Below, in pieces: positions 1 through 64,000 of a stretch of 64,000 nucleotides of DNA. How positions within the stretch are numbered: position 1 is the first letter of the stretch; every line of letters begins with the position of its first letter. Under the pieces are notes generated by a model. That model did not search any database. It worked only from the letters and a program-made list of their open reading frames with translations, and had not been told where the DNA came from. Source of the stretch: Undibacterium umbellatum (GTDB lineage Bacteria > Pseudomonadota > Gammaproteobacteria > Burkholderiales > Burkholderiaceae_D); assembly GCF_014284125.1 (NCBI RefSeq), contig NZ_JACOFX010000014.1, positions 1 through 64,000 on the forward strand. Direction: 5' to 3'. The position numbers and the translations under genes are program-made.

Positions 1-574
1 GGCTACCACGGTCTGAGTGATGAATCAGACCAGGCGGTGGTCGTTTATTGCTGACAGCCTTCCACAATGCTTTTGCTGTCAAGGCTTGTGTCATGCGTTC
101 TCCCATGGCATAGCCGACAATCTCGCAGGTATAGACATCCTTGATTCCTGCCAGATAAAGCCATCCTTCACCAGTGCTGATATAGGTGATATCGGTCACC
201 CATACTTCATTTGGGCTGCTTGGGGCAAATGTCTGGTTCAACAAGTTTTCTGCTACAGGAAACTGGTGATTCGAGTTGGTTGTCGCCTTAAATTTCTGCT
301 TCTGTTTGCAACGCAAGGCCAGTACCCGGCGCAACCGGATAATGCGATCGCGACCAGCTTTATACCCTTGCGCCGCCAGCTCCGGTTGCATACGCAATGG
401 GCCATAAGTCTCCCGGCTTTGCTTGTGAACCGCTGCAATGGCAAGCTTGAGGCGTTCATCCACCTTGGCACGTTCCGACGGAATGCTGTTTAGCCAGGCA
501 TAGAAGCCGCTACGGGAGACGCCAAAGCTGCGACACAAGCTGGCAATGGGATAATCGAGTCGCATGGTCTTCAT
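1..574 (-). CDS. IS3-family transposase OrfB (DDE integrase domain), partial
   Basis: The frame opens at an ATG at 574 that overlaps the orfA stop (ATGA) and runs off the left edge. The translation starts MKTMRLDYPIASLC and contains the HTH_21-like stretch with YGPLRMQPEL. The first catalytic aspartate of the rve/DDE core is in VWVTDITYIST, and the segment reaching the edge, LIHHSDRGS, carries the second. In IS3 elements this domain is normally made as an OrfAB fusion by -1 frameshifting and catalyses strand transfer. The -1 frame is open from the slippery site into this reading frame. The catalytic glutamate would lie outside the window. Confidence 0.88.
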   Translation of the reverse strand, partial: MKTMRLDYPIASLCRSFGVSRSGFYAWLNSIPSERAKVDERLKLAIAAVHKQSRETYGPLRMQPELAAQGYKAGRDRIIRLRRVLALRCKQKQKFKATTNSNHQFPVAENLLNQTFAPSSPNEVWVTDITYISTGEGWLYLAGIKDVYTCEIVGYAMGERMTQALTAKALWKAVSNKRPPPGLIHHSDRGS

Positions 575-882
575 GAACGCGTATTTGGCAGCGACTCCTG
601 CGCAAAGTACGCTGCCGCCTTTTTTACGATATCGCGCTCCATCTTTGCCTGGGCCAGCTCCTTGCGTAGTTTGGCGACTTCCGCTTCGAGTTCCAGCACC
701 GTCCGACTTCCTGGGGCAGTCTTCTGTGTCTGCCCACTCTTGGCCGCATTTACCCAACCTACCAAAGTCCCTTTCGGAATGGCGATACGAGATGCCGCTT
801 CCTCTAGTGTCAATCCTTGTGCCAGCACAAGTTTCACTGCTTCTTCCCGCAATTCCGGTGTATATCTCTTTTTCTGTTTCAT
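571..882 (-). CDS. IS3-family transposase OrfA (HTH_Tnp_1)
   Basis: A 103-residue protein. The N-terminal helix-turn-helix (KRYTPELREEAVKLV, EEAASRIAIPKGTLVGWV) binds the IS ends, and a C-terminal leucine-zipper-like helix (LELEAEVAKLRKELAQAKME) mediates oligomerisation. It ends in DIVKKAAAYFAQES, the usual OrfA tail. The Lys-Lys codons AAA AAG at 624-619, preceded by an A, form the canonical frameshift heptamer. A good Shine-Dalgarno sequence (AGGAG) precedes the ATG. Confidence 0.9.
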   Translation of the reverse strand: MKQKKRYTPELREEAVKLVLAQGLTLEEAASRIAIPKGTLVGWVNAAKSGQTQKTAPGSRTVLELEAEVAKLRKELAQAKMERDIVKKAAAYFAQESLPNTRS

Positions 883-967
883 TATTTCTCCTGATCGTTT
901 ATTTTAACAAACAGGAATGTCCTAAAAAATCAGGATACCTCAGTGCTAGCAAACGAATGACGGTCTT

Positions 968-1270
968 ATGCAGCCAGCAAATATCCTGAAAATTGAAACT
1001 CTAAACGAAGCTTGGCGAGATAAAAACTCGGTCATGCTGCATGCATGCTTTCAACTATTGAAGGATTGCGTCGAGAAAGGACAGCTTTTCTCCGGACATG
1101 TAGATCTGGATGTGGATGAAAGACATCGTTGCGCCAAGATAGAAATTAAAGAATTGTATGAGTGGTGGCTTTCTTATAGTGAGCCGGATATTCCTGATCA
1201 AGAGAGTTATGAGATAGAAACACAGATGTTGATACGCCTGGTGAAGGTGAGATGGGTTTTGTGGACTTAA
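968..1270 (+). CDS. Small hypothetical protein, possibly 5'-truncated
   Basis: A 100-residue open frame that starts soon after the IS end. It is acidic and rich in charged helices, with a tryptophan-rich patch (ELYEWWLSYSEPD). The arrangement H-x-x-FQLLKD-x-VEK, then DERHR, then ELYEWW resembles small uncharacterised proteins I associate with phages and accessory DNA; that is recollection, not a search result. No Shine-Dalgarno sequence is obvious before the ATG, so the gene may have lost its real 5' end when the IS arrived. The C-terminus looks natural. Function unknown. Confidence 0.45.
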   Translation: MQPANILKIETLNEAWRDKNSVMLHACFQLLKDCVEKGQLFSGHVDLDVDERHRCAKIEIKELYEWWLSYSEPDIPDQESYEIETQMLIRLVKVRWVLWT

Positions 1271-1304
1271 CGGGAAGCAAATTAATTTTGCCCTCCTGTC
1301 CTGT

Positions 1305-1850
1305 TTAAGACAAAGCCAAATCCACAATCCCCTGCGCCTCCGCCACTATCTCATTCAAATGCTGTTCGCCCTTGAAGCTCTCTGCATAAATCTTGTAGAT
1401 TTCCTCTGTCCCTGAAGGACGGGCGGCGAACCAGCCGTTGTCGGTGATGACTTTTACGCCGCCTATGGCTGTCATATTGCCGGGGGCGGTGGTGAGGATG
1501 TCTGTGATGTTGTCGCCTGCCAGCAATTTGCTGGTGATCTGTTGTGGTGATAGCTTGGACAGGGCTTTTTTCTGGGCCGGGGTGGCGGGGACTTCTACCC
1601 GTATGCTGACGAGTTTGCCAAATTCTTGTGTAAGCTGTTCATATAGCTGGCCGGGGTCGCGGCCGGATTTTTTCTTTTAGTTCTCCTGCCAGCAGGGCGG
1701 CGACTATGCCGTCTTTGTCTGCCGTCCATGCGTACAAAGCTGGCTCCTGCGCTTTCTTCGCCGGAAAACCCCAGGTTGCCATCAAACTGGCTTGGGGCGA
1801 ACCATTTGAAACTGACGGGCATATCGTATAGCTTGCACCCCAGTCGTCGA
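1305..1850 (-). pseudogene. pgm: 3' remnant of phosphoglucomutase, frameshifted
   Basis: Three pieces in different frames match successive parts of the C-terminal half of alpha-D-glucose phosphate-specific phosphoglucomutase. They are KLYDMPVSFKWFAP...GFSGEESAGASF (about 1835-1735), TADKDGIVAALLAGE (about 1722-1681) and SGRDPGQLYEQLTQEFGKL through ITDNGWFAARPSGTEEIYKIYAES to the stop at 1305. At least two frameshifts separate them, one near 1730 and one in an A-rich run near 1670. Everything upstream of the sugar-binding GEESAG loop is missing. The phosphate-binding PSGTE loop is intact, but no functional enzyme can be made. A sequencing indel could explain the frameshifts but not the missing 5' half. 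Confidence 0.8.
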
Positions 1851-2138
1851 GTCACATGTTCTCTGGGCACTACTTACGGTTTCTACTTCTCCATTAAGAG
1901 CATTAACCAAGTGTGCATTTGCGCCGACATAACACTTTTCCACTATTCCACGAATGACATAGTCAGCACTATTTGCACGAATAATCCGATAATCCTTGCG
2001 GGGTGAAAGTACGCAAGACTGAATTACAACTTCGTCTCCCCCATTGGTGTTTCTGCCCTGATCGTCACGCCTGAAATTCTCTGAAGCGTGACGACCTGCA
2101 AAGCAATTCCCCTACTGCACTATCTCATTCTGTGGATG
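1851..2138. other. No clear gene; possible coding remnant on minus strand
   Basis: About 290 bases between the pgm remnant and czcA. On the minus strand one frame stays open from about 2118 into the pgm remnant and reads plausibly like protein (GDEVVIQSCVLSP, YVGANAHLVNALNGE). It has no start codon and I recognise no family. It may be another gene fragment joined to the pgm fragment near 1855. I see no terminator for the czc operon. Confidence 0.25.
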
Positions 2139-6892
<4,754 letters not shown>

Positions 6893-6900
6893 ACAAAATC

Positions 6901-8178
6901 CTAGAATGAAGATGTGGCAGTGAACAGGCTGAACTCACTGTCACCCAGATAAGCTTCGATTTCAGCAGCAGCACGCTGCGCTTCTGACAGGCTGCGCAAA
7001 TATTGCGCCCTGGCTTGCAGTAATGAACGCTGGGCATCCAGCACATCCATGAAATTGAACTTGCCATATTCAAAGCCCTTGATGGCAAGCTCATATGCCT
7101 GCTGAGCACCGGGCAGCATGGTTTTTTTCAGCATCTCAGCTTCTTCTCTGGCCAGGCTCAGGCGTTGATGGGCTTGCAGCACTTCGCCATGCAGGCGGTT
7201 TTCTGTGGCTGTCAACTCATCCCTGGCCTTGTCTGCGCGGCTCAGTGCTTCTTGCAAATTGCCCTGGTTGCGGTCGAACAGGTTCAGCGGGATGCTGATG
7301 CCGACGATGGCCTGGTTACGGCCGGTTTGCTGTTCGCGCTTGCTGCCTATGCTTACAGTCAGGTCGGGGACTTGTCTGCTTTTTTCCAGTGCAGACATGG
7401 CGACGCGCTTGTCCACTTCCAGTTGCGCGCGTTGCATCAATGGTGATCGTGCCAGGGCTTGCGTCAGTTTTTGCATGCTGGGCAAGGCGGGCAAGGTATG
7501 GAATTCAGCCTGCAATTGCTGCTCAGCAGCCAGCTTGTTACCCATGGCTGTTGCCAGACCTTGCCTGGCTATCAGCAATTCACTATTGGCTTGCGCCAGT
7601 TCCACGCGCACACCAGATTCGGCGATGCCTGCCCTGGTGGCTTCCAGTGGCGGGATTTTCCCCAGATTGACCTGGCGGCTGGCAGCATGGCTGGCGCGTT
7701 GTGCCAGCTCTAGCGACGCTGTCGCCATGCGCAGGCGTTCTTCTGCAATCAGCACAGCAAAAAATTGCGTGGTGACTGCCGCTCTGATCTCGGCTGATTT
7801 GATAGCCAGCTCATTCAGGGCTGCTCTACGGCTATGCTCAGCGACACTGATGCGTGCGCCGCGTTTGCCACCCAGTTCCAGTGCCTGATTGATTTGTATG
7901 GTGATACTGCGGCTATCCTGCCTGGCATCTTCCACGAGCGCAGACAGTTCAGGGTTGGGCATGACGCCTGCCTGGCGCAATGCGCCTTCACTGGCTTGTA
8001 CTTCACGCCTGGCTGCAGCAATGTCGGGATTGTTGGCAAGCGCCTGCCTTAATGCAGCGGTCAAGGGGAGCACGGCAGCGCTGGTTGGGGGCGGTGAATT
8101 TTGTATCTGTGCAGATGCTGGCAACAGCATGGCACACAGCATTACAGCTACTAAAGCTGATGGTAATAATTTTTGCAT
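6901..8178 (-). CDS. czcC: CzcC-type outer-membrane efflux channel
   Basis: A TolC-like outer membrane factor of 425 residues. I chose the ATG at 8178 because it gives a clean signal peptide (MQKLLPSALVAVM...LPASAQ) and has AGGAG eight bases upstream; an upstream ATG at 8292 would add an unlikely leader. Two OEP repeats follow, rich in Ala/Leu/Gln coiled helices (ALRQALANNPDIAAARREV; ALEKSRQVPDLTVSIGSK). It is the channel component of the Czc tripartite pump and sits between czcI and czcB. Confidence 0.93.
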   Translation of the reverse strand: MQKLLPSALVAVMLCAMLLPASAQIQNSPPPTSAAVLPLTAALRQALANNPDIAAARREVQASEGALRQAGVMPNPELSALVEDARQDSRSITIQINQALELGGKRGARISVAEHSRRAALNELAIKSAEIRAAVTTQFFAVLIAEERLRMATASLELAQRASHAASRQVNLGKIPPLEATRAGIAESGVRVELAQANSELLIARQGLATAMGNKLAAEQQLQAEFHTLPALPSMQKLTQALARSPLMQRAQLEVDKRVAMSALEKSRQVPDLTVSIGSKREQQTGRNQAIVGISIPLNLFDRNQGNLQEALSRADKARDELTATENRLHGEVLQAHQRLSLAREEAEMLKKTMLPGAQQAYELAIKGFEYGKFNFMDVLDAQRSLLQARAQYLRSLSEAQRAAAEIEAYLGDSEFSLFTATSSF

Positions 8179-8325
8179 GGCATTCTCCTGGAATAACGAA
8201 AAGGAAGAATCCAGCAAGTCGCTGTCATGTTTCTTTCTGTTGCAATGCGTGACGCTACACGTAGCAAGATACGTGGCGAAACTCAATAACAAAGAGGACT
8301 GGTGTAGACAGATAGCTCGCCGGAC

Positions 8326-8691
8326 TTAGGCGAAGGCCATCCATTTGGGACGTTCAGGTTGTGCCAGAAAAGGCGCGGGAGTTTGTAAAGATGCTGCACT
8401 GAGCTGATAGGCAATCAGCGGCGACTGGCTGATTAATAAATTTGAAGAATAGGTGCCAAGAGGGCTAGGTGTGCACGACGCGCAATCGGTGTGAGAGGCT
8501 GATTTTTTTTGTGACTTGTCCGCAGATTTGTCTGTATGTGCATCGCCATCCGCGGCCTCATGTTCATGCGGGTGATGACCAAAATGTTGCGCGCTCTTGT
8601 CTGTCTCATGCATGCAATAGGCACTCGCCACCGCCCAGCTGAGCTGGAGAGTGAAGGCAAGGATGATCATAAAGACAAATTTCTTAAGCAT
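8326..8691 (-). CDS. czcI: CzcI-like small periplasmic metal-responsive protein
   Basis: About 121 residues from the ATG at 8691. It has a signal peptide (MLKKFVFMIILAFTLQLSW...ASA), a His/Asp-rich centre (HFGHHPHEHEAADGDAH) and a CASC pair, the pattern of CzcI-type proteins that precede czcCBA and are thought to tune its expression. The upstream ATG at 8766 is rejected because that reading frame would run over the promoter elements at 8758-8788. It is first in the operon, 147 bases before czcC. Confidence 0.8.
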   Translation of the reverse strand: MLKKFVFMIILAFTLQLSWAVASAYCMHETDKSAQHFGHHPHEHEAADGDAHTDKSADKSQKKSASHTDCASCTPSPLGTYSSNLLISQSPLIAYQLSAASLQTPAPFLAQPERPKWMAFA

Positions 8692-8757
8692 GCGCGAATT
8701 ATAAACCTTAAAGCAATTGTGTATTCTCGGTGGCCAGAATAACTGTAGCCATGCTTC

Positions 8758-8788
8758 ATTAAACACCCTGTAGCAACTACAGAGTCAA
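8758..8788 (-). promoter_or_regulatory. MerR-family type operator-promoter for czcICBA
   Basis: On the minus strand a -35 TTGACT (8788-8783) and a -10 TTTAAT (8763-8758) are separated by 19 bases that hold the dyad CTGTAG-TTG-CTACAG followed by GGT. An over-long 19-bp spacer with a central dyad is the hallmark of promoters untwisted by MerR-family activators. The sequence closely resembles CadR/PbrR/ZntR targets. Transcription would start about 60 bases before czcI. Confidence 0.8.
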
Positions 8789-8931
8789 GGCTTTCCTGGA
8801 AAATTCATACCTTAGTGAATAAGCTTTCTGTTCTACAATGCGCGATACACAAAAAGCTTTGCAATCCTGATGAGTGTCGGGTGTAGGCTTTCGCTTGAAC
8901 ATCATTGTATTTTTCTACTCCAGATTTTTCC

Positions 8932-10188
8932 ATGACTTTTGCTAACCTGGGCCTTAGCCCTGAACTCTTGCTTGCAGTGGCAGCGCGCCAATATACGCTT
9001 CCTACTGCGGTGCAGACTGAGGCTATTCCTGCCGTACTGGCTGGTCAGGATGTCATGGCACTGGCGCAGACTGGCTCGGGCAAGACAGCCGCCTTTGCCT
9101 TGCCATTATTGCAGCGCCTGCAACAAGACATGGAAGAGGGCAGCAAGCAGCGCAAGGTTAAAGTGCTGGTCCTGGTGCCTACCCGTGAGTTGTCGGGGCA
9201 AGTGGGGCAAACCATCGAAACCTTGGCAGAGCACTTGCCAAAAAAATTAAAAGTCGCTGTGATCTATGGCGGTGCGTCCATCAATCCGCAAATGATGCAT
9301 TTGCGGGGCGGTGCAGATGTTGTCATCAGTACACCAGGCCGCTTGCTTGATTTACTGGATAACAATGCCTTGTCCTTGCAGCATGTCAGCACGCTGGTGC
9401 TGGACGAGGCAGACCGCTTGCTGGACCTGGGTTTTGCCGATGAAATCAAGCGCATACTCGAACAATTGCCCGCACAGCGGCAAAATCTGTTTTTCTCTGC
9501 CACTTTTTCGCCTGCAGTAAAAAAGCTGGCCCTGGCTTTGTTGCATGAGCCTAAGCGCATAGCGATTGCCGATCTGACTGAAAACCTGCCAGACATCGCG
9601 CAAAGGGCGATTGCGGTGGATGCCGACAAGCGCACCCGGCTATTGGTGCACCTGATCAAAGAGCAACAATGGGAACGTGTACTGGTTTTTGTCGCCACCA
9701 AATATGCCAGTGATACGGTGTCGAATAAGTTGAAAAAAGCTGGTATCAAGACCGAAGCCTTTAACGGAGATGCCAGTCAGGGCGCGCGCCAGCATATGCT
9801 GGCTGACTTCAAGGCGAATCGCATCCAGGTGCTGGTCGCTACTGATCTGGCGGCACGTGGTATTGATGTTGCCGGTCTGCCTGCCGTCGTCAACTACGAT
9901 TTGCCGCGCTCGGCAGATGACTACATCCACCGTATAGGTCGTACCGGCCGCGCCGGCGCCAGTGGGTGTGCAATCAGTTTTATCCTTGCCGAACATGAAA
10001 TGCATTTCCGCCTGATAGAAAAACGCCAGGACAAGCGCGTCCCACGCGAAACGCTCGCAGGTTTTGAGCCCAGCCAGACATCAGGCGACATGACTCCAGA
10101 AGAGACCGATGCGCCAACTGGCGGCATCAAGGGCAAGCGCAAGAGCAAAAAAGACAAGCTGCGCGAGCTTGCAGCGCAAAACAAATAA
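8932..10188 (+). CDS. rhlE: DEAD-box RNA helicase, RhlE-like
   Basis: An ATP-dependent RNA helicase of 418 residues if started at the ATG at 8932 (MTFANLGLSPELL); an in-frame ATG at 8905 is possible. All core motifs are visible in order: a Q-motif region, AQTGSGKT, PTRELSGQ, LDEADRLLDLGF, FSATFS, and HRIGRTGRAG. The C-terminus is a short lysine-rich tail (KGKRKSKKDKL) that would bind RNA nonspecifically. RhlE-type helicases act in ribosome assembly and RNA decay. It stands alone, divergent from czcI. Confidence 0.92.
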   Translation: MTFANLGLSPELLLAVAARQYTLPTAVQTEAIPAVLAGQDVMALAQTGSGKTAAFALPLLQRLQQDMEEGSKQRKVKVLVLVPTRELSGQVGQTIETLAEHLPKKLKVAVIYGGASINPQMMHLRGGADVVISTPGRLLDLLDNNALSLQHVSTLVLDEADRLLDLGFADEIKRILEQLPAQRQNLFFSATFSPAVKKLALALLHEPKRIAIADLTENLPDIAQRAIAVDADKRTRLLVHLIKEQQWERVLVFVATKYASDTVSNKLKKAGIKTEAFNGDASQGARQHMLADFKANRIQVLVATDLAARGIDVAGLPAVVNYDLPRSADDYIHRIGRTGRAGASGCAISFILAEHEMHFRLIEKRQDKRVPRETLAGFEPSQTSGDMTPEETDAPTGGIKGKRKSKKDKLRELAAQNK

Positions 10189-10762
10189 TGTCTGGATTGG
10201 CCTGGCTGCTAGAAATGGCATGCAGAGTCGCAATGACGTGAAGAGTTCCACCAGCTTCAACTACGATAGTAGTTGTCAAGTTCATGCGTGCTCAAGAGAC
10301 AAATTTACAACGGAAAATGGAAGTGCATGTTATTTGTGCATTTCTGATTGTATGGTGTAGAGCCAGTTATTGAAAAGTCTTGAGTGGCAGAGAAAATATT
10401 TATGTAAATCAATGACTTGATTAAATTGGCTTGAGTCATTTTGCGTGGTTTTAAGATGCTCAGACGGCTGTTTCTTCCAATCGTTGCAAAGTATTTTGCG
10501 TATTTTTTCAGCAACTTCTAATCATTCGGCAACTGACTCGAATATATCTCTTGCTTTGTGAAAAAATGTTGCCGCAATTCATCTGATGCTATAATTCTGC
10601 TTAATTGATGTGCAGAACTTACTTGTCGTACATCCAATCACCCTCCCATTCCTGTCCCAAAGTACGTCATTGACGGCACTTGTTTGTCTGCTATCGCATA
10701 CATGTCTGACCGGTCATAAGCATCTTGATGCTTTGGGCATTTGTATTTTCTATCGAGGCTTT
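10189..10762. other. 574-base intergenic region, no gene seen
   Basis: Only short, unconvincing frames occur on either strand between the helicase and phnD. The one signal is a promoter-like pair before phnD, listed separately. Confidence 0.5.
10569..10595 (+). promoter_or_regulatory. Possible sigma-70 promoter upstream of phnD
   Basis: TTGCCG at 10569 and a perfect TATAAT at 10590 are separated by 15 bases, a short spacer. A transcript from here would carry a leader of about 160 bases before phnD. Seen by eye only. Confidence 0.35.
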
Positions 10763-11740
10763 ATGTTTAAAAAAATTCTTCCCCTGACACTGCTTGTTGG
10801 CAGTATGTTTGTCACTGTTGCCCATGCCGCAGAAAAACTCACGGTTGGCCTTATCGCCACCACCAGTATCGAGGACACGCGCAAGCGCTGGCAGCCATTG
10901 CTGGATGATCTGGCAAAAAGCACAGGCACGGAAGTGAGTGCTGCCATCTCTTCCAACTACAGTGAGATCGTTGCTGGCTTGAAAGAAAACAAGATACAAG
11001 TCGCCTGGCTGAGCAGCAAGGTCGCCCTGGATGCCGTTGAAGATGGCAAATCGACTGTGTTTGCACAAATGGTGAAAAGTGATGGCTCACGTGGCTATAA
11101 TTCTTTGCTGATCGCTTCCAGCAAGAGTGCATTGACGACTTTTGATCAGGTTTCGGCCAAGCCTGGTGTGTATGTATTCTCCGATGGCGACAAGAAATCT
11201 ACTTCTGGTTATCTGGTGCCTGCTTATTATTTGTTTGCTAAAAATAAAATAGATATCAATAAGCTGTTCAAGAAGGTCAATGTCGGTAACCATCAAAGCA
11301 ATTTTGCGGCTGTCACTCAAGGTGACGCTGATGTGGCTACTTTTAATTCTGAAGAGATGGATCGATTAAAAAAAGAAGCGCCTGAGCAAATCGCTAAAGT
11401 GCGCGTTATCTGGACTTCACCTCTAATACCCAATGATCCTATTTTGTACCGCAAGGACTTGTCGCCAGCCTTGAAAACCCGCATCGAAGATTTCTTTGTC
11501 AATTATGGCAAGCAAAAGCAGGCGCAGGTGGTACTGAAAGATATTCTGAATTTGTCTGGTTTCCAGCGCTCTACAGATGCGCAGTTGAAACCAATTGCTG
11601 ATTTGACATTATTTAGCCTCTTGCGTGAAAACCTCAACAATCCAGGACTGACCGATGCTCAAAAACAAAAGAAGTTTGATGAAGTCAGCGCCCGTTTTGG
11701 CAAACTGAGTTTCGTGCTGGAAGCTTCTCGCATCAAATAA
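10763..11740 (+). CDS. phnD: PhnD-like phosphate/phosphonate ABC transporter substrate-binding protein
   Basis: A periplasmic binding protein of 325 residues. The ATG at 10763 starts a clear signal peptide (MFKKILPLTLLVGSMFVTVAHAA); longer frames upstream lack one. The fold is the type 2 periplasmic binding fold of PhnD, with LTVGLIATTS, a Lys-rich first lobe, KPGVYVFSDGDKKSTSGYLVP and ATFNSEEMDRLKK. The neighbouring genes include no phnC ATPase or phnE permease, so its transporter partner is elsewhere or the protein has a sensing role. Substrate not determinable. Confidence 0.85.
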   Translation: MFKKILPLTLLVGSMFVTVAHAAEKLTVGLIATTSIEDTRKRWQPLLDDLAKSTGTEVSAAISSNYSEIVAGLKENKIQVAWLSSKVALDAVEDGKSTVFAQMVKSDGSRGYNSLLIASSKSALTTFDQVSAKPGVYVFSDGDKKSTSGYLVPAYYLFAKNKIDINKLFKKVNVGNHQSNFAAVTQGDADVATFNSEEMDRLKKEAPEQIAKVRVIWTSPLIPNDPILYRKDLSPALKTRIEDFFVNYGKQKQAQVVLKDILNLSGFQRSTDAQLKPIADLTLFSLLRENLNNPGLTDAQKQKKFDEVSARFGKLSFVLEASRIK

Positions 11741-11968
11741 TAAAAATAGTTCCAGGTAATTTGTATTAAAAGCTGAAATAAATGCAATGAATAGGGTAAT
11801 TTCACCGCAATCGGGCCTAATTTATTGTTTTTTTATAAAATTTATAAAAAAATTTCTCACTTTTGTACATTAATGTGTCAACTGAATGGCGAACCGGTGC
11901 GTTTTTGGACTAAAGAATCTTTGCTGACACCTTCCTTTAAGCAAAGTTTCCCTTTAAGGAGTCAGAAA

Positions 11969-12310
11969 ATGATTTACGAAATACTGGTTCGCCCTTCGGA
12001 CAACAGCAAGAAAATGACTTCAGATCATTTGATCTGGATAGAAAGCGACATGACTACCCGTTCCTTCGAGAACTGGTTGCGTGAAAAATCCTTGCTGGAT
12101 GGTAGTGGCCATGCGCCTGTAGCGCGCTGGAGCATAGTGCAGACTCAGCGTCCCGCACATTTCAATCTGGCGACACAAGCAAAAGCCCTGAAGAGCCGTA
12201 TTTCTGAATTGATGACTGGTACACCAGAAATCGTTGCAGTACCGGATGCATCCCGTGCGCTCAAAGCTTTCCGCTTGAAAAGCCCGGTTCAAGAACTCAT
12301 CGCTGCCTGA
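11969..12310 (+). CDS. Small conserved-looking hypothetical protein
   Basis: 113 residues from the ATG at 11969, chosen because AAGGAG lies eight bases upstream; a longer frame from 11825 lacks a ribosome site. The protein (MIYEILVRPSDNSKKMTSDH...) has no signal peptide, membrane segment or motif that I recognise. It alternates predicted beta strands and amphipathic helices and ends RLKSPVQELIAA. A 10-bp hairpin follows 15 bases after the stop. Confidence 0.6.
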   Translation: MIYEILVRPSDNSKKMTSDHLIWIESDMTTRSFENWLREKSLLDGSGHAPVARWSIVQTQRPAHFNLATQAKALKSRISELMTGTPEIVAVPDASRALKAFRLKSPVQELIAA

Positions 12311-12324
12311 TAAAGCGGGATTGC

Positions 12325-12351
12325 CAGCTTTCCGATTGCACCGGAAAGCTG
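12325..12351. repeat. Perfect 10-bp hairpin between hypothetical gene and RAYT
   Basis: CAGCTTTCCG (12325-12334), a 7-base loop, then CGGAAAGCTG (12342-12351). No T-run follows, so it is not a standard terminator on the plus strand. With the next hairpin it may form a REP-like pair near the RAYT gene. Confidence 0.7.
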
Positions 12352-12393
12352 TCGCGCCTCCCAAAAGACTATATAGAGCATAGACAGACCATG

Positions 12394-12419
12394 GCCATGT
12401 CCTGTGATCAGGGCATGGC
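12394..12419. repeat. 11-bp hairpin upstream of RAYT
   Basis: GCCATGTCCTG (12394-12404), loop TGAT, CAGGGCATGGC (12409-12419); all pairs match except one T/G wobble. It lies about 135 bases before the RAYT start. Confidence 0.7.
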
Positions 12420-12554
12420 AGGTATGCTTCGTTGTTCGCATTTGTTGCTGACGTCAATGGCATTATTGCTGCCAATGACACAGTACAGATAAGTTTTGAC
12501 AAGATAGTCAGATGCCAAGCACAATCCAGACTCTTTTGGATTGCCTGCACACAC

Positions 12555-13253
12555 ATGGCCAGATTAGCCCGTTTAGTTATTCCGCATCAGCAACATCATG
12601 TTATCCAGCGTGGCAATGCTGGTGCCTTGATTTTCCAGGATGCCGAGGATTACAACAGTTTCCTGGACTGGCTCAAGCAAGCTGCCAGGCTGTTTGACGT
12701 CGCCATCCATGCCTATGTATTGATGCCAGACCACCTGCATTTGTTACTGACCCCCGGTGATGAACCAGGACTGGGCAAGATGATGCAATGGTTGGGCCGT
12801 CACTATGTCCCTTATTTTAATCGTAAATACCAACGCGCTGGTACCTTGTGGCAGGGGCGTTATCGCGCCACAGTCATTGAATCCGCGACCTACTTCATTC
12901 CCTGCAGTATCTATATGGAAAGCAATCCTCTGCGCGCCAGTCTGGTGCAGGATTTGCTCGATTACACCTGGTCCAGCTACCGTCATCATGTAGGCCTGAC
13001 TATTGACCCCCTGATCACCGACCATAGCTGTTACTGGGCATTGGGAAATACACCTTTCCAGCGCGAAGCTGCCTATAAGCAGAGTCTGGAGCAGGGTTTG
13101 TCAAGCACGCAAATCAGCGAAATCACCCAGGCCACCACCAAGGCCTGGATGCTGGGCTCATCCAGATTCAAGATAGAAATGAGCAAGCTGACGGAGAGGA
13201 GGGTAGAGCCAGTCAAGCGCGGCCGACCTCGCAAAACTCAGGAAATCATTTAA
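12555..13253 (+). CDS. REP-associated tyrosine transposase (RAYT, Y1_Tnp)
   Basis: A 232-residue single-strand HUH endonuclease of the IS200-like Y1 family. It starts MARLARLVIPHQQHHVIQRGN, the standard RAYT opening. The metal-binding HUH motif is His60-Leu-His62 within MPDHLHLLL, and Tyr120 in IYMESNPLRASLV is the likely nucleophile. A basic tail (KRGRPRKTQ) ends the protein. RAYTs are usually single-copy domesticated enzymes linked to REP palindromes rather than mobile ISs. Hairpins upstream and repeated CCCCAATTAAA motifs downstream are candidate substrates. Confidence 0.9.
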   Translation: MARLARLVIPHQQHHVIQRGNAGALIFQDAEDYNSFLDWLKQAARLFDVAIHAYVLMPDHLHLLLTPGDEPGLGKMMQWLGRHYVPYFNRKYQRAGTLWQGRYRATVIESATYFIPCSIYMESNPLRASLVQDLLDYTWSSYRHHVGLTIDPLITDHSCYWALGNTPFQREAAYKQSLEQGLSSTQISEITQATTKAWMLGSSRFKIEMSKLTERRVEPVKRGRPRKTQEII

Positions 13254-13352
13254 TTTTTTCTTTTTCCTGAGTCCGTCTACTGGCGACATCTGCTCTTCAA
13301 AACTCTGATGCAAACGGCGGAAACCCAGTAAACACGGCGATTTTTACTATGT

Positions 13353-13411
13353 CCCCAATTAAAAAATAACAAAAAATTGAAGATTTTTAATTGACACTGA
13401 CCCCAATTAAA
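13353..13411. repeat. RAYT-flanking repeats: two CCCCAATTAAA boxes and an AT hairpin
   Basis: CCCCAATTAAA occurs at 13353-13363 and 13401-13411. Between them AATTAAAAA (13357-13365) pairs with TTTTTAATT (13384-13392). They sit 100-160 bases after the RAYT stop, where RAYT elements often carry such ends. The surrounding 449-base gap 13254-13702 otherwise holds no gene; a small dyad TCCTGACAGGA lies at 13453-13463, and the gltB promoter was not identified. Confidence 0.6.
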
Positions 13412-13702
13412 CCAGTTGCGTAATATTTTGCACTGCACTATTCTCTGTCTTGTCCTGACAGGATTTACGCCAAACTGTCGTGTCGGCGCATTTGCAACCA
13501 ACAAATGCCTGACACATTTGTCCAGCGTAGTGCCATCTTCCTTACCCGGAATCCTGGCCAACCTGGTTTGATCATCCATCAAGCCAAAGTCATCAAGCTG
13601 CCATCCGCAGCCAGCAAGTGCATGAATAGCCACGATAGCTATTCACACCGACAGCTGTTTCACGTAAGTCCTGATATTGAAATTGTCCTCCGGAGATCCA
13701 CT

Positions 13703-16700
13703 ATGCACGCTCAAGGTTTATACGACCCATCCAATGAACATGACGCCTGTGGCGTAGGTTTTGTTGCCCATATCAAAGGCAAGAAGACGCATGCCATCGT
13801 CGATCAGGGATTGTTGATTTTGAAAAATCTTGACCATAGGGGTGCGGTTGGTGCTGATGCCCTGATGGGTGATGGTGCCGGTATCCTGATTCAGATTCCT
13901 GACCAGTATTATCGTGAAGAAATGGCCGAGCAGGGCATCAACCTGCCGCCGCCTGGTGAATACGGCGTAGGCATGATCTTCCTGCCCAAGGAGCATGCAT
14001 CCCGTCTGGCTTGCGAACAAGAGATAGAACGTGCAGTGCGCGCAGAAGGCCAGGTTGTACTGGGCTGGCGTGATGTGCCGGTAGACCGCGACATGCCGAT
14101 GTCACCTACCGTTCGTGAAAAAGAACCTGTCATACGCCAGATCTTCATCGGTCGTGGCCCTGACATCATGGTCACCGACGCGCTGGAACGCAAACTGTAT
14201 GTGATCCGCAAATCGGCTGTGCATGCGATTGAAGCCCTGCATCTCTTGCATGGCAAAGAATACTTCGTGCCATCCATGTCTGCCCGCACCATCGTTTATA
14301 AAGGTTTGCTGCTGGCTGATCAGGTCGGTGTTTACTATAAAGACTTGCAGGATGAGCGCTGCGTCTCCGCACTGGCGCTGGTGCATCAACGCTTCTCTAC
14401 CAATACTTTCCCTGAATGGCCGCTGGCTCACCCTTACCGCATGATTGCGCATAACGGTGAAATCAATACGGTCAAAGGCAACTTCAACTGGATGCGCGCT
14501 CGAGAAGGCGTAATGAAATCCGCCGTACTTGGCGAAGATTTGCAAAAACTCTATCCGCTGATTTTTGAAGGCCAGTCTGATACGGCAAGCTTCGACAATG
14601 CGCTGGAACTGCTGGTGATGGCCGGTTACCCAATCGCACAGGCAATGATGATGATGATCCCGGAAGCCTGGGAAAATCACACCATGATGGATGAAAACCG
14701 CCGCGCTTTCTATGAATACCACGCCGCCATGATGGAACCGTGGGACGGTCCGGCCGCCATGGCCTTTACTGATGGCCGCCAGATCGGTGGCACGCTTGAC
14801 CGTAATGGCTTGCGTCCTGCCCGTTACATTGTCACCGATGATGACCTGGTCGTCATGGCATCGGAATCTGGTGTCTTGCCCATTCCAGAATCCAAGATCA
14901 TCAAGAAATGGCGTTTGCAACCGGGCAAGATGTTCCTTATCGACCTGGAAGCGGGACGCATCATTGATGACAAAGAAATCAAGGACACCTACGCCAACGC
15001 CAAGCCTTACAAACAATGGATCAAATCGGTACGTATCAAGCTCAATGAATTGAAGGCAGCAGAAGACAAAACCGTCTACTCTGCAACTTTGCTGGATAGA
15101 CAGCAAGCCTTCGGTTACACGCAGGAAGATTTGAAATTCCTGATGGCGCCGATGGCGCTGGCAGGTGAAGAAGCAATCGGCTCCATGGGGAATGATTCTT
15201 CTCTGGCGGTGATGTCGAACAAGCTCAAGCCTTTGTATAACTACTTCAAGCAATTGTTTGCACAGGTCACCAACCCGCCTATCGATCCTATCCGCGAAGC
15301 GATGGTGATGTCGCTGGTATCCTTCATCGGCCCGAAACCGAATTTGCTTGATACCAATAACATCAACCCGCCCATGCGTCTTGAAGTGGCGCAACCGATA
15401 CTGGATTTTGCTGACATTGCCAAATTGCGCAATATCAGCGCCAATACTGGTGGCAAATTCAAGTCCTATGAACTGGATATCTGCTATCCGGTTGCCTGGG
15501 GCAAGGATGGTATTGAGGCACGTCTGGCATCCATCTGTGCAGAAGTGGTCGATGCGGTCAAGTCTGGCCACAACATCATGATCATCACTGACCGCAAGAT
15601 GGACGAGCACTATGTCGCCATCCCGGCATTGCTGGCTACATCGACCGTGCATCAGCATTTGGTCAGCAAGGGTTTGCGTACTACCACTGGTCTGGTCGTC
15701 GAGACTGGCTCTGCCCGCGAAACCCATCACTTTGCCCTGCTGGCAGGTTATGGCGCAGAAGCTGTCCATCCTTACCTGGCGATGCAAACCCTGGCCGACA
15801 TGGCAAAAGATTTGTCTGGAGAATTGTCGGCAGAAAAAGCGGTCTACAACTACACCAAGGCATTAGGCAAGGGCTTGATGAAAGTCATGTCCAAAATGGG
15901 TATCTCTACCTATATGTCCTATTGCGGCGCGCAGATTTTTGAAGCAGTCGGTTTGAACAAATCGCTGGTCGACAAGTACTTCAAGGGCACCGCATCAAAT
16001 GTAGAAGGCATAGGCGTATTTGAAGTTGCCGAAGAAGCCCTGCGCTTGCACAAGGCAGCTTTCGGCCAGGACCCTGTACTGGAAAATGCCCTGGATGCAG
16101 GTGGTGAATATGCTTTCCGCGTTCGCGGTGAAGACCATATGTGGACACCGGACGCGATTGCCAAGCTGCAGCACTCCACCCGTGCCAACAATTACAATTC
16201 TTATAAAGAATACGCACAGATCATCAATGACCAGAGCAAGCGTCATATGACTCTGCGCGGCTTGTTTGAATTCAAGATAGACCCAAGCAAAGCTATCCCG
16301 CTGGACCAGGTAGAACCGGCCAAGGAAATCGTCAAGCGTTTTGCAACAGGTGCGATGTCCCTGGGTTCCATCAGTACAGAAGCGCATGCTACGCTGGCTG
16401 TGGCAATGAACCGCATAGGCGGCAAATCAAATACGGGTGAAGGTGGTGAAGATCCGGCGCGTTATCAGCAAGAGCTGAAAGGCATCCCTATCAAGCAGGG
16501 TGCGACACTGGCTTCAGTCATCGGCAAAGACCAGATAGAAGTGGATATTCCTTTGCAGGATGGTGACTCTCTGCGCTCGAAAATCAAGCAAGTCGCCTCT
16601 GGTCGCTTTGGTGTTACCGCTGAATATTTGAGTTCTGCTGACCAGATACAAATCAAGATGGCGCAAGGTGCCAAGCCAGGTGAGGGTGGCCAGTTACCAG

Positions 16701-18391
16701 GCCACAAAGTATCTGAATACATCGCCAAACTGCGTTTCTCTGTACCTGGCGTGGGTTTGATTTCTCCACCACCACATCATGATATTTATTCGATTGAAGA
16801 TCTGGCGCAGTTGATCCATGATCTGAAAAATGCCAATCCTAGAGCTTCGATCTCGGTCAAACTGGTGTCTGAAGTTGGTGTCGGTACGGTTGCTGCAGGT
16901 GTTTCCAAGGCCAAGGCTGATCACGTGGTCATCGCTGGTCATGATGGTGGTACAGGTGCTTCACCTTTGTCTTCCATCAAGCATGCTGGTACGCCGTGGG
17001 AACTGGGTTTGTCTGAAACCCAGCAAACCCTGGTTTTGAATGGCTTGCGTGGCCGTGTTCGCGTTCAGGCCGATGGCCAGATGAAAACAGGCCGTGACGT
17101 CGCGATTGCTGCGATGCTGGGTGCCGATGAAATCGGTTTTGCGACAGCGCCGCTGGTGGTAGAAGGCTGCATCATGATGCGCAAGTGCCATCTGAATACT
17201 TGCCCGGTAGGCGTGGCAACACAAGACCCGGTCTTGCGTGCCAAGTTCTCTGGCAAGCCTGAGTATGTCGTCAATTACTTCTTCTTCGTTGCTGAAGAAT
17301 TGCGCCAGATCATGGCACAGCTGGGCATACGCACTTATGACGATTTGATAGGCCGTGTTGATTTGCTGGATAAATCCAAAGCAGTATCACACTGGAAGGC
17401 TAAGGGGCTGGATTTCAGCCGTATCTTCTATCAGCCAGAACTGGCCGAAGGTGCAGCGATACGCCATGTTGATGTACAAGACCATGGTCTGGAAAAAGCG
17501 CTCGATAACAAACTGATCGCCCAGGCAAAAATCGCTTTGGAAACTGGGGAAAAAGTCTCCTTCATTTCACCGATCAAAAACTTGAACCGCACTGTCGGTA
17601 CCATGTTGTCTGGTGAAGTGGCGAAAAGATATGGCCACGCTGGTTTGCCGGATGACACTATCCACATTCAGTTGCAAGGTACGGCTGGGCAGTCTGCCGG
17701 TGCCTTCCTGGCGCATGGTGTGACGCTGGACCTGGTGGGTGAAGGTAATGACTATGTCGGCAAAGGTTTGTCCGGTGGCCGCATCATCATCCGCCCGAAT
17801 ACAGAATTCCGTGGCTGGGCGGTCGATAACATCATCTGCGGTAACACCGTCCTGTACGGTGCGATTTCTGGTGAAGCCTTTATCAATGGAGTTGCCGGAG
17901 AACGCTTCGCGGTACGTAATTCTGGCGCAGTGACGGTGGTTGAAGGTACTGGCGACCATGGTTGCGAATACATGACAGGCGGCACCGTCATCGTTCTCGG
18001 CAAAACAGGCCGTAACTTTGCTGCTGGCATGTCGGGCGGTATCGCTTATGTGTATGACCCTGAAGGCGAATTTGAAGCCAAGTGCAATATGTCCATGGTG
18101 ACACTGGAGCCTGTCTTGGCAGGGGACGTACAAGTGGCAACTCTGGATAAATCCATCTGGCATAGCCGTCTGCGTGGCGGTGAGGGAGAGACGGATGAAG
18201 CCATCTTGCGTAATCTGATAGAGCGTCATTTCAAACATACAGGTAGTACCCGTGCCCGCAATTTGCTGGATGACTGGGCACGCAGCCGTGCCAGGTTCGT
18301 CAAGGTATTCCCTACTGAATACAAGCGCGCCCTGGGGGAAATGTATGCAGCAAAGCAGCTCGCAGCGAAAAAGGAAAAAGTCACGGCATAG
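13703..18391 (+). CDS. gltB: Glutamate synthase (NADPH) large subunit
   Basis: GOGAT alpha chain of 1562 residues, full length. It transfers the amide of glutamine to 2-oxoglutarate, giving two glutamates. The ATG at 13703 (CGGAG upstream) gives [20 protein letters not shown], so a 15-residue propeptide precedes Cys16, the class-II amidotransferase nucleophile. Further on are [15 protein letters not shown], the central domain, the FMN-binding synthase domain ([30 protein letters not shown]) and the 3Fe-4S cysteines in [17 protein letters not shown]. The glycine-rich GXGXG beta-helix domain ends the chain. gltD follows after 113 bases. Confidence 0.97.
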
Positions 18392-18403
18392 TTGGCAGGG
18401 CGC

Positions 18404-18422
18404 GCCGCAGCCTGGCTGCGGC
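18404..18422. repeat. Strong stem-loop in gltB-gltD gap
   Basis: GCCGCAG (18404-18410), loop CCTGG, CTGCGGC (18416-18422), 13 bases after the gltB stop. No T-run follows, so read-through into gltD is likely. It may stabilise the gltB message or set the subunit ratio. Confidence 0.6.
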
Positions 18423-18504
18423 TGCACCCTCCTGTGTTCTTCAGACTGTTCAGCTTAATCAGATTAGACAGGGCATATGCCCGCAACGATATTGAGGTTA
18501 GAAA

Positions 18505-19968
18505 ATGGGTAAAGTTACCGGCTTCATGGAATACCAGCGTTTGCAAGAAGCAAGCGAAGCACCGCAGTCACGCAAAAAGCATTACAAGGAATTTTTGGTG
18601 CATCTTGAAGATGGCCAGGCCAAAGTACAGGCCGCACGCTGCATGGATTGCGGTATTCCTTTCTGTAATAACGGTTGCCCAGTCAACAACATCATCCCTG
18701 ACTGGAATGACCTGGTTTATAACGGCAATTACAAACTGGCGCTCGATACCCTGCATTCCACCAATAACTTCCCTGAATTCACAGGTCGTATTTGTCCGGC
18801 ACCTTGTGAGTCTGCCTGTACCCTGGGTATCAATAGCGATGCTGTTGGTATCAAGTCGATAGAACATTTCATCATCGACAAAGGCTGGGAAAATGGCTGG
18901 GTTGTACCGCAAATTCCTTCTGTCAAGACAGGCAAGAAAATTGCCGTGGTTGGCTCAGGCCCTGCAGGTATGGCGGCTGCTCAGCAACTGGCACGTGTAG
19001 GCCATGATGTGACCGTATTTGAAAAGAATGACCGCGTCGGTGGTTTGCTGCGTTATGGCATTCCTGATTTCAAGATGGAAAAATCCCATATTGACCGCCG
19101 GGTAGACCAGATGGTGGCTGAAGGCGTGACTTTCCGTACCAGTGTATTCGTCGGCAAGGATTTCCCGGCAACAGTGACCAACTGGGCCAAGGAAACAATC
19201 TCGCCTGAGCAACTGCAAAAAGATTTTGATGCTGTCATCATCGCCGGTGGTGCAGAAACTCCACGTGACCTGCCAGTACCTGGCCGTGAACTCAAAGGCG
19301 TGCATTTCGCCATGGATTTTTTGCCTTTGCAAAACAAGGTCAATGCCGGTGACAAGGTCAAGGACCAGATCATGGCCAGTGGCAAGCATGTGGTCGTCAT
19401 CGGTGGTGGTGATACCGGTTCTGATTGCGTTGGTACTTCCAACCGTCATGGTGCCAAATCAGTAGCCCAGTTTGAACTCATGCCTCAGCCGCCAGAACAA
19501 GAAAACAAACCCATGGTCTGGCCTTACTGGCCAACCAAGCTGCGCACCTCGTCTTCGCATGAAGAAGGTTGCGACCGTGACTGGGCAGTAGCGACCAAGC
19601 GCCTCGAAGGCAAGGCTGGCAAGGTAGAAAAACTGATCGCCTGCCGCGTCGAATGGAAAGACGGCAAGATGCAGGAAGTGCCGGATTCTGAATTTGAAAT
19701 GAAAGCTGACCTGGTCTTGCTGGCCATGGGTTTTGTCTCGCCAGTACAACAAGTGCTGGATGCTTTTGGCGTTGATAAGGATGCGCGCGGCAATGCCAGG
19801 GCAAGCACAGACGGTGCTGGCTGCTACAAGACCAATGTAGACAAGGTCTATGCAGCGGGTGATATGCGTCGTGGTCAGTCGCTGGTAGTGTGGGCAATAC
19901 GTGAAGGGCGCCAATGTGCGCGTGAAGTGGATGCCTTCCTGATGGGTGATTCTGTTTTGCCTCGCTAA
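18505..19968 (+). CDS. gltD: Glutamate synthase small subunit
   Basis: GOGAT beta chain of 487 residues. It oxidises NADPH and passes electrons through FAD and Fe-S clusters to GltB. N-terminal cysteines ([26 protein letters not shown]) ligate 4Fe-4S clusters. [18 protein letters not shown] binds FAD and [16 protein letters not shown] binds NADPH. The C-terminal [15 protein letters not shown] is the conserved FAD-ribityl contact. GAGG lies upstream of the ATG. It pairs with gltB in one operon. Confidence 0.96.
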
Positions 19969-20014
19969 GAATGGCAGTTGGAGTGAGTGCCTGAATTGGC
20001 ATTTGCAAGGCCCG

Positions 20015-20055
20015 GCTGATTTGTCCTTGTGAGTAAAAATCTAAGGCAAATCAGC
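20015..20055. repeat. Inverted repeat after gltD
   Basis: GCTGATTTG-T-CCTT (20015-20028) faces AAGG-CAAATCAGC (20043-20055), a 13-bp stem with one bulged base and a 14-base loop. No clear T-run follows. It may mark the 3' end of the gltBD transcript. The rest of the 334-base gap 19969-20302 is AT-rich with no gene; a small dyad GTTGT-CTGT-ACAAC lies at 20233-20246. Confidence 0.5.
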
Positions 20056-20302
20056 TAAGATAAAGTCAGTTTTGAAAAGGGAATTGTAAATAACTGACTT
20101 TCCGTTCATTAAAAAAATTATTTTTCACCCCCTTTGTTTGAATTAAATTCGGAAAAATTTCCATTTATCGCGTTTTGCGCGTAATAACAGGATTATTCTG
20201 AATATTCATCAATTTCTTGTTTTTTCGACATAGTTGTCTGTACAACCCTCTGCGCCTTTCTGCATTACAATCTGGGTTTCATAAAACTATTTATCCACTG
20301 CT

Positions 20303-21106
20303 GTGCCAAATCTTGTAGAAATTCGCGATATCCAGTTTGGGTATGGAGACAGGACTATCTTGTCTGAACTCCATATGGATTTCCCACGCGGTAAACTGAT
20401 TGCTGTCATGGGTGGTTCAGGTTCTGGCAAGACCACGATCTTGCGCCTGATAGGCGGGCAAATCCGCGCCCAGCGTGGCAGTATCAAGGTCAACGGGCAA
20501 GAGATTGCTGAGCTAGACACGCAGGGCTTGTACGCCATACGCAGAAAAATGGGCATGCTGTTCCAGCATGGCGCCTTGTTCACAGACTTGAATGTTTTTG
20601 ATAATGTGGCCTTTCCCATGCGCGAACATACCAATCTTAGCGAAGCCATGATACGTGATCTGGTCTTGCTGAAGTTGCAGGCAGTTGGCCTGCGCAATGC
20701 CGCTGCTCTCATGCCTGCCGAAATTTCTGGCGGTATGGCCAGGCGTGTGGCACTGGCCCGTGCAGTTGCGCTGGACCCTGAATTGCTCATGTATGACGAA
20801 CCCTTTGCCGGGCTGGACCCTATCTCCATGGGCGTTGCTGCCAATTTAATACGGAACTTGAACGACGCTCTGGGGTCTACGTCTATTCTGGTGTCGCATG
20901 ATGTGCATGAAACTTTTGCGATTGCTGACTATGTCTACTTTTTGTCCAAAGGCAAAATCGTCGCACAAGGTACGCCAGCAGAAATGCGGGTTTCAGAAGA
21001 CCCGTATGTGAAGCAGTTTGTACATGCAGAGGCAGATGGACCCGTGCCTTTCCATTATCCCGGTGCATCCCTGCAAGCGGAACTGGGTTTGGAGACGCGC
21101 GCATGA
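20303..21106 (+). CDS. mlaF: Mla phospholipid transporter ATPase
   Basis: ABC ATPase of the Mla system, 267 residues, with a GTG start (PNLVEIRDIQFGYGD). Walker A is GGSGSGKTT, the Q-loop is MLFQHGALF, the signature ISGGMARR, and Walker B LLMYDEPFAGLD. With MlaE, D and B it forms the inner-membrane complex that moves phospholipids between the inner membrane and MlaC. The order mlaF-E-D-A-C-B, with 4-base overlaps at F/E and D/A, is the betaproteobacterial arrangement. Confidence 0.95.
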   Translation: MPNLVEIRDIQFGYGDRTILSELHMDFPRGKLIAVMGGSGSGKTTILRLIGGQIRAQRGSIKVNGQEIAELDTQGLYAIRRKMGMLFQHGALFTDLNVFDNVAFPMREHTNLSEAMIRDLVLLKLQAVGLRNAAALMPAEISGGMARRVALARAVALDPELLMYDEPFAGLDPISMGVAANLIRNLNDALGSTSILVSHDVHETFAIADYVYFLSKGKIVAQGTPAEMRVSEDPYVKQFVHAEADGPVPFHYPGASLQAELGLETRA

Positions 21107-21873
21107 TCATAGAAAAAATTGGTGGTTTTGTCAGGTCGACCTTGGCTGATGTGGGTTATGCGGCCCGCAGTTTTTTCTCCATATTGGTGAATTGCCTGGG
21201 CTTGTGGCGCAGACCGCGTTTGATAACAGACCAGATTCATTTCATCGGCAATTATTCCATGCTGATTATTGCCGTGTCTGGATTGTTTGTCGGTTTTGTA
21301 CTGGCCTATCAGGGTTATTACACGCTGAACCGTTATGGTTCTGCAGAAGCGCTGGGTTTGCTGGTGGCACTTTCACTGGTGCGTGAACTTGGGCCCGTCG
21401 TGACCGCCTTGCTGTTTGCCGGACGTGCCGGTACTTCACTGACGGCAGAGATAGGTTTGATGAAAGCCGGTGAACAACTGGCCGCGATGGAAATGATGGC
21501 AGTCAACCCCATACAAAGGGTGCTGGCCCCACGTTTTCTGGCTGGCATCATCGCCTTGCCGATATTGACATGCATCTTTAATGCTATGGGCATTATTGGT
21601 GGTTATGTCGTTGGTGTGAAACTCATCGGTGTCGATAATGGTGCATTTTGGTCGCAGATGCAGTCTGGGGTCGAAGTTTTTCAGGATATAGGCAATGGTG
21701 TTGTCAAAAGCATCGTTTTTGGTTTTGCAGTAAGCTTTGTTGCATTATTCCAGGGCTATGAAGCACAGCCTACCCCCGAGGGCGTAGCGCGTGCCACCAC
21801 CAGAACCGTGGTCATATCCTCTTTGCTGGTACTGTTGCTGGATTTCCTGCTGACCGCATGGATGTTCCAATAG
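21103..21873 (+). CDS. mlaE: Mla phospholipid transporter permease
   Basis: A 256-residue permease with about five membrane helices and the conserved MlaE motifs RELGPVVTALLFAGRAGTS and AEIGLMKAGEQLAAMEMM. It dimerises under the MlaD ring. The ATG overlaps the mlaF stop (ATGA-type), indicating translational coupling. The C-terminal helices (SLLVLLLDFLLTAWMFQ) complete the normal length. Confidence 0.96.
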   Translation: MIIEKIGGFVRSTLADVGYAARSFFSILVNCLGLWRRPRLITDQIHFIGNYSMLIIAVSGLFVGFVLAYQGYYTLNRYGSAEALGLLVALSLVRELGPVVTALLFAGRAGTSLTAEIGLMKAGEQLAAMEMMAVNPIQRVLAPRFLAGIIALPILTCIFNAMGIIGGYVVGVKLIGVDNGAFWSQMQSGVEVFQDIGNGVVKSIVFGFAVSFVALFQGYEAQPTPEGVARATTRTVVISSLLVLLLDFLLTAWMFQ

Positions 21874-21960
21874 TGCAACTGTGTCAGGCTTTTGCTTGAG
21901 CGCCCTGAGCAAACTGAATTATTTGCCAAAAACGTGCGCTGAAGCAGGGCGATTGGTAAA

Positions 21961-21990
21961 AACGTAAGAAAACGTAAGAAATCGCAAGAA
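21961..21990 (+). repeat. Three 10-bp tandem units before mlaD
   Basis: AACGTAAGAA, AACGTAAGAA and ATCGCAAGAA follow one another directly and end 16 bases before the mlaD ATG. They are purine-rich and unpaired-looking, and they overlap the leader of mlaD. Confidence 0.7.
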
Positions 21991-22006
21991 TTGGTGGAAA
22001 AGAAAA

Positions 22007-22483
22007 ATGGAAAAAAAATCTCTCGACTTTTGGGTAGGCCTATTTGTTTTGCTAGGCGCTGCTGCACTGTTGTTTCTGGCACTCAAGGCAGGCAATTTGA
22101 GTTCCTTATCGTTTGAGCAGACCTATACTGTTACTGCACGCTTCGACAATATCGGCGGGCTCAAGCCCAGGGCTGCAGTAAAAAGTGCGGGAGTGGTTGT
22201 AGGGCGCATCAGCGAAATCAAATTTGACGATAAAACCTACCAGGCGACTGTCGTCATGGAGTTGGAGAAGCGTTATAAATTCCCAAAAAATTCATCCATC
22301 AAGGTACTGACAGCAGGTTTGCTTGGTGAGCAGTACATAGGATTAACTGCAGGTACTGATGAAAAATTGTTGGCTGCAGGTGACAGAATTACATTTACTC
22401 AGGATGCCATCGTGCTGGAAAGCCTGATTAGTCAGTTCCTTTTCAGTAAAGCAGCAGACGGTAATACGGAAGAGAAAAAATGA
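22007..22483 (+). CDS. mlaD: Mla system MCE-domain protein
   Basis: 158 residues. One N-terminal membrane helix (FWVGLFVLLGAAALLFLAL) is followed by a single MCE domain (VTARFDNIGGLKPRAAVKSAGVVVG). It ends with a short helical tail (LESLISQFLFSK) that lines the lipid tunnel of the hexamer. The stop overlaps mlaA by four bases. Confidence 0.95.
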   Translation: MEKKSLDFWVGLFVLLGAAALLFLALKAGNLSSLSFEQTYTVTARFDNIGGLKPRAAVKSAGVVVGRISEIKFDDKTYQATVVMELEKRYKFPKNSSIKVLTAGLLGEQYIGLTAGTDEKLLAAGDRITFTQDAIVLESLISQFLFSKAADGNTEEKK

Positions 22484-23253
22484 CAAGAACAAATAAATTT
22501 CCTGCCAGTAGCAGGATCTTGGCGATGTTCCTTTTGCTGACCAGTGTCTTGCTGACCGGTTGCAGCACGATAGCGGTAGAGAAAATCAAGGACAAGGCAG
22601 ACAAGACACTTGATGTATTAAGCACGAAGACCAATATAGGTAAGAACCCGCGTGACCCTCTGGAGGGCTTTAACCGCGCCATGTTCAGCTTTAATGATAC
22701 GGTCGATACTGCAGTGGTCAAGCCAGTGGCAGAGGCTTACCGTGCTGCAACACCGGGGTTTGTACAAACCGGCATAGGTAATTTCTTCAGCAATATTGGA
22801 GATGTATGGAATGCAGTGAACAACTTGCTGCAGGGCCGGGTCAATGATGGCGCTACTGATGTCATGCGTTTTGCCATTAACACCACACTCGGTATAGGCG
22901 GCTTGATAGACATAGGCTCGGCGGCGGGCATGCCCAAGCATAATGAAGATTTTGGCCAGACAATGGGGCGCTGGGGTGTCAGGTCTGGTCCTTACCTGGT
23001 TTTGCCGGTATTTGGGCCATCGACGGTCCGTGATGCCCTTGCTATGCCGGTCGATATGCGGGGTGATTTGTGGTACTACAAGCGTCCCATGTATATCAAG
23101 AACATAGGCTCGGTAGTGCGTCTGGTTGACAAGCGTGCATCAGTACTGGATGCCGGCAGTCTGCTGGAAGAAGCAGCGCTCGACAAGTATGTCTTCTTCC
23201 GCGACGCCTATCTGCAGCGTCGCGCCGGTCAGGTTAGTCCTGATGTTGATTAA
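22480..23253 (+). CDS. mlaA: MlaA (VacJ) outer-membrane lipoprotein
   Basis: A 257-residue lipoprotein with a lipobox ending LLTGC near residue 28. The MlaA core begins NPRDPLEGFNRAMFSFND and includes FFSNIGDVWNAVNNLLQG and RWGVRSGPYLVLPVFGPSTVRD. In complex with porins it removes phospholipids from the outer leaflet of the outer membrane and hands them to MlaC. Having it inside the mla operon is normal for betaproteobacteria, unlike E. coli. Confidence 0.95.
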   Translation: MTRTNKFPASSRILAMFLLLTSVLLTGCSTIAVEKIKDKADKTLDVLSTKTNIGKNPRDPLEGFNRAMFSFNDTVDTAVVKPVAEAYRAATPGFVQTGIGNFFSNIGDVWNAVNNLLQGRVNDGATDVMRFAINTTLGIGGLIDIGSAAGMPKHNEDFGQTMGRWGVRSGPYLVLPVFGPSTVRDALAMPVDMRGDLWYYKRPMYIKNIGSVVRLVDKRASVLDAGSLLEEAALDKYVFFRDAYLQRRAGQVSPDVD

Positions 23254-23377
23254 GTAGTTGTCTTTGAAATTGTAAGAATTGATGAAGCTGTAGTGAACTG
23301 GGTCAACCGCCGAGGCTGCTGACAAGTTAACTGCTCATGTGCGGCGTTTGCCGCAAAACAGGAACAGGAATAAGAAA

Positions 23378-24031
23378 ATGAAACGAACTCTGACAAAATT
23401 TTTTAGTTTGATATTTGCCAGTTTGCTCATCGCTGGGCTGTCCAGTGGTGCCGCCCAAGCACAGGAAGCACCTGACGCACTGGTCAAACGCCTGAGCCAG
23501 GAAATTCTGGAGTTGGCAAAAAATGACAAGGATATACAGGCGGGAAATCAAAAGAAAGTCTATGACATGGTGGAAAGCAAAATCCTGCCACATATCGACT
23601 TTCCACGCATGACTTCACTGGCTGCTGGCAAGAGCTGGAAAGAAGCGACGCCAGAACAGCAAAAACAATTGACCAATGAGTTCCGTACTTTGTTGGTATT
23701 TACTTACTCTGGTGCGATTTCCCAGATCAAGGATCAACGCGTGGAATTCAAACCTATGCGTGCCGATCCTGGTGATACCGAAGTAGAGGTTCGCACACAA
23801 GTCATACAGTCGCGTGGTGAACCTGTCGTCCTGAATTATCGCCTGGAAAAATTGTCAACAGGCTGGAAGATTTTTGATATTAATGTACTGGGTGCCTGGT
23901 TGGTGGAAACCTATAAAGGCAGTTTTTCTGCTGAAATCAGCAAATCCGGTATCGATGGCCTGATCAAAGTCCTGGCCGACAAGAATAAAAAGTTGGCTGC
24001 TTCCAGTGCTGCAAAAGCGGCTGCAAAATAA
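23378..24031 (+). CDS. mlaC: MlaC periplasmic phospholipid carrier
   Basis: 217 residues from the ATG at 23378, which has a signal peptide (MKRTLTKFFSLIFASLLIAG...AQAQ); the upstream frame is rejected. The MlaC/Ttg2D domain follows, with KILPHIDFPRMTSLAAGKSW, an NTF2-like fold and GWKIFDINVLGAWLVETYKG. It ferries phospholipids between MlaA and the MlaFEDB complex. It lies 124 bases after mlaA. Confidence 0.94.
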   Translation: MKRTLTKFFSLIFASLLIAGLSSGAAQAQEAPDALVKRLSQEILELAKNDKDIQAGNQKKVYDMVESKILPHIDFPRMTSLAAGKSWKEATPEQQKQLTNEFRTLLVFTYSGAISQIKDQRVEFKPMRADPGDTEVEVRTQVIQSRGEPVVLNYRLEKLSTGWKIFDINVLGAWLVETYKGSFSAEISKSGIDGLIKVLADKNKKLAASSAAKAAAK

Positions 24032-24046
24032 TTCCGGGAATCTATC

Positions 24047-24322
24047 GTGTATACAGTAACGGGTGAGCTTAGCCACGGTAATGCCAATGCAGTTGTCGCT
24101 GCAGGCTTGTCTGCTTTAGCTGAAGGTCAGTCCGAGTTCGACTTGTCGGCCTTGACCAAGATTGACTCCAGCGCAGTTGCCGTCATGATCGCCTGGCAAC
24201 GTCAGGCGATCCAACAAGGCTTGAAACTGCATTTCACGGGGGTGCCTGCCAGTTTGCTGAGCATACTGGCACTATATGGTCTCAACGAGCAATTCCAGCT
24301 GCATACACCAGAGCGACATTGA
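24047..24322 (+). CDS. mlaB: MlaB STAS-domain regulatory subunit
   Basis: A 91-residue STAS protein starting at GTG (YTVTGELSHGNANAVVAAG). It has the conserved phosphoacceptor-like serine region TKIDSSAVAVMIAWQRQA. MlaB binds MlaF and supports complex assembly and activity. It starts 15 bases after mlaC and closes the operon. Confidence 0.9.
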   Translation: MYTVTGELSHGNANAVVAAGLSALAEGQSEFDLSALTKIDSSAVAVMIAWQRQAIQQGLKLHFTGVPASLLSILALYGLNEQFQLHTPERH

Positions 24323-24421
24323 TCGCATCCTGAGTTTCTTTTCCTGAAAGGCATACATGGTGACAACACCAGCATGCCATTTCAGATCAAACACCGAAAA
24401 TCCCCTATAATCAAAGGTTTC

Positions 24422-24460
24422 GCCACTTAAGTGGCAAGAAACCGGGTTTTCCGGTTCTTA
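24422..24460. promoter_or_regulatory. 14-bp palindrome followed by a GC hairpin before the ABC exporter genes
   Basis: GCCACTTAAGTGGC (24422-24435) is a perfect palindrome. Directly after it AAGAAACCGG...CCGGTTCTT forms a second stem around a GTTTT loop, with one bulged A. The pair lies 35-70 bases before the exporter ATPase start. It could be an mlaB terminator or an operator/attenuator for the next genes. Confidence 0.5.
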
Positions 24461-24494
24461 ATTCCCTGATGAGCACTTTGTGCAAACACGCCAG

Positions 24495-25415
24495 ATGGCA
24501 GCCATACAAATTAGCAACATACAAAAACGCTACCAGTCGCTACAGGCTCTGGGTGGTGTCTCACTCACGATAGAAGAGGGTGAGTTTTTCGGTTTGCTGG
24601 GGCCAAATGGTGCAGGCAAGACTACCCTGATTTCCATTTTGGCAGGCTTGAACCGCGCCGATGCTGGCAATATCACCGTGCAAGGCCATGATGTGGTCAG
24701 TGACTACCGCAATGCCCGCAAGAATCTTGGTGTAGTGCCGCAAGAGCTGGTATTCGATCCCTTCTTCACAGTACGTGAAACCCTGCGCATGCAGTCTGGC
24801 TATTTTGGTCTGAAGAACAATGACAAATGGATAGACGAGGTCATGGAAAACCTCGACCTGACCAACAAGGCTGACGTCAATATGCGCGCCCTGTCCGGCG
24901 GCATGAAGCGCCGTGTGCTGGTCGCGCAGGCGCTGGTGCATAAACCGCCCGTCATTGTGCTGGATGAACCAACCGCGGGTGTCGATGTAGAATTGCGCCA
25001 GACCTTGTGGCAATTTATTGCCCGTCTGAATCGTGAAGGCCATACTGTCGTTTTGACCACGCATTATCTGGAAGAGGCACAGGCCCTGTGTAATCGCATC
25101 GCCATGCTGAAACTGGGCAAGGTCGTGGCACTCGATAGTACAGCGAATCTCATCAAGCGCATTTCTGGTTCGCAATTGCGCATTACCCTGGCAGCCAATG
25201 GTGTAGTGACTTTGCCTGCCATTTTGCGCGATAAAGTCATCAGTCATGAAATCCAGGCTGACCCGCGTCAATTTGCCCTGCGTGTGACTGACTACAATCA
25301 GGTCGAAGGCATGTTGGCTGCTTTTCGTGCAGATGGCTGTGTGATAGAAGATATGCATTTATTGCAAGCTGATCTGGAAGATGTCTTCCTGCAAATCATG
25401 GAGGGCAACAAATGA
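24495..25415 (+). CDS. ABC-2 exporter ATP-binding protein, YadG-like
   Basis: 306 residues from the ATG at 24495; a GTG at 24480 is also in frame. Walker A is GPNGAGKTT, the signature LSGGMKRRVLVAQAL, Walker B VIVLDEPTAGVD, and the switch histidine is in TTHYLEEAQALC. The pattern matches E. coli YadG closely. It is coupled by an ATGA overlap to a YadH-like permease. The substrate of YadGH-type exporters is not settled. Confidence 0.9.
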   Translation: MAAIQISNIQKRYQSLQALGGVSLTIEEGEFFGLLGPNGAGKTTLISILAGLNRADAGNITVQGHDVVSDYRNARKNLGVVPQELVFDPFFTVRETLRMQSGYFGLKNNDKWIDEVMENLDLTNKADVNMRALSGGMKRRVLVAQALVHKPPVIVLDEPTAGVDVELRQTLWQFIARLNREGHTVVLTTHYLEEAQALCNRIAMLKLGKVVALDSTANLIKRISGSQLRITLAANGVVTLPAILRDKVISHEIQADPRQFALRVTDYNQVEGMLAAFRADGCVIEDMHLLQADLEDVFLQIMEGNK

Positions 25416-26176
25416 GCAGCATGACCGGTTTTAATACCCTGTTCTATAAAGAGGTCTTGCGCTTCTGGAAAGTGGCAACGCAAACCATTACTGCGCCCAT
25501 CATGACCGCCATCCTGTATTTGCTGATTTTTGGCCACGTGCTGGAAGATCATGTGCAGGTTTATCCCGGCGTCAAGTACACAGCCTTTCTGGTGCCCGGC
25601 TTGGTGATGATGAGTGTTTTGCAAAATGCGTTTGCGAATTCATCTTCTTCACTGATCCAATCCAAGATCACCGGCAATCTGGTCTTCATCTTGTTACCAC
25701 CACTGTCGCATTGGGAAATTTTCAGTGCCTATGTACTGGCCGCGATATTGCGGGGCGTTGCGGTGGGTGCAGGGGTCTTCATTGCGACAGCCTGGTTTGC
25801 CGACCTGCATTTTGTAGCGCCCTGGTGGATAGTTATTTTCGCTTTCCTCGGTGCCGCGATGCTGGGTACCATGGGTTTGATTGCTGGTATCTGGGCAGAA
25901 AAATTTGACCAGCTCGCCGCTTTCCAGAACTTTTTGATCATGCCTGCCACCTTCTTGTCGGGTGTGTTTTATTCCATACATTCCCTGCCTGGCATCTGGC
26001 AGAGTATTTCGCGTTTCAATCCGTTTTTCTACATGATAGATGGCTTCCGCTTTGGCTTCTTCGGCAAGTCCGATGTTGATCCTCTGCACAGCCTGATGAT
26101 TGTTTCCGTGTTCTCGATCTTGCTTGCTGCCATCGCCATCAATATGCTGAAACGTGGCTACAAGTTACGACATTGA
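25412..26176 (+). CDS. ABC-2 exporter permease, YadH-like
   Basis: A 254-residue membrane protein with six predicted helices of the ABC2_membrane family. The N-terminus is cytoplasmic (FNTLFYKEVLRFWKVATQTI). The family motif region is LIAGIWAEKFDQLAAFQNFLIMP, followed by FLSGVFYSIHSLPG. It forms the membrane part of the exporter with the overlapping ATPase gene. This pair sits between mla and ibaG-murA in many betaproteobacteria. Confidence 0.9.
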   Translation: MSSMTGFNTLFYKEVLRFWKVATQTITAPIMTAILYLLIFGHVLEDHVQVYPGVKYTAFLVPGLVMMSVLQNAFANSSSSLIQSKITGNLVFILLPPLSHWEIFSAYVLAAILRGVAVGAGVFIATAWFADLHFVAPWWIVIFAFLGAAMLGTMGLIAGIWAEKFDQLAAFQNFLIMPATFLSGVFYSIHSLPGIWQSISRFNPFFYMIDGFRFGFFGKSDVDPLHSLMIVSVFSILLAAIAINMLKRGYKLRH

Positions 26177-26258
26177 GCAAGTTACCAAGTGCGTTATTGA
26201 ATTAAATCAGCATCCAAGTACAACCTTAGCTTCACCATTTTGATCAAGAGAGTTAGCC

Positions 26259-27744
<1,486 letters not shown>

Positions 27745-27745
<1 letters not shown>

Positions 27746-28398
27746 TGTCTTCACAACTGACATTGGCCTTGTCCAAGGGCCGCATCTTTGAAGAAACACT
27801 GCCATTGCTGGAGGCGGCAGGCATACGCGTGACGGAAGATCCAGAGAAGTCGCGCAAGCTGATACTGGCGACCAATGATCCTGACGTGCGCGTCATCATC
27901 GTGCGTGCATCGGATGTGCCTACCTATGTGCAATATGGCGCGGCTGATTTTGGCGTGGCAGGCAAGGATGTCTTGCATGAACATGGTGGAGCAGGCCTGT
28001 ACCAGCCTATCGATTTAAACATAGCCAAATGCCGCATGTCAGTTGCAGTGTCAGTGGGTTTTGATTATGAAAATGCCGTGCGCCAGGGAGCGCGCCTGCG
28101 CGTTGCTACCAAGTACACCGAAACTGCGCGTCAGCATTTTGCTGCCAAGGGTGTGCACGTCGATCTGATCAAACTGTATGGCTCGATGGAGCTGGCACCA
28201 CTGGTAGGGTTGTCAGATGCGATTGTTGATCTGGTCAGCACCGGCAGCACCCTACGCGCAAATAACCTGGTGGAAGTGGAACACATCATGGAAATTTCTT
28301 CGCGTTTGGTAGTTAATCAGGCTGCCCTGAAACTGAAGCGTGAACGCCTGCAACCCATATTGGAAGCATTTGATCGTGCTTCCAAGGCAAATGCATAA
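27745..28398 (+). CDS. hisG: ATP phosphoribosyltransferase catalytic subunit, short form
   Basis: 217 residues, first step of histidine synthesis (PRPP plus ATP). It starts [18 protein letters not shown]. The phosphate-binding loop is [14 protein letters not shown]. It lacks the C-terminal regulatory domain of long HisG, so it needs a HisZ partner, which is not in this window. It overlaps murA by one base (TAATG). Confidence 0.95.
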
Positions 28399-28415
28399 TT
28401 GACCAAGAGAACAGT

Positions 28416-29732
28416 ATGGCATCCCTGATTACCCGGCTTGATACTACCGATGCAGATTTTTCCAGAAAACTGACTTCACTTCTGGCTTTTGAAGCGAGTG
28501 AAGATGAGGCGATAGACCGCGCCGCTGCGCAGATTTTGGCCAGCGTCAAAACCAGTGGCGATACCGCAGTGCTGGAAGCGACCAATCGTTTTGATCGTCT
28601 GAATGCTAGCAGCGTTGCCGCGCTGGAGTTAACGCAAGAAGAGATGCAGGCTGCATTGGCATCGCTGAATACAGAACGCCGCACTGCGCTGGAAACGGCA
28701 GCAGCACGTGTACGCGCTTATCACGAAATTCAGAAGGCAGAATGTGGCTCAGCCGGTTTCAGCTATACCGAAGCTGACGGCACCGTGCTCGGCCAAAAAG
28801 TCACCCCACTGGACCGTGTTGGCATCTATGTGCCAGGCGGCAAGGCTGCTTACCCATCTTCCGTATTGATGAATGCAATACCGGCCAAGGTGGCAGGCGT
28901 CAAAGAAATTATCATGGTCGTACCTACGCCAGACGGTGTAAAAAATCCGCTGGTATTGGCAGCTGCCGCGATTGCCGGTGTTGACCGCGTGTTCACAATT
29001 GGTGGTGCCCAGGCTGTCGGCGCTTTGGCTTATGGTACGGCGACAATACCTGCTGTCGATAAGATCGTTGGCCCCGGTAATGCCTATGTGGCTGCGGCCA
29101 AGCGCCGTGTGTTTGGTGTGGTCGGCATAGATATGATTGCCGGTCCGTCCGAGATTTTGGTCTTGTGCGATGGCACGACTGACCCTGACTGGGTTGCCAT
29201 GGATTTGTTTTCGCAAGCTGAACATGATGAACTGGCGCAATCCATTTTATTATGCCCGGATGAAACCTATATCGAAGCAGTGCAGGCCAGCATCATCAAG
29301 CTCTTGCCTGATATGCCGAGGAATGAAGTGATACGCACTTCACTGGCCAATCGTGGCGCACTGATCAAGGTGCGTGATATGGATGAAGCCTGCGAAATCG
29401 CCAATAGCATCGCGGCAGAACATCTGGAAATTTCCGCAGAAAATCCTCAGCAATGGGCAGAAAAGATACGCCATGCCGGTGCCATGTTCCTCGGTCGCTA
29501 TTCATCTGAATCCCTGGGTGATTACTGCGCTGGCCCCAACCATGTCTTGCCAACTTCACGCACGGCGCGTTTCTCTTCACCGCTAGGTGTCTATGATTTC
29601 CAAAAACGTTCATCGATGATTTTCGTCAGTGAACAGGGCGCGCAGACCCTGGGCAAGGTAGCGGCTGAACTCGCTTATGGCGAAGGCTTGCAAGCCCATG
29701 CCCGTAGCGCAGAATTTCGGCTCAAGTCATGA
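28416..29732 (+). CDS. hisD: Histidinol dehydrogenase
   Basis: 438 residues. It oxidises L-histidinol to histidine in two NAD-dependent steps. Visible motifs are [41 protein letters not shown], the metal-site [22 protein letters not shown], and the catalytic Glu-His pair in IAAEHLEIS. It is normally followed by hisC; here a methyltransferase gene and a repeat element intervene. Confidence 0.96.
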
Positions 29733-29766
29733 AAGCGAAACTGCTGCCAGTTATGAATACCCGCAT

Positions 29767-30543
29767 ATGATGGCTGAATGGCGTAACCAGGTTTTTTGTG
29801 AAGACGCGCTGCAAGGTCTGGCGCGTTTGCCCGATGCCAGCATCGATTTATTGCTGGCTGACCCACCTTATGGTCTGGGCAAGGATTATGGCAATGAATC
29901 AGACAAGATGGAGTCGGCGGCTTATCTGGAATGGATGGCGCAGTGGATAGACTTGGCGCTGCCCAAGCTGAAGGCGAATGGCAGTCTTTATATCTTTCTG
30001 ACCTGGCGTTATTCGCCAGAAGTCTTTGTCATGCTCAAGCAGCGCATGAGCATGATGAATGAAATCATCTGGGACAGGCGCGTGCCATCCATGGGCGGTA
30101 CGGTTAGGAAGTACTCGTCGGTACATGACACGATAGGTTTTTTTGTCAAAGCCAAGGATTACTATTTTGACCTGGATGCCATACGCATACCGTATGATGC
30201 AGCCACCAAGAAAGCTCGCAGCCGCAAGATTTTTGAGGGTGCAAAGTGGCTGGAAATGGGATTCAATCCCAAGGATGTCTGGAGTGTTTCGCGCCTGCAC
30301 AGAGAGCATGCCGAACGTGAAGAACATCCTACCCAAAAACCGCTCGAAATCATCGAGCGCATGATCAAGGCTTCCTGCCCACCAGGCGGTGTTGTACTCG
30401 ATCCCTTCATGGGCAGCGGCACCACCGCCGTAGCTGCCAAACGTTGTGGGCGTGATTTTGTCGGATTTGAATTAAATCCCGACTATTGCGCAATGATAGA
30501 AAATCGCCTGGCCTTGATCGACACGGAAGCACTTTCTGCCTGA
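29767..30543 (+). CDS. Site-specific DNA methyltransferase, beta-class adenine type (YhdJ-like)
   Basis: 258 residues from the ATG at 29767 (a second ATG follows at once). The catalytic motif IV is LLADPPYGLG near the N-terminus. A central region (SVHDTIGFFVKAKDYYFDLDAI) is probably target recognition. HPTQKPLEIIERMI and motif I, VVLDPFMGSGTTAVAAK, lie at the C-terminus. The order IV-TRD-I is the beta class, as in E. coli YhdJ, and DPPY indicates N6-adenine (or N4-cytosine) methylation. No restriction endonuclease gene is adjacent, so it is an orphan. It interrupts the his operon. Target sequence unknown. Confidence 0.9.
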   Translation: MMAEWRNQVFCEDALQGLARLPDASIDLLLADPPYGLGKDYGNESDKMESAAYLEWMAQWIDLALPKLKANGSLYIFLTWRYSPEVFVMLKQRMSMMNEIIWDRRVPSMGGTVRKYSSVHDTIGFFVKAKDYYFDLDAIRIPYDAATKKARSRKIFEGAKWLEMGFNPKDVWSVSRLHREHAEREEHPTQKPLEIIERMIKASCPPGGVVLDPFMGSGTTAVAAKRCGRDFVGFELNPDYCAMIENRLALIDTEALSA

Positions 30544-30573
30544 TTTGTGTTGAGACTTGGTCTGCGTGATTTT

Positions 30574-30710
30574 CTAAGAGGTTGTTGCGAAGTTAAGATG
30601 GCTAGGCGCCCCCGGCTAGGCGCCCCCGGCTAGGCGCGCCGACGCAGACAGTGCTTTAGCACGGCAAGGAGGTGCAACAACGCCAGGTTAATTTCGCAAC
30701 AGCCTCTTAG
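30574..30710. mobile_element. 137-bp MITE-like element with 23-bp terminal inverted repeats
   Basis: The left end 30574-30596 (CTAAGAGGTTGTTGCGAAGTTAA) is not quoted beyond its ends here: it begins CTAAGAGG and ends GAAGTTAA. The right end 30688-30710 is its inverse with two mismatches, ending CCTCTTAG. Inside are a direct-repeat block (30600-30637) and a small palindrome GTGCTTTAGCAC (30651-30662). It has no coding capacity. It fills the gap between the methyltransferase gene and hisC. I see no convincing target duplication. Confidence 0.75.
30600..30637 (+). repeat. 14-bp GC-rich tandem repeat inside the MITE
   Basis: GGCTAGGCGCCCCC occurs twice in full (30600-30613, 30614-30627) and a third time for ten bases (30628-30637). 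Confidence 0.9.
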
Positions 30711-30724
30711 TACTAGTCCTGAAC

Positions 30725-31813
30725 ATGGAGCAAAAATTGAGCATCACCAAACTGATACGCCCTGAAATAGCCAGTCTGTCCGCTTATCACGTGCCGGACG
30801 CCAGTGGCTTACTGAAGCTGGATGCGATGGAAAACCCTTACCTGCTGCCCCCTGCTATGCAACAGGAACTGGCCAACCATCTGGCAGGCGTGGCATTGAA
30901 TCGTTATCCACAACCGGCCTATGCCAGCCTCAAACAATTGATTGCTGACAAACTAGGCGTACCTGCCGGCCATGACATCGTTCTTGGCAATGGCTCGGAT
31001 GAACTCATCAGCATGGTTTCCATCGCCTGCGCCAAACCGGGTGCCAAGGTGCTGGCACCGGTGCCGGGCTTTGTCATGTATGCCATGTCAGCCCTGTTTG
31101 CCGGGCTGGAATTTGTTGGCGTGGACCTGAACTCTGATTTCACGCTGAACCAGGCGGCCATGCTGGCAGCCATAGCTGAGCATCAACCAGCCATCACCTA
31201 TCTGGCTTACCCCAATAATCCTACCGGCACGCTTTACGAGGCTGACGATATGGTCGCCATCTTGCAGGCAGTTGGTGATAATGGCATCGTCATTGTCGAT
31301 GAAGCCTATCAGCCCTTTGCCCAGGCCAGCTTCATGTCACGTCTGGCAGAGTTTGATAATCTGGTCGTCATGCGCACTGTCTCCAAGCTGGGCCTGGCGG
31401 GCATACGTCTTGGTTATATGGCGGGCAATAATGCCCTGATGCATGAATTTGAAAAAGTGCGCCCGCCTTACAACATCAATGTCCTGACGCAGGCAGCAGC
31501 AGAATTTGTACTGGCCAGGGTAGAAGTACTGGATGCCCAGGCAGCAGAATTGCGCCAGCAACGCACTGAGTTAATGGCCGCGATGGCAAGCTTGCCAGGC
31601 GTGCAAGTCTTTCCTTCTGCTGCCAATTTTGTGCTGATACGTGTTGCGAATGCCGAACAAGTCTTTGTGAAATTACGCGAACAAAAAATTTTAGTCAAAA
31701 ATGTAGGTAAAATGCATAATCTGCTGGGTAACTGTCTGCGCATTACAGTCAGTACCCGGGAAGAGAATGCTCTTTTTCTTGCTGCCCTGGCAGCATCTTT
31801 ATCATCAAAATGA
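30725..31813 (+). CDS. hisC: Histidinol-phosphate aminotransferase
   Basis: 362 residues, a fold-type I PLP enzyme converting imidazole-acetol phosphate to histidinol phosphate. It has [12 protein letters not shown] near the N-terminus, [15 protein letters not shown], the aspartate in [10 protein letters not shown], the PLP lysine in [15 protein letters not shown], and the arginine in [10 protein letters not shown]. It starts 14 bases after the MITE-like element and overlaps hisB by four bases. Any promoter read-through from hisD must cross the inserted DNA. Confidence 0.95.
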
Positions 31814-32412
31814 ATAAGCCCATAGAACGCATTGCGGCGGTTACCCGCAATACCAATGAAACACAAATCCGTGTTGCCATCAATCTGGATGGCACAGGCC
31901 AGCAAAAACTCAATACCGGCGTCCCTTTTTTGGATCATATGCTGGATCAGATTGCCCGTCATGGCCTGATCGATCTGGACATAGAAGCCGTCGGCGACTT
32001 GCATATTGATGCTCACCACACGGTAGAAGACGTTGGTATTACCCTTGGCCAGGCCTTTGCCAAGGCGATTGGTGATAAAAAAGGCATACGCCGTTATGGT
32101 CATGCTTATGTGCCTCTGGACGAGGCATTATCACGCGTGGTCATCGACTTTTCCGGCCGTCCAGGCCTGGAATACCATATCCCGTTCACTCGCGCCATGA
32201 TAGGCAATTTTGATGTAGACCTGACCCGTGAATTTTTCCAGGGTTTCGTCAATCATGCTTTAGTCAGCTTGCATATCGATAACTTGCGCGGCGACAATTC
32301 TCATCATCAATGTGAAACTGTATTCAAAGCCTTTGGCCGCGCCCTGCGCATGGCGACTGAGCTGGATGCGCGTGCGGCAGGAACCATACCCTCGACCAAA
32401 GGCAGCCTTTAA
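31810..32412 (+). CDS. hisB: Imidazoleglycerol-phosphate dehydratase
   Basis: 200 residues, monofunctional (no N-terminal histidinol-phosphatase as in E. coli). The metal-binding histidine motifs are [13 protein letters not shown] and [11 protein letters not shown] in the first half and [18 protein letters not shown] in the second. Its ATG overlaps the hisC stop. Confidence 0.96.
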
Positions 32413-32455
32413 TCGCAATACAGATAGCAGATACCAGCCCGGCTGGTGATCCATT

Positions 32456-33094
32456 ATGAATAAAATTGTTGTAGTAGATTATGGTATGGGTAATTTGCGC
32501 TCAGTAGCGCAAGCCCTGCGTGCCGTGGCCCCTGAAGCGAATGTGCTGATTTCTGGCGAAGTCGCCGATATCCGTAGCGCAGACCGCATAGTTTTGCCCG
32601 GGCAGGGCGCCATGCCGGATTGCATGAGCTGCCTGCGTGAATCAGGCTTGCAAGATGCCTTGCTGGAAGCTGCCCGCAGCAAACCGCTGTTTGGTGTTTG
32701 CGTCGGTGAACAAATGCTGTTTGATGTGAGTGAAGAGGGTAATACGCCCGGTTTGGGCCTGTTGCCCGGTAAAGTGGTACGCTTTGCACTGGATGGACTA
32801 TTGCAGGCAGATGGCTCGCGTTACAAAGTTCCACAAATGGGCTGGAACCGTGTGCAGCAATCGCAGTCTCATGCCTTGTGGCAAGACATTGCTGACGATG
32901 CCTATTTTTATTTTGTGCATAGCTATTATGCCCAACCTGCAGATGTACAACATGCGGTCGGTATGACGGATTACGGTGGCCTGTTTGCCTGTGCAGTGGC
33001 GCGCGACAATATCTTTGCTACCCAGTTTCACCCAGAAAAGAGTGCATCGGCTGGCTTGCAACTGTATAAGAATTTTGTACACTGGAAACCATAA
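32456..33094 (+). CDS. hisH: Imidazole glycerol phosphate synthase glutaminase subunit
   Basis: 212 residues, a class-I amidotransferase that feeds ammonia to HisF. The nucleophile cysteine is in [11 protein letters not shown] (an unusual GVCVG rather than GICLG elbow, but common in related bacteria as I recall). The His/Glu pair is in TQFHPEKSA. It is separated from hisA by 111 bases that contain a 13-bp repeat array. Confidence 0.95.
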
Positions 33095-33118
33095 GTGGCT
33101 ATGTAATGTCTTATGTAA

Positions 33119-33183
33119 ATTGTTTACTCTGATTGTTAACTGGTATTGTCCGTTCTAATTGTCTTCTCTTATTGTTTAATTGA
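33119..33183 (+). repeat. Five-unit 13-bp-period repeat between hisH and hisA
   Basis: ATTGT recurs at 33119, 33132, 33145, 33158 and 33171, exactly every 13 bases. The remaining eight bases of each unit are degenerate and pyrimidine-rich. A weaker ATGTC unit precedes it at 33106. The array ends 22 bases before the hisA start. Confidence 0.75.
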
Positions 33184-33205
33184 CGTCCCTACTTTTTCTC
33201 ATATC

Positions 33206-33997
33206 ATGCTGCTCATCCCTGCTATAGACCTGAAAGATGGCCACTGCGTACGCCTTAAACAAGGCGATATGGACCAGGCTACCGTATTTTCTGAAGACCC
33301 TGCCGAAATGGCGCGCCATTGGCTGCGTCAGGGCGCGCGTCGTCTGCATCTGGTGGATTTGAACGGCGCTTTTGCCGGCAAGCCCAAGAACGAGGCGGCG
33401 GTCAAAGCCATCATACAAGCGGTGCGTGATTACGCAGAAGAAACCGATACCGAAGAAATCCCGGTACAACTCGGTGGCGGCATCCGTGACCTTGATACCA
33501 TAGAACGCTATCTTGATGATGGCCTGTCCTACATCATCATAGGCACCGCTGCAGTCAAGAACCCAGGCTTTTTGGCCGATGCATGCAGTGCCTTCCCAGG
33601 CCAGATCATTGTCGGCATTGATGCCAAGGATGGCAAGGTAGCTACTGATGGCTGGAGCAAATTGTCGGGCCATGAAGTCATCGACCTCGCCAAGAAATTT
33701 GAAGGTTATGGCGTGGAAGCCATTGTCTATACCGACATAGGCCGTGACGGCATGATGGGTGGCGTGAATATTGAGGCCACTGTCAAACTGGCGCAAGCTG
33801 TCAGCATTCCCGTCATCGCTTCTGGCGGCGTGCATGTACTGGCCGACGTCGAAGCCCTGTGCGCTGTGCAGGACGAGGGTATAGAAGGTGTGATTTGTGG
33901 CCGTTCGATTTATGAAGGCACGCTGGATTTGTTGTCTGCACAAGACCGTGCCGATGAGCTCAGTGGTGAATTCGATGATGAAGAAGAGACTGAATGA
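33206..33997 (+). CDS. hisA: Phosphoribosylformimino-AICAR-P isomerase
   Basis: 263 residues from the ATG at 33206 ([20 protein letters not shown]); a longer frame from 33146 runs through the repeat array and is rejected. It is a TIM barrel with catalytic Asp8 in AIDLKDG and the second Asp in [12 protein letters not shown]; phosphate loops are LGGGIRDL and IASGGVHVL. It has an acidic tail ([13 protein letters not shown]). Overlaps hisF by four bases. Confidence 0.95.
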
Positions 33998-34758
33998 GCT
34001 TAGCCAAACGTATTATCCCTTGTCTGGATGTGACCGCTGGCCGCGTCGTCAAGGGCATTAATTTTCAGGAGCTGCGCGACGCCGGTGACCCGGTAGAAAT
34101 CGCCCGTCGTTATGACGGGCAGGGCGCTGATGAAATTACTTTCCTCGATATCACAGCATCGTCGGATGGCCGCGACCTGATCTTGCCTATTATCGAAGCC
34201 GTGGCTTCGCAAGTGTTCATACCGCTGACTGTTGGTGGTGGCGTTCGTACGGTGGCTGATGTACGCCGTTTGCTCAATGCTGGTGCCGACAAGGTGGGTA
34301 TCAATACTTCTGCCGTGACCAATCCGCAATTGGTGGCAGATGCGGCGCATAAGTATGGTTCGCAATGCATAGTCGTAGCTATTGATGCAAAAAATGTGGG
34401 GCCAGGCAAATGGGAAGTGTTCACCCACGGTGGCCGTAATGCCACCGGTCTGGATGCAGTCGAATGGGCGCAGCGCATGGCCAAACTCGGTGCAGGAGAA
34501 ATCCTGCTGACCAGCATGGACAAGGATGGTACCCGTTCGGGTTTTGATCTTGGCCTCACTCGTGCAGTGTCAGATGCAGTATCGATACCCGTCATCGCTT
34601 CTGGTGGCGTCGGTGGTTTGCAAGACCTGGCCGACGGTATCAAAGTGGGCGGTGCCGATGCGGTACTGGCTGCCAGTATCTTCCATTATGGACAACATAC
34701 AGTAGGCGAAGCAAAACAATTTATGGCTGCACAACATATCCCCATGAGGTTGTCATGA
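33994..34758 (+). CDS. hisF: Imidazole glycerol phosphate synthase cyclase subunit
   Basis: A 254-residue TIM barrel that makes IGP and AICAR from PRFAR and ammonia delivered by HisH. The catalytic aspartates are in [14 protein letters not shown] and VVAIDAKNV; phosphate sites are TVGGGVRTV and IASGGVGGL. Overlaps hisI by four bases. Confidence 0.97.
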
Positions 34759-35156
34759 GCGCGGCAAAATGGTTGAACAAGGTCAAGTGGGATGAAAACG
34801 GGCTGGTGCCTGTCATCGCCCAGGAAGCTAGCAGTAATGACATATTGATGTTTGCATGGATGAACCGCGATGCGCTGACTAAGACCGTGGAACTGGGTGA
34901 AGCTGTGTACTGGAGCCGCTCGCGCAAGAAACTTTGGCATAAGGGCGAAGAATCAGGCCATGTCCAGAAGGTTAAAGAAATTCGCATCGATTGTGACGAA
35001 GACGTGGTCTTGCTGAAGATAGAACAGACCGACAGCATTGCCTGCCATACTGGTCGTCATTCCTGCTTCTTCCAGAAGTTCGAAGGTAGCCTCAATGATG
35101 GTGACTGGCAAGCAGTTGATCCGGTCTTGAAAGATCCGGAAAGTATTTACAAATGA
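34755..35156 (+). CDS. hisI: Phosphoribosyl-AMP cyclohydrolase
   Basis: 133 residues, monofunctional. It opens the adenine ring of PR-AMP and needs zinc and magnesium. Motifs are [30 protein letters not shown], here given only to show the WSRSR core, plus [16 protein letters not shown] and [11 protein letters not shown] with the zinc cysteines. hisE follows after 10 bases as a separate gene. Confidence 0.95.
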
Positions 35157-35166
35157 GTATATTGTT

Positions 35167-35520
35167 ATGATTGTTTCCCAAGAGCAGACCTTGCAGCGTC
35201 TGGCAGAGATCATAGAAAGCCGCAAGCTGGTCAATGGCGGCGACCCCGAGATATCCTATGTGGCCCGCCTGTTTTCCAAGGGTGACGATGCCATCTTGAA
35301 GAAAATAGGCGAAGAAGCAACAGAAACCGTCATGGCTGCCAAAGACGCGCGAGTATCAGGCGATGCGTCCAAGCTTTTATATGAGTGCGCCGACTTATGG
35401 TTTCATTCGCTTGTCATGTTAGCGCAGTATGATCTCAGCCCTCAGCAGGTGCTGGATGAGCTGGCAAGGCGTGAAGGTATTTCTGGCATTGAAGAAAAAG
35501 CGGCACGCAAGGATGCGTGA
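35167..35520 (+). CDS. hisE: Phosphoribosyl-ATP pyrophosphatase
   Basis: A 117-residue all-alpha MazG-like pyrophosphohydrolase acting on PR-ATP. The metal-binding helices are [16 protein letters not shown] and [14 protein letters not shown]. It is the last his gene in this cluster. Confidence 0.95.
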
Positions 35521-35556
35521 ACATAAATATACGTCTTGTTGAGGAACGGATAAAAC

Positions 35557-35928
35557 GTGGATAACTGCATTTTTTGTAAGATCGCTGCAAAACAAATTCC
35601 TTCTGCCAGTGTTTATGAAGATGAAGAATTGCTTGCCTTTAAAGATATCAACCCGGCTGCCCCAGTGCACTTGTTGATTATTCCCAAAGTTCATATCGAT
35701 ACTTTGTCTTCGATACAGCCAGAACATACAGCCTTATTGGGTAAAATGCTGGCGCTGGCCCCAAAGCTGGCGCAAGAGCAGGGTTGTGCGCCAGTGCAGC
35801 AGGCTGATGGCAGTTTGTCTGGCGGTTATAAAACCCTCATCAACACCGGGCCAGATGGTGGGCAGGAGGTGTATCATTTGCACATGCATGTGATAGGCGG
35901 TCCCAAGCCCTGGCGCGGACAGCGCTGA
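35557..35928 (+). CDS. hinT: HIT-family purine nucleoside phosphoramidase, HinT
   Basis: 123 residues. The N-terminus CIFCKIAAKQIPS and the catalytic histidine triad in YHLHMHVIGG mark a HinT. It hydrolyses AMP-lysine and related phosphoramidates. The GTG codon at 35557 serves as start (GTG GAT AAC TGC), with GAGGAACGG upstream. It sits between hisE and tatA, as in many betaproteobacteria. Confidence 0.93.
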   Translation: MDNCIFCKIAAKQIPSASVYEDEELLAFKDINPAAPVHLLIIPKVHIDTLSSIQPEHTALLGKMLALAPKLAQEQGCAPVQQADGSLSGGYKTLINTGPDGGQEVYHLHMHVIGGPKPWRGQR

Positions 35929-36014
35929 TTGAGTTGCCACCGCATCAGTTCGTGTTTGGCAATGCAAGCTTTAATCATATTTTTCGAGAGCAAGACTCTC
36001 ACAGGGAGTAAGTA

Positions 36015-36233
36015 ATGGGTTCATTTAGTATTTGGCACTGGCTGATCGTTCTGGTTGTCATCGTGCTGGTGTTTGGCACCAAGAAGCTGGGTAATGTCGG
36101 TTCTGATCTGGGCAAGGCCGTCAAGGGTTTCAAGGATGGCGTCAAGGGTGACGAAGACAAAACTGATGCACCTCAGCAGGTTGCTGACAAGGGCACCATC
36201 GACGTAGAAGCAAAAGACAAATCCAAGCTGTGA
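36015..36233 (+). CDS. tatA: Sec-independent protein translocase TatA
   Basis: 72 residues: an N-terminal membrane helix ([19 protein letters not shown]), the [20 protein letters not shown] amphipathic helix region, and a charged tail. TatA oligomers form the protein-conducting part of the twin-arginine translocase. GGGAG lies upstream. Confidence 0.96.
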
Positions 36234-36279
36234 TGTATTTCCCTTGCACTGACGTGCAGCCCTCACCCGGGTTGCCAGC

Positions 36280-36765
36280 ATGATCGATCTGGGTATCAGT
36301 AAGCTGGCTCTTATAGGCGTGGTTGCCCTGATCGTTATTGGTCCTGAAAAATTGCCCAAGGTGGCAAGGATGGCTGGCACTCTGCTGGGTCGCGCTCAAC
36401 GTTATATCAATCAAGTCAAGTCTGAAGTCAGCCGCGAAATCGAGCTGGAAGAATTGCGCAAGATGCAAAAGGATGTACAGGATACCGCTCACAATGTAGA
36501 GCAATCCATACACCAGACCTGGTCAGAAACCGAGCAGGAGTTGCGCAATCTGGACCAGGAAACCGATACCAGCTTGTTACACACCGCCACGCCCGAGCAA
36601 CTGGCGGTTAAGGCTAAAGACTTCCGCCGTAAAAAACTTGCCCGCACTTCGGCACTGCCTGCCTGGTATAAAAACCGCCATGGCCAGCGCCAACATATTG
36701 TCTCTGGATCAGCAAGAATGGCGCGTCACCGTGCCACTCCCCGCTCCGGCGGCAGCTTCTTTTAA
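36280..36765 (+). CDS. tatB: Sec-independent protein translocase TatB
   Basis: 161 residues with the TatB N-terminus MIDLGISKLALIGVVALIVIGPEKLP, abbreviated here to its GPEKLP hinge, an amphipathic helix, and a long coiled acidic/basic tail. It forms the signal-peptide receptor with TatC. Confidence 0.94.
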   Translation: MIDLGISKLALIGVVALIVIGPEKLPKVARMAGTLLGRAQRYINQVKSEVSREIELEELRKMQKDVQDTAHNVEQSIHQTWSETEQELRNLDQETDTSLLHTATPEQLAVKAKDFRRKKLARTSALPAWYKNRHGQRQHIVSGSARMARHRATPRSGGSFF

Positions 36766-36809
36766 TTTTCGCTTATGTTTTTGCGTTTTTATAATTTGGC
36801 GGTATTCGC

Positions 36810-37586
36810 ATGAGCGATGACAAGGAACATAGCCCGGAAGAGAGTTTTATCTCGCATCTGGTTGAATTGCGCGACCGTCTGGTCAAGATACTTGGGGGGC
36901 TGATTCTGGCCTGTGCCGCATTGATGATATGGCCCGGGCCGTCGGCGATTTACGACTTTCTGGCACAACCCATGCTGGCGTCTTTACCAGCAGGATCGAA
37001 AATGATCGCGACTGGTGTTATTTCGCCATTTTTGGTGCCAATGAAAGTGACTTTGCTGCTGGCTTTCATGGTGGCCTTGCCATGGATCTTGTACCAGGTC
37101 TGGGCCTTCATCGCGCCTGGCCTTTACACCCATGAAAAGCGACTGGTAGCACCGCTGGTGATTTCTTCATCCCTGCTGTTTCTTAGTGGCGTGGCATTTT
37201 GTTATTTCCTGGTGTTTGGCCGTGTTTTCAAATTCATCAATGAATTTGCGCCTACCTCGATTAGCATTGCGCCGGACATAGAAAATTACCTGGATTTCAT
37301 TATTTCCATGTGCCTGGCCTTTGGCGTGACCTTTGAGGTTCCAGTGGTGGTCGTGGTGCTGGTGCGCGTGGGCCTGGTATCGCTGGAAAAACTCAAGGCC
37401 ATCCGTCCTTATGTCATCGTTGGTGCTTTCGTGATTGCCGCCATCGTGACACCACCAGATATCGTCAGCCAGTTTTCACTGGCCGTACCGATGATACTGT
37501 TATATGAATTAGGTTTGCTGATTGCCCCGCTGTTTGTCAGGGCAACCCAGGCACCACCTGCGGCCGATGAATCCAGCGGCAGTTAA
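36810..37586 (+). CDS. tatC: Sec-independent protein translocase TatC
   Basis: 258 residues with six membrane helices. The family motifs SFISHLVELRDRLVK and the FAPGLY-like AFIAPGLYTHEKR are present. TatC recognises twin-arginine signal peptides such as that of the Rieske protein encoded at 41101. The stop abuts, with no spacer, the stop of the convergent gene at 37587. Confidence 0.96.
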   Translation: MSDDKEHSPEESFISHLVELRDRLVKILGGLILACAALMIWPGPSAIYDFLAQPMLASLPAGSKMIATGVISPFLVPMKVTLLLAFMVALPWILYQVWAFIAPGLYTHEKRLVAPLVISSSLLFLSGVAFCYFLVFGRVFKFINEFAPTSISIAPDIENYLDFIISMCLAFGVTFEVPVVVVVLVRVGLVSLEKLKAIRPYVIVGAFVIAAIVTPPDIVSQFSLAVPMILLYELGLLIAPLFVRATQAPPAADESSGS

Positions 37587-38255
37587 TCAGGCTGAGCGCA
37601 ACCAGCTTACCAGTGGCATTGCGCTGCGGTAAGCTGTCAGCAGGGTGGTTTTCAATTCGTCGGTATCCATGCCCATGAGTGGGCACTCTGTCCACACCAT
37701 GAAATTCTTCAGTTTGATCTGATCCATATGCGGCAGGTCGGCATCAAAGCCTTTGGGCGGGCGCTGCAGCTTGCCTTCATCCTGCAGGGTGCCAAAATAC
37801 TGTTTCAGCTTCTTGTCTTTCAAGACCTTGGCAAAACCATCCGGGTCAGCCACGATGTGATTGCGTATCGCCTTCAGCCGGTCTGACGGTGGCATGTATT
37901 CGCCGCAGGCGTAGAACAGGCGGCCCGTTCCATCCATCTGGAAATAATACGCAGGGCCACCGCCTTCGCTGGGCTTCTTGCGTCCGCTGGGGAGGATGGA
38001 AGAAGAGAAGGTGGTTTTATACGGCGATTTGTCATGCGCAAAACGCACATCGCGGTTGATGCGAAACAGCGCCTTCTTCGGTTCCAGACCTGTGATGGCA
38101 GGATCAAATTTGCTGATGTCGGCAATCAGCTCAGTCACCAGTTGCAAAAATTCTGCCCGCAAAATGTCATAGCGTGGTTTGTTCATGACGAACCAGGCGC
38201 GGTTATTGTTCTCGCCCAGTTCGGACAAATAAGCTTGCAAGTCTATCAAATGCAT
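37587..38255 (-). CDS. DUF2461 family protein
   Basis: 222 residues matching the TIGR02453/DUF2461 family: LSELGENNNRAWFVMNKPRYD at the start (the NNNRxWF motif), INRDVRFAHDKSPYKTTF in the middle and GGGPAYYFQMDG. No signal peptide or membrane helix. Its biochemical role is unknown. It lies 8 bases after the degS-like gene on the same strand. Confidence 0.88.
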   Translation of the reverse strand: MHLIDLQAYLSELGENNNRAWFVMNKPRYDILRAEFLQLVTELIADISKFDPAITGLEPKKALFRINRDVRFAHDKSPYKTTFSSSILPSGRKKPSEGGGPAYYFQMDGTGRLFYACGEYMPPSDRLKAIRNHIVADPDGFAKVLKDKKLKQYFGTLQDEGKLQRPPKGFDADLPHMDQIKLKNFMVWTECPLMGMDTDELKTTLLTAYRSAMPLVSWLRSA

Positions 38256-38263
38256 GGATTTCT

Positions 38264-39439
38264 CTATTCCCTGGCTTCTTCTTTGCGCACTGAAGGGCGT
38301 TTGCCGATCAAGACTTCGAGGGTCGGTTCTTTGGTATCACGCAAGACGGTGATCTTGGCTTTGTTGCCTGGCTTTAGTTGCGCCACCAGGTTTAGCATCT
38401 GGGTGGTGTCACCGACCGGCTTGCCTTCGATCGCGATCAGGATGTCACCGGGCTTCATCCCAGCCTTATCCGCCGGGCCGCCACGGATCACGCCTGCGAT
38501 AATGGCACCGGATTTTTGTTTCAGGCCAAAGCTGTCAGCCAGTTCTGGCGTGATATCTTGTGGCTCCACACCTATCCAGCCTCGCACTACATGGCCATTG
38601 GTAATGATGGATTCCATCACCAGTTTGACGGTAGATACAGGAATGGCAAAACCTATGCCTACCGAACCACCAGTTTGCGAATAAATTGCCGTATTGACAC
38701 CCAACAGATTGCCATTCACGTCCACCAGCGCGCCACCTGAGTTGCCAGGGTTGACCGCGGCATCAGTTTGTATGAAGTTCTCAAAGGCATTCTCGGTCAA
38801 ATTATTGCGGCCCAAAGCCGAGATAATGCCCATGGTGACAGTCTGGCCTACACCAAAAGGGTTGCCGATAGCGAGGACGACATCGCCGACACTTGCCTGG
38901 TCAGCGCGCCCCAGGGTAATTGCTGGCAAATTTGGTAAATCAATCTTGATGACCGCCAGATCGGTCTCCGGGTCGGTACCGACCAGCTTGGCGCGGGCCT
39001 TGCGGCCATCTGCCAGGGCAACTTCGATATCGTCGGCGGTTTCCACGACATGGTTGTTGGTCAGAATATAGCCTTCTGAACTGACGATCACGCCCGAGCC
39101 AAGACTGGACAAGCGCTCGGCCTGTGGGTTTTGCTGATCACCAAAGAAGCGCCTGAGGAAGGGGTCGTTCAAGAGTGGGTTGCGGCGCTGGCGTACTTCT
39201 TTCGATGTGAAAATATTCACCACTGACGGCATGGCACGTTTGGCAGCAGCGCCATACGAACTTTGCGCGGGCACGCTATTGGCAGGTGCTTCCTTGATCG
39301 GGGCACCTGCATTCAGCGTCTGGGTTTGCCTGGTGTTATAAGCAGCTTTCACCCAATCGGGTTGCAAGGTGGTTACAATAAACCAGATCGCCAGACCTAC
39401 AGTAACAGTTTGGGCAAACAATAACCAAAGACGACGCAT
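38264..39439 (-). CDS. DegS/HtrA-type periplasmic serine protease
   Basis: 391 residues. One N-terminal membrane anchor (LWLLFAQTVTVGLAIWFIV) is followed by a trypsin-like domain with His in TNNHVVETAD, Asp in TDPETDLAVIKI and Ser in NPGNSGGALVD. A single PDZ domain follows (GPADKAGMKPGDILIAIEGKPV). One PDZ and an anchor resemble DegS/AlgW, sensors of envelope stress that cleave anti-sigma factors. A role as general protease cannot be excluded. Its start is only 13 bases from the divergent nif3-like start. Confidence 0.9.
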   Translation of the reverse strand: MRRLWLLFAQTVTVGLAIWFIVTTLQPDWVKAAYNTRQTQTLNAGAPIKEAPANSVPAQSSYGAAAKRAMPSVVNIFTSKEVRQRRNPLLNDPFLRRFFGDQQNPQAERLSSLGSGVIVSSEGYILTNNHVVETADDIEVALADGRKARAKLVGTDPETDLAVIKIDLPNLPAITLGRADQASVGDVVLAIGNPFGVGQTVTMGIISALGRNNLTENAFENFIQTDAAVNPGNSGGALVDVNGNLLGVNTAIYSQTGGSVGIGFAIPVSTVKLVMESIITNGHVVRGWIGVEPQDITPELADSFGLKQKSGAIIAGVIRGGPADKAGMKPGDILIAIEGKPVGDTTQMLNLVAQLKPGNKAKITVLRDTKEPTLEVLIGKRPSVRKEEARE

Positions 39440-39452
39440 AGTGAGTATGAGT

Positions 39453-40214
39453 ATGAAATCAGTGAATCGGGAAGACTTGGCGCAATTTCTTGCAAAAGAA
39501 CTGCAAGTGAATTACTTTCGTGATTATTGCCCAAACGGCGTGCAGGTGGAAGGGCGCAACACGATTAAGCATATAGTCAGCGGCGTGACCGCCAGTTTAG
39601 CATTATTGGAAAAAGCCGTGGAAATGCAGGCCGATGCCATCCTTGTGCATCATGGTTATTTCTGGCGCGGTGAAGATATGCGCGTCATCGGGCAGAAACA
39701 ACGGCGCCTGAAACTCTTGCTGGAACATGATATTTCCCTGTTCGCCTACCATTTGCCGCTGGATAACCATGCCGAGCTGGGCAATAACATCGGTCTGGGC
39801 CGCCGCCTGGGCTTTACTGCTGACGGTCGCTTTGGTGAAAATGATCTGGCCTGGCTGGGTACTGTGGATGATCGCGCAGTCGCTACAATGGCTGACCTGG
39901 CCCTGCATATAGAGTTGAAGCTGGAGCGCAAACCCTTACTGATCGGCGACCCTGCTGCTCCAGTTGGCCGCGTCGCCTGGTGTACTGGCGCTGCCCAGAA
40001 TATGCTGGATCAGGCGATTGCTGCCGGGGCGTCGGTGTATCTGAGTGGTGAAATTTCCGAGCCTACTGTTCACCTGGCACGCGAATCAGGTGTCGCTTAC
40101 ATCGCCTGTGGCCATCATGCAACCGAGCGTTTTGGGGTACAGAGTCTGGGGGACTTTATCGCTGCTCAGTTTGGAATCAAACACAGCTTTGTGGATATTG
40201 ATAATCCGGTGTGA
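39453..40214 (+). CDS. Nif3-like dinuclear metal-centre protein (NGG1p-interacting family)
   Basis: 253 residues from the ATG at 39453, preferred over 39447 because GTGAG then lies at usual spacing. The Nif3/DUF34 motifs are visible: NYFRDYCPNGVQVEGR, AILVHHGYFWRG with metal-binding His, FAYHLPLDNHAELGNN, YLSGEISEPTVHLA, and YIACGHHATERFGV at the end. It is a cytoplasmic hexameric metal protein of poorly defined function, sometimes linked to GTP cyclohydrolase-like chemistry. Confidence 0.9.
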   Translation: MKSVNREDLAQFLAKELQVNYFRDYCPNGVQVEGRNTIKHIVSGVTASLALLEKAVEMQADAILVHHGYFWRGEDMRVIGQKQRRLKLLLEHDISLFAYHLPLDNHAELGNNIGLGRRLGFTADGRFGENDLAWLGTVDDRAVATMADLALHIELKLERKPLLIGDPAAPVGRVAWCTGAAQNMLDQAIAAGASVYLSGEISEPTVHLARESGVAYIACGHHATERFGVQSLGDFIAAQFGIKHSFVDIDNPV

Positions 40215-40231
40215 GTGCCAAGTCTGGTGGT

Positions 40232-40252
40232 CTCCTGCTGATCGGGCAGGAG
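40232..40252. terminator. Hairpin between convergent nif3-like and mscL genes
   Basis: CTCCTGC, seven-base loop, GCAGGAG. No long T-run on either side; a weak bidirectional terminator or simply a stem. Confidence 0.4.
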
Positions 40253-40302
40253 CTACACTCATTATTCGTGTGTTGAAAGACTGAGAACTGCCAGCTTTCA
40301 GC

Positions 40303-40722
40303 TTACTTCTTCAGCGAATCCCTGATCTCACGTAACAGCAAGATATCTTCCGCAGTGACTTCAGGTGCCTGTTCCGCTGCAGGCTCAGGCTTTTTCAGTG
40401 CATTGACTAGTTTCACCATCTGGAAAATAACAAATGCCAGGATAACGAAGCCCACGCTGACAGTGATAAAATTACCATAGGCTATCACACCGCCCGCTTT
40501 TTTCGCTTCCACCAGCACCAGATGCGTGCCCTGGCCATTCAGCGGGATGTAGTAATTGGAAAAGTCCAGGCCACCGACAATGCGACCGATGACAGGCATG
40601 ACGATATCACCCACCAGAGAGTCAACGATCTTGCCAAAGGCAGCGCCGATGATGACGCCGACAGCCAGGTCAACCACATTGCCGCGGCTGATAAAGGTTT
40701 TGAATTCTTGCAACATAGCCAT
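40303..40722 (-). CDS. mscL: Large-conductance mechanosensitive channel
   Basis: 139 residues from the ATG at 40722, which has AGGAG eight bases upstream; the frame extends further but without support. It starts [23 protein letters not shown], shown in part by its [14 protein letters not shown] core. Two membrane helices flank a periplasmic loop, and the C-terminal bundle is [13 protein letters not shown]. It releases solutes at high membrane tension. Confidence 0.96.
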
Positions 40723-41100
40723 AGAAATTCTCCTGTTGAGAGGCTGATAAAAAGCTGAAAAAGAGTGTGTTTTGGTGCAAAATAAGCTACAAAAATGCAT
40801 GTCCAAAATTTAAGTTGCACGATTTTAATGTGCAAAGTACAGGAAAAGCTTGCAGATTTTTGTCAATTTTCTTTTCTCACAGATTTTAAATATTTAATAC
40901 CTCTCGTGATTTTGTGCTGAAAGCACAATTTCAACCAGCCCGAACAAGCAAATGGGGCTTGAATTGTTGAAAAATGCCAGCAAGTTGGCGTTTCGGATAT
41001 CTTTTTCTTTAAAACCATATCCGGGTCATTTATAATTTAAGGTTGCTAGAAGTTGGGTTTTGCTTCATCAAGTTTTGATTATTGACAGATTGGGGTTGGT
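40723..41100. promoter_or_regulatory. Divergent mscL-petA region with two inverted repeats and a TATAAT box
   Basis: No gene is seen in these 378 bases. TTGTGCT-GAA-AGCACAA (40912-40928) is a perfect dyad. CGGATAT (40994-41000) pairs with ATATCCG (41017-41023). A perfect TATAAT follows at 41031-41036, 65 bases before petA, without a good -35 element. The second dyad overlaps where the -35 region should be, as an activator or repressor site would. Confidence 0.4.
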
Positions 41101-41715
41101 ATGAGTATCGAAAAGCAGGTCGATTCCGGCCGTCGCGGTTTACTCGTCGCCACTTGCGCGGCGGGTGGTGTGGCTGGCTTGGCAACGGCAGGTGCGCTGG
41201 TAAGCACTTTCCAGCCATCCGAGCGCGCTAAGGCTGCAGGTGCGCCGGTGGAAGTGGACATTTCGTCCTTGAAACCGGGCGAAATGCAAACAACAGAATG
41301 GCGTGGTAAGCCAGTATGGATTCTGAAACGCACACCAGAAATGATGGACAGTCTGAAAAAGACTGAAGACAAGGTTGCCGATCCAAAGTCGGAAAAGCCT
41401 TACACCATGGATATGCCAGAGTATTGCGACAAGCAAAGCCGCGCCCGCAAAGAGCATAGCGACATTCTGATCGCCGTCGGTATCTGCTCACATCTGGGTT
41501 GCTCCCCAATCTCCAAATTCCAGGAAGGCATACAGCCATCCCTGCCGGATGACTGGAAAGGCGGTTTTCTTTGCCCATGCCACGGATCGACTTTCGATCT
41601 GGCGGGTCGTGTATATAAAAACAAGCCAGCCCCACAAAATCTGGATGTGCCTCGTCACATGTTTTTATCGGACACCAAAATCATCATCGGTAAAGATGAG
41701 AAAGGCGAGGCTTAA
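41101..41715 (+). CDS. petA: Ubiquinol-cytochrome c reductase Rieske iron-sulfur subunit
   Basis: 204 residues. A twin-arginine signal-anchor (SGRRGLLVATCAAGG) precedes a membrane helix, then the Rieske domain with cluster ligands in CSHLGCSP and CPCHGSTFDLAG. It moves electrons from quinol to cytochrome c1. The Tat signal fits the tatABC genes a few kilobases upstream. petB starts two bases after its stop. Confidence 0.97.
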   Translation: MSIEKQVDSGRRGLLVATCAAGGVAGLATAGALVSTFQPSERAKAAGAPVEVDISSLKPGEMQTTEWRGKPVWILKRTPEMMDSLKKTEDKVADPKSEKPYTMDMPEYCDKQSRARKEHSDILIAVGICSHLGCSPISKFQEGIQPSLPDDWKGGFLCPCHGSTFDLAGRVYKNKPAPQNLDVPRHMFLSDTKIIIGKDEKGEA

Positions 41716-41717
41716 TC

Positions 41718-43127
41718 ATGGCATTTGTTGAGAAAAAACTCCCGGCAGACGCACCTGTCGTGGACAAGGCCTTGAACTGGGTCGATTCCCGTTTTCCGCT
41801 GACTAAATTGTGGAATGATCAATGGGGCAAGTATTACGCTCCAAAGAACTTCAATTTCTGGTACATCTTTGGTTCCCTGGCGATGCTGGTGCTGGTTATC
41901 CAGATCGTCACAGGTATATTCCTGGTTATGCATTACAAACCAGATGCAACGCTGGCGTTTGCGTCGGTTGAATACATTATGCGTGATGTGCCCTGGGGCT
42001 GGCTGGTGCGCTACATGCACTCTACTGGCGCGTCGGCATTCTTCATCGTCGTGTACCTGCACATGACACGTGCCTTCCTGTACGGTTCTTACCGCAAGCC
42101 ACGTGAACTGATCTGGTTGTTCGGTTTCGCGATTTTCCTGTGCCTGATGGCCGAAGCTTTCTTCGGTTACCTGCTGCCATGGGGTCAGATGTCTTACTGG
42201 GGGGCTCAGGTGATTGTTAACCTGTTTGGTGCCATTCCTTTCATCGGCCCTGATCTGTCTTTGTGGATTCGTGGTGACTATGTAGTGTCTGACGCAACAT
42301 TGAACCGCTTCTTCTCTTTCCACGTGATCGCGATTCCTCTGGTCTTGCTGGGCCTGGTGGCTGCTCACTTGATCGCCTTGCATGAAGTGGGTTCCAACAA
42401 TCCCGACGGTATCGAAATCAAGGACAATATCGGCCCTGATGGTCATCCTGTTGATGGCATACCTTCTCACCCCTACTACACTTTCCACGATATCTTTGGC
42501 GTGACTGTGTTCCTGACGATTTTCAGTGCAGTCGTGTTCTTTGCACCAGAAATGGGTGGTTACTTCCTTGAGTACAACAACTTCATTCCAGCGGATTCTT
42601 TGAAAACGCCTCCGCATATTGCACCAACCTGGTATTTCACACCTTTCTACTCGATCCTGCGTGCAACGACTTCCGAGTTCCTGTTCGTAGTGCAAGCTGG
42701 TGCTGTTGCTTATGTTGCACTTATCTGGCTGACCACCAAGTTGCCACAAATGCTGAAGATAGCAATTGCAGCAATTGCATTGATTGCCATTGCTGGCATG
42801 ATGCCAGGTGCACTGGATGCAAAATTCTGGGGTGTGGTATTGTTCGGCGGTTCTGTCATGATACTGGCACTGTTGCCATGGCTGGATGTGTCCCCGGTCA
42901 AATCGATACGTTACCGTCCTGACTGGCACAAGTATGTCTACATCGTGTTCGGTATTGCCTTCGTTACCCTGGGTTACCTCGGTGTGCAGGCGCCATCGCC
43001 GGCGGGTGAGCGTGTTTCCCAGGTTTGCGCAGTCATCTACTTCGGCTTCTTCATGCTGATGCCATGGTGGAGTGCGATGGGAACATTTAAGCCCGTGCCC
43101 AAGCGCGTTACATTTGCAGCGCACTGA
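41718..43127 (+). CDS. petB: Cytochrome b of the bc1 complex
   Basis: 469 residues, with eight core membrane helices plus the C-terminal extension usual in proteobacteria. Heme-ligand histidines lie in MHSTGASAFFIVVYLHMTRAF (abbreviated: YMHSTGAS, YLHMTRAF) and in FFSFHVIAIPLVLLGLVAAHL (abbreviated: SFHVIAIP, VAAHLIAL). The Qo-site PEWY-like motif is APTWYFTPFYSIL, with TWYF in place of EWYF, a substitution worth noting. It is part of petABC. Confidence 0.96.
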   Translation: MAFVEKKLPADAPVVDKALNWVDSRFPLTKLWNDQWGKYYAPKNFNFWYIFGSLAMLVLVIQIVTGIFLVMHYKPDATLAFASVEYIMRDVPWGWLVRYMHSTGASAFFIVVYLHMTRAFLYGSYRKPRELIWLFGFAIFLCLMAEAFFGYLLPWGQMSYWGAQVIVNLFGAIPFIGPDLSLWIRGDYVVSDATLNRFFSFHVIAIPLVLLGLVAAHLIALHEVGSNNPDGIEIKDNIGPDGHPVDGIPSHPYYTFHDIFGVTVFLTIFSAVVFFAPEMGGYFLEYNNFIPADSLKTPPHIAPTWYFTPFYSILRATTSEFLFVVQAGAVAYVALIWLTTKLPQMLKIAIAAIALIAIAGMMPGALDAKFWGVVLFGGSVMILALLPWLDVSPVKSIRYRPDWHKYVYIVFGIAFVTLGYLGVQAPSPAGERVSQVCAVIYFGFFMLMPWWSAMGTFKPVPKRVTFAAH

Positions 43128-43149
43128 GAATTAGCGAGGAAGAATAAGC

Positions 43150-43914
43150 ATGAAATTACTTAAAAAACTGATCGCTGTGCTGGCATTTGCACCTGCAATG
43201 GTGTTGGCGGCTGGTGGCACTTTCCCTTTGGACAGCGCACCTGATCGTTCTACCGATATGGCCGCATTGCAAAACGGTGCCAAGTTGTTCGTCAACTATT
43301 GCCTGAACTGCCACTCTGCTTCTGCCATGCGTTACAACCGTTTGAAAGATATCGGTTTGACAGATGACCAGATCAAGCAAAACTTGCTGTTCACTGGAGA
43401 AAAAGTTGGCGACCTGATGAAGACCACCATGTCAGCCAAGGATGCCAAGGAATGGTTTGGCGCAGTACCGCCTGATTTGTCCGTAATTGCCCGTGCCAAA
43501 GCCTCAGGTGATGGTACTGGTGCTGACTGGATTTACACTTATCTGCGTACTTACTACAAAGATGATTCCCGCCCAAGCGGCTGGAACAACAAAGTGTTTC
43601 CTAGTGTGGGCATGCCGCACGTATTGTGGGAATTGCAAGGCGTACAAGAAGAAAAGGTAGTGGAAGAAAAAGATCCACACGATGCATCCAAAAAGGTGCA
43701 CAAGTTTGTTGGCTTTGATCTGGTTAAACCAGGCACGATGAACAAGATAGAGTATGACAATGCAGTCGGTGACCTGGTTGCCTACATGCAGTGGATGGGT
43801 GAGCCAGCACAAAGCACGCGCAAGCGTCTGGGCGTCTGGGTCCTGTTGTTCCTGGCAACACTGGCGACTCTGGCTTGGCGTTTGAACGCGTCTTACTGGA
43901 AAGAAGTAAAATAA
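43150..43914 (+). CDS. petC: Cytochrome c1
   Basis: 254 residues. Signal peptide (LIAVLAFAPAMVLA), a heme-c site NYCLNCHSASAMRYNRL, the sixth-ligand methionine region (PSVGMPHVLWELQG) and a C-terminal membrane anchor (VWVLLFLATLATLAW). It accepts electrons from the Rieske protein in the periplasm. GAGGAAGAATAAGC precedes the ATG. Confidence 0.97.
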   Translation: MKLLKKLIAVLAFAPAMVLAAGGTFPLDSAPDRSTDMAALQNGAKLFVNYCLNCHSASAMRYNRLKDIGLTDDQIKQNLLFTGEKVGDLMKTTMSAKDAKEWFGAVPPDLSVIARAKASGDGTGADWIYTYLRTYYKDDSRPSGWNNKVFPSVGMPHVLWELQGVQEEKVVEEKDPHDASKKVHKFVGFDLVKPGTMNKIEYDNAVGDLVAYMQWMGEPAQSTRKRLGVWVLLFLATLATLAWRLNASYWKEVK

Positions 43915-44065
43915 ATGTAAGGTTTCCGGCTTGCGCTATTCATAGTACGAGCCAGGAATTTTTTGAGATCGTCCGTTTTTCTCCGTCGTAGACGGACGTG
44001 TAATCCCAGGGGTGAGGTGCGCAAAACTGGCTCCTCGCCCCGATCGTTTCTAAGGAACTATAAAA

Positions 44066-44677
44066 ATGATGGTTCTCTACTCGGGTACAACCTGCCCATT
44101 TTCTCAACGTTGCCGCCTGGTGTTGTTCGAAAAAGGCATGGATTTTGAAATCCGCGATGTTGATCTGTTTAACAAGCCTGAAGATATCTCGACCATGAAT
44201 CCTTATGGTCAGGTGCCTATCCTGGTTGAACGTGAATTGATATTGTATGAATCCAATATCATCAACGAGTACATAGACGAGCGCTTCCCGCATCCGCAAC
44301 TGATGCCGGCAGACCCGCTGCAACGCGCCCGCGCACGTCTGATGCTGTTCAATTTTGAAAAAGAATTGTTCATCCACGTCCACACTCTGGAAAACGACAA
44401 GAATACTGCGTCGGCCAAAGTGCAGGATAAGGCACGCGCAGAAATCCGCGACCGCCTGACCCAGCTCGCACCTTTGTTCGTCAAGAACAAATACATGCTG
44501 GGCGATGAATTCTCCATGCTTGACGTGGCGGTTGCCCCATTGTTGTGGCGCCTCGATCACTACGGTATAGAATTGTCGAAGACAGCAGCACCTTTGATGA
44601 AATATGCAGAACGTATTTTCTCTCGTCCTGCCTACATCGAAGCACTGACGCCATCTGAAAAAGTCATGCGCAGATAA
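44066..44677 (+). CDS. sspA: Stringent starvation protein A
   Basis: 203 residues with a glutathione-transferase fold: MMVLYSGTTCPFSQRCRLVL, shown by its TCPFSQRCR core, then ILYESNIINEYIDERFPHP. SspA binds RNA polymerase and alters transcription during stationary phase and stress. It is followed by a clear terminator; sspB has its own leader. petABC-sspAB is standard betaproteobacterial order. In the 151-base leader TCCGTC-GTA-GACGGA (43982-43996) forms a small hairpin. Confidence 0.94.
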   Translation: MMVLYSGTTCPFSQRCRLVLFEKGMDFEIRDVDLFNKPEDISTMNPYGQVPILVERELILYESNIINEYIDERFPHPQLMPADPLQRARARLMLFNFEKELFIHVHTLENDKNTASAKVQDKARAEIRDRLTQLAPLFVKNKYMLGDEFSMLDVAVAPLLWRLDHYGIELSKTAAPLMKYAERIFSRPAYIEALTPSEKVMRR

Positions 44678-44699
44678 GCACGACTTTTCAGGATAAGAT

Positions 44700-44733
44700 A
44701 ACAAGGCTGATGCATATCAGCCTTGTTGTTTTT
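44700..44733 (+). terminator. Rho-independent terminator of sspA
   Basis: AACAAGGCTGAT, loop GCAT, ATCAGCCTTGTT, then GTTTTTG: a 12-bp perfect stem with a T-run. Confidence 0.9.
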
Positions 44734-44852
44734 GGGCACTACGCCTATGCTTAAAGTAGCCCTGAAAGCATCTTTTACGGCATTTTCTTGTTGCACACTT
44801 AGTTGTAAACTTAACGCAGCTCTTAAAGTACATTTTCACCGATTGTATAAAC

Positions 44853-45344
44853 ATGCAAGAAATATCCACCAAACCTTATTTTATGCGTGCCATCTATGAA
44901 TGGTGCACCGACAATGGCTTTACCCCTTATATGGCGGTCAAGGTCAACCATGCTGCCCGTGTCCCCATGGAATTCGTCCGGAACGGTGAAATCGTACTCA
45001 ATATCAGTTTCGGCGCGACAAGTGGCCTGAAGATGGACAATGATGCCGTGGTCTTCAAAGCCCGCTTCGGTGGCGTATCCCGCGAAATCTATGTACCCGT
45101 GGAAAATGTCCTGGCAGTCTATGCAAGTGAAAATGGCCAGGGCATGGCTTTTGAAGTCGACCTCAGCGGAGCTGAAGAAGAAAATGAAGTTGCCGCCGCA
45201 GAAGTTGAAGAAACGGCTAAGCCTGTACTGGGCCTTGCATCGGTGAAAAGCGCACCTTCCCCAGTGGAAAACCAGGTTTCTACAGATGAAATAAAAAAAT
45301 CTGAAAAAAAATCAGAAAAGCCCTCGCTAAAAATAATAAAGTAG
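44853..45344 (+). CDS. sspB: ClpXP protease specificity-enhancing factor SspB
   Basis: 163 residues. The folded substrate-binding domain has KPYFMRAIYEWCTDNGFTPY (core YEWCTDNGFTPY), VNISFGATSGL-type strand NISFGATSGLKMDN and FGGVSREIYVPVENVLAVYA. A long disordered linker leads to the ClpX-binding tail PSLKIIK. SspB delivers ssrA-tagged proteins to ClpXP. No strong ribosome site before the ATG. Confidence 0.95.
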   Translation: MQEISTKPYFMRAIYEWCTDNGFTPYMAVKVNHAARVPMEFVRNGEIVLNISFGATSGLKMDNDAVVFKARFGGVSREIYVPVENVLAVYASENGQGMAFEVDLSGAEEENEVAAAEVEETAKPVLGLASVKSAPSPVENQVSTDEIKKSEKKSEKPSLKIIK

Positions 45345-45402
45345 CCTATAATCTTGGTCTTCGGGAATGCAACGGCAACGAAGCAAAAACGAATAAAGTT
45401 TC

Positions 45403-45478
45403 GCCGACTTAGCTCATTTGGTAGAGCAGTTGACTTGTAATCATCAGGTGGCCAGTTCGATTCCGGCAGTCGGCACCA
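45403..45478 (+). tRNA. tRNA-Thr (anticodon TGT)
   Basis: A 76-base cloverleaf with encoded CCA. The acceptor stem is GCCGACT/AGTCGGC, the D arm GCTCATTTGGTAGAGC, the anticodon loop CTTGTAA with TGT at 45436-45438, and the T arm contains GGCCAGTTCGATTCCGGC. It reads ACA and other ACN threonine codons. Confidence 0.97.
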
Positions 45479-45485
45479 AATTAAG

Positions 45486-45517
45486 AACCCATCGTTAGAA
45501 ATAACGGTGGGTTTTTT
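45486..45517 (+). terminator. Rho-independent terminator of tRNA-Thr
   Basis: AACCCATCGTTA, loop GAAA, TAACGGTGGGTT with one wobble pair, then a T-run. Confidence 0.9.
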
Positions 45518-45716
45518 CTTTATGTCTTCAAATTTCTCATCCTTTTTGTCGTGCCGCCGTGGCTCATGCGGGGTACTGAGTCCTCGTCACGCTTCCATCG
45601 ACTTTCCTAGTGTGCCATCGCCGCATGCTTCTCGCCATATTCTTTTCCAGTGTTCGTCTTTATATGGAAAAATACAAAATATTAATCCATGTTAAATACC
45701 AGTCTGGAAACATCCG

Positions 45717-47297
45717 ATGTCACCATTTAATATCTTCAACCGTATTTCGCAAGCGCCTACCAATCCCAGGCCTGTGGTCAAGCCACGGCAGTTTGATGTG
45801 GCGGCCCTGTACCAGGGGCCGGTGCAAAGCGGGGCGGCAGCGGTGGCAGGTGAGCAGGCGCTGGATGAAAAATTGCGCCAGGCGTATTTCTGGATAGTGA
45901 ATAATGCCATCATCAGCCCGCACTACGATATTGAATATAATGAAGGTCCCAGCCAGACTTACGCGGTAGGCGACAGCAAGCGCACTTTGACACTGCCATC
46001 GGCGCAAAGTTATTCCAGCTTCATCCTGCTGCCACTGCTGACTTTTGTTACCCGCAAAAAATGCCTGTTTGTTGGTGGGCCAGGACGTGGCAAGACGGCC
46101 AGTGCTATTTTGATGGGCGTACTCTCCGGCGCTCCTGTGCGCGATGTACGTCGTGCCATGCAGCATGGCCATCCTCAGATGACGATTGCCGATCTGCTCG
46201 GCAACCCGCTGCCATCTGATTTGATGGCGGCGCAGAATATGGACGATATCCGCATCGCCTGGCGCAAATGGCTGGGTATGCGTGTCAAGATCGTCGATGA
46301 ATATAACCGTATCCCCACTCGCACCCAAAGTGCCTTGCTGACAGTGATGGGTGACAATTATGCCGAGGTGCTGGGGCAGATTTTTGAATGTCCTGAATCG
46401 GCCTGGTACCTGACTGCGAATGATGACCAGGGTGGCGGCACTTATCAGGTGATTGATGCCTTGCGCGACCGCATAGACGTCACTGTGCAGGCACTGGCAT
46501 TCAATCCACGCTTTTTGAATGACTTGCTGGTACGCATAGAAGAAAATATACGGCCAGAAGAGTTGATGCCGCGTGAATTGATTTTCACTGAGGAGGAGGT
46601 TGATCGCGCGGGAGAAGAAATCCGCCAGATTGAAGTGCCGCCAGAAGTGCGGCACAGGCTGGAATTTTTTTGCAGCCAGTTTGAATTGTTTGAAACTGCT
46701 GGTGCCCAGTTTGAATACATGACCAAAGACACGGCGCGACTATCTGGCATGGACTGGGGGCAGCTCGTAGCAGCAGATAATGGCCGCGACCGCCTAAAGG
46801 ACCTGGGTTGCCAGACCATGAACGGGGTATCGGTCCGCAATCTCATGACCTTGTTGATTTTTGCCAAATCACTGGCTTATTTTCGCGGTAATAAAAGTGT
46901 GGAACTGGACGACCTGCGCCAGGTTCTGCCCTTTGTCTTGCTGGATAAACTGCATCCTGACATCGATGCCCCGTTTTTCTCGCGTCCAGAAAACGCAGCC
47001 TACAAGACTGACCGCCTGGGCTGGTTGCGCCGCTTGTTTGATCTCTCGAATGATGAATTCAACCGTCTTGACCTGGACAGGGATGATCCTGTAGGAGAAC
47101 TGGCTGCCGAATTCGCCCAGGGCTTGAACGATGTCAGTGAACGCGATACCAGAGCGAGGCTAATGAGAATAGAACGCCTGATCGGTGACCGTGTCAAAGG
47201 CCGTAAATTATATGGTCATTTATATGATGATTTGCTCAAGCTGAAATACCTGCACCAGCGCTATACCAATTATCTCAAGTGGCTGCGCTCGCAATGA
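45717..47297 (+). CDS. MoxR-type AAA+ ATPase, first gene of a seven-gene cluster
   Basis: 526 residues. Walker A is GGPGRGKT (residues 120-127), Walker B KIVDEYNRIP (about 191-200) with Asp-Glu, sensor 1 is Asn235 in YLTANDDQGGG, and arginines in ALRDRID may serve as finger. The order and the DEYNRIPTRTQSALL segment are typical of the MoxR clade, chaperone-like ATPases that work with vWA proteins. An N-terminal region of about 110 residues and a C-terminal part of about 270 residues have no motif I know. The next gene overlaps its stop (ATGA). A vWA partner is encoded two genes on. The exact clients are unknown. Confidence 0.85.
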   Translation: MSPFNIFNRISQAPTNPRPVVKPRQFDVAALYQGPVQSGAAAVAGEQALDEKLRQAYFWIVNNAIISPHYDIEYNEGPSQTYAVGDSKRTLTLPSAQSYSSFILLPLLTFVTRKKCLFVGGPGRGKTASAILMGVLSGAPVRDVRRAMQHGHPQMTIADLLGNPLPSDLMAAQNMDDIRIAWRKWLGMRVKIVDEYNRIPTRTQSALLTVMGDNYAEVLGQIFECPESAWYLTANDDQGGGTYQVIDALRDRIDVTVQALAFNPRFLNDLLVRIEENIRPEELMPRELIFTEEEVDRAGEEIRQIEVPPEVRHRLEFFCSQFELFETAGAQFEYMTKDTARLSGMDWGQLVAADNGRDRLKDLGCQTMNGVSVRNLMTLLIFAKSLAYFRGNKSVELDDLRQVLPFVLLDKLHPDIDAPFFSRPENAAYKTDRLGWLRRLFDLSNDEFNRLDLDRDDPVGELAAEFAQGLNDVSERDTRARLMRIERLIGDRVKGRKLYGHLYDDLLKLKYLHQRYTNYLKWLRSQ

Positions 47298-48292
47298 TAT
47301 CCGGACCCTTTGCTCAAGTACTGGCGGCCGGGCGCAGCCAGTTCAATGCCAGGGTTGTCGAGGCCAGAAGGCGCTATCCTGCTTTTGATGTGCAGGCCCT
47401 GTCCGATTTTTTGCAAAACAGCGTAACCCCGGTCGTGCAAGCTGTATCAGCGCACATGCCAGATAGACTTGCCGTGATTGCTCTTACTGCCTACGATATT
47501 GCGCTTGATCTGGTTGGCCAGGCTTTTACCGGTACCGGTGCACGCAGCAAGATTGTTGACAGAGTATGGCAGGATTTATTGCCAGTCTATACCCACATAC
47601 TGGTCAATGCGCCGACGGAGGTGTTTGCCCTGCTCACAAATGCCGCACTGAATATAGAAAAGACGCCTGGCGCAAGAGTAGATCAATGGCTGAGTGAAAT
47701 GAAAAACATCGCGCCACTGATCACCACTTTGTCTGCCTTGCAGGCGACCGGGCAGGTATTGGCATGGCGTACAGGCATGACGCACTTCAGGGAGGGGGGG
47801 ATGGCCATCGCCGATACCTTGCCACCGGCTTTGTTATTGCAATTGCTGGGTGCAGAAGCAGGTAGTGACTGGCAACTGATAAAAAAACAAATGCAGCAAG
47901 ACCCCTGGTGGTGCCCCGATGCAAAGCAAATGAATGTGAACGAGCATGGCATTTCTATAGGTCATTTCACAGGCTTGGGCGGTGCTTTCCCAGCGCCGCC
48001 AGAGTTGCGTGCCTTTGAATATGGTTTTTGGGTAAAAAGTGCTGATCGCTATTTTTTGCTGATGGCAGATGTCTATGGGGCAGTCCTGCATGGGGCGAGC
48101 CAGGAGGAATTTGAGCATGGCCCTGTGCTTACTGGTCCCCTTGCGGCCACCGTACAGGGTAGTAGCTTGCTGACCAGACGAGGCAAACATAACTTGAACT
48201 TGCCTGCAAAAGAATTGGTTTTGACTTGCAATCTGCATACGGTCGCGGTCAGCTCACCGTATACATATGGCATCAGCCTGTATCCACTGTAA
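47294..48292 (+). CDS. Unknown protein X of the MoxR/vWA cluster
   Basis: 332 residues from the ATG at 47294, which overlaps the MoxR stop by four bases (a GTG at 47279 is a weaker choice). No signal peptide or membrane helix. The first 190 residues look all-helical (RARRYP-like MxxRR, LTAYDIALDLVGQAF, LNIEKTPGARVDQWL). The last 110 look beta-rich, with the odd segment GHFTGLGGAFPAPPELR. I recognise no family. By context it may be an adaptor or client linking ATPase and vWA protein, comparable with third components of predicted MoxR-vWA ternary systems; this is inference. Its stop overlaps the next start (TAATG). Confidence 0.8.
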   Translation: MISGPFAQVLAAGRSQFNARVVEARRRYPAFDVQALSDFLQNSVTPVVQAVSAHMPDRLAVIALTAYDIALDLVGQAFTGTGARSKIVDRVWQDLLPVYTHILVNAPTEVFALLTNAALNIEKTPGARVDQWLSEMKNIAPLITTLSALQATGQVLAWRTGMTHFREGGMAIADTLPPALLLQLLGAEAGSDWQLIKKQMQQDPWWCPDAKQMNVNEHGISIGHFTGLGGAFPAPPELRAFEYGFWVKSADRYFLLMADVYGAVLHGASQEEFEHGPVLTGPLAATVQGSSLLTRRGKHNLNLPAKELVLTCNLHTVAVSSPYTYGISLYPL

Positions 48293-50100
48293 TGAATACG
48301 CAATCCACAGAGCAGCAAACCAATACTCAGCAAACCCTGCTCGCAACATGGCAGGCGGCGTGGCCACAGGCGCTGGCTGCATGGAGCAGGTTTACGCGCC
48401 TGCATGAACCCCTATTGTGTGTAAGCCGCCTGGCTGCCTCGCAAGCAGGCTTGAGTGGCAGCTTTGCCATGATACGTCTGTCCGATCAAAGTGTTGTAGT
48501 GGACCTGGAAGGCATACAGCAACTAGGTTTGCAAGATTATGCCCTTGAAATTCTGGCGCATGAAGTTGGCCATCATGTGTTTGCGCCCGGCAGTGTGACT
48601 GAACAATTCCGCCTGCTGGCCAGGATACGCCGCGCCTTGCCCACGCTGGAAAAATTTGCGCCCACGGTCGCCAACTTGTACACAGACCTTTACATCAATG
48701 ACAGGTTGCACAGGCAGGCCAGTTTGCGCATGGCAGACATATATTTGCGTCTTGCGCAACATGGCAGAGGCAAGAGCGAAAACGCCGCGACTGCCGGCAG
48801 CCAGATCTGGGTGCTATACATGCGCATCTATGAGCAATTATGGAAACTGGAAAAAGGCAGCCTGATTGCCAGTAATGCCGTCAGCCCAGAAATGGATACG
48901 GATGCCTGGCTGGGCGCACGTTTGATACGTGTATATGCAGGCGACTGGATGCATGGCGCAGGCAAGTTTGCCACGCTGCTGCTACCCTATCTGATTGCCG
49001 ATAATGAAGCCAGCGCCAGCCAGCAAGCGCTGGCACATTTACATGATACCAAAGATGCTGCGGCAGGTTGCGAACCGATAGGTGCACAGGAGATAGAGGC
49101 GGATGAAATCAATGGTGCTGTCCACCCGGCCAATGACCCTCTGGTATCAGGTGTGGATGAGGTCATGACATCCCCAGATGAAAATACCGCATCGTCATCA
49201 TCAGGACAAACCCGCGAGCCTTATGAATATGGTGAAATCCTCAGGGCCGCAGGCATACAGATGTCGGATCATGAAATTGCCATACGCTATTACCGTGAAC
49301 GTGCCTTGCCACATCTGGTGCCTTTCCCGAAGCGACCCAATCCGCAATCACCAGAACCGCAGCTGGAAGGGCTGGAACAATGGGATATAGGCGAACCCTT
49401 TGATGAAATAGACTGGCTGCAGACTTTGCTGCAGTCGCCGCACCCCATCCCTGGCCTGACCACGGTAAAACGTGCTTACGGCAACGAGCAGGGCAAAGAC
49501 CCCGGACATATACCCATAGACCTGGATATGTATGTAGACAGTTCAGGTTCCATGCCCAATCCGCAGACGCATACATCCTACTTGACGCTGGCGGGGGCCA
49601 TTATCGCCATGTCAGCTTTGCGCGCGGGCTCGCGTGTGCAGGTGACTTTGTGGAGCGGCAAGAACCAAACCCTGCAAACCAATGGCTTTGTGCGTGATGA
49701 TGCGGAAATACTCAGCGTGCTGACCGGCTTTTTTGGCGGTGCAACCTGCTTTCCCATACCTCAAATGCGCGATACATTCGCCAGCAGAAAACCGGAGGAC
49801 CGCGCCGTGCATATCCTGATGATTTCCGACGATGGCATTACCACTATGTTTGATAAAGACGAGCTTGGCAACGACGGCTGGGATATCTCCGCCATGGCCC
49901 TGGAAAAAGGACGTGCCGGTGGCAGCATGGCCTTGAATTTGCCATCGGACTGGGAAAAAGAATCCAGATACTATGCGCAGGTGCCACAGGACCTGAAGCG
50001 TGCTCGCGATGAGCAGGGATGGCATATCCATGCCATCACCGGGTTCGAGCATTTGATGGAATTCGCCCGCGTTTTCAGTCAGCAACATTATCTGAGGTAA
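48292..50100 (+). CDS. Metallopeptidase-like plus von Willebrand A domain protein
   Basis: 602 residues from the ATG at 48292 that overlaps the previous stop. The N-terminal domain has a zinc-metallopeptidase signature HEVGHH (His90, Glu91, His94) followed by NLYTDLYINDRL, which may give the third ligand; the layout recalls the putative metallopeptidase region of DUF2201 proteins. A low-complexity acidic linker (about 270-310) leads to a C-terminal vWA domain with a complete MIDAS: DSSGS (Asp416, Ser418, Ser420), a threonine in FGGATCFP and ISDDGIT. vWA proteins are the usual partners of MoxR ATPases. No signal peptide, so it acts in the cytoplasm. Confidence 0.85.
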   Translation: MNTQSTEQQTNTQQTLLATWQAAWPQALAAWSRFTRLHEPLLCVSRLAASQAGLSGSFAMIRLSDQSVVVDLEGIQQLGLQDYALEILAHEVGHHVFAPGSVTEQFRLLARIRRALPTLEKFAPTVANLYTDLYINDRLHRQASLRMADIYLRLAQHGRGKSENAATAGSQIWVLYMRIYEQLWKLEKGSLIASNAVSPEMDTDAWLGARLIRVYAGDWMHGAGKFATLLLPYLIADNEASASQQALAHLHDTKDAAAGCEPIGAQEIEADEINGAVHPANDPLVSGVDEVMTSPDENTASSSSGQTREPYEYGEILRAAGIQMSDHEIAIRYYRERALPHLVPFPKRPNPQSPEPQLEGLEQWDIGEPFDEIDWLQTLLQSPHPIPGLTTVKRAYGNEQGKDPGHIPIDLDMYVDSSGSMPNPQTHTSYLTLAGAIIAMSALRAGSRVQVTLWSGKNQTLQTNGFVRDDAEILSVLTGFFGGATCFPIPQMRDTFASRKPEDRAVHILMISDDGITTMFDKDELGNDGWDISAMALEKGRAGGSMALNLPSDWEKESRYYAQVPQDLKRARDEQGWHIHAITGFEHLMEFARVFSQQHYLR

Positions 50101-50111
50101 GCAAAAAAAGC

Positions 50112-50699
50112 ATGGATAACATTGGCCCTATACTGGAAACCCTGACGCACAGGCTGGCAAACATACCGCCAGATTTCCTCGATGAACCGCGCATGGCAAA
50201 AAACAATAAAGGCGTCGCCGTGGCAGCACTTGTCAACGATGTATTGCGCATGCTGGGTAATGTATCGCCGCTCGATGGCCTGGAAAAATTTGATGGTATG
50301 GATGCGGGCAAAGACAGAAACCGTCTGGCCCTGACCATGATCGCTACCTGGTTGCTGGCAGATGAGTGGTTTATCAAAGCCGCGCTACCAGCGGCGCAGT
50401 TCATGACGATACTTGACCAGACTGTTGCTGAGTTGGCTGCTGCCACTGCCGCACACAAATTTGCCAGTGACCCTGACAGACGCGAAGAACTGGCCAGGGT
50501 AGTGCTGGCGCGTTTGAATTACCGACCCTATGGCGAAAGCCTGGCGCAAGCGACAGACAGATTATCCAGCATCAGCGGTATAGAGCGTCGCCGACTTGTC
50601 GAAGCCAGCCGCGCAGCAGAGCAGCGTGCACGCGCCATACGTGAAGCGCTGGCAAAGAAAGCGGCAGAAGAATCTGCCGATAAGTGGACGCGTGAATGA
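50112..50699 (+). CDS. Unknown helical protein Y of the MoxR/vWA cluster
   Basis: 195 residues from the ATG at 50112; upstream in-frame sequence overlaps the vWA gene and is rejected. It appears all-alpha (MDNIGPILETLTHRLANIPP; VVLARLNYRPYGESLAQA; a charged C-terminal coiled helix ASRAAEQRARAIREALAKK). No motif or family recognised. It lies 11 bases after the vWA stop and 10 before the ligase, so it is surely in the same transcript. It may be a structural subunit of an ATPase/vWA assembly. Confidence 0.8.
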   Translation: MDNIGPILETLTHRLANIPPDFLDEPRMAKNNKGVAVAALVNDVLRMLGNVSPLDGLEKFDGMDAGKDRNRLALTMIATWLLADEWFIKAALPAAQFMTILDQTVAELAAATAAHKFASDPDRREELARVVLARLNYRPYGESLAQATDRLSSISGIERRRLVEASRAAEQRARAIREALAKKAAEESADKWTRE

Positions 50700-50709
50700 G
50701 GACACGTGA

Positions 50710-52062
50710 ATGAGCCTGGCTACATCACAAGAGATCAGCAATTTTCCGACCTTGTCTGAACACGGCAGGGCCATGCTGGATTTCATGACTGAGCATCCAT
50801 CTGCTCCCACCTTTCGCAATCAAAGTGGTAACCGCCTGCTTGAGAATGAAGTGGAAAAGCTGCGTGATTTTGAAAAAAAACATATAGGCCAGCCCATTAC
50901 ATGGGCCCCTGGCCTGGAACCTGACTGGCTCAGGCAATTCATTGCGCATGTCTTTACCCATGTCCCACATTACCGGGCCCTGGGTTCTGCTCCACAAAAA
51001 TTTGCAGACATACCTACAATCAACCGCGCTGACCTGGCAGCAGATATTGCTGCCTTTGTGCCAGACACTGTGCCCCTGGAAAGGCTCATCAATTTTCGTA
51101 CCACAGGTACGACTGGCCACCCCATGCTCATTGCTTCCCATCCTGTCGTGGCGGCACGTTACCTGACTTTCCACAAACGGGCTTTACTGCTGAATGGCAT
51201 TCGACTGCGGCACGGACGCGGGCAAGTCGGCGTGGTGCTGGTGGGTTTCCAGCAGCGCTGTTTTACCTATACTTCGGTGACGCCCACCATGGATGATTCT
51301 GGCCTGGCCAAGATCAATTTGCATGTGGATGACTGGCGTGAACCAGAAGACCGCGCGCGCTATCTGGATGCGCTGGCACCAGAAGTCATGACGGGTGACC
51401 CGCTTTCATTTGCAGAGCTGACAAAACTGGAATTGACAAAATTGCCGCGCGCGCTGATCTCGGTTTCCATGGCCCTTTCAGCCGGTATGCGGCAGATGCT
51501 GGAAGCACGTTTTCACTGCCCTGTGCTGGATATTTATTCCCTCAATGAAGTCGGGCCTGTGGCTGTGTATGATGCCGCTGTTGGCGGCCATCTGCTGTTG
51601 CAGCCAGAATTATATGTAGAGATACTCGACAGTAAAGGCCAGCCAGTAGCAACTGGCCAGCGTGGTGAAATTTGTCTGTCTGGCGGCTTCAATTTTTGCA
51701 TGCCGCTGCTGCGTTACCGCACAGGTGATTTTGCCTCAATGGCGATCAGTGCCAAAGGCCCCATGCTGGTCGGTCTGGCTGGTCGTTCCCCAGTCAGGTT
51801 TCAAACCAGGACTGGTGCCTGGGTCAACAATATCGACATCACCCATGCATTACAGGCCTTGCCGCTGCCACAATATGGTTTTCATCAACGTGCAGATGGC
51901 CGCAGCGTCATACGACTGGCCCCATCTGTCATGCACTTGGCGGACGAAGCAAAGCAGGCACTGGCAAGCTTATTCAATATCCGGCAGCTGATAGTAGAGA
52001 CGATAACGACTGATAATAAAATACTGCAATACACATCCGACCTGGAAGGCGCTCACCCTTGA
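50710..52062 (+). CDS. Adenylate-forming ligase, PaaK (phenylacetate-CoA ligase)-like
   Basis: 450 residues. The AMP-binding phosphate loop is RTTGTTGHP (130-138), the adenine-site motif YSLNEVGPVAVYD, and the ribose-binding region PLLRYRTGDFASM. It resembles the PaaK branch. Such enzymes activate a carboxylate as acyl-AMP and then pass it to CoA, an amine or a carrier. The C-terminal subdomain is short. The substrate cannot be told. It lies between the MoxR/vWA genes and the NAD-salvage genes, with a TTGA overlap to pnuC. Confidence 0.85.
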   Translation: MSLATSQEISNFPTLSEHGRAMLDFMTEHPSAPTFRNQSGNRLLENEVEKLRDFEKKHIGQPITWAPGLEPDWLRQFIAHVFTHVPHYRALGSAPQKFADIPTINRADLAADIAAFVPDTVPLERLINFRTTGTTGHPMLIASHPVVAARYLTFHKRALLLNGIRLRHGRGQVGVVLVGFQQRCFTYTSVTPTMDDSGLAKINLHVDDWREPEDRARYLDALAPEVMTGDPLSFAELTKLELTKLPRALISVSMALSAGMRQMLEARFHCPVLDIYSLNEVGPVAVYDAAVGGHLLLQPELYVEILDSKGQPVATGQRGEICLSGGFNFCMPLLRYRTGDFASMAISAKGPMLVGLAGRSPVRFQTRTGAWVNNIDITHALQALPLPQYGFHQRADGRSVIRLAPSVMHLADEAKQALASLFNIRQLIVETITTDNKILQYTSDLEGAHP

Positions 52063-52649
52063 TTTCAGCATTAGAATTGTCTGCCAATGCAGTCACCACA
52101 GCCTCCATTATTTTGGCAGGACGCAATAGCGTACACACCTGGTGGACAGGCATCATAGGCAGCATCTTGTTTGCCCTGGTGTTTGGCCAGGCCCTGCTGT
52201 ATGCCGATGTATTGCTGCAGTTATTTTTTATCGTTACCAGCATGACAGGCTGGTGGCAATGGTTGAGAGGGCGTAATGGTAGGCCGCTACCAATTTCCAG
52301 GGCAGGCCATGCCAGCTATCTATGGTCCATACCTGTGGGTTTGCTGGCAACGCTGGGCTATGGGATGCTCTTGTACTACTGGACCAAGGCTTATGCCCCT
52401 TTTGTCGATTCAGCGGTACTGGTATTCAGTATCATCGCGCAGATACTATTGATGCAAAGGCGCATGGAAACCTGGGTATTCTGGCTGCTGGTGAATACCA
52501 TCGCCGTACCACTGTATGCCAGCCGCGAATTGTATCTGACAGCTTTCCTGTATGCGTTTTACTGGATCAATGCCATTGTGTCCTGGCTGGCATGGCGGAA
52601 AAACCTGAACAGTGACCAGGCTATTTCTTTTGTGGTTGCGGCAAAATGA
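52059..52649 (+). CDS. pnuC: PnuC-family nicotinamide riboside transporter
   Basis: 196 residues with about seven predicted membrane helices. The PnuC motif region is SIILAGRNSVHTWWTGIIGS, shown in part, then FFIVTSMTGWWQWLRG and WVFWLLVNTIAVPLY. The start is a TTG at 52059 overlapping the ligase stop; no ATG is available near the N-terminus. PnuC carries nicotinamide riboside by facilitated diffusion; trapping needs phosphorylation, supplied by the next gene. Overlaps it by four bases. Confidence 0.9.
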   Translation: MISALELSANAVTTASIILAGRNSVHTWWTGIIGSILFALVFGQALLYADVLLQLFFIVTSMTGWWQWLRGRNGRPLPISRAGHASYLWSIPVGLLATLGYGMLLYYWTKAYAPFVDSAVLVFSIIAQILLMQRRMETWVFWLLVNTIAVPLYASRELYLTAFLYAFYWINAIVSWLAWRKNLNSDQAISFVVAAK

Positions 52650-53701
52650 GCAAGACATTTCAGCGTGGTTTGATCGTCGGCAAATTCTGCCCCTTGCATA
52701 AAGGGCATGAATACCTGATCGAGCAGGCAATCGCGGCATGTGAAGACTTGCTGGTGATCAGTTATACCAAACCAGAATTTCCCTTATGTGGCCCGCTAGT
52801 ACGTGAGCGCTGGCTGGCGCTGTCATTCCCGTATATCCAGCAGTTGGTCATCGATGATGTGATCTTGCAGCGCTTGTGTAGCGAACGTGGCATACAGCAC
52901 ATCCCTGAAGTTCCTCATAACGATGCCGCTGAGGATATACACCGGCAGTTCGTCGCCTGGCTATGCCTGGCGCTACTGGATAGCACGGCTGATGCTGTTT
53001 TCACCAGTGAAGATTATGGTGATGGTTTTGCAGCGGTGCTGACGCAGCGCTTTCAGCAGCATGATCCTGGCTTGCCTGTCGTGGCCCATATCAAGCTGGA
53101 CCAGCAGCGTCTTACCGTGCCTGTGTCCGGGACCAAAGTGCGCCTGGATCCCCATGCAAATAAAGCGTATCTGTCCAGCCACGTGTATGCCAGCTTTGTC
53201 AAAAAGATTTGCCTGCTGGGTGCTGAGTCCAGCGGCAAGACCACCCTGGCCGAGGCGCTTGCACGGCATTTGCATACCCTGTGGGTGCCGGAATATGGGC
53301 GTGATCTGTGGGTAGAAAAAGATGGGCAACTGGTGTTTGAAGATATGCAGGCCATCGCCGTGAAGCAACTGGCACATGAAGAGCAGTTGCGTCCCCAGGC
53401 AAACCAGTGGCTGGTCTGCGATACTTCGCCAATGACGACCTTGCTGTATAGCCTGGCGATGTTTCAACAAGCATCTGATGCCTTGCAAGACATGGCAAAT
53501 ACGCCCTATGACTTCATCATCCTGTGCGATATAGATATCCCCCTGATACAGGATGGTACGCGTCAGGACCAGGCTTTCCGGCTGCATCAGCAAGAATGGT
53601 ATAAACAGCAACTGGCGCAGCGTACCTTGCCTTATTTGCGCGTTTGCGGCAGCCTTGAGCAGCGGCTATCCCAGGTCATGAAATATCTGGGTGGCAAATA
53701 A
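52646..53701 (+). CDS. nadR: NadR-like NMN adenylyltransferase / ribosylnicotinamide kinase
   Basis: 351 residues. The N-terminal nucleotidyltransferase domain has GKFCPLHKGHEYLI and the ISGTK-type motif VSGTKVR. The C-terminal kinase has Walker A GAESSGKTT (192-200) and CDTSPMTTLLYS. Together they convert nicotinamide riboside to NMN and NAD. The N-terminal helix-turn-helix of the E. coli repressor is absent, so this form is enzymatic only. It closes the cluster; no terminator was seen in the 178 bases that follow. Confidence 0.9.
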   Translation: MSKTFQRGLIVGKFCPLHKGHEYLIEQAIAACEDLLVISYTKPEFPLCGPLVRERWLALSFPYIQQLVIDDVILQRLCSERGIQHIPEVPHNDAAEDIHRQFVAWLCLALLDSTADAVFTSEDYGDGFAAVLTQRFQQHDPGLPVVAHIKLDQQRLTVPVSGTKVRLDPHANKAYLSSHVYASFVKKICLLGAESSGKTTLAEALARHLHTLWVPEYGRDLWVEKDGQLVFEDMQAIAVKQLAHEEQLRPQANQWLVCDTSPMTTLLYSLAMFQQASDALQDMANTPYDFIILCDIDIPLIQDGTRQDQAFRLHQQEWYKQQLAQRTLPYLRVCGSLEQRLSQVMKYLGGK

Positions 53702-53879
53702 AAATCATCATAATGCAGACTTGCCTTTAGATATGTAAAGCTGGCAGGCATTTTTCTGTGCTTTGTCTTGTTCAATGGGCTGCTGTGAACTGTGTGGCAG
53801 CCAAATAGTCTTAGTCAGGACATGGCATCCTGTTTAAACTCCGGTTGCCATATTCATTATAAAAATATTGAGGGAATTC

Positions 53880-56060
53880 ATGAAAATCCGTTTCACATCC
53901 TGCGTCTTGCCGTTTTTGCTGATAGCTACGGCAGCCCAAGCCCAGGAGGGCATGCTCAGTCTTGAGATGATGTATCACCCCACAAAAAAAGAAAAATTCG
54001 ATACCAAGCCCCTGACTCGTCTTGCCTGGGATGCGCAAAACCGATTGATAGAAACGCAAAGCAAGGATGGCATAGTCCAGCAATTTGTTGTTAATCCCGT
54101 CAACTGGGAAAAACAGGCCCTGGCTGCCGATGGCAATATCCTGGCCCTGATGACAGCCGCAGGCATCCCAGAGAAAGAAGCCAAGGCCCTGGTCGATAAG
54201 CTGACACCGCAGTTCAAACCAGATTTGAAATCGTATCTGTTCACTTATAAAAATGACTTATGGCTATTGGATATGCAGCAGGGCAAGGTCAGGGAACTGA
54301 CCCATACGCCGGATCAGGCTGAAGATGAAGCTATCCTGTCACCTGACCTGCAATCGGTCGCCTATCTGAAGGGTAATGACATGTACCTGACAGACCTGGT
54401 CACAGCGACAGAAAAACGACTGACCACAGGCGGCAGCGAAACCATCTTCAATGGCCGCCTGGACTGGGTTTACATGGAAGAGATTTATGGGCGTGGTCAC
54501 TTGCGTGCATTCTGGTGGGCACCAGATTCAAAAAAAATCGCCTACCTGAGTTTTGATGAAAGCAAGGTGCCTGTCTACACCCTTAGCGGTGACCATGCCC
54601 AACCCATCAAGAGCGAACGCACCCGCTATCCCAAGGCTGGCGATCCCAACCCTGAAGTCAAACTTGGTGTCGTTGACATGACAGGCAAAACCAGCTGGAC
54701 TGAGAATCCATATGCTGGCAAGGAAACCCTGATCGTGCAAGTGGGCTGGACCCCAGATGGCAAGCTGCTGGCATCCTGGCAAGACCGTGTGCAAACCTGG
54801 CTGGACTTGCGCATCTATGATACGCAATACCGCAGCAAGCAATTGCTGCGCGAGAGTAGTCCGGCCTGGGTGGAGCGTTTGCCGTTACCACAGTTCTTGA
54901 AAGATGGCAGCTTTGTCTGGGCTTCTGACCGCACAGGTCACCATCACCTGTATCACTATGACCAGCAATACCAGTTCAAGGGGGCGATTACCAAAGGCGA
55001 CTGGGATATACGCACTGTCTATGGCGTTGACGAAGCAAAAGGCAAAGTCTATTTTTCGGCCAATGAACGCAATCCCATCGGTAACGATGTATATGCAATC
55101 AATCTGGATGGTAGCAAGCTGCAAAGGCTGACGACAGAATCCGGCAACCACAATGCACGCTGGAATAGTGCATATACGCATTTCATCGATAGCTGGAGCA
55201 GCCTCAAGCAAGCACCGAAGCAGGCCGTATTCAATGCAGAAGGAAGGTCATTGAAGCTGGTCGATGATGCAGGCGTGCCAGAAAAAATGCAAAGCCTGAA
55301 ACTGGGCAAAGTCACGCAACAGCAAATCAAATCGCGTGACGGCTTCCTGATGGAGAGTCTGTTGTTCCTGCCACCGGATTTTGATCCGAAAAAGAAATAC
55401 CCAGTCTACCAGCATCTGTATTCAGGCCCCATGGCACCACAAGTGGTGGATCGCTGGAACAGCAATCTCTGGCACCACTTCCTGGCGCAGCAGGGCTATA
55501 TTGTCTGGGTACTGGATAATCGCAGTGCCAGCAACAAAGGTCTTGCCAGCGCCTGGCCCATACACAAAAAACTGGGCCAACTTGAACTGCAAGACCAGCT
55601 TGATGGACTTGACTGGTTACGCAAGCAGGGCTGGGCAGACATGGACAGGGTAGCCTTGAATGGCTGGAGCTATGGCGGCTATATGACTGCGTATGCGATG
55701 ACGCATAGCAAGGCATGGAAGATAGGATTTGTCGGCGCGCCAGTCACGGATTATCGCCTGTATGACAGCGTCTATACAGAGCGTTATATGGGCCTGCCGC
55801 AAGACAATGCCGAAGGCTATGACAAGGGCAGCGTGCTGAAAGCGACCAAGGACCTGAGTGGCAAGATCATGCTCATGCATGGCACCATGGATGATAATGT
55901 CCATCCGCAAAATACCATCATGTTCATTGATGAACTCATCAAGAATGGCAAGGACTATAGCCTGCAATTGTATCCTGGCGTAGGCCATAGCCCGCGCGGT
56001 GACTGGATTAACTGGTCTTTGCAAAAAGCCAAATGGGAGTTTTTGAAAAACAATCTGTGA
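53880..56060 (+). CDS. Secreted dipeptidyl-peptidase IV-like S9 serine peptidase
   Basis: 726 residues from the ATG at 53880 (GAGGGA upstream). Signal peptide (MKIRFTSCVLPFLL...AQAQ). An N-terminal beta-propeller carries the DPP-IV-type glutamates in LDWVYMEEIYGRG. The alpha/beta hydrolase domain has Ser597 in GWSYGGYM, Asp671 in MDDNVH and His703 in GVGHSPRG. It would cleave X-Pro or X-Ala dipeptides from the N-termini of peptides in the periplasm or outside. It stands alone with its own terminator. Confidence 0.93.
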   Translation: MKIRFTSCVLPFLLIATAAQAQEGMLSLEMMYHPTKKEKFDTKPLTRLAWDAQNRLIETQSKDGIVQQFVVNPVNWEKQALAADGNILALMTAAGIPEKEAKALVDKLTPQFKPDLKSYLFTYKNDLWLLDMQQGKVRELTHTPDQAEDEAILSPDLQSVAYLKGNDMYLTDLVTATEKRLTTGGSETIFNGRLDWVYMEEIYGRGHLRAFWWAPDSKKIAYLSFDESKVPVYTLSGDHAQPIKSERTRYPKAGDPNPEVKLGVVDMTGKTSWTENPYAGKETLIVQVGWTPDGKLLASWQDRVQTWLDLRIYDTQYRSKQLLRESSPAWVERLPLPQFLKDGSFVWASDRTGHHHLYHYDQQYQFKGAITKGDWDIRTVYGVDEAKGKVYFSANERNPIGNDVYAINLDGSKLQRLTTESGNHNARWNSAYTHFIDSWSSLKQAPKQAVFNAEGRSLKLVDDAGVPEKMQSLKLGKVTQQQIKSRDGFLMESLLFLPPDFDPKKKYPVYQHLYSGPMAPQVVDRWNSNLWHHFLAQQGYIVWVLDNRSASNKGLASAWPIHKKLGQLELQDQLDGLDWLRKQGWADMDRVALNGWSYGGYMTAYAMTHSKAWKIGFVGAPVTDYRLYDSVYTERYMGLPQDNAEGYDKGSVLKATKDLSGKIMLMHGTMDDNVHPQNTIMFIDELIKNGKDYSLQLYPGVGHSPRGDWINWSLQKAKWEFLKNNL

Positions 56061-56091
56061 TCCTTTTCTGATGATTTGAAATGGGACAATG

Positions 56092-56123
56092 AAAACGGTG
56101 CAGAAAATCTGCACCGTTTTTTT
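56092..56123. terminator. Bidirectional terminator between peptidase and GST genes
   Basis: AAAACGGTGCAGA, loop AAA, TCTGCACCGTTTT followed by more T. It serves the plus-strand peptidase gene; the A-run on the other side could serve the convergent GST gene, whose stop it touches. Confidence 0.9.
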
Positions 56124-56784
56124 ATTGCATCAAAGCTGATAAGGCAGATTGACGGGCTCGTAAGAATGCACTTAATAAAGCAGGGTAATCTTCACTGACC
56201 GCAGTCTGCACGGAAGTACGTTCCTGTAGGGATAGCCGCCATACCTGGATCTTGGGGTGGCAATTTAAAAATCCAAAATCTGCTATCCGTTCAAACACAT
56301 CAACATAGCGAAAGACTGGTGCAAACGCGGCATCCACCAGGCTAAAATTTTTACCAGAAAAATAAGGCCCATCGCCTAACTGCTTTTCCAATTGTGCAAA
56401 CTTGGCTTTTAATTCTGCTGCTTTGGCATCCAATATCTGCGCATCTGCGGCATTGTAAAAACCGCCTATGCTATTCAAGGTGGCTGAGGAAAATTCTATC
56501 CAGGCACGGTGTTGCGCCCTTTCCAGTGCGGCTTCTGGATGCAGGCAGGATGGCGTGGTTTCATCCAGGTATTCGCAAATCACAGCCGACTCGAAAATGG
56601 CTTGCCCATTGACTAGTAGTACCGGTGTCTTGCCCAGTGGTGAAACTTGCAAGAACCAGTCGGGCTTGTTCGCCAGGTCTATATCTATTCGTTCAAAGTC
56701 TAAACCTTTCTCTGCGAGGGTAATTGCCGCGCGCTGCACATAAGGGCAAAGCTTGTGGCTGATCAGGGTATATTGATTGCTCAT
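56122..56784 (-). CDS. Glutathione S-transferase family protein
   Basis: 220 residues. The N-terminal thioredoxin-like domain has SHKLCPYVQRAAITLAEKG, with a cysteine at the active site as in omega/lambda-type GSTs, then GKTPVLLV and ESAVICEYLDET for glutathione binding. The C-terminal helical domain has FSLVDAAFAPVFRY. It may act as a thiol transferase or dehalogenase-like enzyme. It is 14 bases after the DoxX gene and probably co-transcribed under the divergent LysR regulator. Confidence 0.9.
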   Translation of the reverse strand: MSNQYTLISHKLCPYVQRAAITLAEKGLDFERIDIDLANKPDWFLQVSPLGKTPVLLVNGQAIFESAVICEYLDETTPSCLHPEAALERAQHRAWIEFSSATLNSIGGFYNAADAQILDAKAAELKAKFAQLEKQLGDGPYFSGKNFSLVDAAFAPVFRYVDVFERIADFGFLNCHPKIQVWRLSLQERTSVQTAVSEDYPALLSAFLRARQSALSALMQ

Positions 56785-56798
56785 GATTTGTCCCTTCC

Positions 56799-57227
56799 TT
56801 ATGTCAATGAAAAGCGTGAGCTACGGCGGAGGGCAAACGCACCATCACCGAGCAACCAGAGCGCAATTGAAGTGACGATCAGAAACACTGGATATTCCCA
56901 GCCACCGTTAGGGCTGGTGTGCACCCAGCCATTACCGAAATGCACAGTAGCGGCAACCACCATGATAGGCACCAGTGCCAGCGCAATCTGGCGGCTGTAG
57001 ATACCAAGAACCAAGGCCACACCACCAAGTAATTCAAGCGCAAACACGGGGTAAGCGAGAAAACCCGGATAACCTATGCTGGCAAAAAACTGCGCCGTAC
57101 CAGGCAGGGTAAACACAAACAGTTTCAGCAGGGCGTGGGCTATCCACATGATGCCCAGGCTGATGCGTAATAAGGTGATACCGTAGGCATTGCTGCCTTG
57201 GTTTGCAGAGGGAATTGAGTGAGTCAT
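56799..57227 (-). CDS. DoxX-family membrane protein
   Basis: 142 residues from the ATG at 57227 (GGAGAA upstream); the longer frame crosses the divergent gene and is rejected. Four membrane helices: RISLGIMWIAHALLKLF, YPGFLAYPVFALELLGGVALVLG (core FALELLGGVALVLG), ALVPIMVVAATVHFGNGW and FLIVTSIALWLLG. This is the DoxX/YphA type, often linked to redox stress. It is divergent from a LysR gene with a 77-base gap. Confidence 0.9.
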   Translation of the reverse strand: MTHSIPSANQGSNAYGITLLRISLGIMWIAHALLKLFVFTLPGTAQFFASIGYPGFLAYPVFALELLGGVALVLGIYSRQIALALVPIMVVAATVHFGNGWVHTSPNGGWEYPVFLIVTSIALWLLGDGAFALRRSSRFSLT

Positions 57228-57304
57228 TTTATTCTCCAAAAAGTGGTTGATGGAGCTACTATATGATTTCGAATATGCAATGAAAATAGGCGATAGAGCA
57301 AACG

Positions 57305-58201
57305 ATGAATGCAAGAACGCAATACAAGCTAAATTACAAATTAACTGCGGCTGATCTTGAAGTGGTGCTGGCGCTGGTGCGCACTGGCAAGCTGGCTGAG
57401 GCAGGCGAGCGCCTGTCACTGGATGCATCCACCGTATTTCGCAGCATACAAAAGCTGGAAAAAGGCTTGGGGCAACGTCTGTTTGAACGCTCGCGCACAG
57501 GTTATCAAGCCAATGAACTGGCGCAGGAGTTGGCGGTGCATGCAGAACAGATGGAGGCGCAACTAGAAGCTGCCCGTTCGGCCATGCAAATGCAGCCAGA
57601 CCAGGTAGCTGGTACAGTTCGCATCACCACCACTGATACCATACTGCACGGCTTGCTGGCACCCGTCTTGAAGCCCTTACAACTGCTTCATCCCTTATTG
57701 AGTTTTGACCTGCATGCAGGCAATGAACTGGCCAGCCTGACCAGGCGCGATGCCGACATTGCCATACGTGCCAGCAAGCGGCCACCGCAGCATTTGATAG
57801 GCAAGCACCTGGGGCCGATACGGGTAGCCTTGTACGCGGGCAAGACCAGCAAGATCAGACATTTTGATGCTGATGTCGCCCAGCGTCATCACTGGATAGC
57901 ACCTGACGATGCCTTGCCAGAACATCCATCTGTGGTGTGGCGCAAGAAGCACTTCCCCAGGCTGCAAGCAACTTACAAGGTCAATAGCATACTCACTGTG
58001 GCTGAACTGGTGGGGAAGGGTCTGGGGCTGGGCATCTTGCCGCTATTCCTTGCGCAGGGCCGCAAGGATTTAGTACCGCTTACCAATGTGCTGGACGAAT
58101 GCCAGACTGAGTTGTGGCTGCTCTCGCATACTGAGGCCAGGCATTTGCGCAGAGTTTCTGCAGTGTATTCGTATCTGTCGCAAGAGATAATGTTGAATTG
58201 A
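57305..58201 (+). CDS. LysR-family transcriptional regulator
   Basis: 298 residues. N-terminal winged HTH (LEVVLALVRTGKLAEAGERL; STVFRSIQKLEKGLGQRLFERSRTGYQ, given by its RSIQKLEKGLGQRLF core), then a substrate-binding domain (TVRITTTDTILHGLLAPVL). The recognition region has DAST in place of the usual QPALS-like motif. Divergent orientation suggests it controls the DoxX-GST pair. The 77-base gap is AT-rich and contains ATTTCGAAT, a possible LysR half-site. Confidence 0.93.
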   Translation: MNARTQYKLNYKLTAADLEVVLALVRTGKLAEAGERLSLDASTVFRSIQKLEKGLGQRLFERSRTGYQANELAQELAVHAEQMEAQLEAARSAMQMQPDQVAGTVRITTTDTILHGLLAPVLKPLQLLHPLLSFDLHAGNELASLTRRDADIAIRASKRPPQHLIGKHLGPIRVALYAGKTSKIRHFDADVAQRHHWIAPDDALPEHPSVVWRKKHFPRLQATYKVNSILTVAELVGKGLGLGILPLFLAQGRKDLVPLTNVLDECQTELWLLSHTEARHLRRVSAVYSYLSQEIMLN

Positions 58202-58203
58202 AA

Positions 58204-58239
58204 AAAGCCGCTGCGAGTTCTATCACTCACCGCGGCTTT
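58204..58239. terminator. Probable bidirectional terminator between LysR and phytase-like genes
   Basis: AAAGCCGC pairs with GCGGCTTT, with an inner GAGT/ACTC stem. A-run before and T after are short; moderate strength. Confidence 0.6.
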
Positions 58240-58256
58240 CTATCGGTAATACAAGA

Positions 58257-60326
58257 TCAGGAAGGAATATTGAAGTCAGTCAGTTTTTTGTTGAACTTGA
58301 ACAGCCAGATACGGTTAGGGCGTTCTGTATCCGCACCACGGGACACGCGCATGGTATTACCTGCAGTACAGCCCAGGGCACCTGCTGTCGTCGTCAAGGC
58401 ACCATTGGCATCTACCGTACACTTGGTGACGTCAGCACCAGCTACGATAGCACCACTAGGATCGACGATGACAGTTTTCATGCCAAAGTCGTCATCATTC
58501 GTCAGTGCCAGGGTGTTCTCATCAACTAGCGCCAGGCCTTCAGCTTTTTCTGCCAGCCAGCCTGCATTATTTAAATCAAACAACTGTGTTTTCTTGAGCA
58601 AGACCACATCCGCATAATTGACACCATTGACTGCCGCGCCTGTCATGCTGCTTTTTTCCAGATCGGTACCCATGTTGGCGATGTCAGTGGCATTGCTTGG
58701 TACCTGTACCAGCATCAGCTTGTTGAATACCTTGCCATCCGGGCCGGAACCTTGTTCCAGTACAATGAACTTGCCATTACCCAGCGACACCATGTCACCC
58801 AGTTTGGCATTGCCGGTTTTGCCAGCAGTGTATTGCTTGCTGTCGATAGGGTAGGCATACAGCTTGGTTTTTTCTGTCGCAGGATCAAACTCTACCCAGC
58901 GGTTGAATTTGGCATAATCCTTGATGCTTTCACTGGTCGCTGCAGTGGCACCCGGCACGATGTAACTGGCCTTGCCATCATCCAGCGGGCTTTGGACAAA
59001 GCCATGCAGCTTGCCACTGGCGACTTCCAGTGTCAGGCCTTCCATGCCGCGATTGGCGCGGCGTTTCAGCAAGACAGCAGGCAGGTCGGCTGCGCCTGTG
59101 CCTGGCTGGTATTTTTTCAGGATGACGCCGGTGGCAACATCAATCTTCAAAATGAAAGGACCGTATTCATCCGATACCCAGACAGCGCCGCGTGCTGCAT
59201 CATAGACGATGGATTCGGTATCGAGGCCATAGTCGCTGAATTTGGTTTTGCTGCTGGCATCAAATTTGGCAGCGTCATTCAAAGGCACTTCAGCAGAAGA
59301 ACCCACTTTACCGGAAGCAATCGATAGACCGGAAGCATTGATGGTCGTGCTGAACTTGATAGCTGTACTGGATTTCAGGATGGCACCATCCTTGCCTATA
59401 CTGATCAGGCCAAATGATGGCGTGAAGCTCGGGGATGGGAAGAATTTGGCATCGCTGGTGCCGGTGGCACCACTCGTCACCACGGAATTGGGTACTTTGG
59501 GGCCATCGCCGTTAGGGCCACGGTCGGTAATGCCATAAAATTCCAGTGAGCCATCAGCAGCCTTGCCTTTGAAGGACAGGCCAGAACCGTAGGAGGGCAA
59601 AAAGCCTTTCGGGAATTCTGCCTTGACTGCTGCATTCGTACCTTCATACGGCACGAAGAAACTGTCAGCAGCCTGCACCTGATAACGCGTGACGCTGGCG
59701 CTGATCGTGCCCAGGGCATTGGTTTGGCTGACAGTATCAACGACAGGAGTGTTCAGTCTGGAAGCCATGGTGTCTTCAAAATGTTCACGCACCAGCATGC
59801 GGCGATCTGCATCCACGGTGAGCTTTTGGTAATTCGCCGGCAGTTTGGCTAAGGTTGCCGTCATTGCTGTATTGAAGTTGGCAGCAGTGGCATTGAAATC
59901 CAGCGTCTGGCCAGCGAGCGCAGTCTTTACTGTAGCAGGAATCTTGATGCCAGTCGCAACATCATTATCTTCATCCAGCAATTGCAGGAACAGCAGGCGG
60001 TTAACCACGCTGTCATCCTTGACATTGCTGGAGTTTGCCAGCGTCAACGGCGTTGCACTAGCTGCGCAAGGTGCAGAGCCCAGGGCGATGTTGCCGACAG
60101 TAAACGCCAGTGTGTCACCAGCGTTACAACTAAAACCGCCTGTGGCAGATGTGCTGAGCTTGCTGCCGCCAGCGACGGAGTAATCCATGCCCTCCACTGC
60201 TGCATCCAGGAAGACGCCATTTACGGGAGTCGGTGTAGCTGGGGTAACTGCGGTATTGCTGTTACCGCCACAGGCAGCTAACAACAAGGACGCGCTCAGG
60301 CTGCTCAATAACAGGCTTCGATTCAT
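58257..60326 (-). CDS. Esterase-like/phytase-like beta-propeller lipoprotein
   Basis: 689 residues from the ATG at 60326 (GAGG upstream). A lipobox ends LLLAAC at Cys19, so it is a lipoprotein. A Ser/Thr/Ala-rich N-terminal region of about 200 residues is followed by the phytase-like domain: YGITDRGPNGDGPKVP, DTESIVYDAARGAVWVSDEYGPFI (core VWVSDEYGPFI), NRGMEGLTLE, KAEGLALVDENTLALTNDDDFG. The family is predicted to hydrolyse phosphoesters; substrate unknown. Paired cysteines near residues 70-90 and at the end may form disulfides. Confidence 0.85.
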   Translation of the reverse strand: MNRSLLLSSLSASLLLAACGGNSNTAVTPATPTPVNGVFLDAAVEGMDYSVAGGSKLSTSATGGFSCNAGDTLAFTVGNIALGSAPCAASATPLTLANSSNVKDDSVVNRLLFLQLLDEDNDVATGIKIPATVKTALAGQTLDFNATAANFNTAMTATLAKLPANYQKLTVDADRRMLVREHFEDTMASRLNTPVVDTVSQTNALGTISASVTRYQVQAADSFFVPYEGTNAAVKAEFPKGFLPSYGSGLSFKGKAADGSLEFYGITDRGPNGDGPKVPNSVVTSGATGTSDAKFFPSPSFTPSFGLISIGKDGAILKSSTAIKFSTTINASGLSIASGKVGSSAEVPLNDAAKFDASSKTKFSDYGLDTESIVYDAARGAVWVSDEYGPFILKIDVATGVILKKYQPGTGAADLPAVLLKRRANRGMEGLTLEVASGKLHGFVQSPLDDGKASYIVPGATAATSESIKDYAKFNRWVEFDPATEKTKLYAYPIDSKQYTAGKTGNAKLGDMVSLGNGKFIVLEQGSGPDGKVFNKLMLVQVPSNATDIANMGTDLEKSSMTGAAVNGVNYADVVLLKKTQLFDLNNAGWLAEKAEGLALVDENTLALTNDDDFGMKTVIVDPSGAIVAGADVTKCTVDANGALTTTAGALGCTAGNTMRVSRGADTERPNRIWLFKFNKKLTDFNIPS

Positions 60327-60473
60327 TTGGTTTAACCTCGTAGTGATTTGCGTGAAAATTGTTTGCCGCGAATTTACTACTGGCATGTGACGCAGCTATG
60401 ACACTACGGTCGTAATGCAAGGGTCATAATTGGCTTTTATAGTGTGCTCACCAAAATCCATGGAGTGCATATC

Positions 60474-61328
60474 ATGATCAAGTCTGTTGTTCGTACCAGC
60501 ATAGCCAGCATATTCAGTATCGCTTTGAGTTTGCTGCTGCCACTCAGTAATGCAGTCGCGGCCAGCAATATGGTGCCTGACTATGAGGTGAAGTTGCTGA
60601 TGAACCCGAATGTTGTTCTGGATGCCGATCACAAACTCAAGAGCACAGTGCTTAGCACCTTTAATATGCCGAGTTCGGTGACCAAGATGAATATCTTGTT
60701 CATGGACACCAATGCCAAGGACATTTACGGTAATACCTGGATAGCCAGAATACGCAAGACCGAAGGCGAAAGTGATTTTGAGCTGACCTACAAGAAGCGC
60801 TATGCCATAGACAACGGCAATATCACTGAGGCCCTGTATGAAGCCAATGCCGAAGGTTTTGACTCTACAGAAAAAAATTATGAAGCACAGGTTGAATGGG
60901 GCTATCAAAAGAAAACCCTGAGTATTTCCAACAGCAAGAAAGACAGCAAATCCGGTTATAGTGGGATGGACTTGCCATCGACCAGTGACTCCCGCAGCCT
61001 GCTCAAAAAGAATATCCCCGGCAAGATGGACAACTGGCTGTATAGCGGCTGGGGTAAGTCCATGCTGGATAATTCGCGCAAGTACGGCCCGATACTGGCC
61101 AAGCGCTCAGTCGGTACATGGAGTGGTATGACCCTGTACATCGAAGTCTGGCCCATCCTGAACCAGGCTGGTACAGGCACTGACTATATCGTCGAAGCCT
61201 CGTTCAAGACCAAGAGTGCAGCTACAGCCTCCGTCAAGCACGATGAATTGCAGGCTTATCTGATTTCGCGTGGATGGTTTGTAGCTGAGGATTCGCTGAA
61301 GACCCAATTGATTATGGACAGGTATTAA
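60474..61328 (+). CDS. Secreted protein with CYTH-like features
   Basis: 284 residues from the ATG at 60474. The signal peptide is SIFSIALSLLLPLSNAVAAS. The sequence YEVKLLMNP, later LFMDTNAKD, WIARIRKTEGESDFELTYKKRY and AQVEWGYQKKTL is spaced like the strands of a CYTH/triphosphate tunnel domain (an E-x-K opening, xDT, RxR, K-rich strand). That family is usually cytoplasmic, so a secreted form would be unusual; the match is by eye. Its end overlaps the convergent ubiX gene by four bases. Confidence 0.6.
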   Translation: MIKSVVRTSIASIFSIALSLLLPLSNAVAASNMVPDYEVKLLMNPNVVLDADHKLKSTVLSTFNMPSSVTKMNILFMDTNAKDIYGNTWIARIRKTEGESDFELTYKKRYAIDNGNITEALYEANAEGFDSTEKNYEAQVEWGYQKKTLSISNSKKDSKSGYSGMDLPSTSDSRSLLKKNIPGKMDNWLYSGWGKSMLDNSRKYGPILAKRSVGTWSGMTLYIEVWPILNQAGTGTDYIVEASFKTKSAATASVKHDELQAYLISRGWFVAEDSLKTQLIMDRY

Positions 61329-61915
61329 CTTACCTTGAGGCCTTGCCAGCGGGGTGTCATTTCATGCGGCAAGGCAAAAATATCGAGCACGCGTCCGACA
61401 GTGTGATCAACCATCTCTGCTATGCTTTGCGGACGGTGGTAAAAACCAGGCAGTGGCGGGAAGATGATGCCGCCCATTTCCGTGACGGCTGTCATATTGC
61501 GCAAGTGCGCCAGGTTGAAGGGTGTTTCTCGCACCATCAAGACGAGGCGGCGGCGCTCTTTCAAGACTACATCGGCAGCGCGGGTGATGAGGTTGTCGGA
61601 CAAACCATGTGCGACCGCTGCCAGGGTTTTCATCGAGCAGGGCGCGATGACCATGCCGTCAGACAAGAATGAACCACTGGCAATGCTGGCACCGACATCG
61701 CGCACATTGTGGACGACATCTGCCATGGCTTCGACATCCTTGCGCTTCAAGTCCATTTCCTGATACAGGTTCAGCACGCCTGCTTCCGAAATCAGCAAAT
61801 GGCTTTCAACGCCGGGGATATTACGCAAGACTTGTAGCAGCCGCACACCATAGATAGCACCTGTCGCACCGGTAATAGCAACAATCAGGCGCTTGCGGGC
61901 GGCGACTTCAGTCAT
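61325..61915 (-). CDS. ubiX: Flavin prenyltransferase UbiX
   Basis: 196 residues. It makes prenylated FMN for UbiD-type decarboxylases in ubiquinone synthesis. FMN and prenyl-phosphate motifs are AITGATGAIYGVRLL, IASGSFLSDGMVIAPCSMKTLA (core MVIAPCSMKTLA) and RRLVLMVRETPFN, with GGIIFPPLPGFYHRP near the end. It is 7 bases after the glutaredoxin gene. Confidence 0.94.
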   Translation of the reverse strand: MTEVAARKRLIVAITGATGAIYGVRLLQVLRNIPGVESHLLISEAGVLNLYQEMDLKRKDVEAMADVVHNVRDVGASIASGSFLSDGMVIAPCSMKTLAAVAHGLSDNLITRAADVVLKERRRLVLMVRETPFNLAHLRNMTAVTEMGGIIFPPLPGFYHRPQSIAEMVDHTVGRVLDIFALPHEMTPRWQGLKVS

Positions 61916-61922
61916 GTCTTGC

Positions 61923-62234
61923 TTAGTCTTTCAACAAAGTCTGCAATTCGCCGCTGTCAAACATTTCATTCATGATGTCAGAGCCGCCAATGAATTCACC
62001 TTTGACATATAACTGCGGTACGGTAGGCCAGTTGGAAAAATCCTTGATACCCTGGCGTACTTCAGGGTCTTCCAGCACATTCACCGTGACCATGTTTTGC
62101 ACGCCGCAGGTCTTCAACAGTTGAATTGCACGACCAGAAAAGCCGCATTGCGGGAATTGGGCAGTGCCCTTCATAAATAAAACTACAGGGTTTGCAGTAA
62201 CAGTTTCTTTGATCCAGCTTTGTACGTCGCTCAT
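61923..62234 (-). CDS. grxD: Monothiol glutaredoxin (CGFS), Grx4 type
   Basis: 103 residues. The active-site motif QCGFSGRA marks the monothiol class that binds a 2Fe-2S cluster with glutathione and hands it to client proteins or BolA partners. Other conserved parts are [32 protein letters not shown]. IbaG encoded at 26259 is a likely partner. Confidence 0.95.
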
Positions 62235-62322
62235 GGCTATCTTCCTTGAATACTTGAATTACGAATACCTGCATTATAGTAGAAAGCCAAATATAGTGCC
62301 GCAGCACCGTATTTGGTTGTTG

Positions 62323-62352
62323 GAAACTTAATGCAAATCAATTTGCAGTTTC
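62323..62352. promoter_or_regulatory. Inverted repeat TGCAAAT-CA-ATTTGCA with flanking GAAAC/GTTTC
   Basis: TGCAAAT (62332-62338), CA, ATTTGCA (62341-62347). Outside, GAAAC (62323-62327) and GTTTC (62348-62352) are also complementary, with TTAA unpaired on the left. It lies between grxD and the divergent activator gene. Confidence 0.6.
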
Positions 62353-62375
62353 TGGCACCGTCAGCTAATAGTGTT

Positions 62376-62393
62376 ACATTAAGCGCTTAATGT
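62376..62393. promoter_or_regulatory. 18-bp perfect palindrome upstream of the AcoR-like gene
   Basis: ACATTAAGC followed by GCTTAATGT, with no spacer. It is centred about 50 bases before the activator start and is a good operator candidate, for the activator itself or another dimeric regulator. Confidence 0.65.
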
Positions 62394-62434
62394 CCTAACT
62401 AGAGCCAAAAATGGCCATGTTGCTGGAGACCCGT

Positions 62435-64000
62435 ATGCAAATGCGTGACACTGGAATTTCCTCTGGGCAAATATTGTCTGGCCCTGGCATAAGTTCTGCT
62501 TCATCTGCCCACATGATGATAGAACAGGCACATGAACGCTCCGCCGCCTATGGCTTGCCGCGCACGGCTGCGCCAGACTATGGCTCTTTGGGCAAGACTG
62601 ATCTCAAGACCCTGCTGGAACAAAACCGGGTTTTGCATCAGCATGCTCTGCCCGTCATGGAAAACCTGTATGAGCAAATAATCAATACGCACAATATGGT
62701 CATCCTGACCGATGTGAACGGGCTCATCATTCACACCCTCGGCGATGCTGATTTCCTGGAAAAGGCGGATAGGGTGGCACTCAGCCCCGGTGTCGCCTGG
62801 TCAGAGCGTAGCAAGGGCACGAATGCCATAGGCACCGCCATTGCCGAAAAAACACCCACTATCGTTCATGCAGACCAGCATTATCTTGAAGCTAACAATT
62901 TTCTGACCTGCTCAGCTGCGCCTATCTTTGATGTCATGGGCAACGTCATTGGCGTGCTCGATGTGACTGGCGACCAGCATAATTTCCACAAGCACACCAT
63001 GGCCCTGGTGCGCATGTCGGCGCAGATGATAGAGAACCAGTTATTTGCCTCCTCTTTCCAGGATGCCATCAAACTGAGTTTTCATAGCCGCCCGGAATTC
63101 CTGGGCACCCTGATGGAAGGCATTGCCTGTTTCGACGGTGATGGTCGTTTTTTGTCGGCCAGCCGTAGCGGCTTGTTCCAGCTGGGTTTGCCACTATCTG
63201 CCTTGCAGGCGCATACTTTCAGTTCCTTGTTTGGCTTGCCAGTGTCTGCCCTGCATGAGCACTACCGCACCGCGACACCGGGTTTGCTGACGCTCTGCCT
63301 GCACAATGGCGTGCGCGTATACGCCAAGAGCCAGAATCTCAAACGCCAGTCGGCAGCCGCCAGGCATGTACTGGACAATTCGCGTGAACCGCAGTCGGCA
63401 GAAATCAAGCCCAAGCTGTCCAGCCTGCATTATCTGGATACTGGGGATGAACAACTTGCCCGTGCCATTGATAAACTCAAGCGCGTGATAGGCCGTGACA
63501 TTTCCATACTGGTGACAGGTGAGACTGGCACCGGCAAGGAATTGCTGGCCCAGGCTGTACACAATGATTCGCCGCGCAAATCCGGCCCCTTTGTTGCCGT
63601 GAATTGCGCTTCGATACCAGAAACCCTGATTGAGTCAGAATTATTCGGCTATGAAGATGGCGCTTTCACTGGTGCGCGCAAGAAGGGCAATATAGGCAAG
63701 ATATTGCAGGCCAATGGTGGCACGCTATTCCTCGATGAAATCGGCGATATGCCACTGAATCTGCAAGCTCGTTTGCTGCGAGTCTTGCAAGAACGTATGG
63801 TGACGCCGCTGGGTAGCAGCAAATCCATCCCCGTCAACCTGGCCCTGATCTGCGCCACCAACCGCAATTTACGCGAGATGATAGGCAAAGGCGAATTCCG
63901 CGATGACCTGTATTACCGTCTGAATGGCCTGGTAGTGCGCCTGCCACCCTTGCGTGAACGCACTGACCTTGATGTTGTCATTAGCAAAGTCCTGGTGACA
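62435..64000 (+). CDS. AcoR-like sigma-54-dependent transcriptional activator, partial at window edge
   Basis: At least 522 codons, open to the right edge. The ATG at 62435 is preferred because GGAG lies seven bases upstream; ATG at 62411 is in frame too. The N-terminal half holds a GAF domain (ALSPGVAWSERSKGTNAIGTA, core SERSKGTNAIGTAIAE; FLTCSAAPIFDVMGN) as in acetoin regulator AcoR. The AAA+ domain has Walker A GETGTGKE (362-369), the sigma-54 contact loop GAFTGA (409-414) and GGTLFLDEIGDMPL. The DNA-binding Fis-type domain should follow outside the window. Targets unknown. Confidence 0.93.
   Translation, partial: MQMRDTGISSGQILSGPGISSASSAHMMIEQAHERSAAYGLPRTAAPDYGSLGKTDLKTLLEQNRVLHQHALPVMENLYEQIINTHNMVILTDVNGLIIHTLGDADFLEKADRVALSPGVAWSERSKGTNAIGTAIAEKTPTIVHADQHYLEANNFLTCSAAPIFDVMGNVIGVLDVTGDQHNFHKHTMALVRMSAQMIENQLFASSFQDAIKLSFHSRPEFLGTLMEGIACFDGDGRFLSASRSGLFQLGLPLSALQAHTFSSLFGLPVSALHEHYRTATPGLLTLCLHNGVRVYAKSQNLKRQSAAARHVLDNSREPQSAEIKPKLSSLHYLDTGDEQLARAIDKLKRVIGRDISILVTGETGTGKELLAQAVHNDSPRKSGPFVAVNCASIPETLIESELFGYEDGAFTGARKKGNIGKILQANGGTLFLDEIGDMPLNLQARLLRVLQERMVTPLGSSKSIPVNLALICATNRNLREMIGKGEFRDDLYYRLNGLVVRLPPLRERTDLDVVISKVLVT

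What the first reader, a model, noticed from the sequence alone, without database searches (positions are those of the whole stretch)
45717..53701. Seven-gene MoxR / unknown X / metallopeptidase-vWA / unknown Y / AMP-ligase / PnuC / NadR cluster
Seen: seven plus-strand genes packed with overlaps (ATGA, TAATG, TTGA, ATGA) or gaps of 10-11 bases, starting just after a tRNA-Thr and its terminator. Known: MoxR ATPases with vWA partners form chaperone- or conflict-type modules; PnuC plus NadR import and trap nicotinamide riboside for NAD; PaaK-like enzymes make acyl-AMP. Inference: a single system that couples an ATPase/vWA machine to acyl-adenylate chemistry and NAD supply, perhaps a defence, stress or protein-modification system that uses or replaces NAD. 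I do not know a described system with this set.
Basis: partly seen in the sequence, partly recalled or inferred. Interest (0 to 1): 0.88.

Follow-up and report, generated by a model that had tools for sequence, protein, structure and literature searches.

The report
AAA+ machine coupled to NAD salvage
A block of seven or eight genes that diverse bacteria inherit together couples an ATP-driven protein-remodelling machine and a carboxylate-activating enzyme to its own supply line for the coenzyme NAD; I found no description of it, and what it does is not known.

Summary
In detail: seven + strand genes, 45717-53701, overlapping or 10-11 bases apart, behind a tRNA-Thr and terminator. They form one system. 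The MoxR gene brought back 80 loci (of 163 relatives), from Pseudomonadota and from MAGs assigned to other phyla: X in 79, metallopeptidase-VWA in 77, Y in 74, ligase in 74, NadR in 68, PnuC in 37, a radical-SAM gene in 33, usually in one order with a median overlap of 4 bases. X and Y have confident predicted structures without a PDB match at E<=0.001. Nicotinamide-riboside salvage is linked: diverged PnuC-NadR pairs replace the usual one twice; Janthinobacterium clusters lack PnuC, but a second PnuC exists in 32 of 32 genomes with Y and 1 of 8 without; ADP-ribosylglycohydrolase/NrtR genes are enriched in the flanks. Phage, plasmid and viral searches found nothing; Y is in 32 of 40 Janthinobacterium; in Undibacterium the cluster fills a tRNA-DPP4 site that is empty in 4 of 5 relatives tested. 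I favour an AAA+/VWA maturation machine with ligase chemistry and its own NAD supply over phage defence. Y ends in [WY][STA]R[ED] in 74 of 74, a likely docking or modification tail. The client is unknown.

The parts
45717..47297 (+). MoxR-type AAA+ ATPase, 526 aa
   Evidence: Pfam AAA_3 1.2e-6; GPGRGKT-type Walker A 79 of 80, DEYNR 80 of 80; mean identity 76% over 80 loci; distant PDB relative 2r44, E 2.4e-7
47294..48292 (+). X, orphan protein, 332 aa: helical N part, all-beta C part
   Evidence: no Pfam or NCBIfam match over a cut-off, no PADLOC match; model pLDDT 95.9; no PDB or viral fold match at E<=0.001; in 79 of 80 loci
48292..50100 (+). HEXXH metallopeptidase-like region plus C-terminal VWA with MIDAS motif, 602 aa
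   Evidence: VWA_2 E 0.031, below cut-off, 19 of 30 members match at E<=0.1; HEXXH 77 of 77, DxSxS 75 of 77; no PDB sequence match at E<=1
50112..50699 (+). Y, orphan all-helical protein, 195 aa, ends ...ADKWTRE
   Evidence: no Pfam or NCBIfam match over a cut-off, no PADLOC match; pLDDT 92.8; no PDB fold match at E<=0.001; C-terminal [WY][STA]R[ED] 74 of 74
50710..52062 (+). PaaK-like AMP-forming ligase, 450 aa
   Evidence: AMP-binding 3.2e-8, over cut-off; PDB relatives PaaK 2y4o, 9s3l; K437 invariant in 27 of 27 aligned; TTGTTG-type and YRTGD-type motifs 71 of 74 each, but the strict C-terminal pattern KxxQYTSDL in 39 of 74 only
52059..52649 (+). PnuC nicotinamide-riboside transporter, second copy in this genome
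   Evidence: NMN_transporter 2e-45; TIGR01528 over cut-off; other copy at G000:C15, 34% identical
52646..53701 (+). NadR-type bifunctional NMN adenylyltransferase / ribosylnicotinamide kinase, 351 aa
   Evidence: TIGR01526 3.1e-41 but below its cut-off; AAA_28 1.3e-30; in 66 NadR over 300 aa: HxGH 66, Walker A 66, E[YFV]GR 64
45403..45478 (+). tRNA-Thr (TGT), left border of the inserted block
   Evidence: tRNA-Thr followed by DPP4 within about 200 bases in 4 of 5 Undibacterium tested that lack the cluster
45483..45516 (+). terminator-like stem-loop of the tRNA
   Evidence: conserved in the empty-site relative L103

Best explanation
One accessory chromosomal operon encodes an ATP-driven maturation (remodelling) machine with its own NAD supply. 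Shown by sequence: the genes are translationally coupled, travel together and mostly keep their catalytic motifs. Inferred: MoxR forms a hexameric ring; X and the VWA protein dock on it. Y, whose last residue is acidic in every copy examined, presents its C-terminal helix to the VWA MIDAS site or the ring pore and so couples the ring to a client. The HEXXH region trims or unfolds the client, the AMP-ligase activates a carboxylate to acylate Y, the client or a cofactor part, and the radical-SAM protein, where present, adds a further step. PnuC and NadR import nicotinamide riboside and turn it into NAD+ because the client, or a step of the pathway, consumes or carries NAD. The client is most likely a chromosomally encoded enzyme outside the cluster.
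For: Gene set and order in 80 loci; overlaps; distance correlations MoxR-VWA 0.94, Y-LIG 0.94, LIG-NadR 0.86; catalytic motifs; NR salvage replaced by a ~35% identical pair upstream (L017, L027, L031) and by a ~30% identical inverted pair (L070); second PnuC in 3 of 3 Undibacterium with and 0 of 33 without the cluster, and in 32 of 32 Janthinobacterium with and 1 of 8 without Y, its type checked in 3 genomes; ARH in the flanks of 4 of 80 loci and NrtR of 3; no match in the phage, plasmid and viral searches, mostly ordinary flanks. Known biology: MoxR/VWA pairs mature or remodel client proteins (PMC7159879 section 8; PMC9976466 abstract).
Against: No client was found in or near the cluster. No complex was modelled. 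The VWA match is weak by profile, and X diverges fast (mean identity 43%). NadR is not adjacent at L010, L046, L066, L073 and L080, and L088 has only a remnant, so local NAD supply is not strictly needed; PnuC distances correlate poorly with MoxR (0.41). The strict ligase C-terminal pattern is found in 39 of 74. No core protein is a recognisable NAD consumer. Co-occurrence counts share ancestry, and 3 of the 8 Janthinobacterium without Y are under 90% complete.
Confidence: 0.45

Rival explanations
1. A biological-conflict (anti-phage or stress) system of the MoxR-vWA ternary type: the machine senses attack, an effector acts, and NAD salvage restores NAD lost to NADases or ADP-ribosylation.
For: MoxR plus VWA plus a third component is the plan of described conflict systems, and one of those has a radical-SAM effector (PMC7159879, passages). 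Patchy: X in 4 of 98 relatives, the window's genome included, Y in 3 of 369 class genomes, likewise, 4 of 247 in another family. Inserted next to a tRNA in Undibacterium. X, the least conserved member, could be a varying part. L066 has NrtR, PARG, KptA and ARH next door, L010 a TCAD9 protein.
Against: Core without PADLOC match except weak hits to the NadR P-loop; no described third component found by Pfam; no hit in 50,697 phage and 72,556 plasmid records nor IMG/VR with the proteins searched; in 32 of 40 Janthinobacterium; MoxR mean identity 76%; 103 flank proteins gave 13 PADLOC families at E<=1e-10, each matched by one protein.
Confidence: 0.2
2. A biosynthetic route to a small molecule or cofactor: NR becomes NAD or a relative, the ligase and radical-SAM protein alter it, and MoxR-X-VWA installs it as chelatase-like MoxR/VWA pairs install metals.
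For: Ligase of the AMP-binding family with PaaK-like relatives; its core motifs in 71 of 74; MoxR's only NCBIfam match is Mg-chelatase subunit D, weak, 19 bits against a cut-off of 499.55; radical SAM with CxxxCxxC in 33 of 33 and further conserved cysteines.
Against: Radical SAM not found at 43 of the 74 loci with Y (the rest of those genomes was not searched); no other tailoring enzyme or recipient seen; NadR motifs argue for ordinary NAD synthesis.
Confidence: 0.25
3. Two ordinary operons, a MoxR/VWA chaperone and an NR-salvage set, that merely lie side by side.
For: A PnuC beside a NadR-kinase-like gene exists elsewhere in the window's genome and in one Janthinobacterium examined.
Against: Coupling at Y>LIG in 74 loci; all X or Y hits lie in complete or near-complete clusters; replacements and the second PnuC in trans.
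Confidence: 0.03

Closest known systems
MoxR-vWA ternary conflict systems (Kaur et al. 2020, PMC7159879; outline, sections 8 and 22 and passages read)
   Same: MoxR AAA+ plus VWA protein plus further component; radical-SAM partner in one subtype
   Different: X and Y match no Pfam family over a cut-off; no varying effector modules seen; adds AMP-ligase and NR salvage
NorQ/NorD-type MoxR/VWA maturation pairs (PMC9976466, abstract and outline)
   Same: MoxR plus VWA, ATP-driven remodelling of a client
   Different: no client gene in the cluster; HEXXH region, X, Y, ligase and NAD salvage are extra
Jumbo-phage MoxR with metallopeptidase-vWA pair (PMC7824862, passages)
   Same: MoxR next to a VWA protein with an N-terminal metallopeptidase region
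   Different: tblastn of MoxR and VWA against 50,697 phage records found nothing at E<=1e-3
ARG (ADP-ribosylglycohydrolase) centred systems with Nudix regulator and vWA chaperone (PMC9503650, section 31 and passages)
   Same: NAD/ADP-ribose theme; NrtR and ARH in the flanks of a few loci
   Different: ARH in the flanks of 4 of 80 loci only; core set different
PnuC-NadR nicotinamide-riboside salvage
   Same: same transporter and bifunctional enzyme with intact motifs
   Different: a dedicated second PnuC, tied to the MoxR cluster
DVU_1553 family / PaaK AMP-dependent CoA ligases
   Same: best NCBIfam match (80.2 bits) and PDB relatives
   Different: far below both equivalog cut-offs (300 and 646 bits)

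Membership tests
MoxR AAA+ / VWA pair | MoxR-type AAA+ ATPase with Walker motifs | tested here: met
   AAA_3 28.9 bits, cut-off 27; motifs 79 and 80 of 80
MoxR AAA+ / VWA pair | partner with MIDAS motif | tested here: met
   DxSxS 75 of 77
MoxR AAA+ / VWA pair | partner matches a VWA profile over its cut-off | tested here: inconclusive
   15.3 against 27 bits in the window; 19 of 30 members at E<=0.1, best 0.0026
MoxR AAA+ / VWA pair | ATP-driven remodelling of a client in a hexamer | not testable with these tools
   inference from the family
MoxR-vWA ternary conflict systems (PMC7159879) | third component of a described type (VMAP, iSTAND, FtsH or beta-propeller protein) | tested here: not met
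   no Pfam family over cut-off in X or Y; predicted folds without PDB match at E<=0.001; weak X hits to propellers at E>=0.05 only
MoxR-vWA ternary conflict systems (PMC7159879) | rapidly varying effectors | tested here: inconclusive
   mean identities 76, 61, 56 and 61% for MoxR, VWA, Y, LIG, but 43% for X; no yardstick proteins compared
known anti-phage defence systems | match to a PADLOC model | tested here: not met
   6 of 7 proteins none, NadR weak P-loop hits only, best 0.0011
PnuC / NadR NR salvage | PnuC profile over cut-off | tested here: met
   TIGR01528 78.2 against 42.45
PnuC / NadR NR salvage | NadR equivalog model over cut-off | tested here: not met
   TIGR01526 141.7 against 341.15
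PnuC / NadR NR salvage | both NadR active sites intact | tested here: met
   HxGH and Walker A in 66 of 66, E[YFV]GR 64 of 66
PaaK phenylacetate-CoA ligase | equivalog model over cut-off | tested here: not met
   TIGR02155 40.1 against 646.3; AMP-binding Pfam met
radical SAM/SPASM maturases (genes in relatives) | Radical_SAM profile and CxxxCxxC | tested here: met
   40.9 bits against 29.5 in L007; 33 of 33
radical SAM/SPASM maturases (genes in relatives) | SPASM profile over cut-off | tested here: not met
   15.5 against 21.5 in L007
ARG-centred systems (PMC9503650) | ADP-ribosylglycohydrolase in the core | tested here: not met
   ARH in the flanks of 4 of 80 loci

The most novel reading that the evidence does not exclude
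The cluster makes and installs a nicotinamide-derived cofactor or protein modification: imported nicotinamide riboside becomes NAD(H) or a relative, the AMP-ligase (with the radical-SAM enzyme where present) builds it or attaches it to Y's conserved C-terminal tail, and the MoxR-X-VWA ring transfers it into a client enzyme.
Probability: 0.1. Interest if true: 0.95.

Novelty: new variant of a known kind. Interest (0 to 1): 0.77.

Why it matters
It is a tightly co-inherited gene set, also present in MAGs assigned to several phyla, that I did not find described, with two orphan folds, and it ties a AAA+/VWA machine to acyl-adenylate chemistry and a dedicated NAD supply. If the reading holds, MoxR/VWA machines, many of whose clients are unknown (recalled), gain a class with a testable metabolite input (nicotinamide riboside) and a testable docking tail (Y C-terminus). 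Janthinobacterium, where 32 of 40 genomes carry Y, would be a tractable host.

Tried and rejected
Rejected: chance adjacency. Not found: a phage or plasmid module (VWA was searched in phages and plasmids, MoxR in phages and IMG/VR, Y in plasmids; the other proteins in none). Not supported: defence island. There, 103 of 124 chosen flank proteins were scanned; the 124 come from 717 called flank ORFs, with 26 of 80 loci (mostly Janthinobacterium or near-duplicates) left out, at most two genes a side, none over 800 aa, and a coding-score limit; one search showed 25 of 99 families. Led nowhere: fold searches for X (PDB, viral) and Y (PDB); the second-look aligner was not available; a scan with three simple palindrome patterns upstream of MoxR (hits printed for a chosen 11 sequences only). 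A profile count was dropped because over-extended open frames contaminated the X and RSAM profiles; counts come. In one search some extracted genes carry an internal stop, from my gene-end rule or a real frameshift (NadR of L016, L024, L082; X of L080; RSAM of L066); not resolved. The ARH/NrtR enrichment uses a background from 60 Burkholderiales relatives only; L011 and L062 may be one event, which weakens P from 2e-6 to 1e-4 (ARH) and from 2e-4 to 5e-3 (NrtR). 'Slow evolution' was judged without yardstick proteins.

Paper searches: open-access library only. MoxR with NadR occurred in one paper (PMC7824862), about jumbo phages; MoxR with nicotinamide riboside in two, that one and one on cancer vaccination.
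Full report
The observation. The seven genes stand at the stated coordinates with the stated overlaps, behind a tRNA-Thr and its terminator. The window lies in an assembly of 6.46 Mb. The nearest relative with the cluster is of the same genus (G034), and its contig has the length of an Undibacterium pigrum contig (L009), so I take the genus to be Undibacterium. In the same way G047 is taken to be Janthinobacterium (contig length as L033).

What the proteins are. MoxR is a diverged MoxR AAA+ ATPase with intact Walker motifs. The VWA protein has a HEXXH motif (77 of 77) and a MIDAS motif (75 of 77). The ligase is an AMP-binding enzyme distantly related to PaaK. PnuC is a nicotinamide-riboside transporter by its curated model. 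NadR keeps both active sites but is below the curated cut-off. X and Y match no family over a cut-off. Their predicted structures are confident (pLDDT 95.9 and 92.8), and no PDB chain matches at E<=0.001.

Co-conservation. A search with the MoxR alignment found 163 relatives, of which the best 80 were kept; the other 83 were not seen. Loci from outside Pseudomonadota are MAG contigs, so the spread over phyla rests on binning. In the 80 loci X is in 79, VWA in 77, Y in 74, the ligase in 74, NadR in 68 (one a remnant), PnuC in 37, a radical-SAM gene in 33 and a small gene of unknown family in 15. Of the six loci without Y, four end at a contig end (L019, L044, L068, L069); L013 has MoxR alone, with 1.7 kb of contig left; L067 has an inserted gene and lacks Y, ligase, PnuC and NadR. 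Because MoxR was the bait, I also searched with X and Y on their own: X in 98 relatives (4 with a match, the window's genome included), Y in 369 genomes of the class (3, likewise), X in 397 of the phylum (the same 3), Y in 247 of a gammaproteobacterial family (4). The seven other genomes hit (G034, G017, G047, G109, G262, G1013, G1020) were fetched and hold the cluster; one (G047) lacks PnuC. Y occurs in 32 of 40 Janthinobacterium, of which two more (G837, G850) were fetched and hold the cluster without PnuC.

One unit. Gaps have a median of -4 at X>VWA (77), Y>LIG (74), LIG>NadR (33), LIG>PnuC (32) and PnuC>NadR (35). Distance matrices of the families correlate (MoxR-VWA 0.94, Y-LIG 0.94, LIG-NadR 0.86; lower for radical SAM, 0.63, and PnuC, 0.41, with MoxR). 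Shared ancestry inflates such values.

NAD supply is part of the system. First, in L017, L027 and L031 the PnuC-NadR pair lies upstream of MoxR, 11-13 bases away, and its NadR is only about 35% identical to the usual type; in L070 a third type (about 30%) lies inverted beside the ligase. Second, three of three Undibacterium with the cluster have two PnuC genes, while 0 of the 33 others searched have more than one. Third, Janthinobacterium clusters lack PnuC, but 32 of 32 genomes with Y have at least two PnuC hits and 1 of 8 without Y does (1 of 5 if only genomes at least 90% complete are counted). In the two genomes with Y that I fetched (G835, G848), the second PnuC is of the cluster type (55-70% to eight usual cluster PnuCs and the window's; the other copy of G835 has 30-37%) and lies beside a TonB-receptor-like gene (by eye). 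G833, without Y, has one too. Fourth, ADP-ribosylglycohydrolase genes lie within the fetched flanks (up to 10 kb) of 4 of 80 loci and NrtR of 3, against 0.09 and 0.10 expected. In L062 such a gene ends 2 bases before MoxR, behind PncA-, PncB- and NadM-like genes. L066 adds PARG and KptA. Against this, L010, L046, L066, L073 and L080 have no adjacent NadR.

Mobility. In four of five Undibacterium without the cluster that I fetched (L102, L103, L105, L106) the tRNA-Thr is followed by the DPP4 gene within about 200 bases; the fifth, L104, has other genes there, among them fimbrial and two-component ones (by eye). The window has the cluster there, and G017 has it on another contig than its tRNA-Thr. 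The block is therefore an acquired accessory island, yet the searches in phages, plasmids and IMG/VR found nothing, and the flanks of other loci are mostly ordinary.

Y's tail. All 74 Y proteins end in [WY][STA]R[ED] at the exact C-terminus, with or without the radical-SAM gene (31 and 43 loci); K191 and R194 are invariant in the 74 tails. The last 35 residues are the most conserved part (0.84 against 0.55 for residues 1-120). An acidic C-terminus on a long helix fits a ligand of the VWA MIDAS or of the ring pore, or a modification site; this is inference.

Mechanism. I commit to an AAA+/VWA maturation machine with ligase chemistry and its own NAD supply (0.45), with a cofactor-building variant (0.25) and defence (0.2) as rivals. 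The engine is of a known kind; I did not find the whole described in the searches named under Tried and rejected.

Noticed in passing
L007:4962-5930 and other loci (33 of 80): A radical-SAM gene with CxxxCxxC and further conserved cysteines, usually between VWA and Y; best NCBIfam matches are ranthipeptide and other SPASM maturases, far below their cut-offs.
   Followed up: partly
L066:4480-9976: NrtR, microbial PARG, cREC-ADP-ribosylglycohydrolase fusion, KptA and two further ADP-ribosylglycohydrolases in a row upstream of MoxR, same strand.
   Followed up: partly
L062:5207-9998 and L011:3209-9907: NrtR with PncA-, PncB-, NadM- and ADP-ribosylglycohydrolase-like genes beside the cluster; in L062 the last ends 2 bases before MoxR. 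The Pnc/Nad names are by eye; NAPRTase, ADP_ribosyl_GH and NrtR profiles were matched by members of the scans.
   Followed up: partly
L117:7339-7968, L118, L119: Cluster-type PnuC beside a TonB-receptor-like gene, away from the cluster, in Janthinobacterium.
   Followed up: partly
L008:10015-10485 (same contig as L033) and 14 further loci: Small gene (about 157 aa) without a Pfam or NCBIfam match between MoxR and X.
   Followed up: no
L104:6765-18207: The same tRNA-Thr to DPP4 interval holds fimbrial usher/chaperone-like and two-component-like genes in another Undibacterium: a variable site.
   Followed up: partly
L066:17358-21579 and L067:16189-21580: SWIM-like, second VWA-like and WGR-like genes next to the cluster, resembling E. 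coli yehLMPQ/molR; names by eye and recalled. Pfam found nothing in L067:19748-21580.
   Followed up: no
L010:7354-9684: 776-aa protein with TCAD9 and dual-specificity phosphatase matches and an isochorismatase match below its cut-off, upstream of MoxR.
   Followed up: partly
G000:C37:322091-324340: Two tandem ADP-ribosylglycohydrolase genes in the window's own genome, away from the cluster.
   Followed up: no
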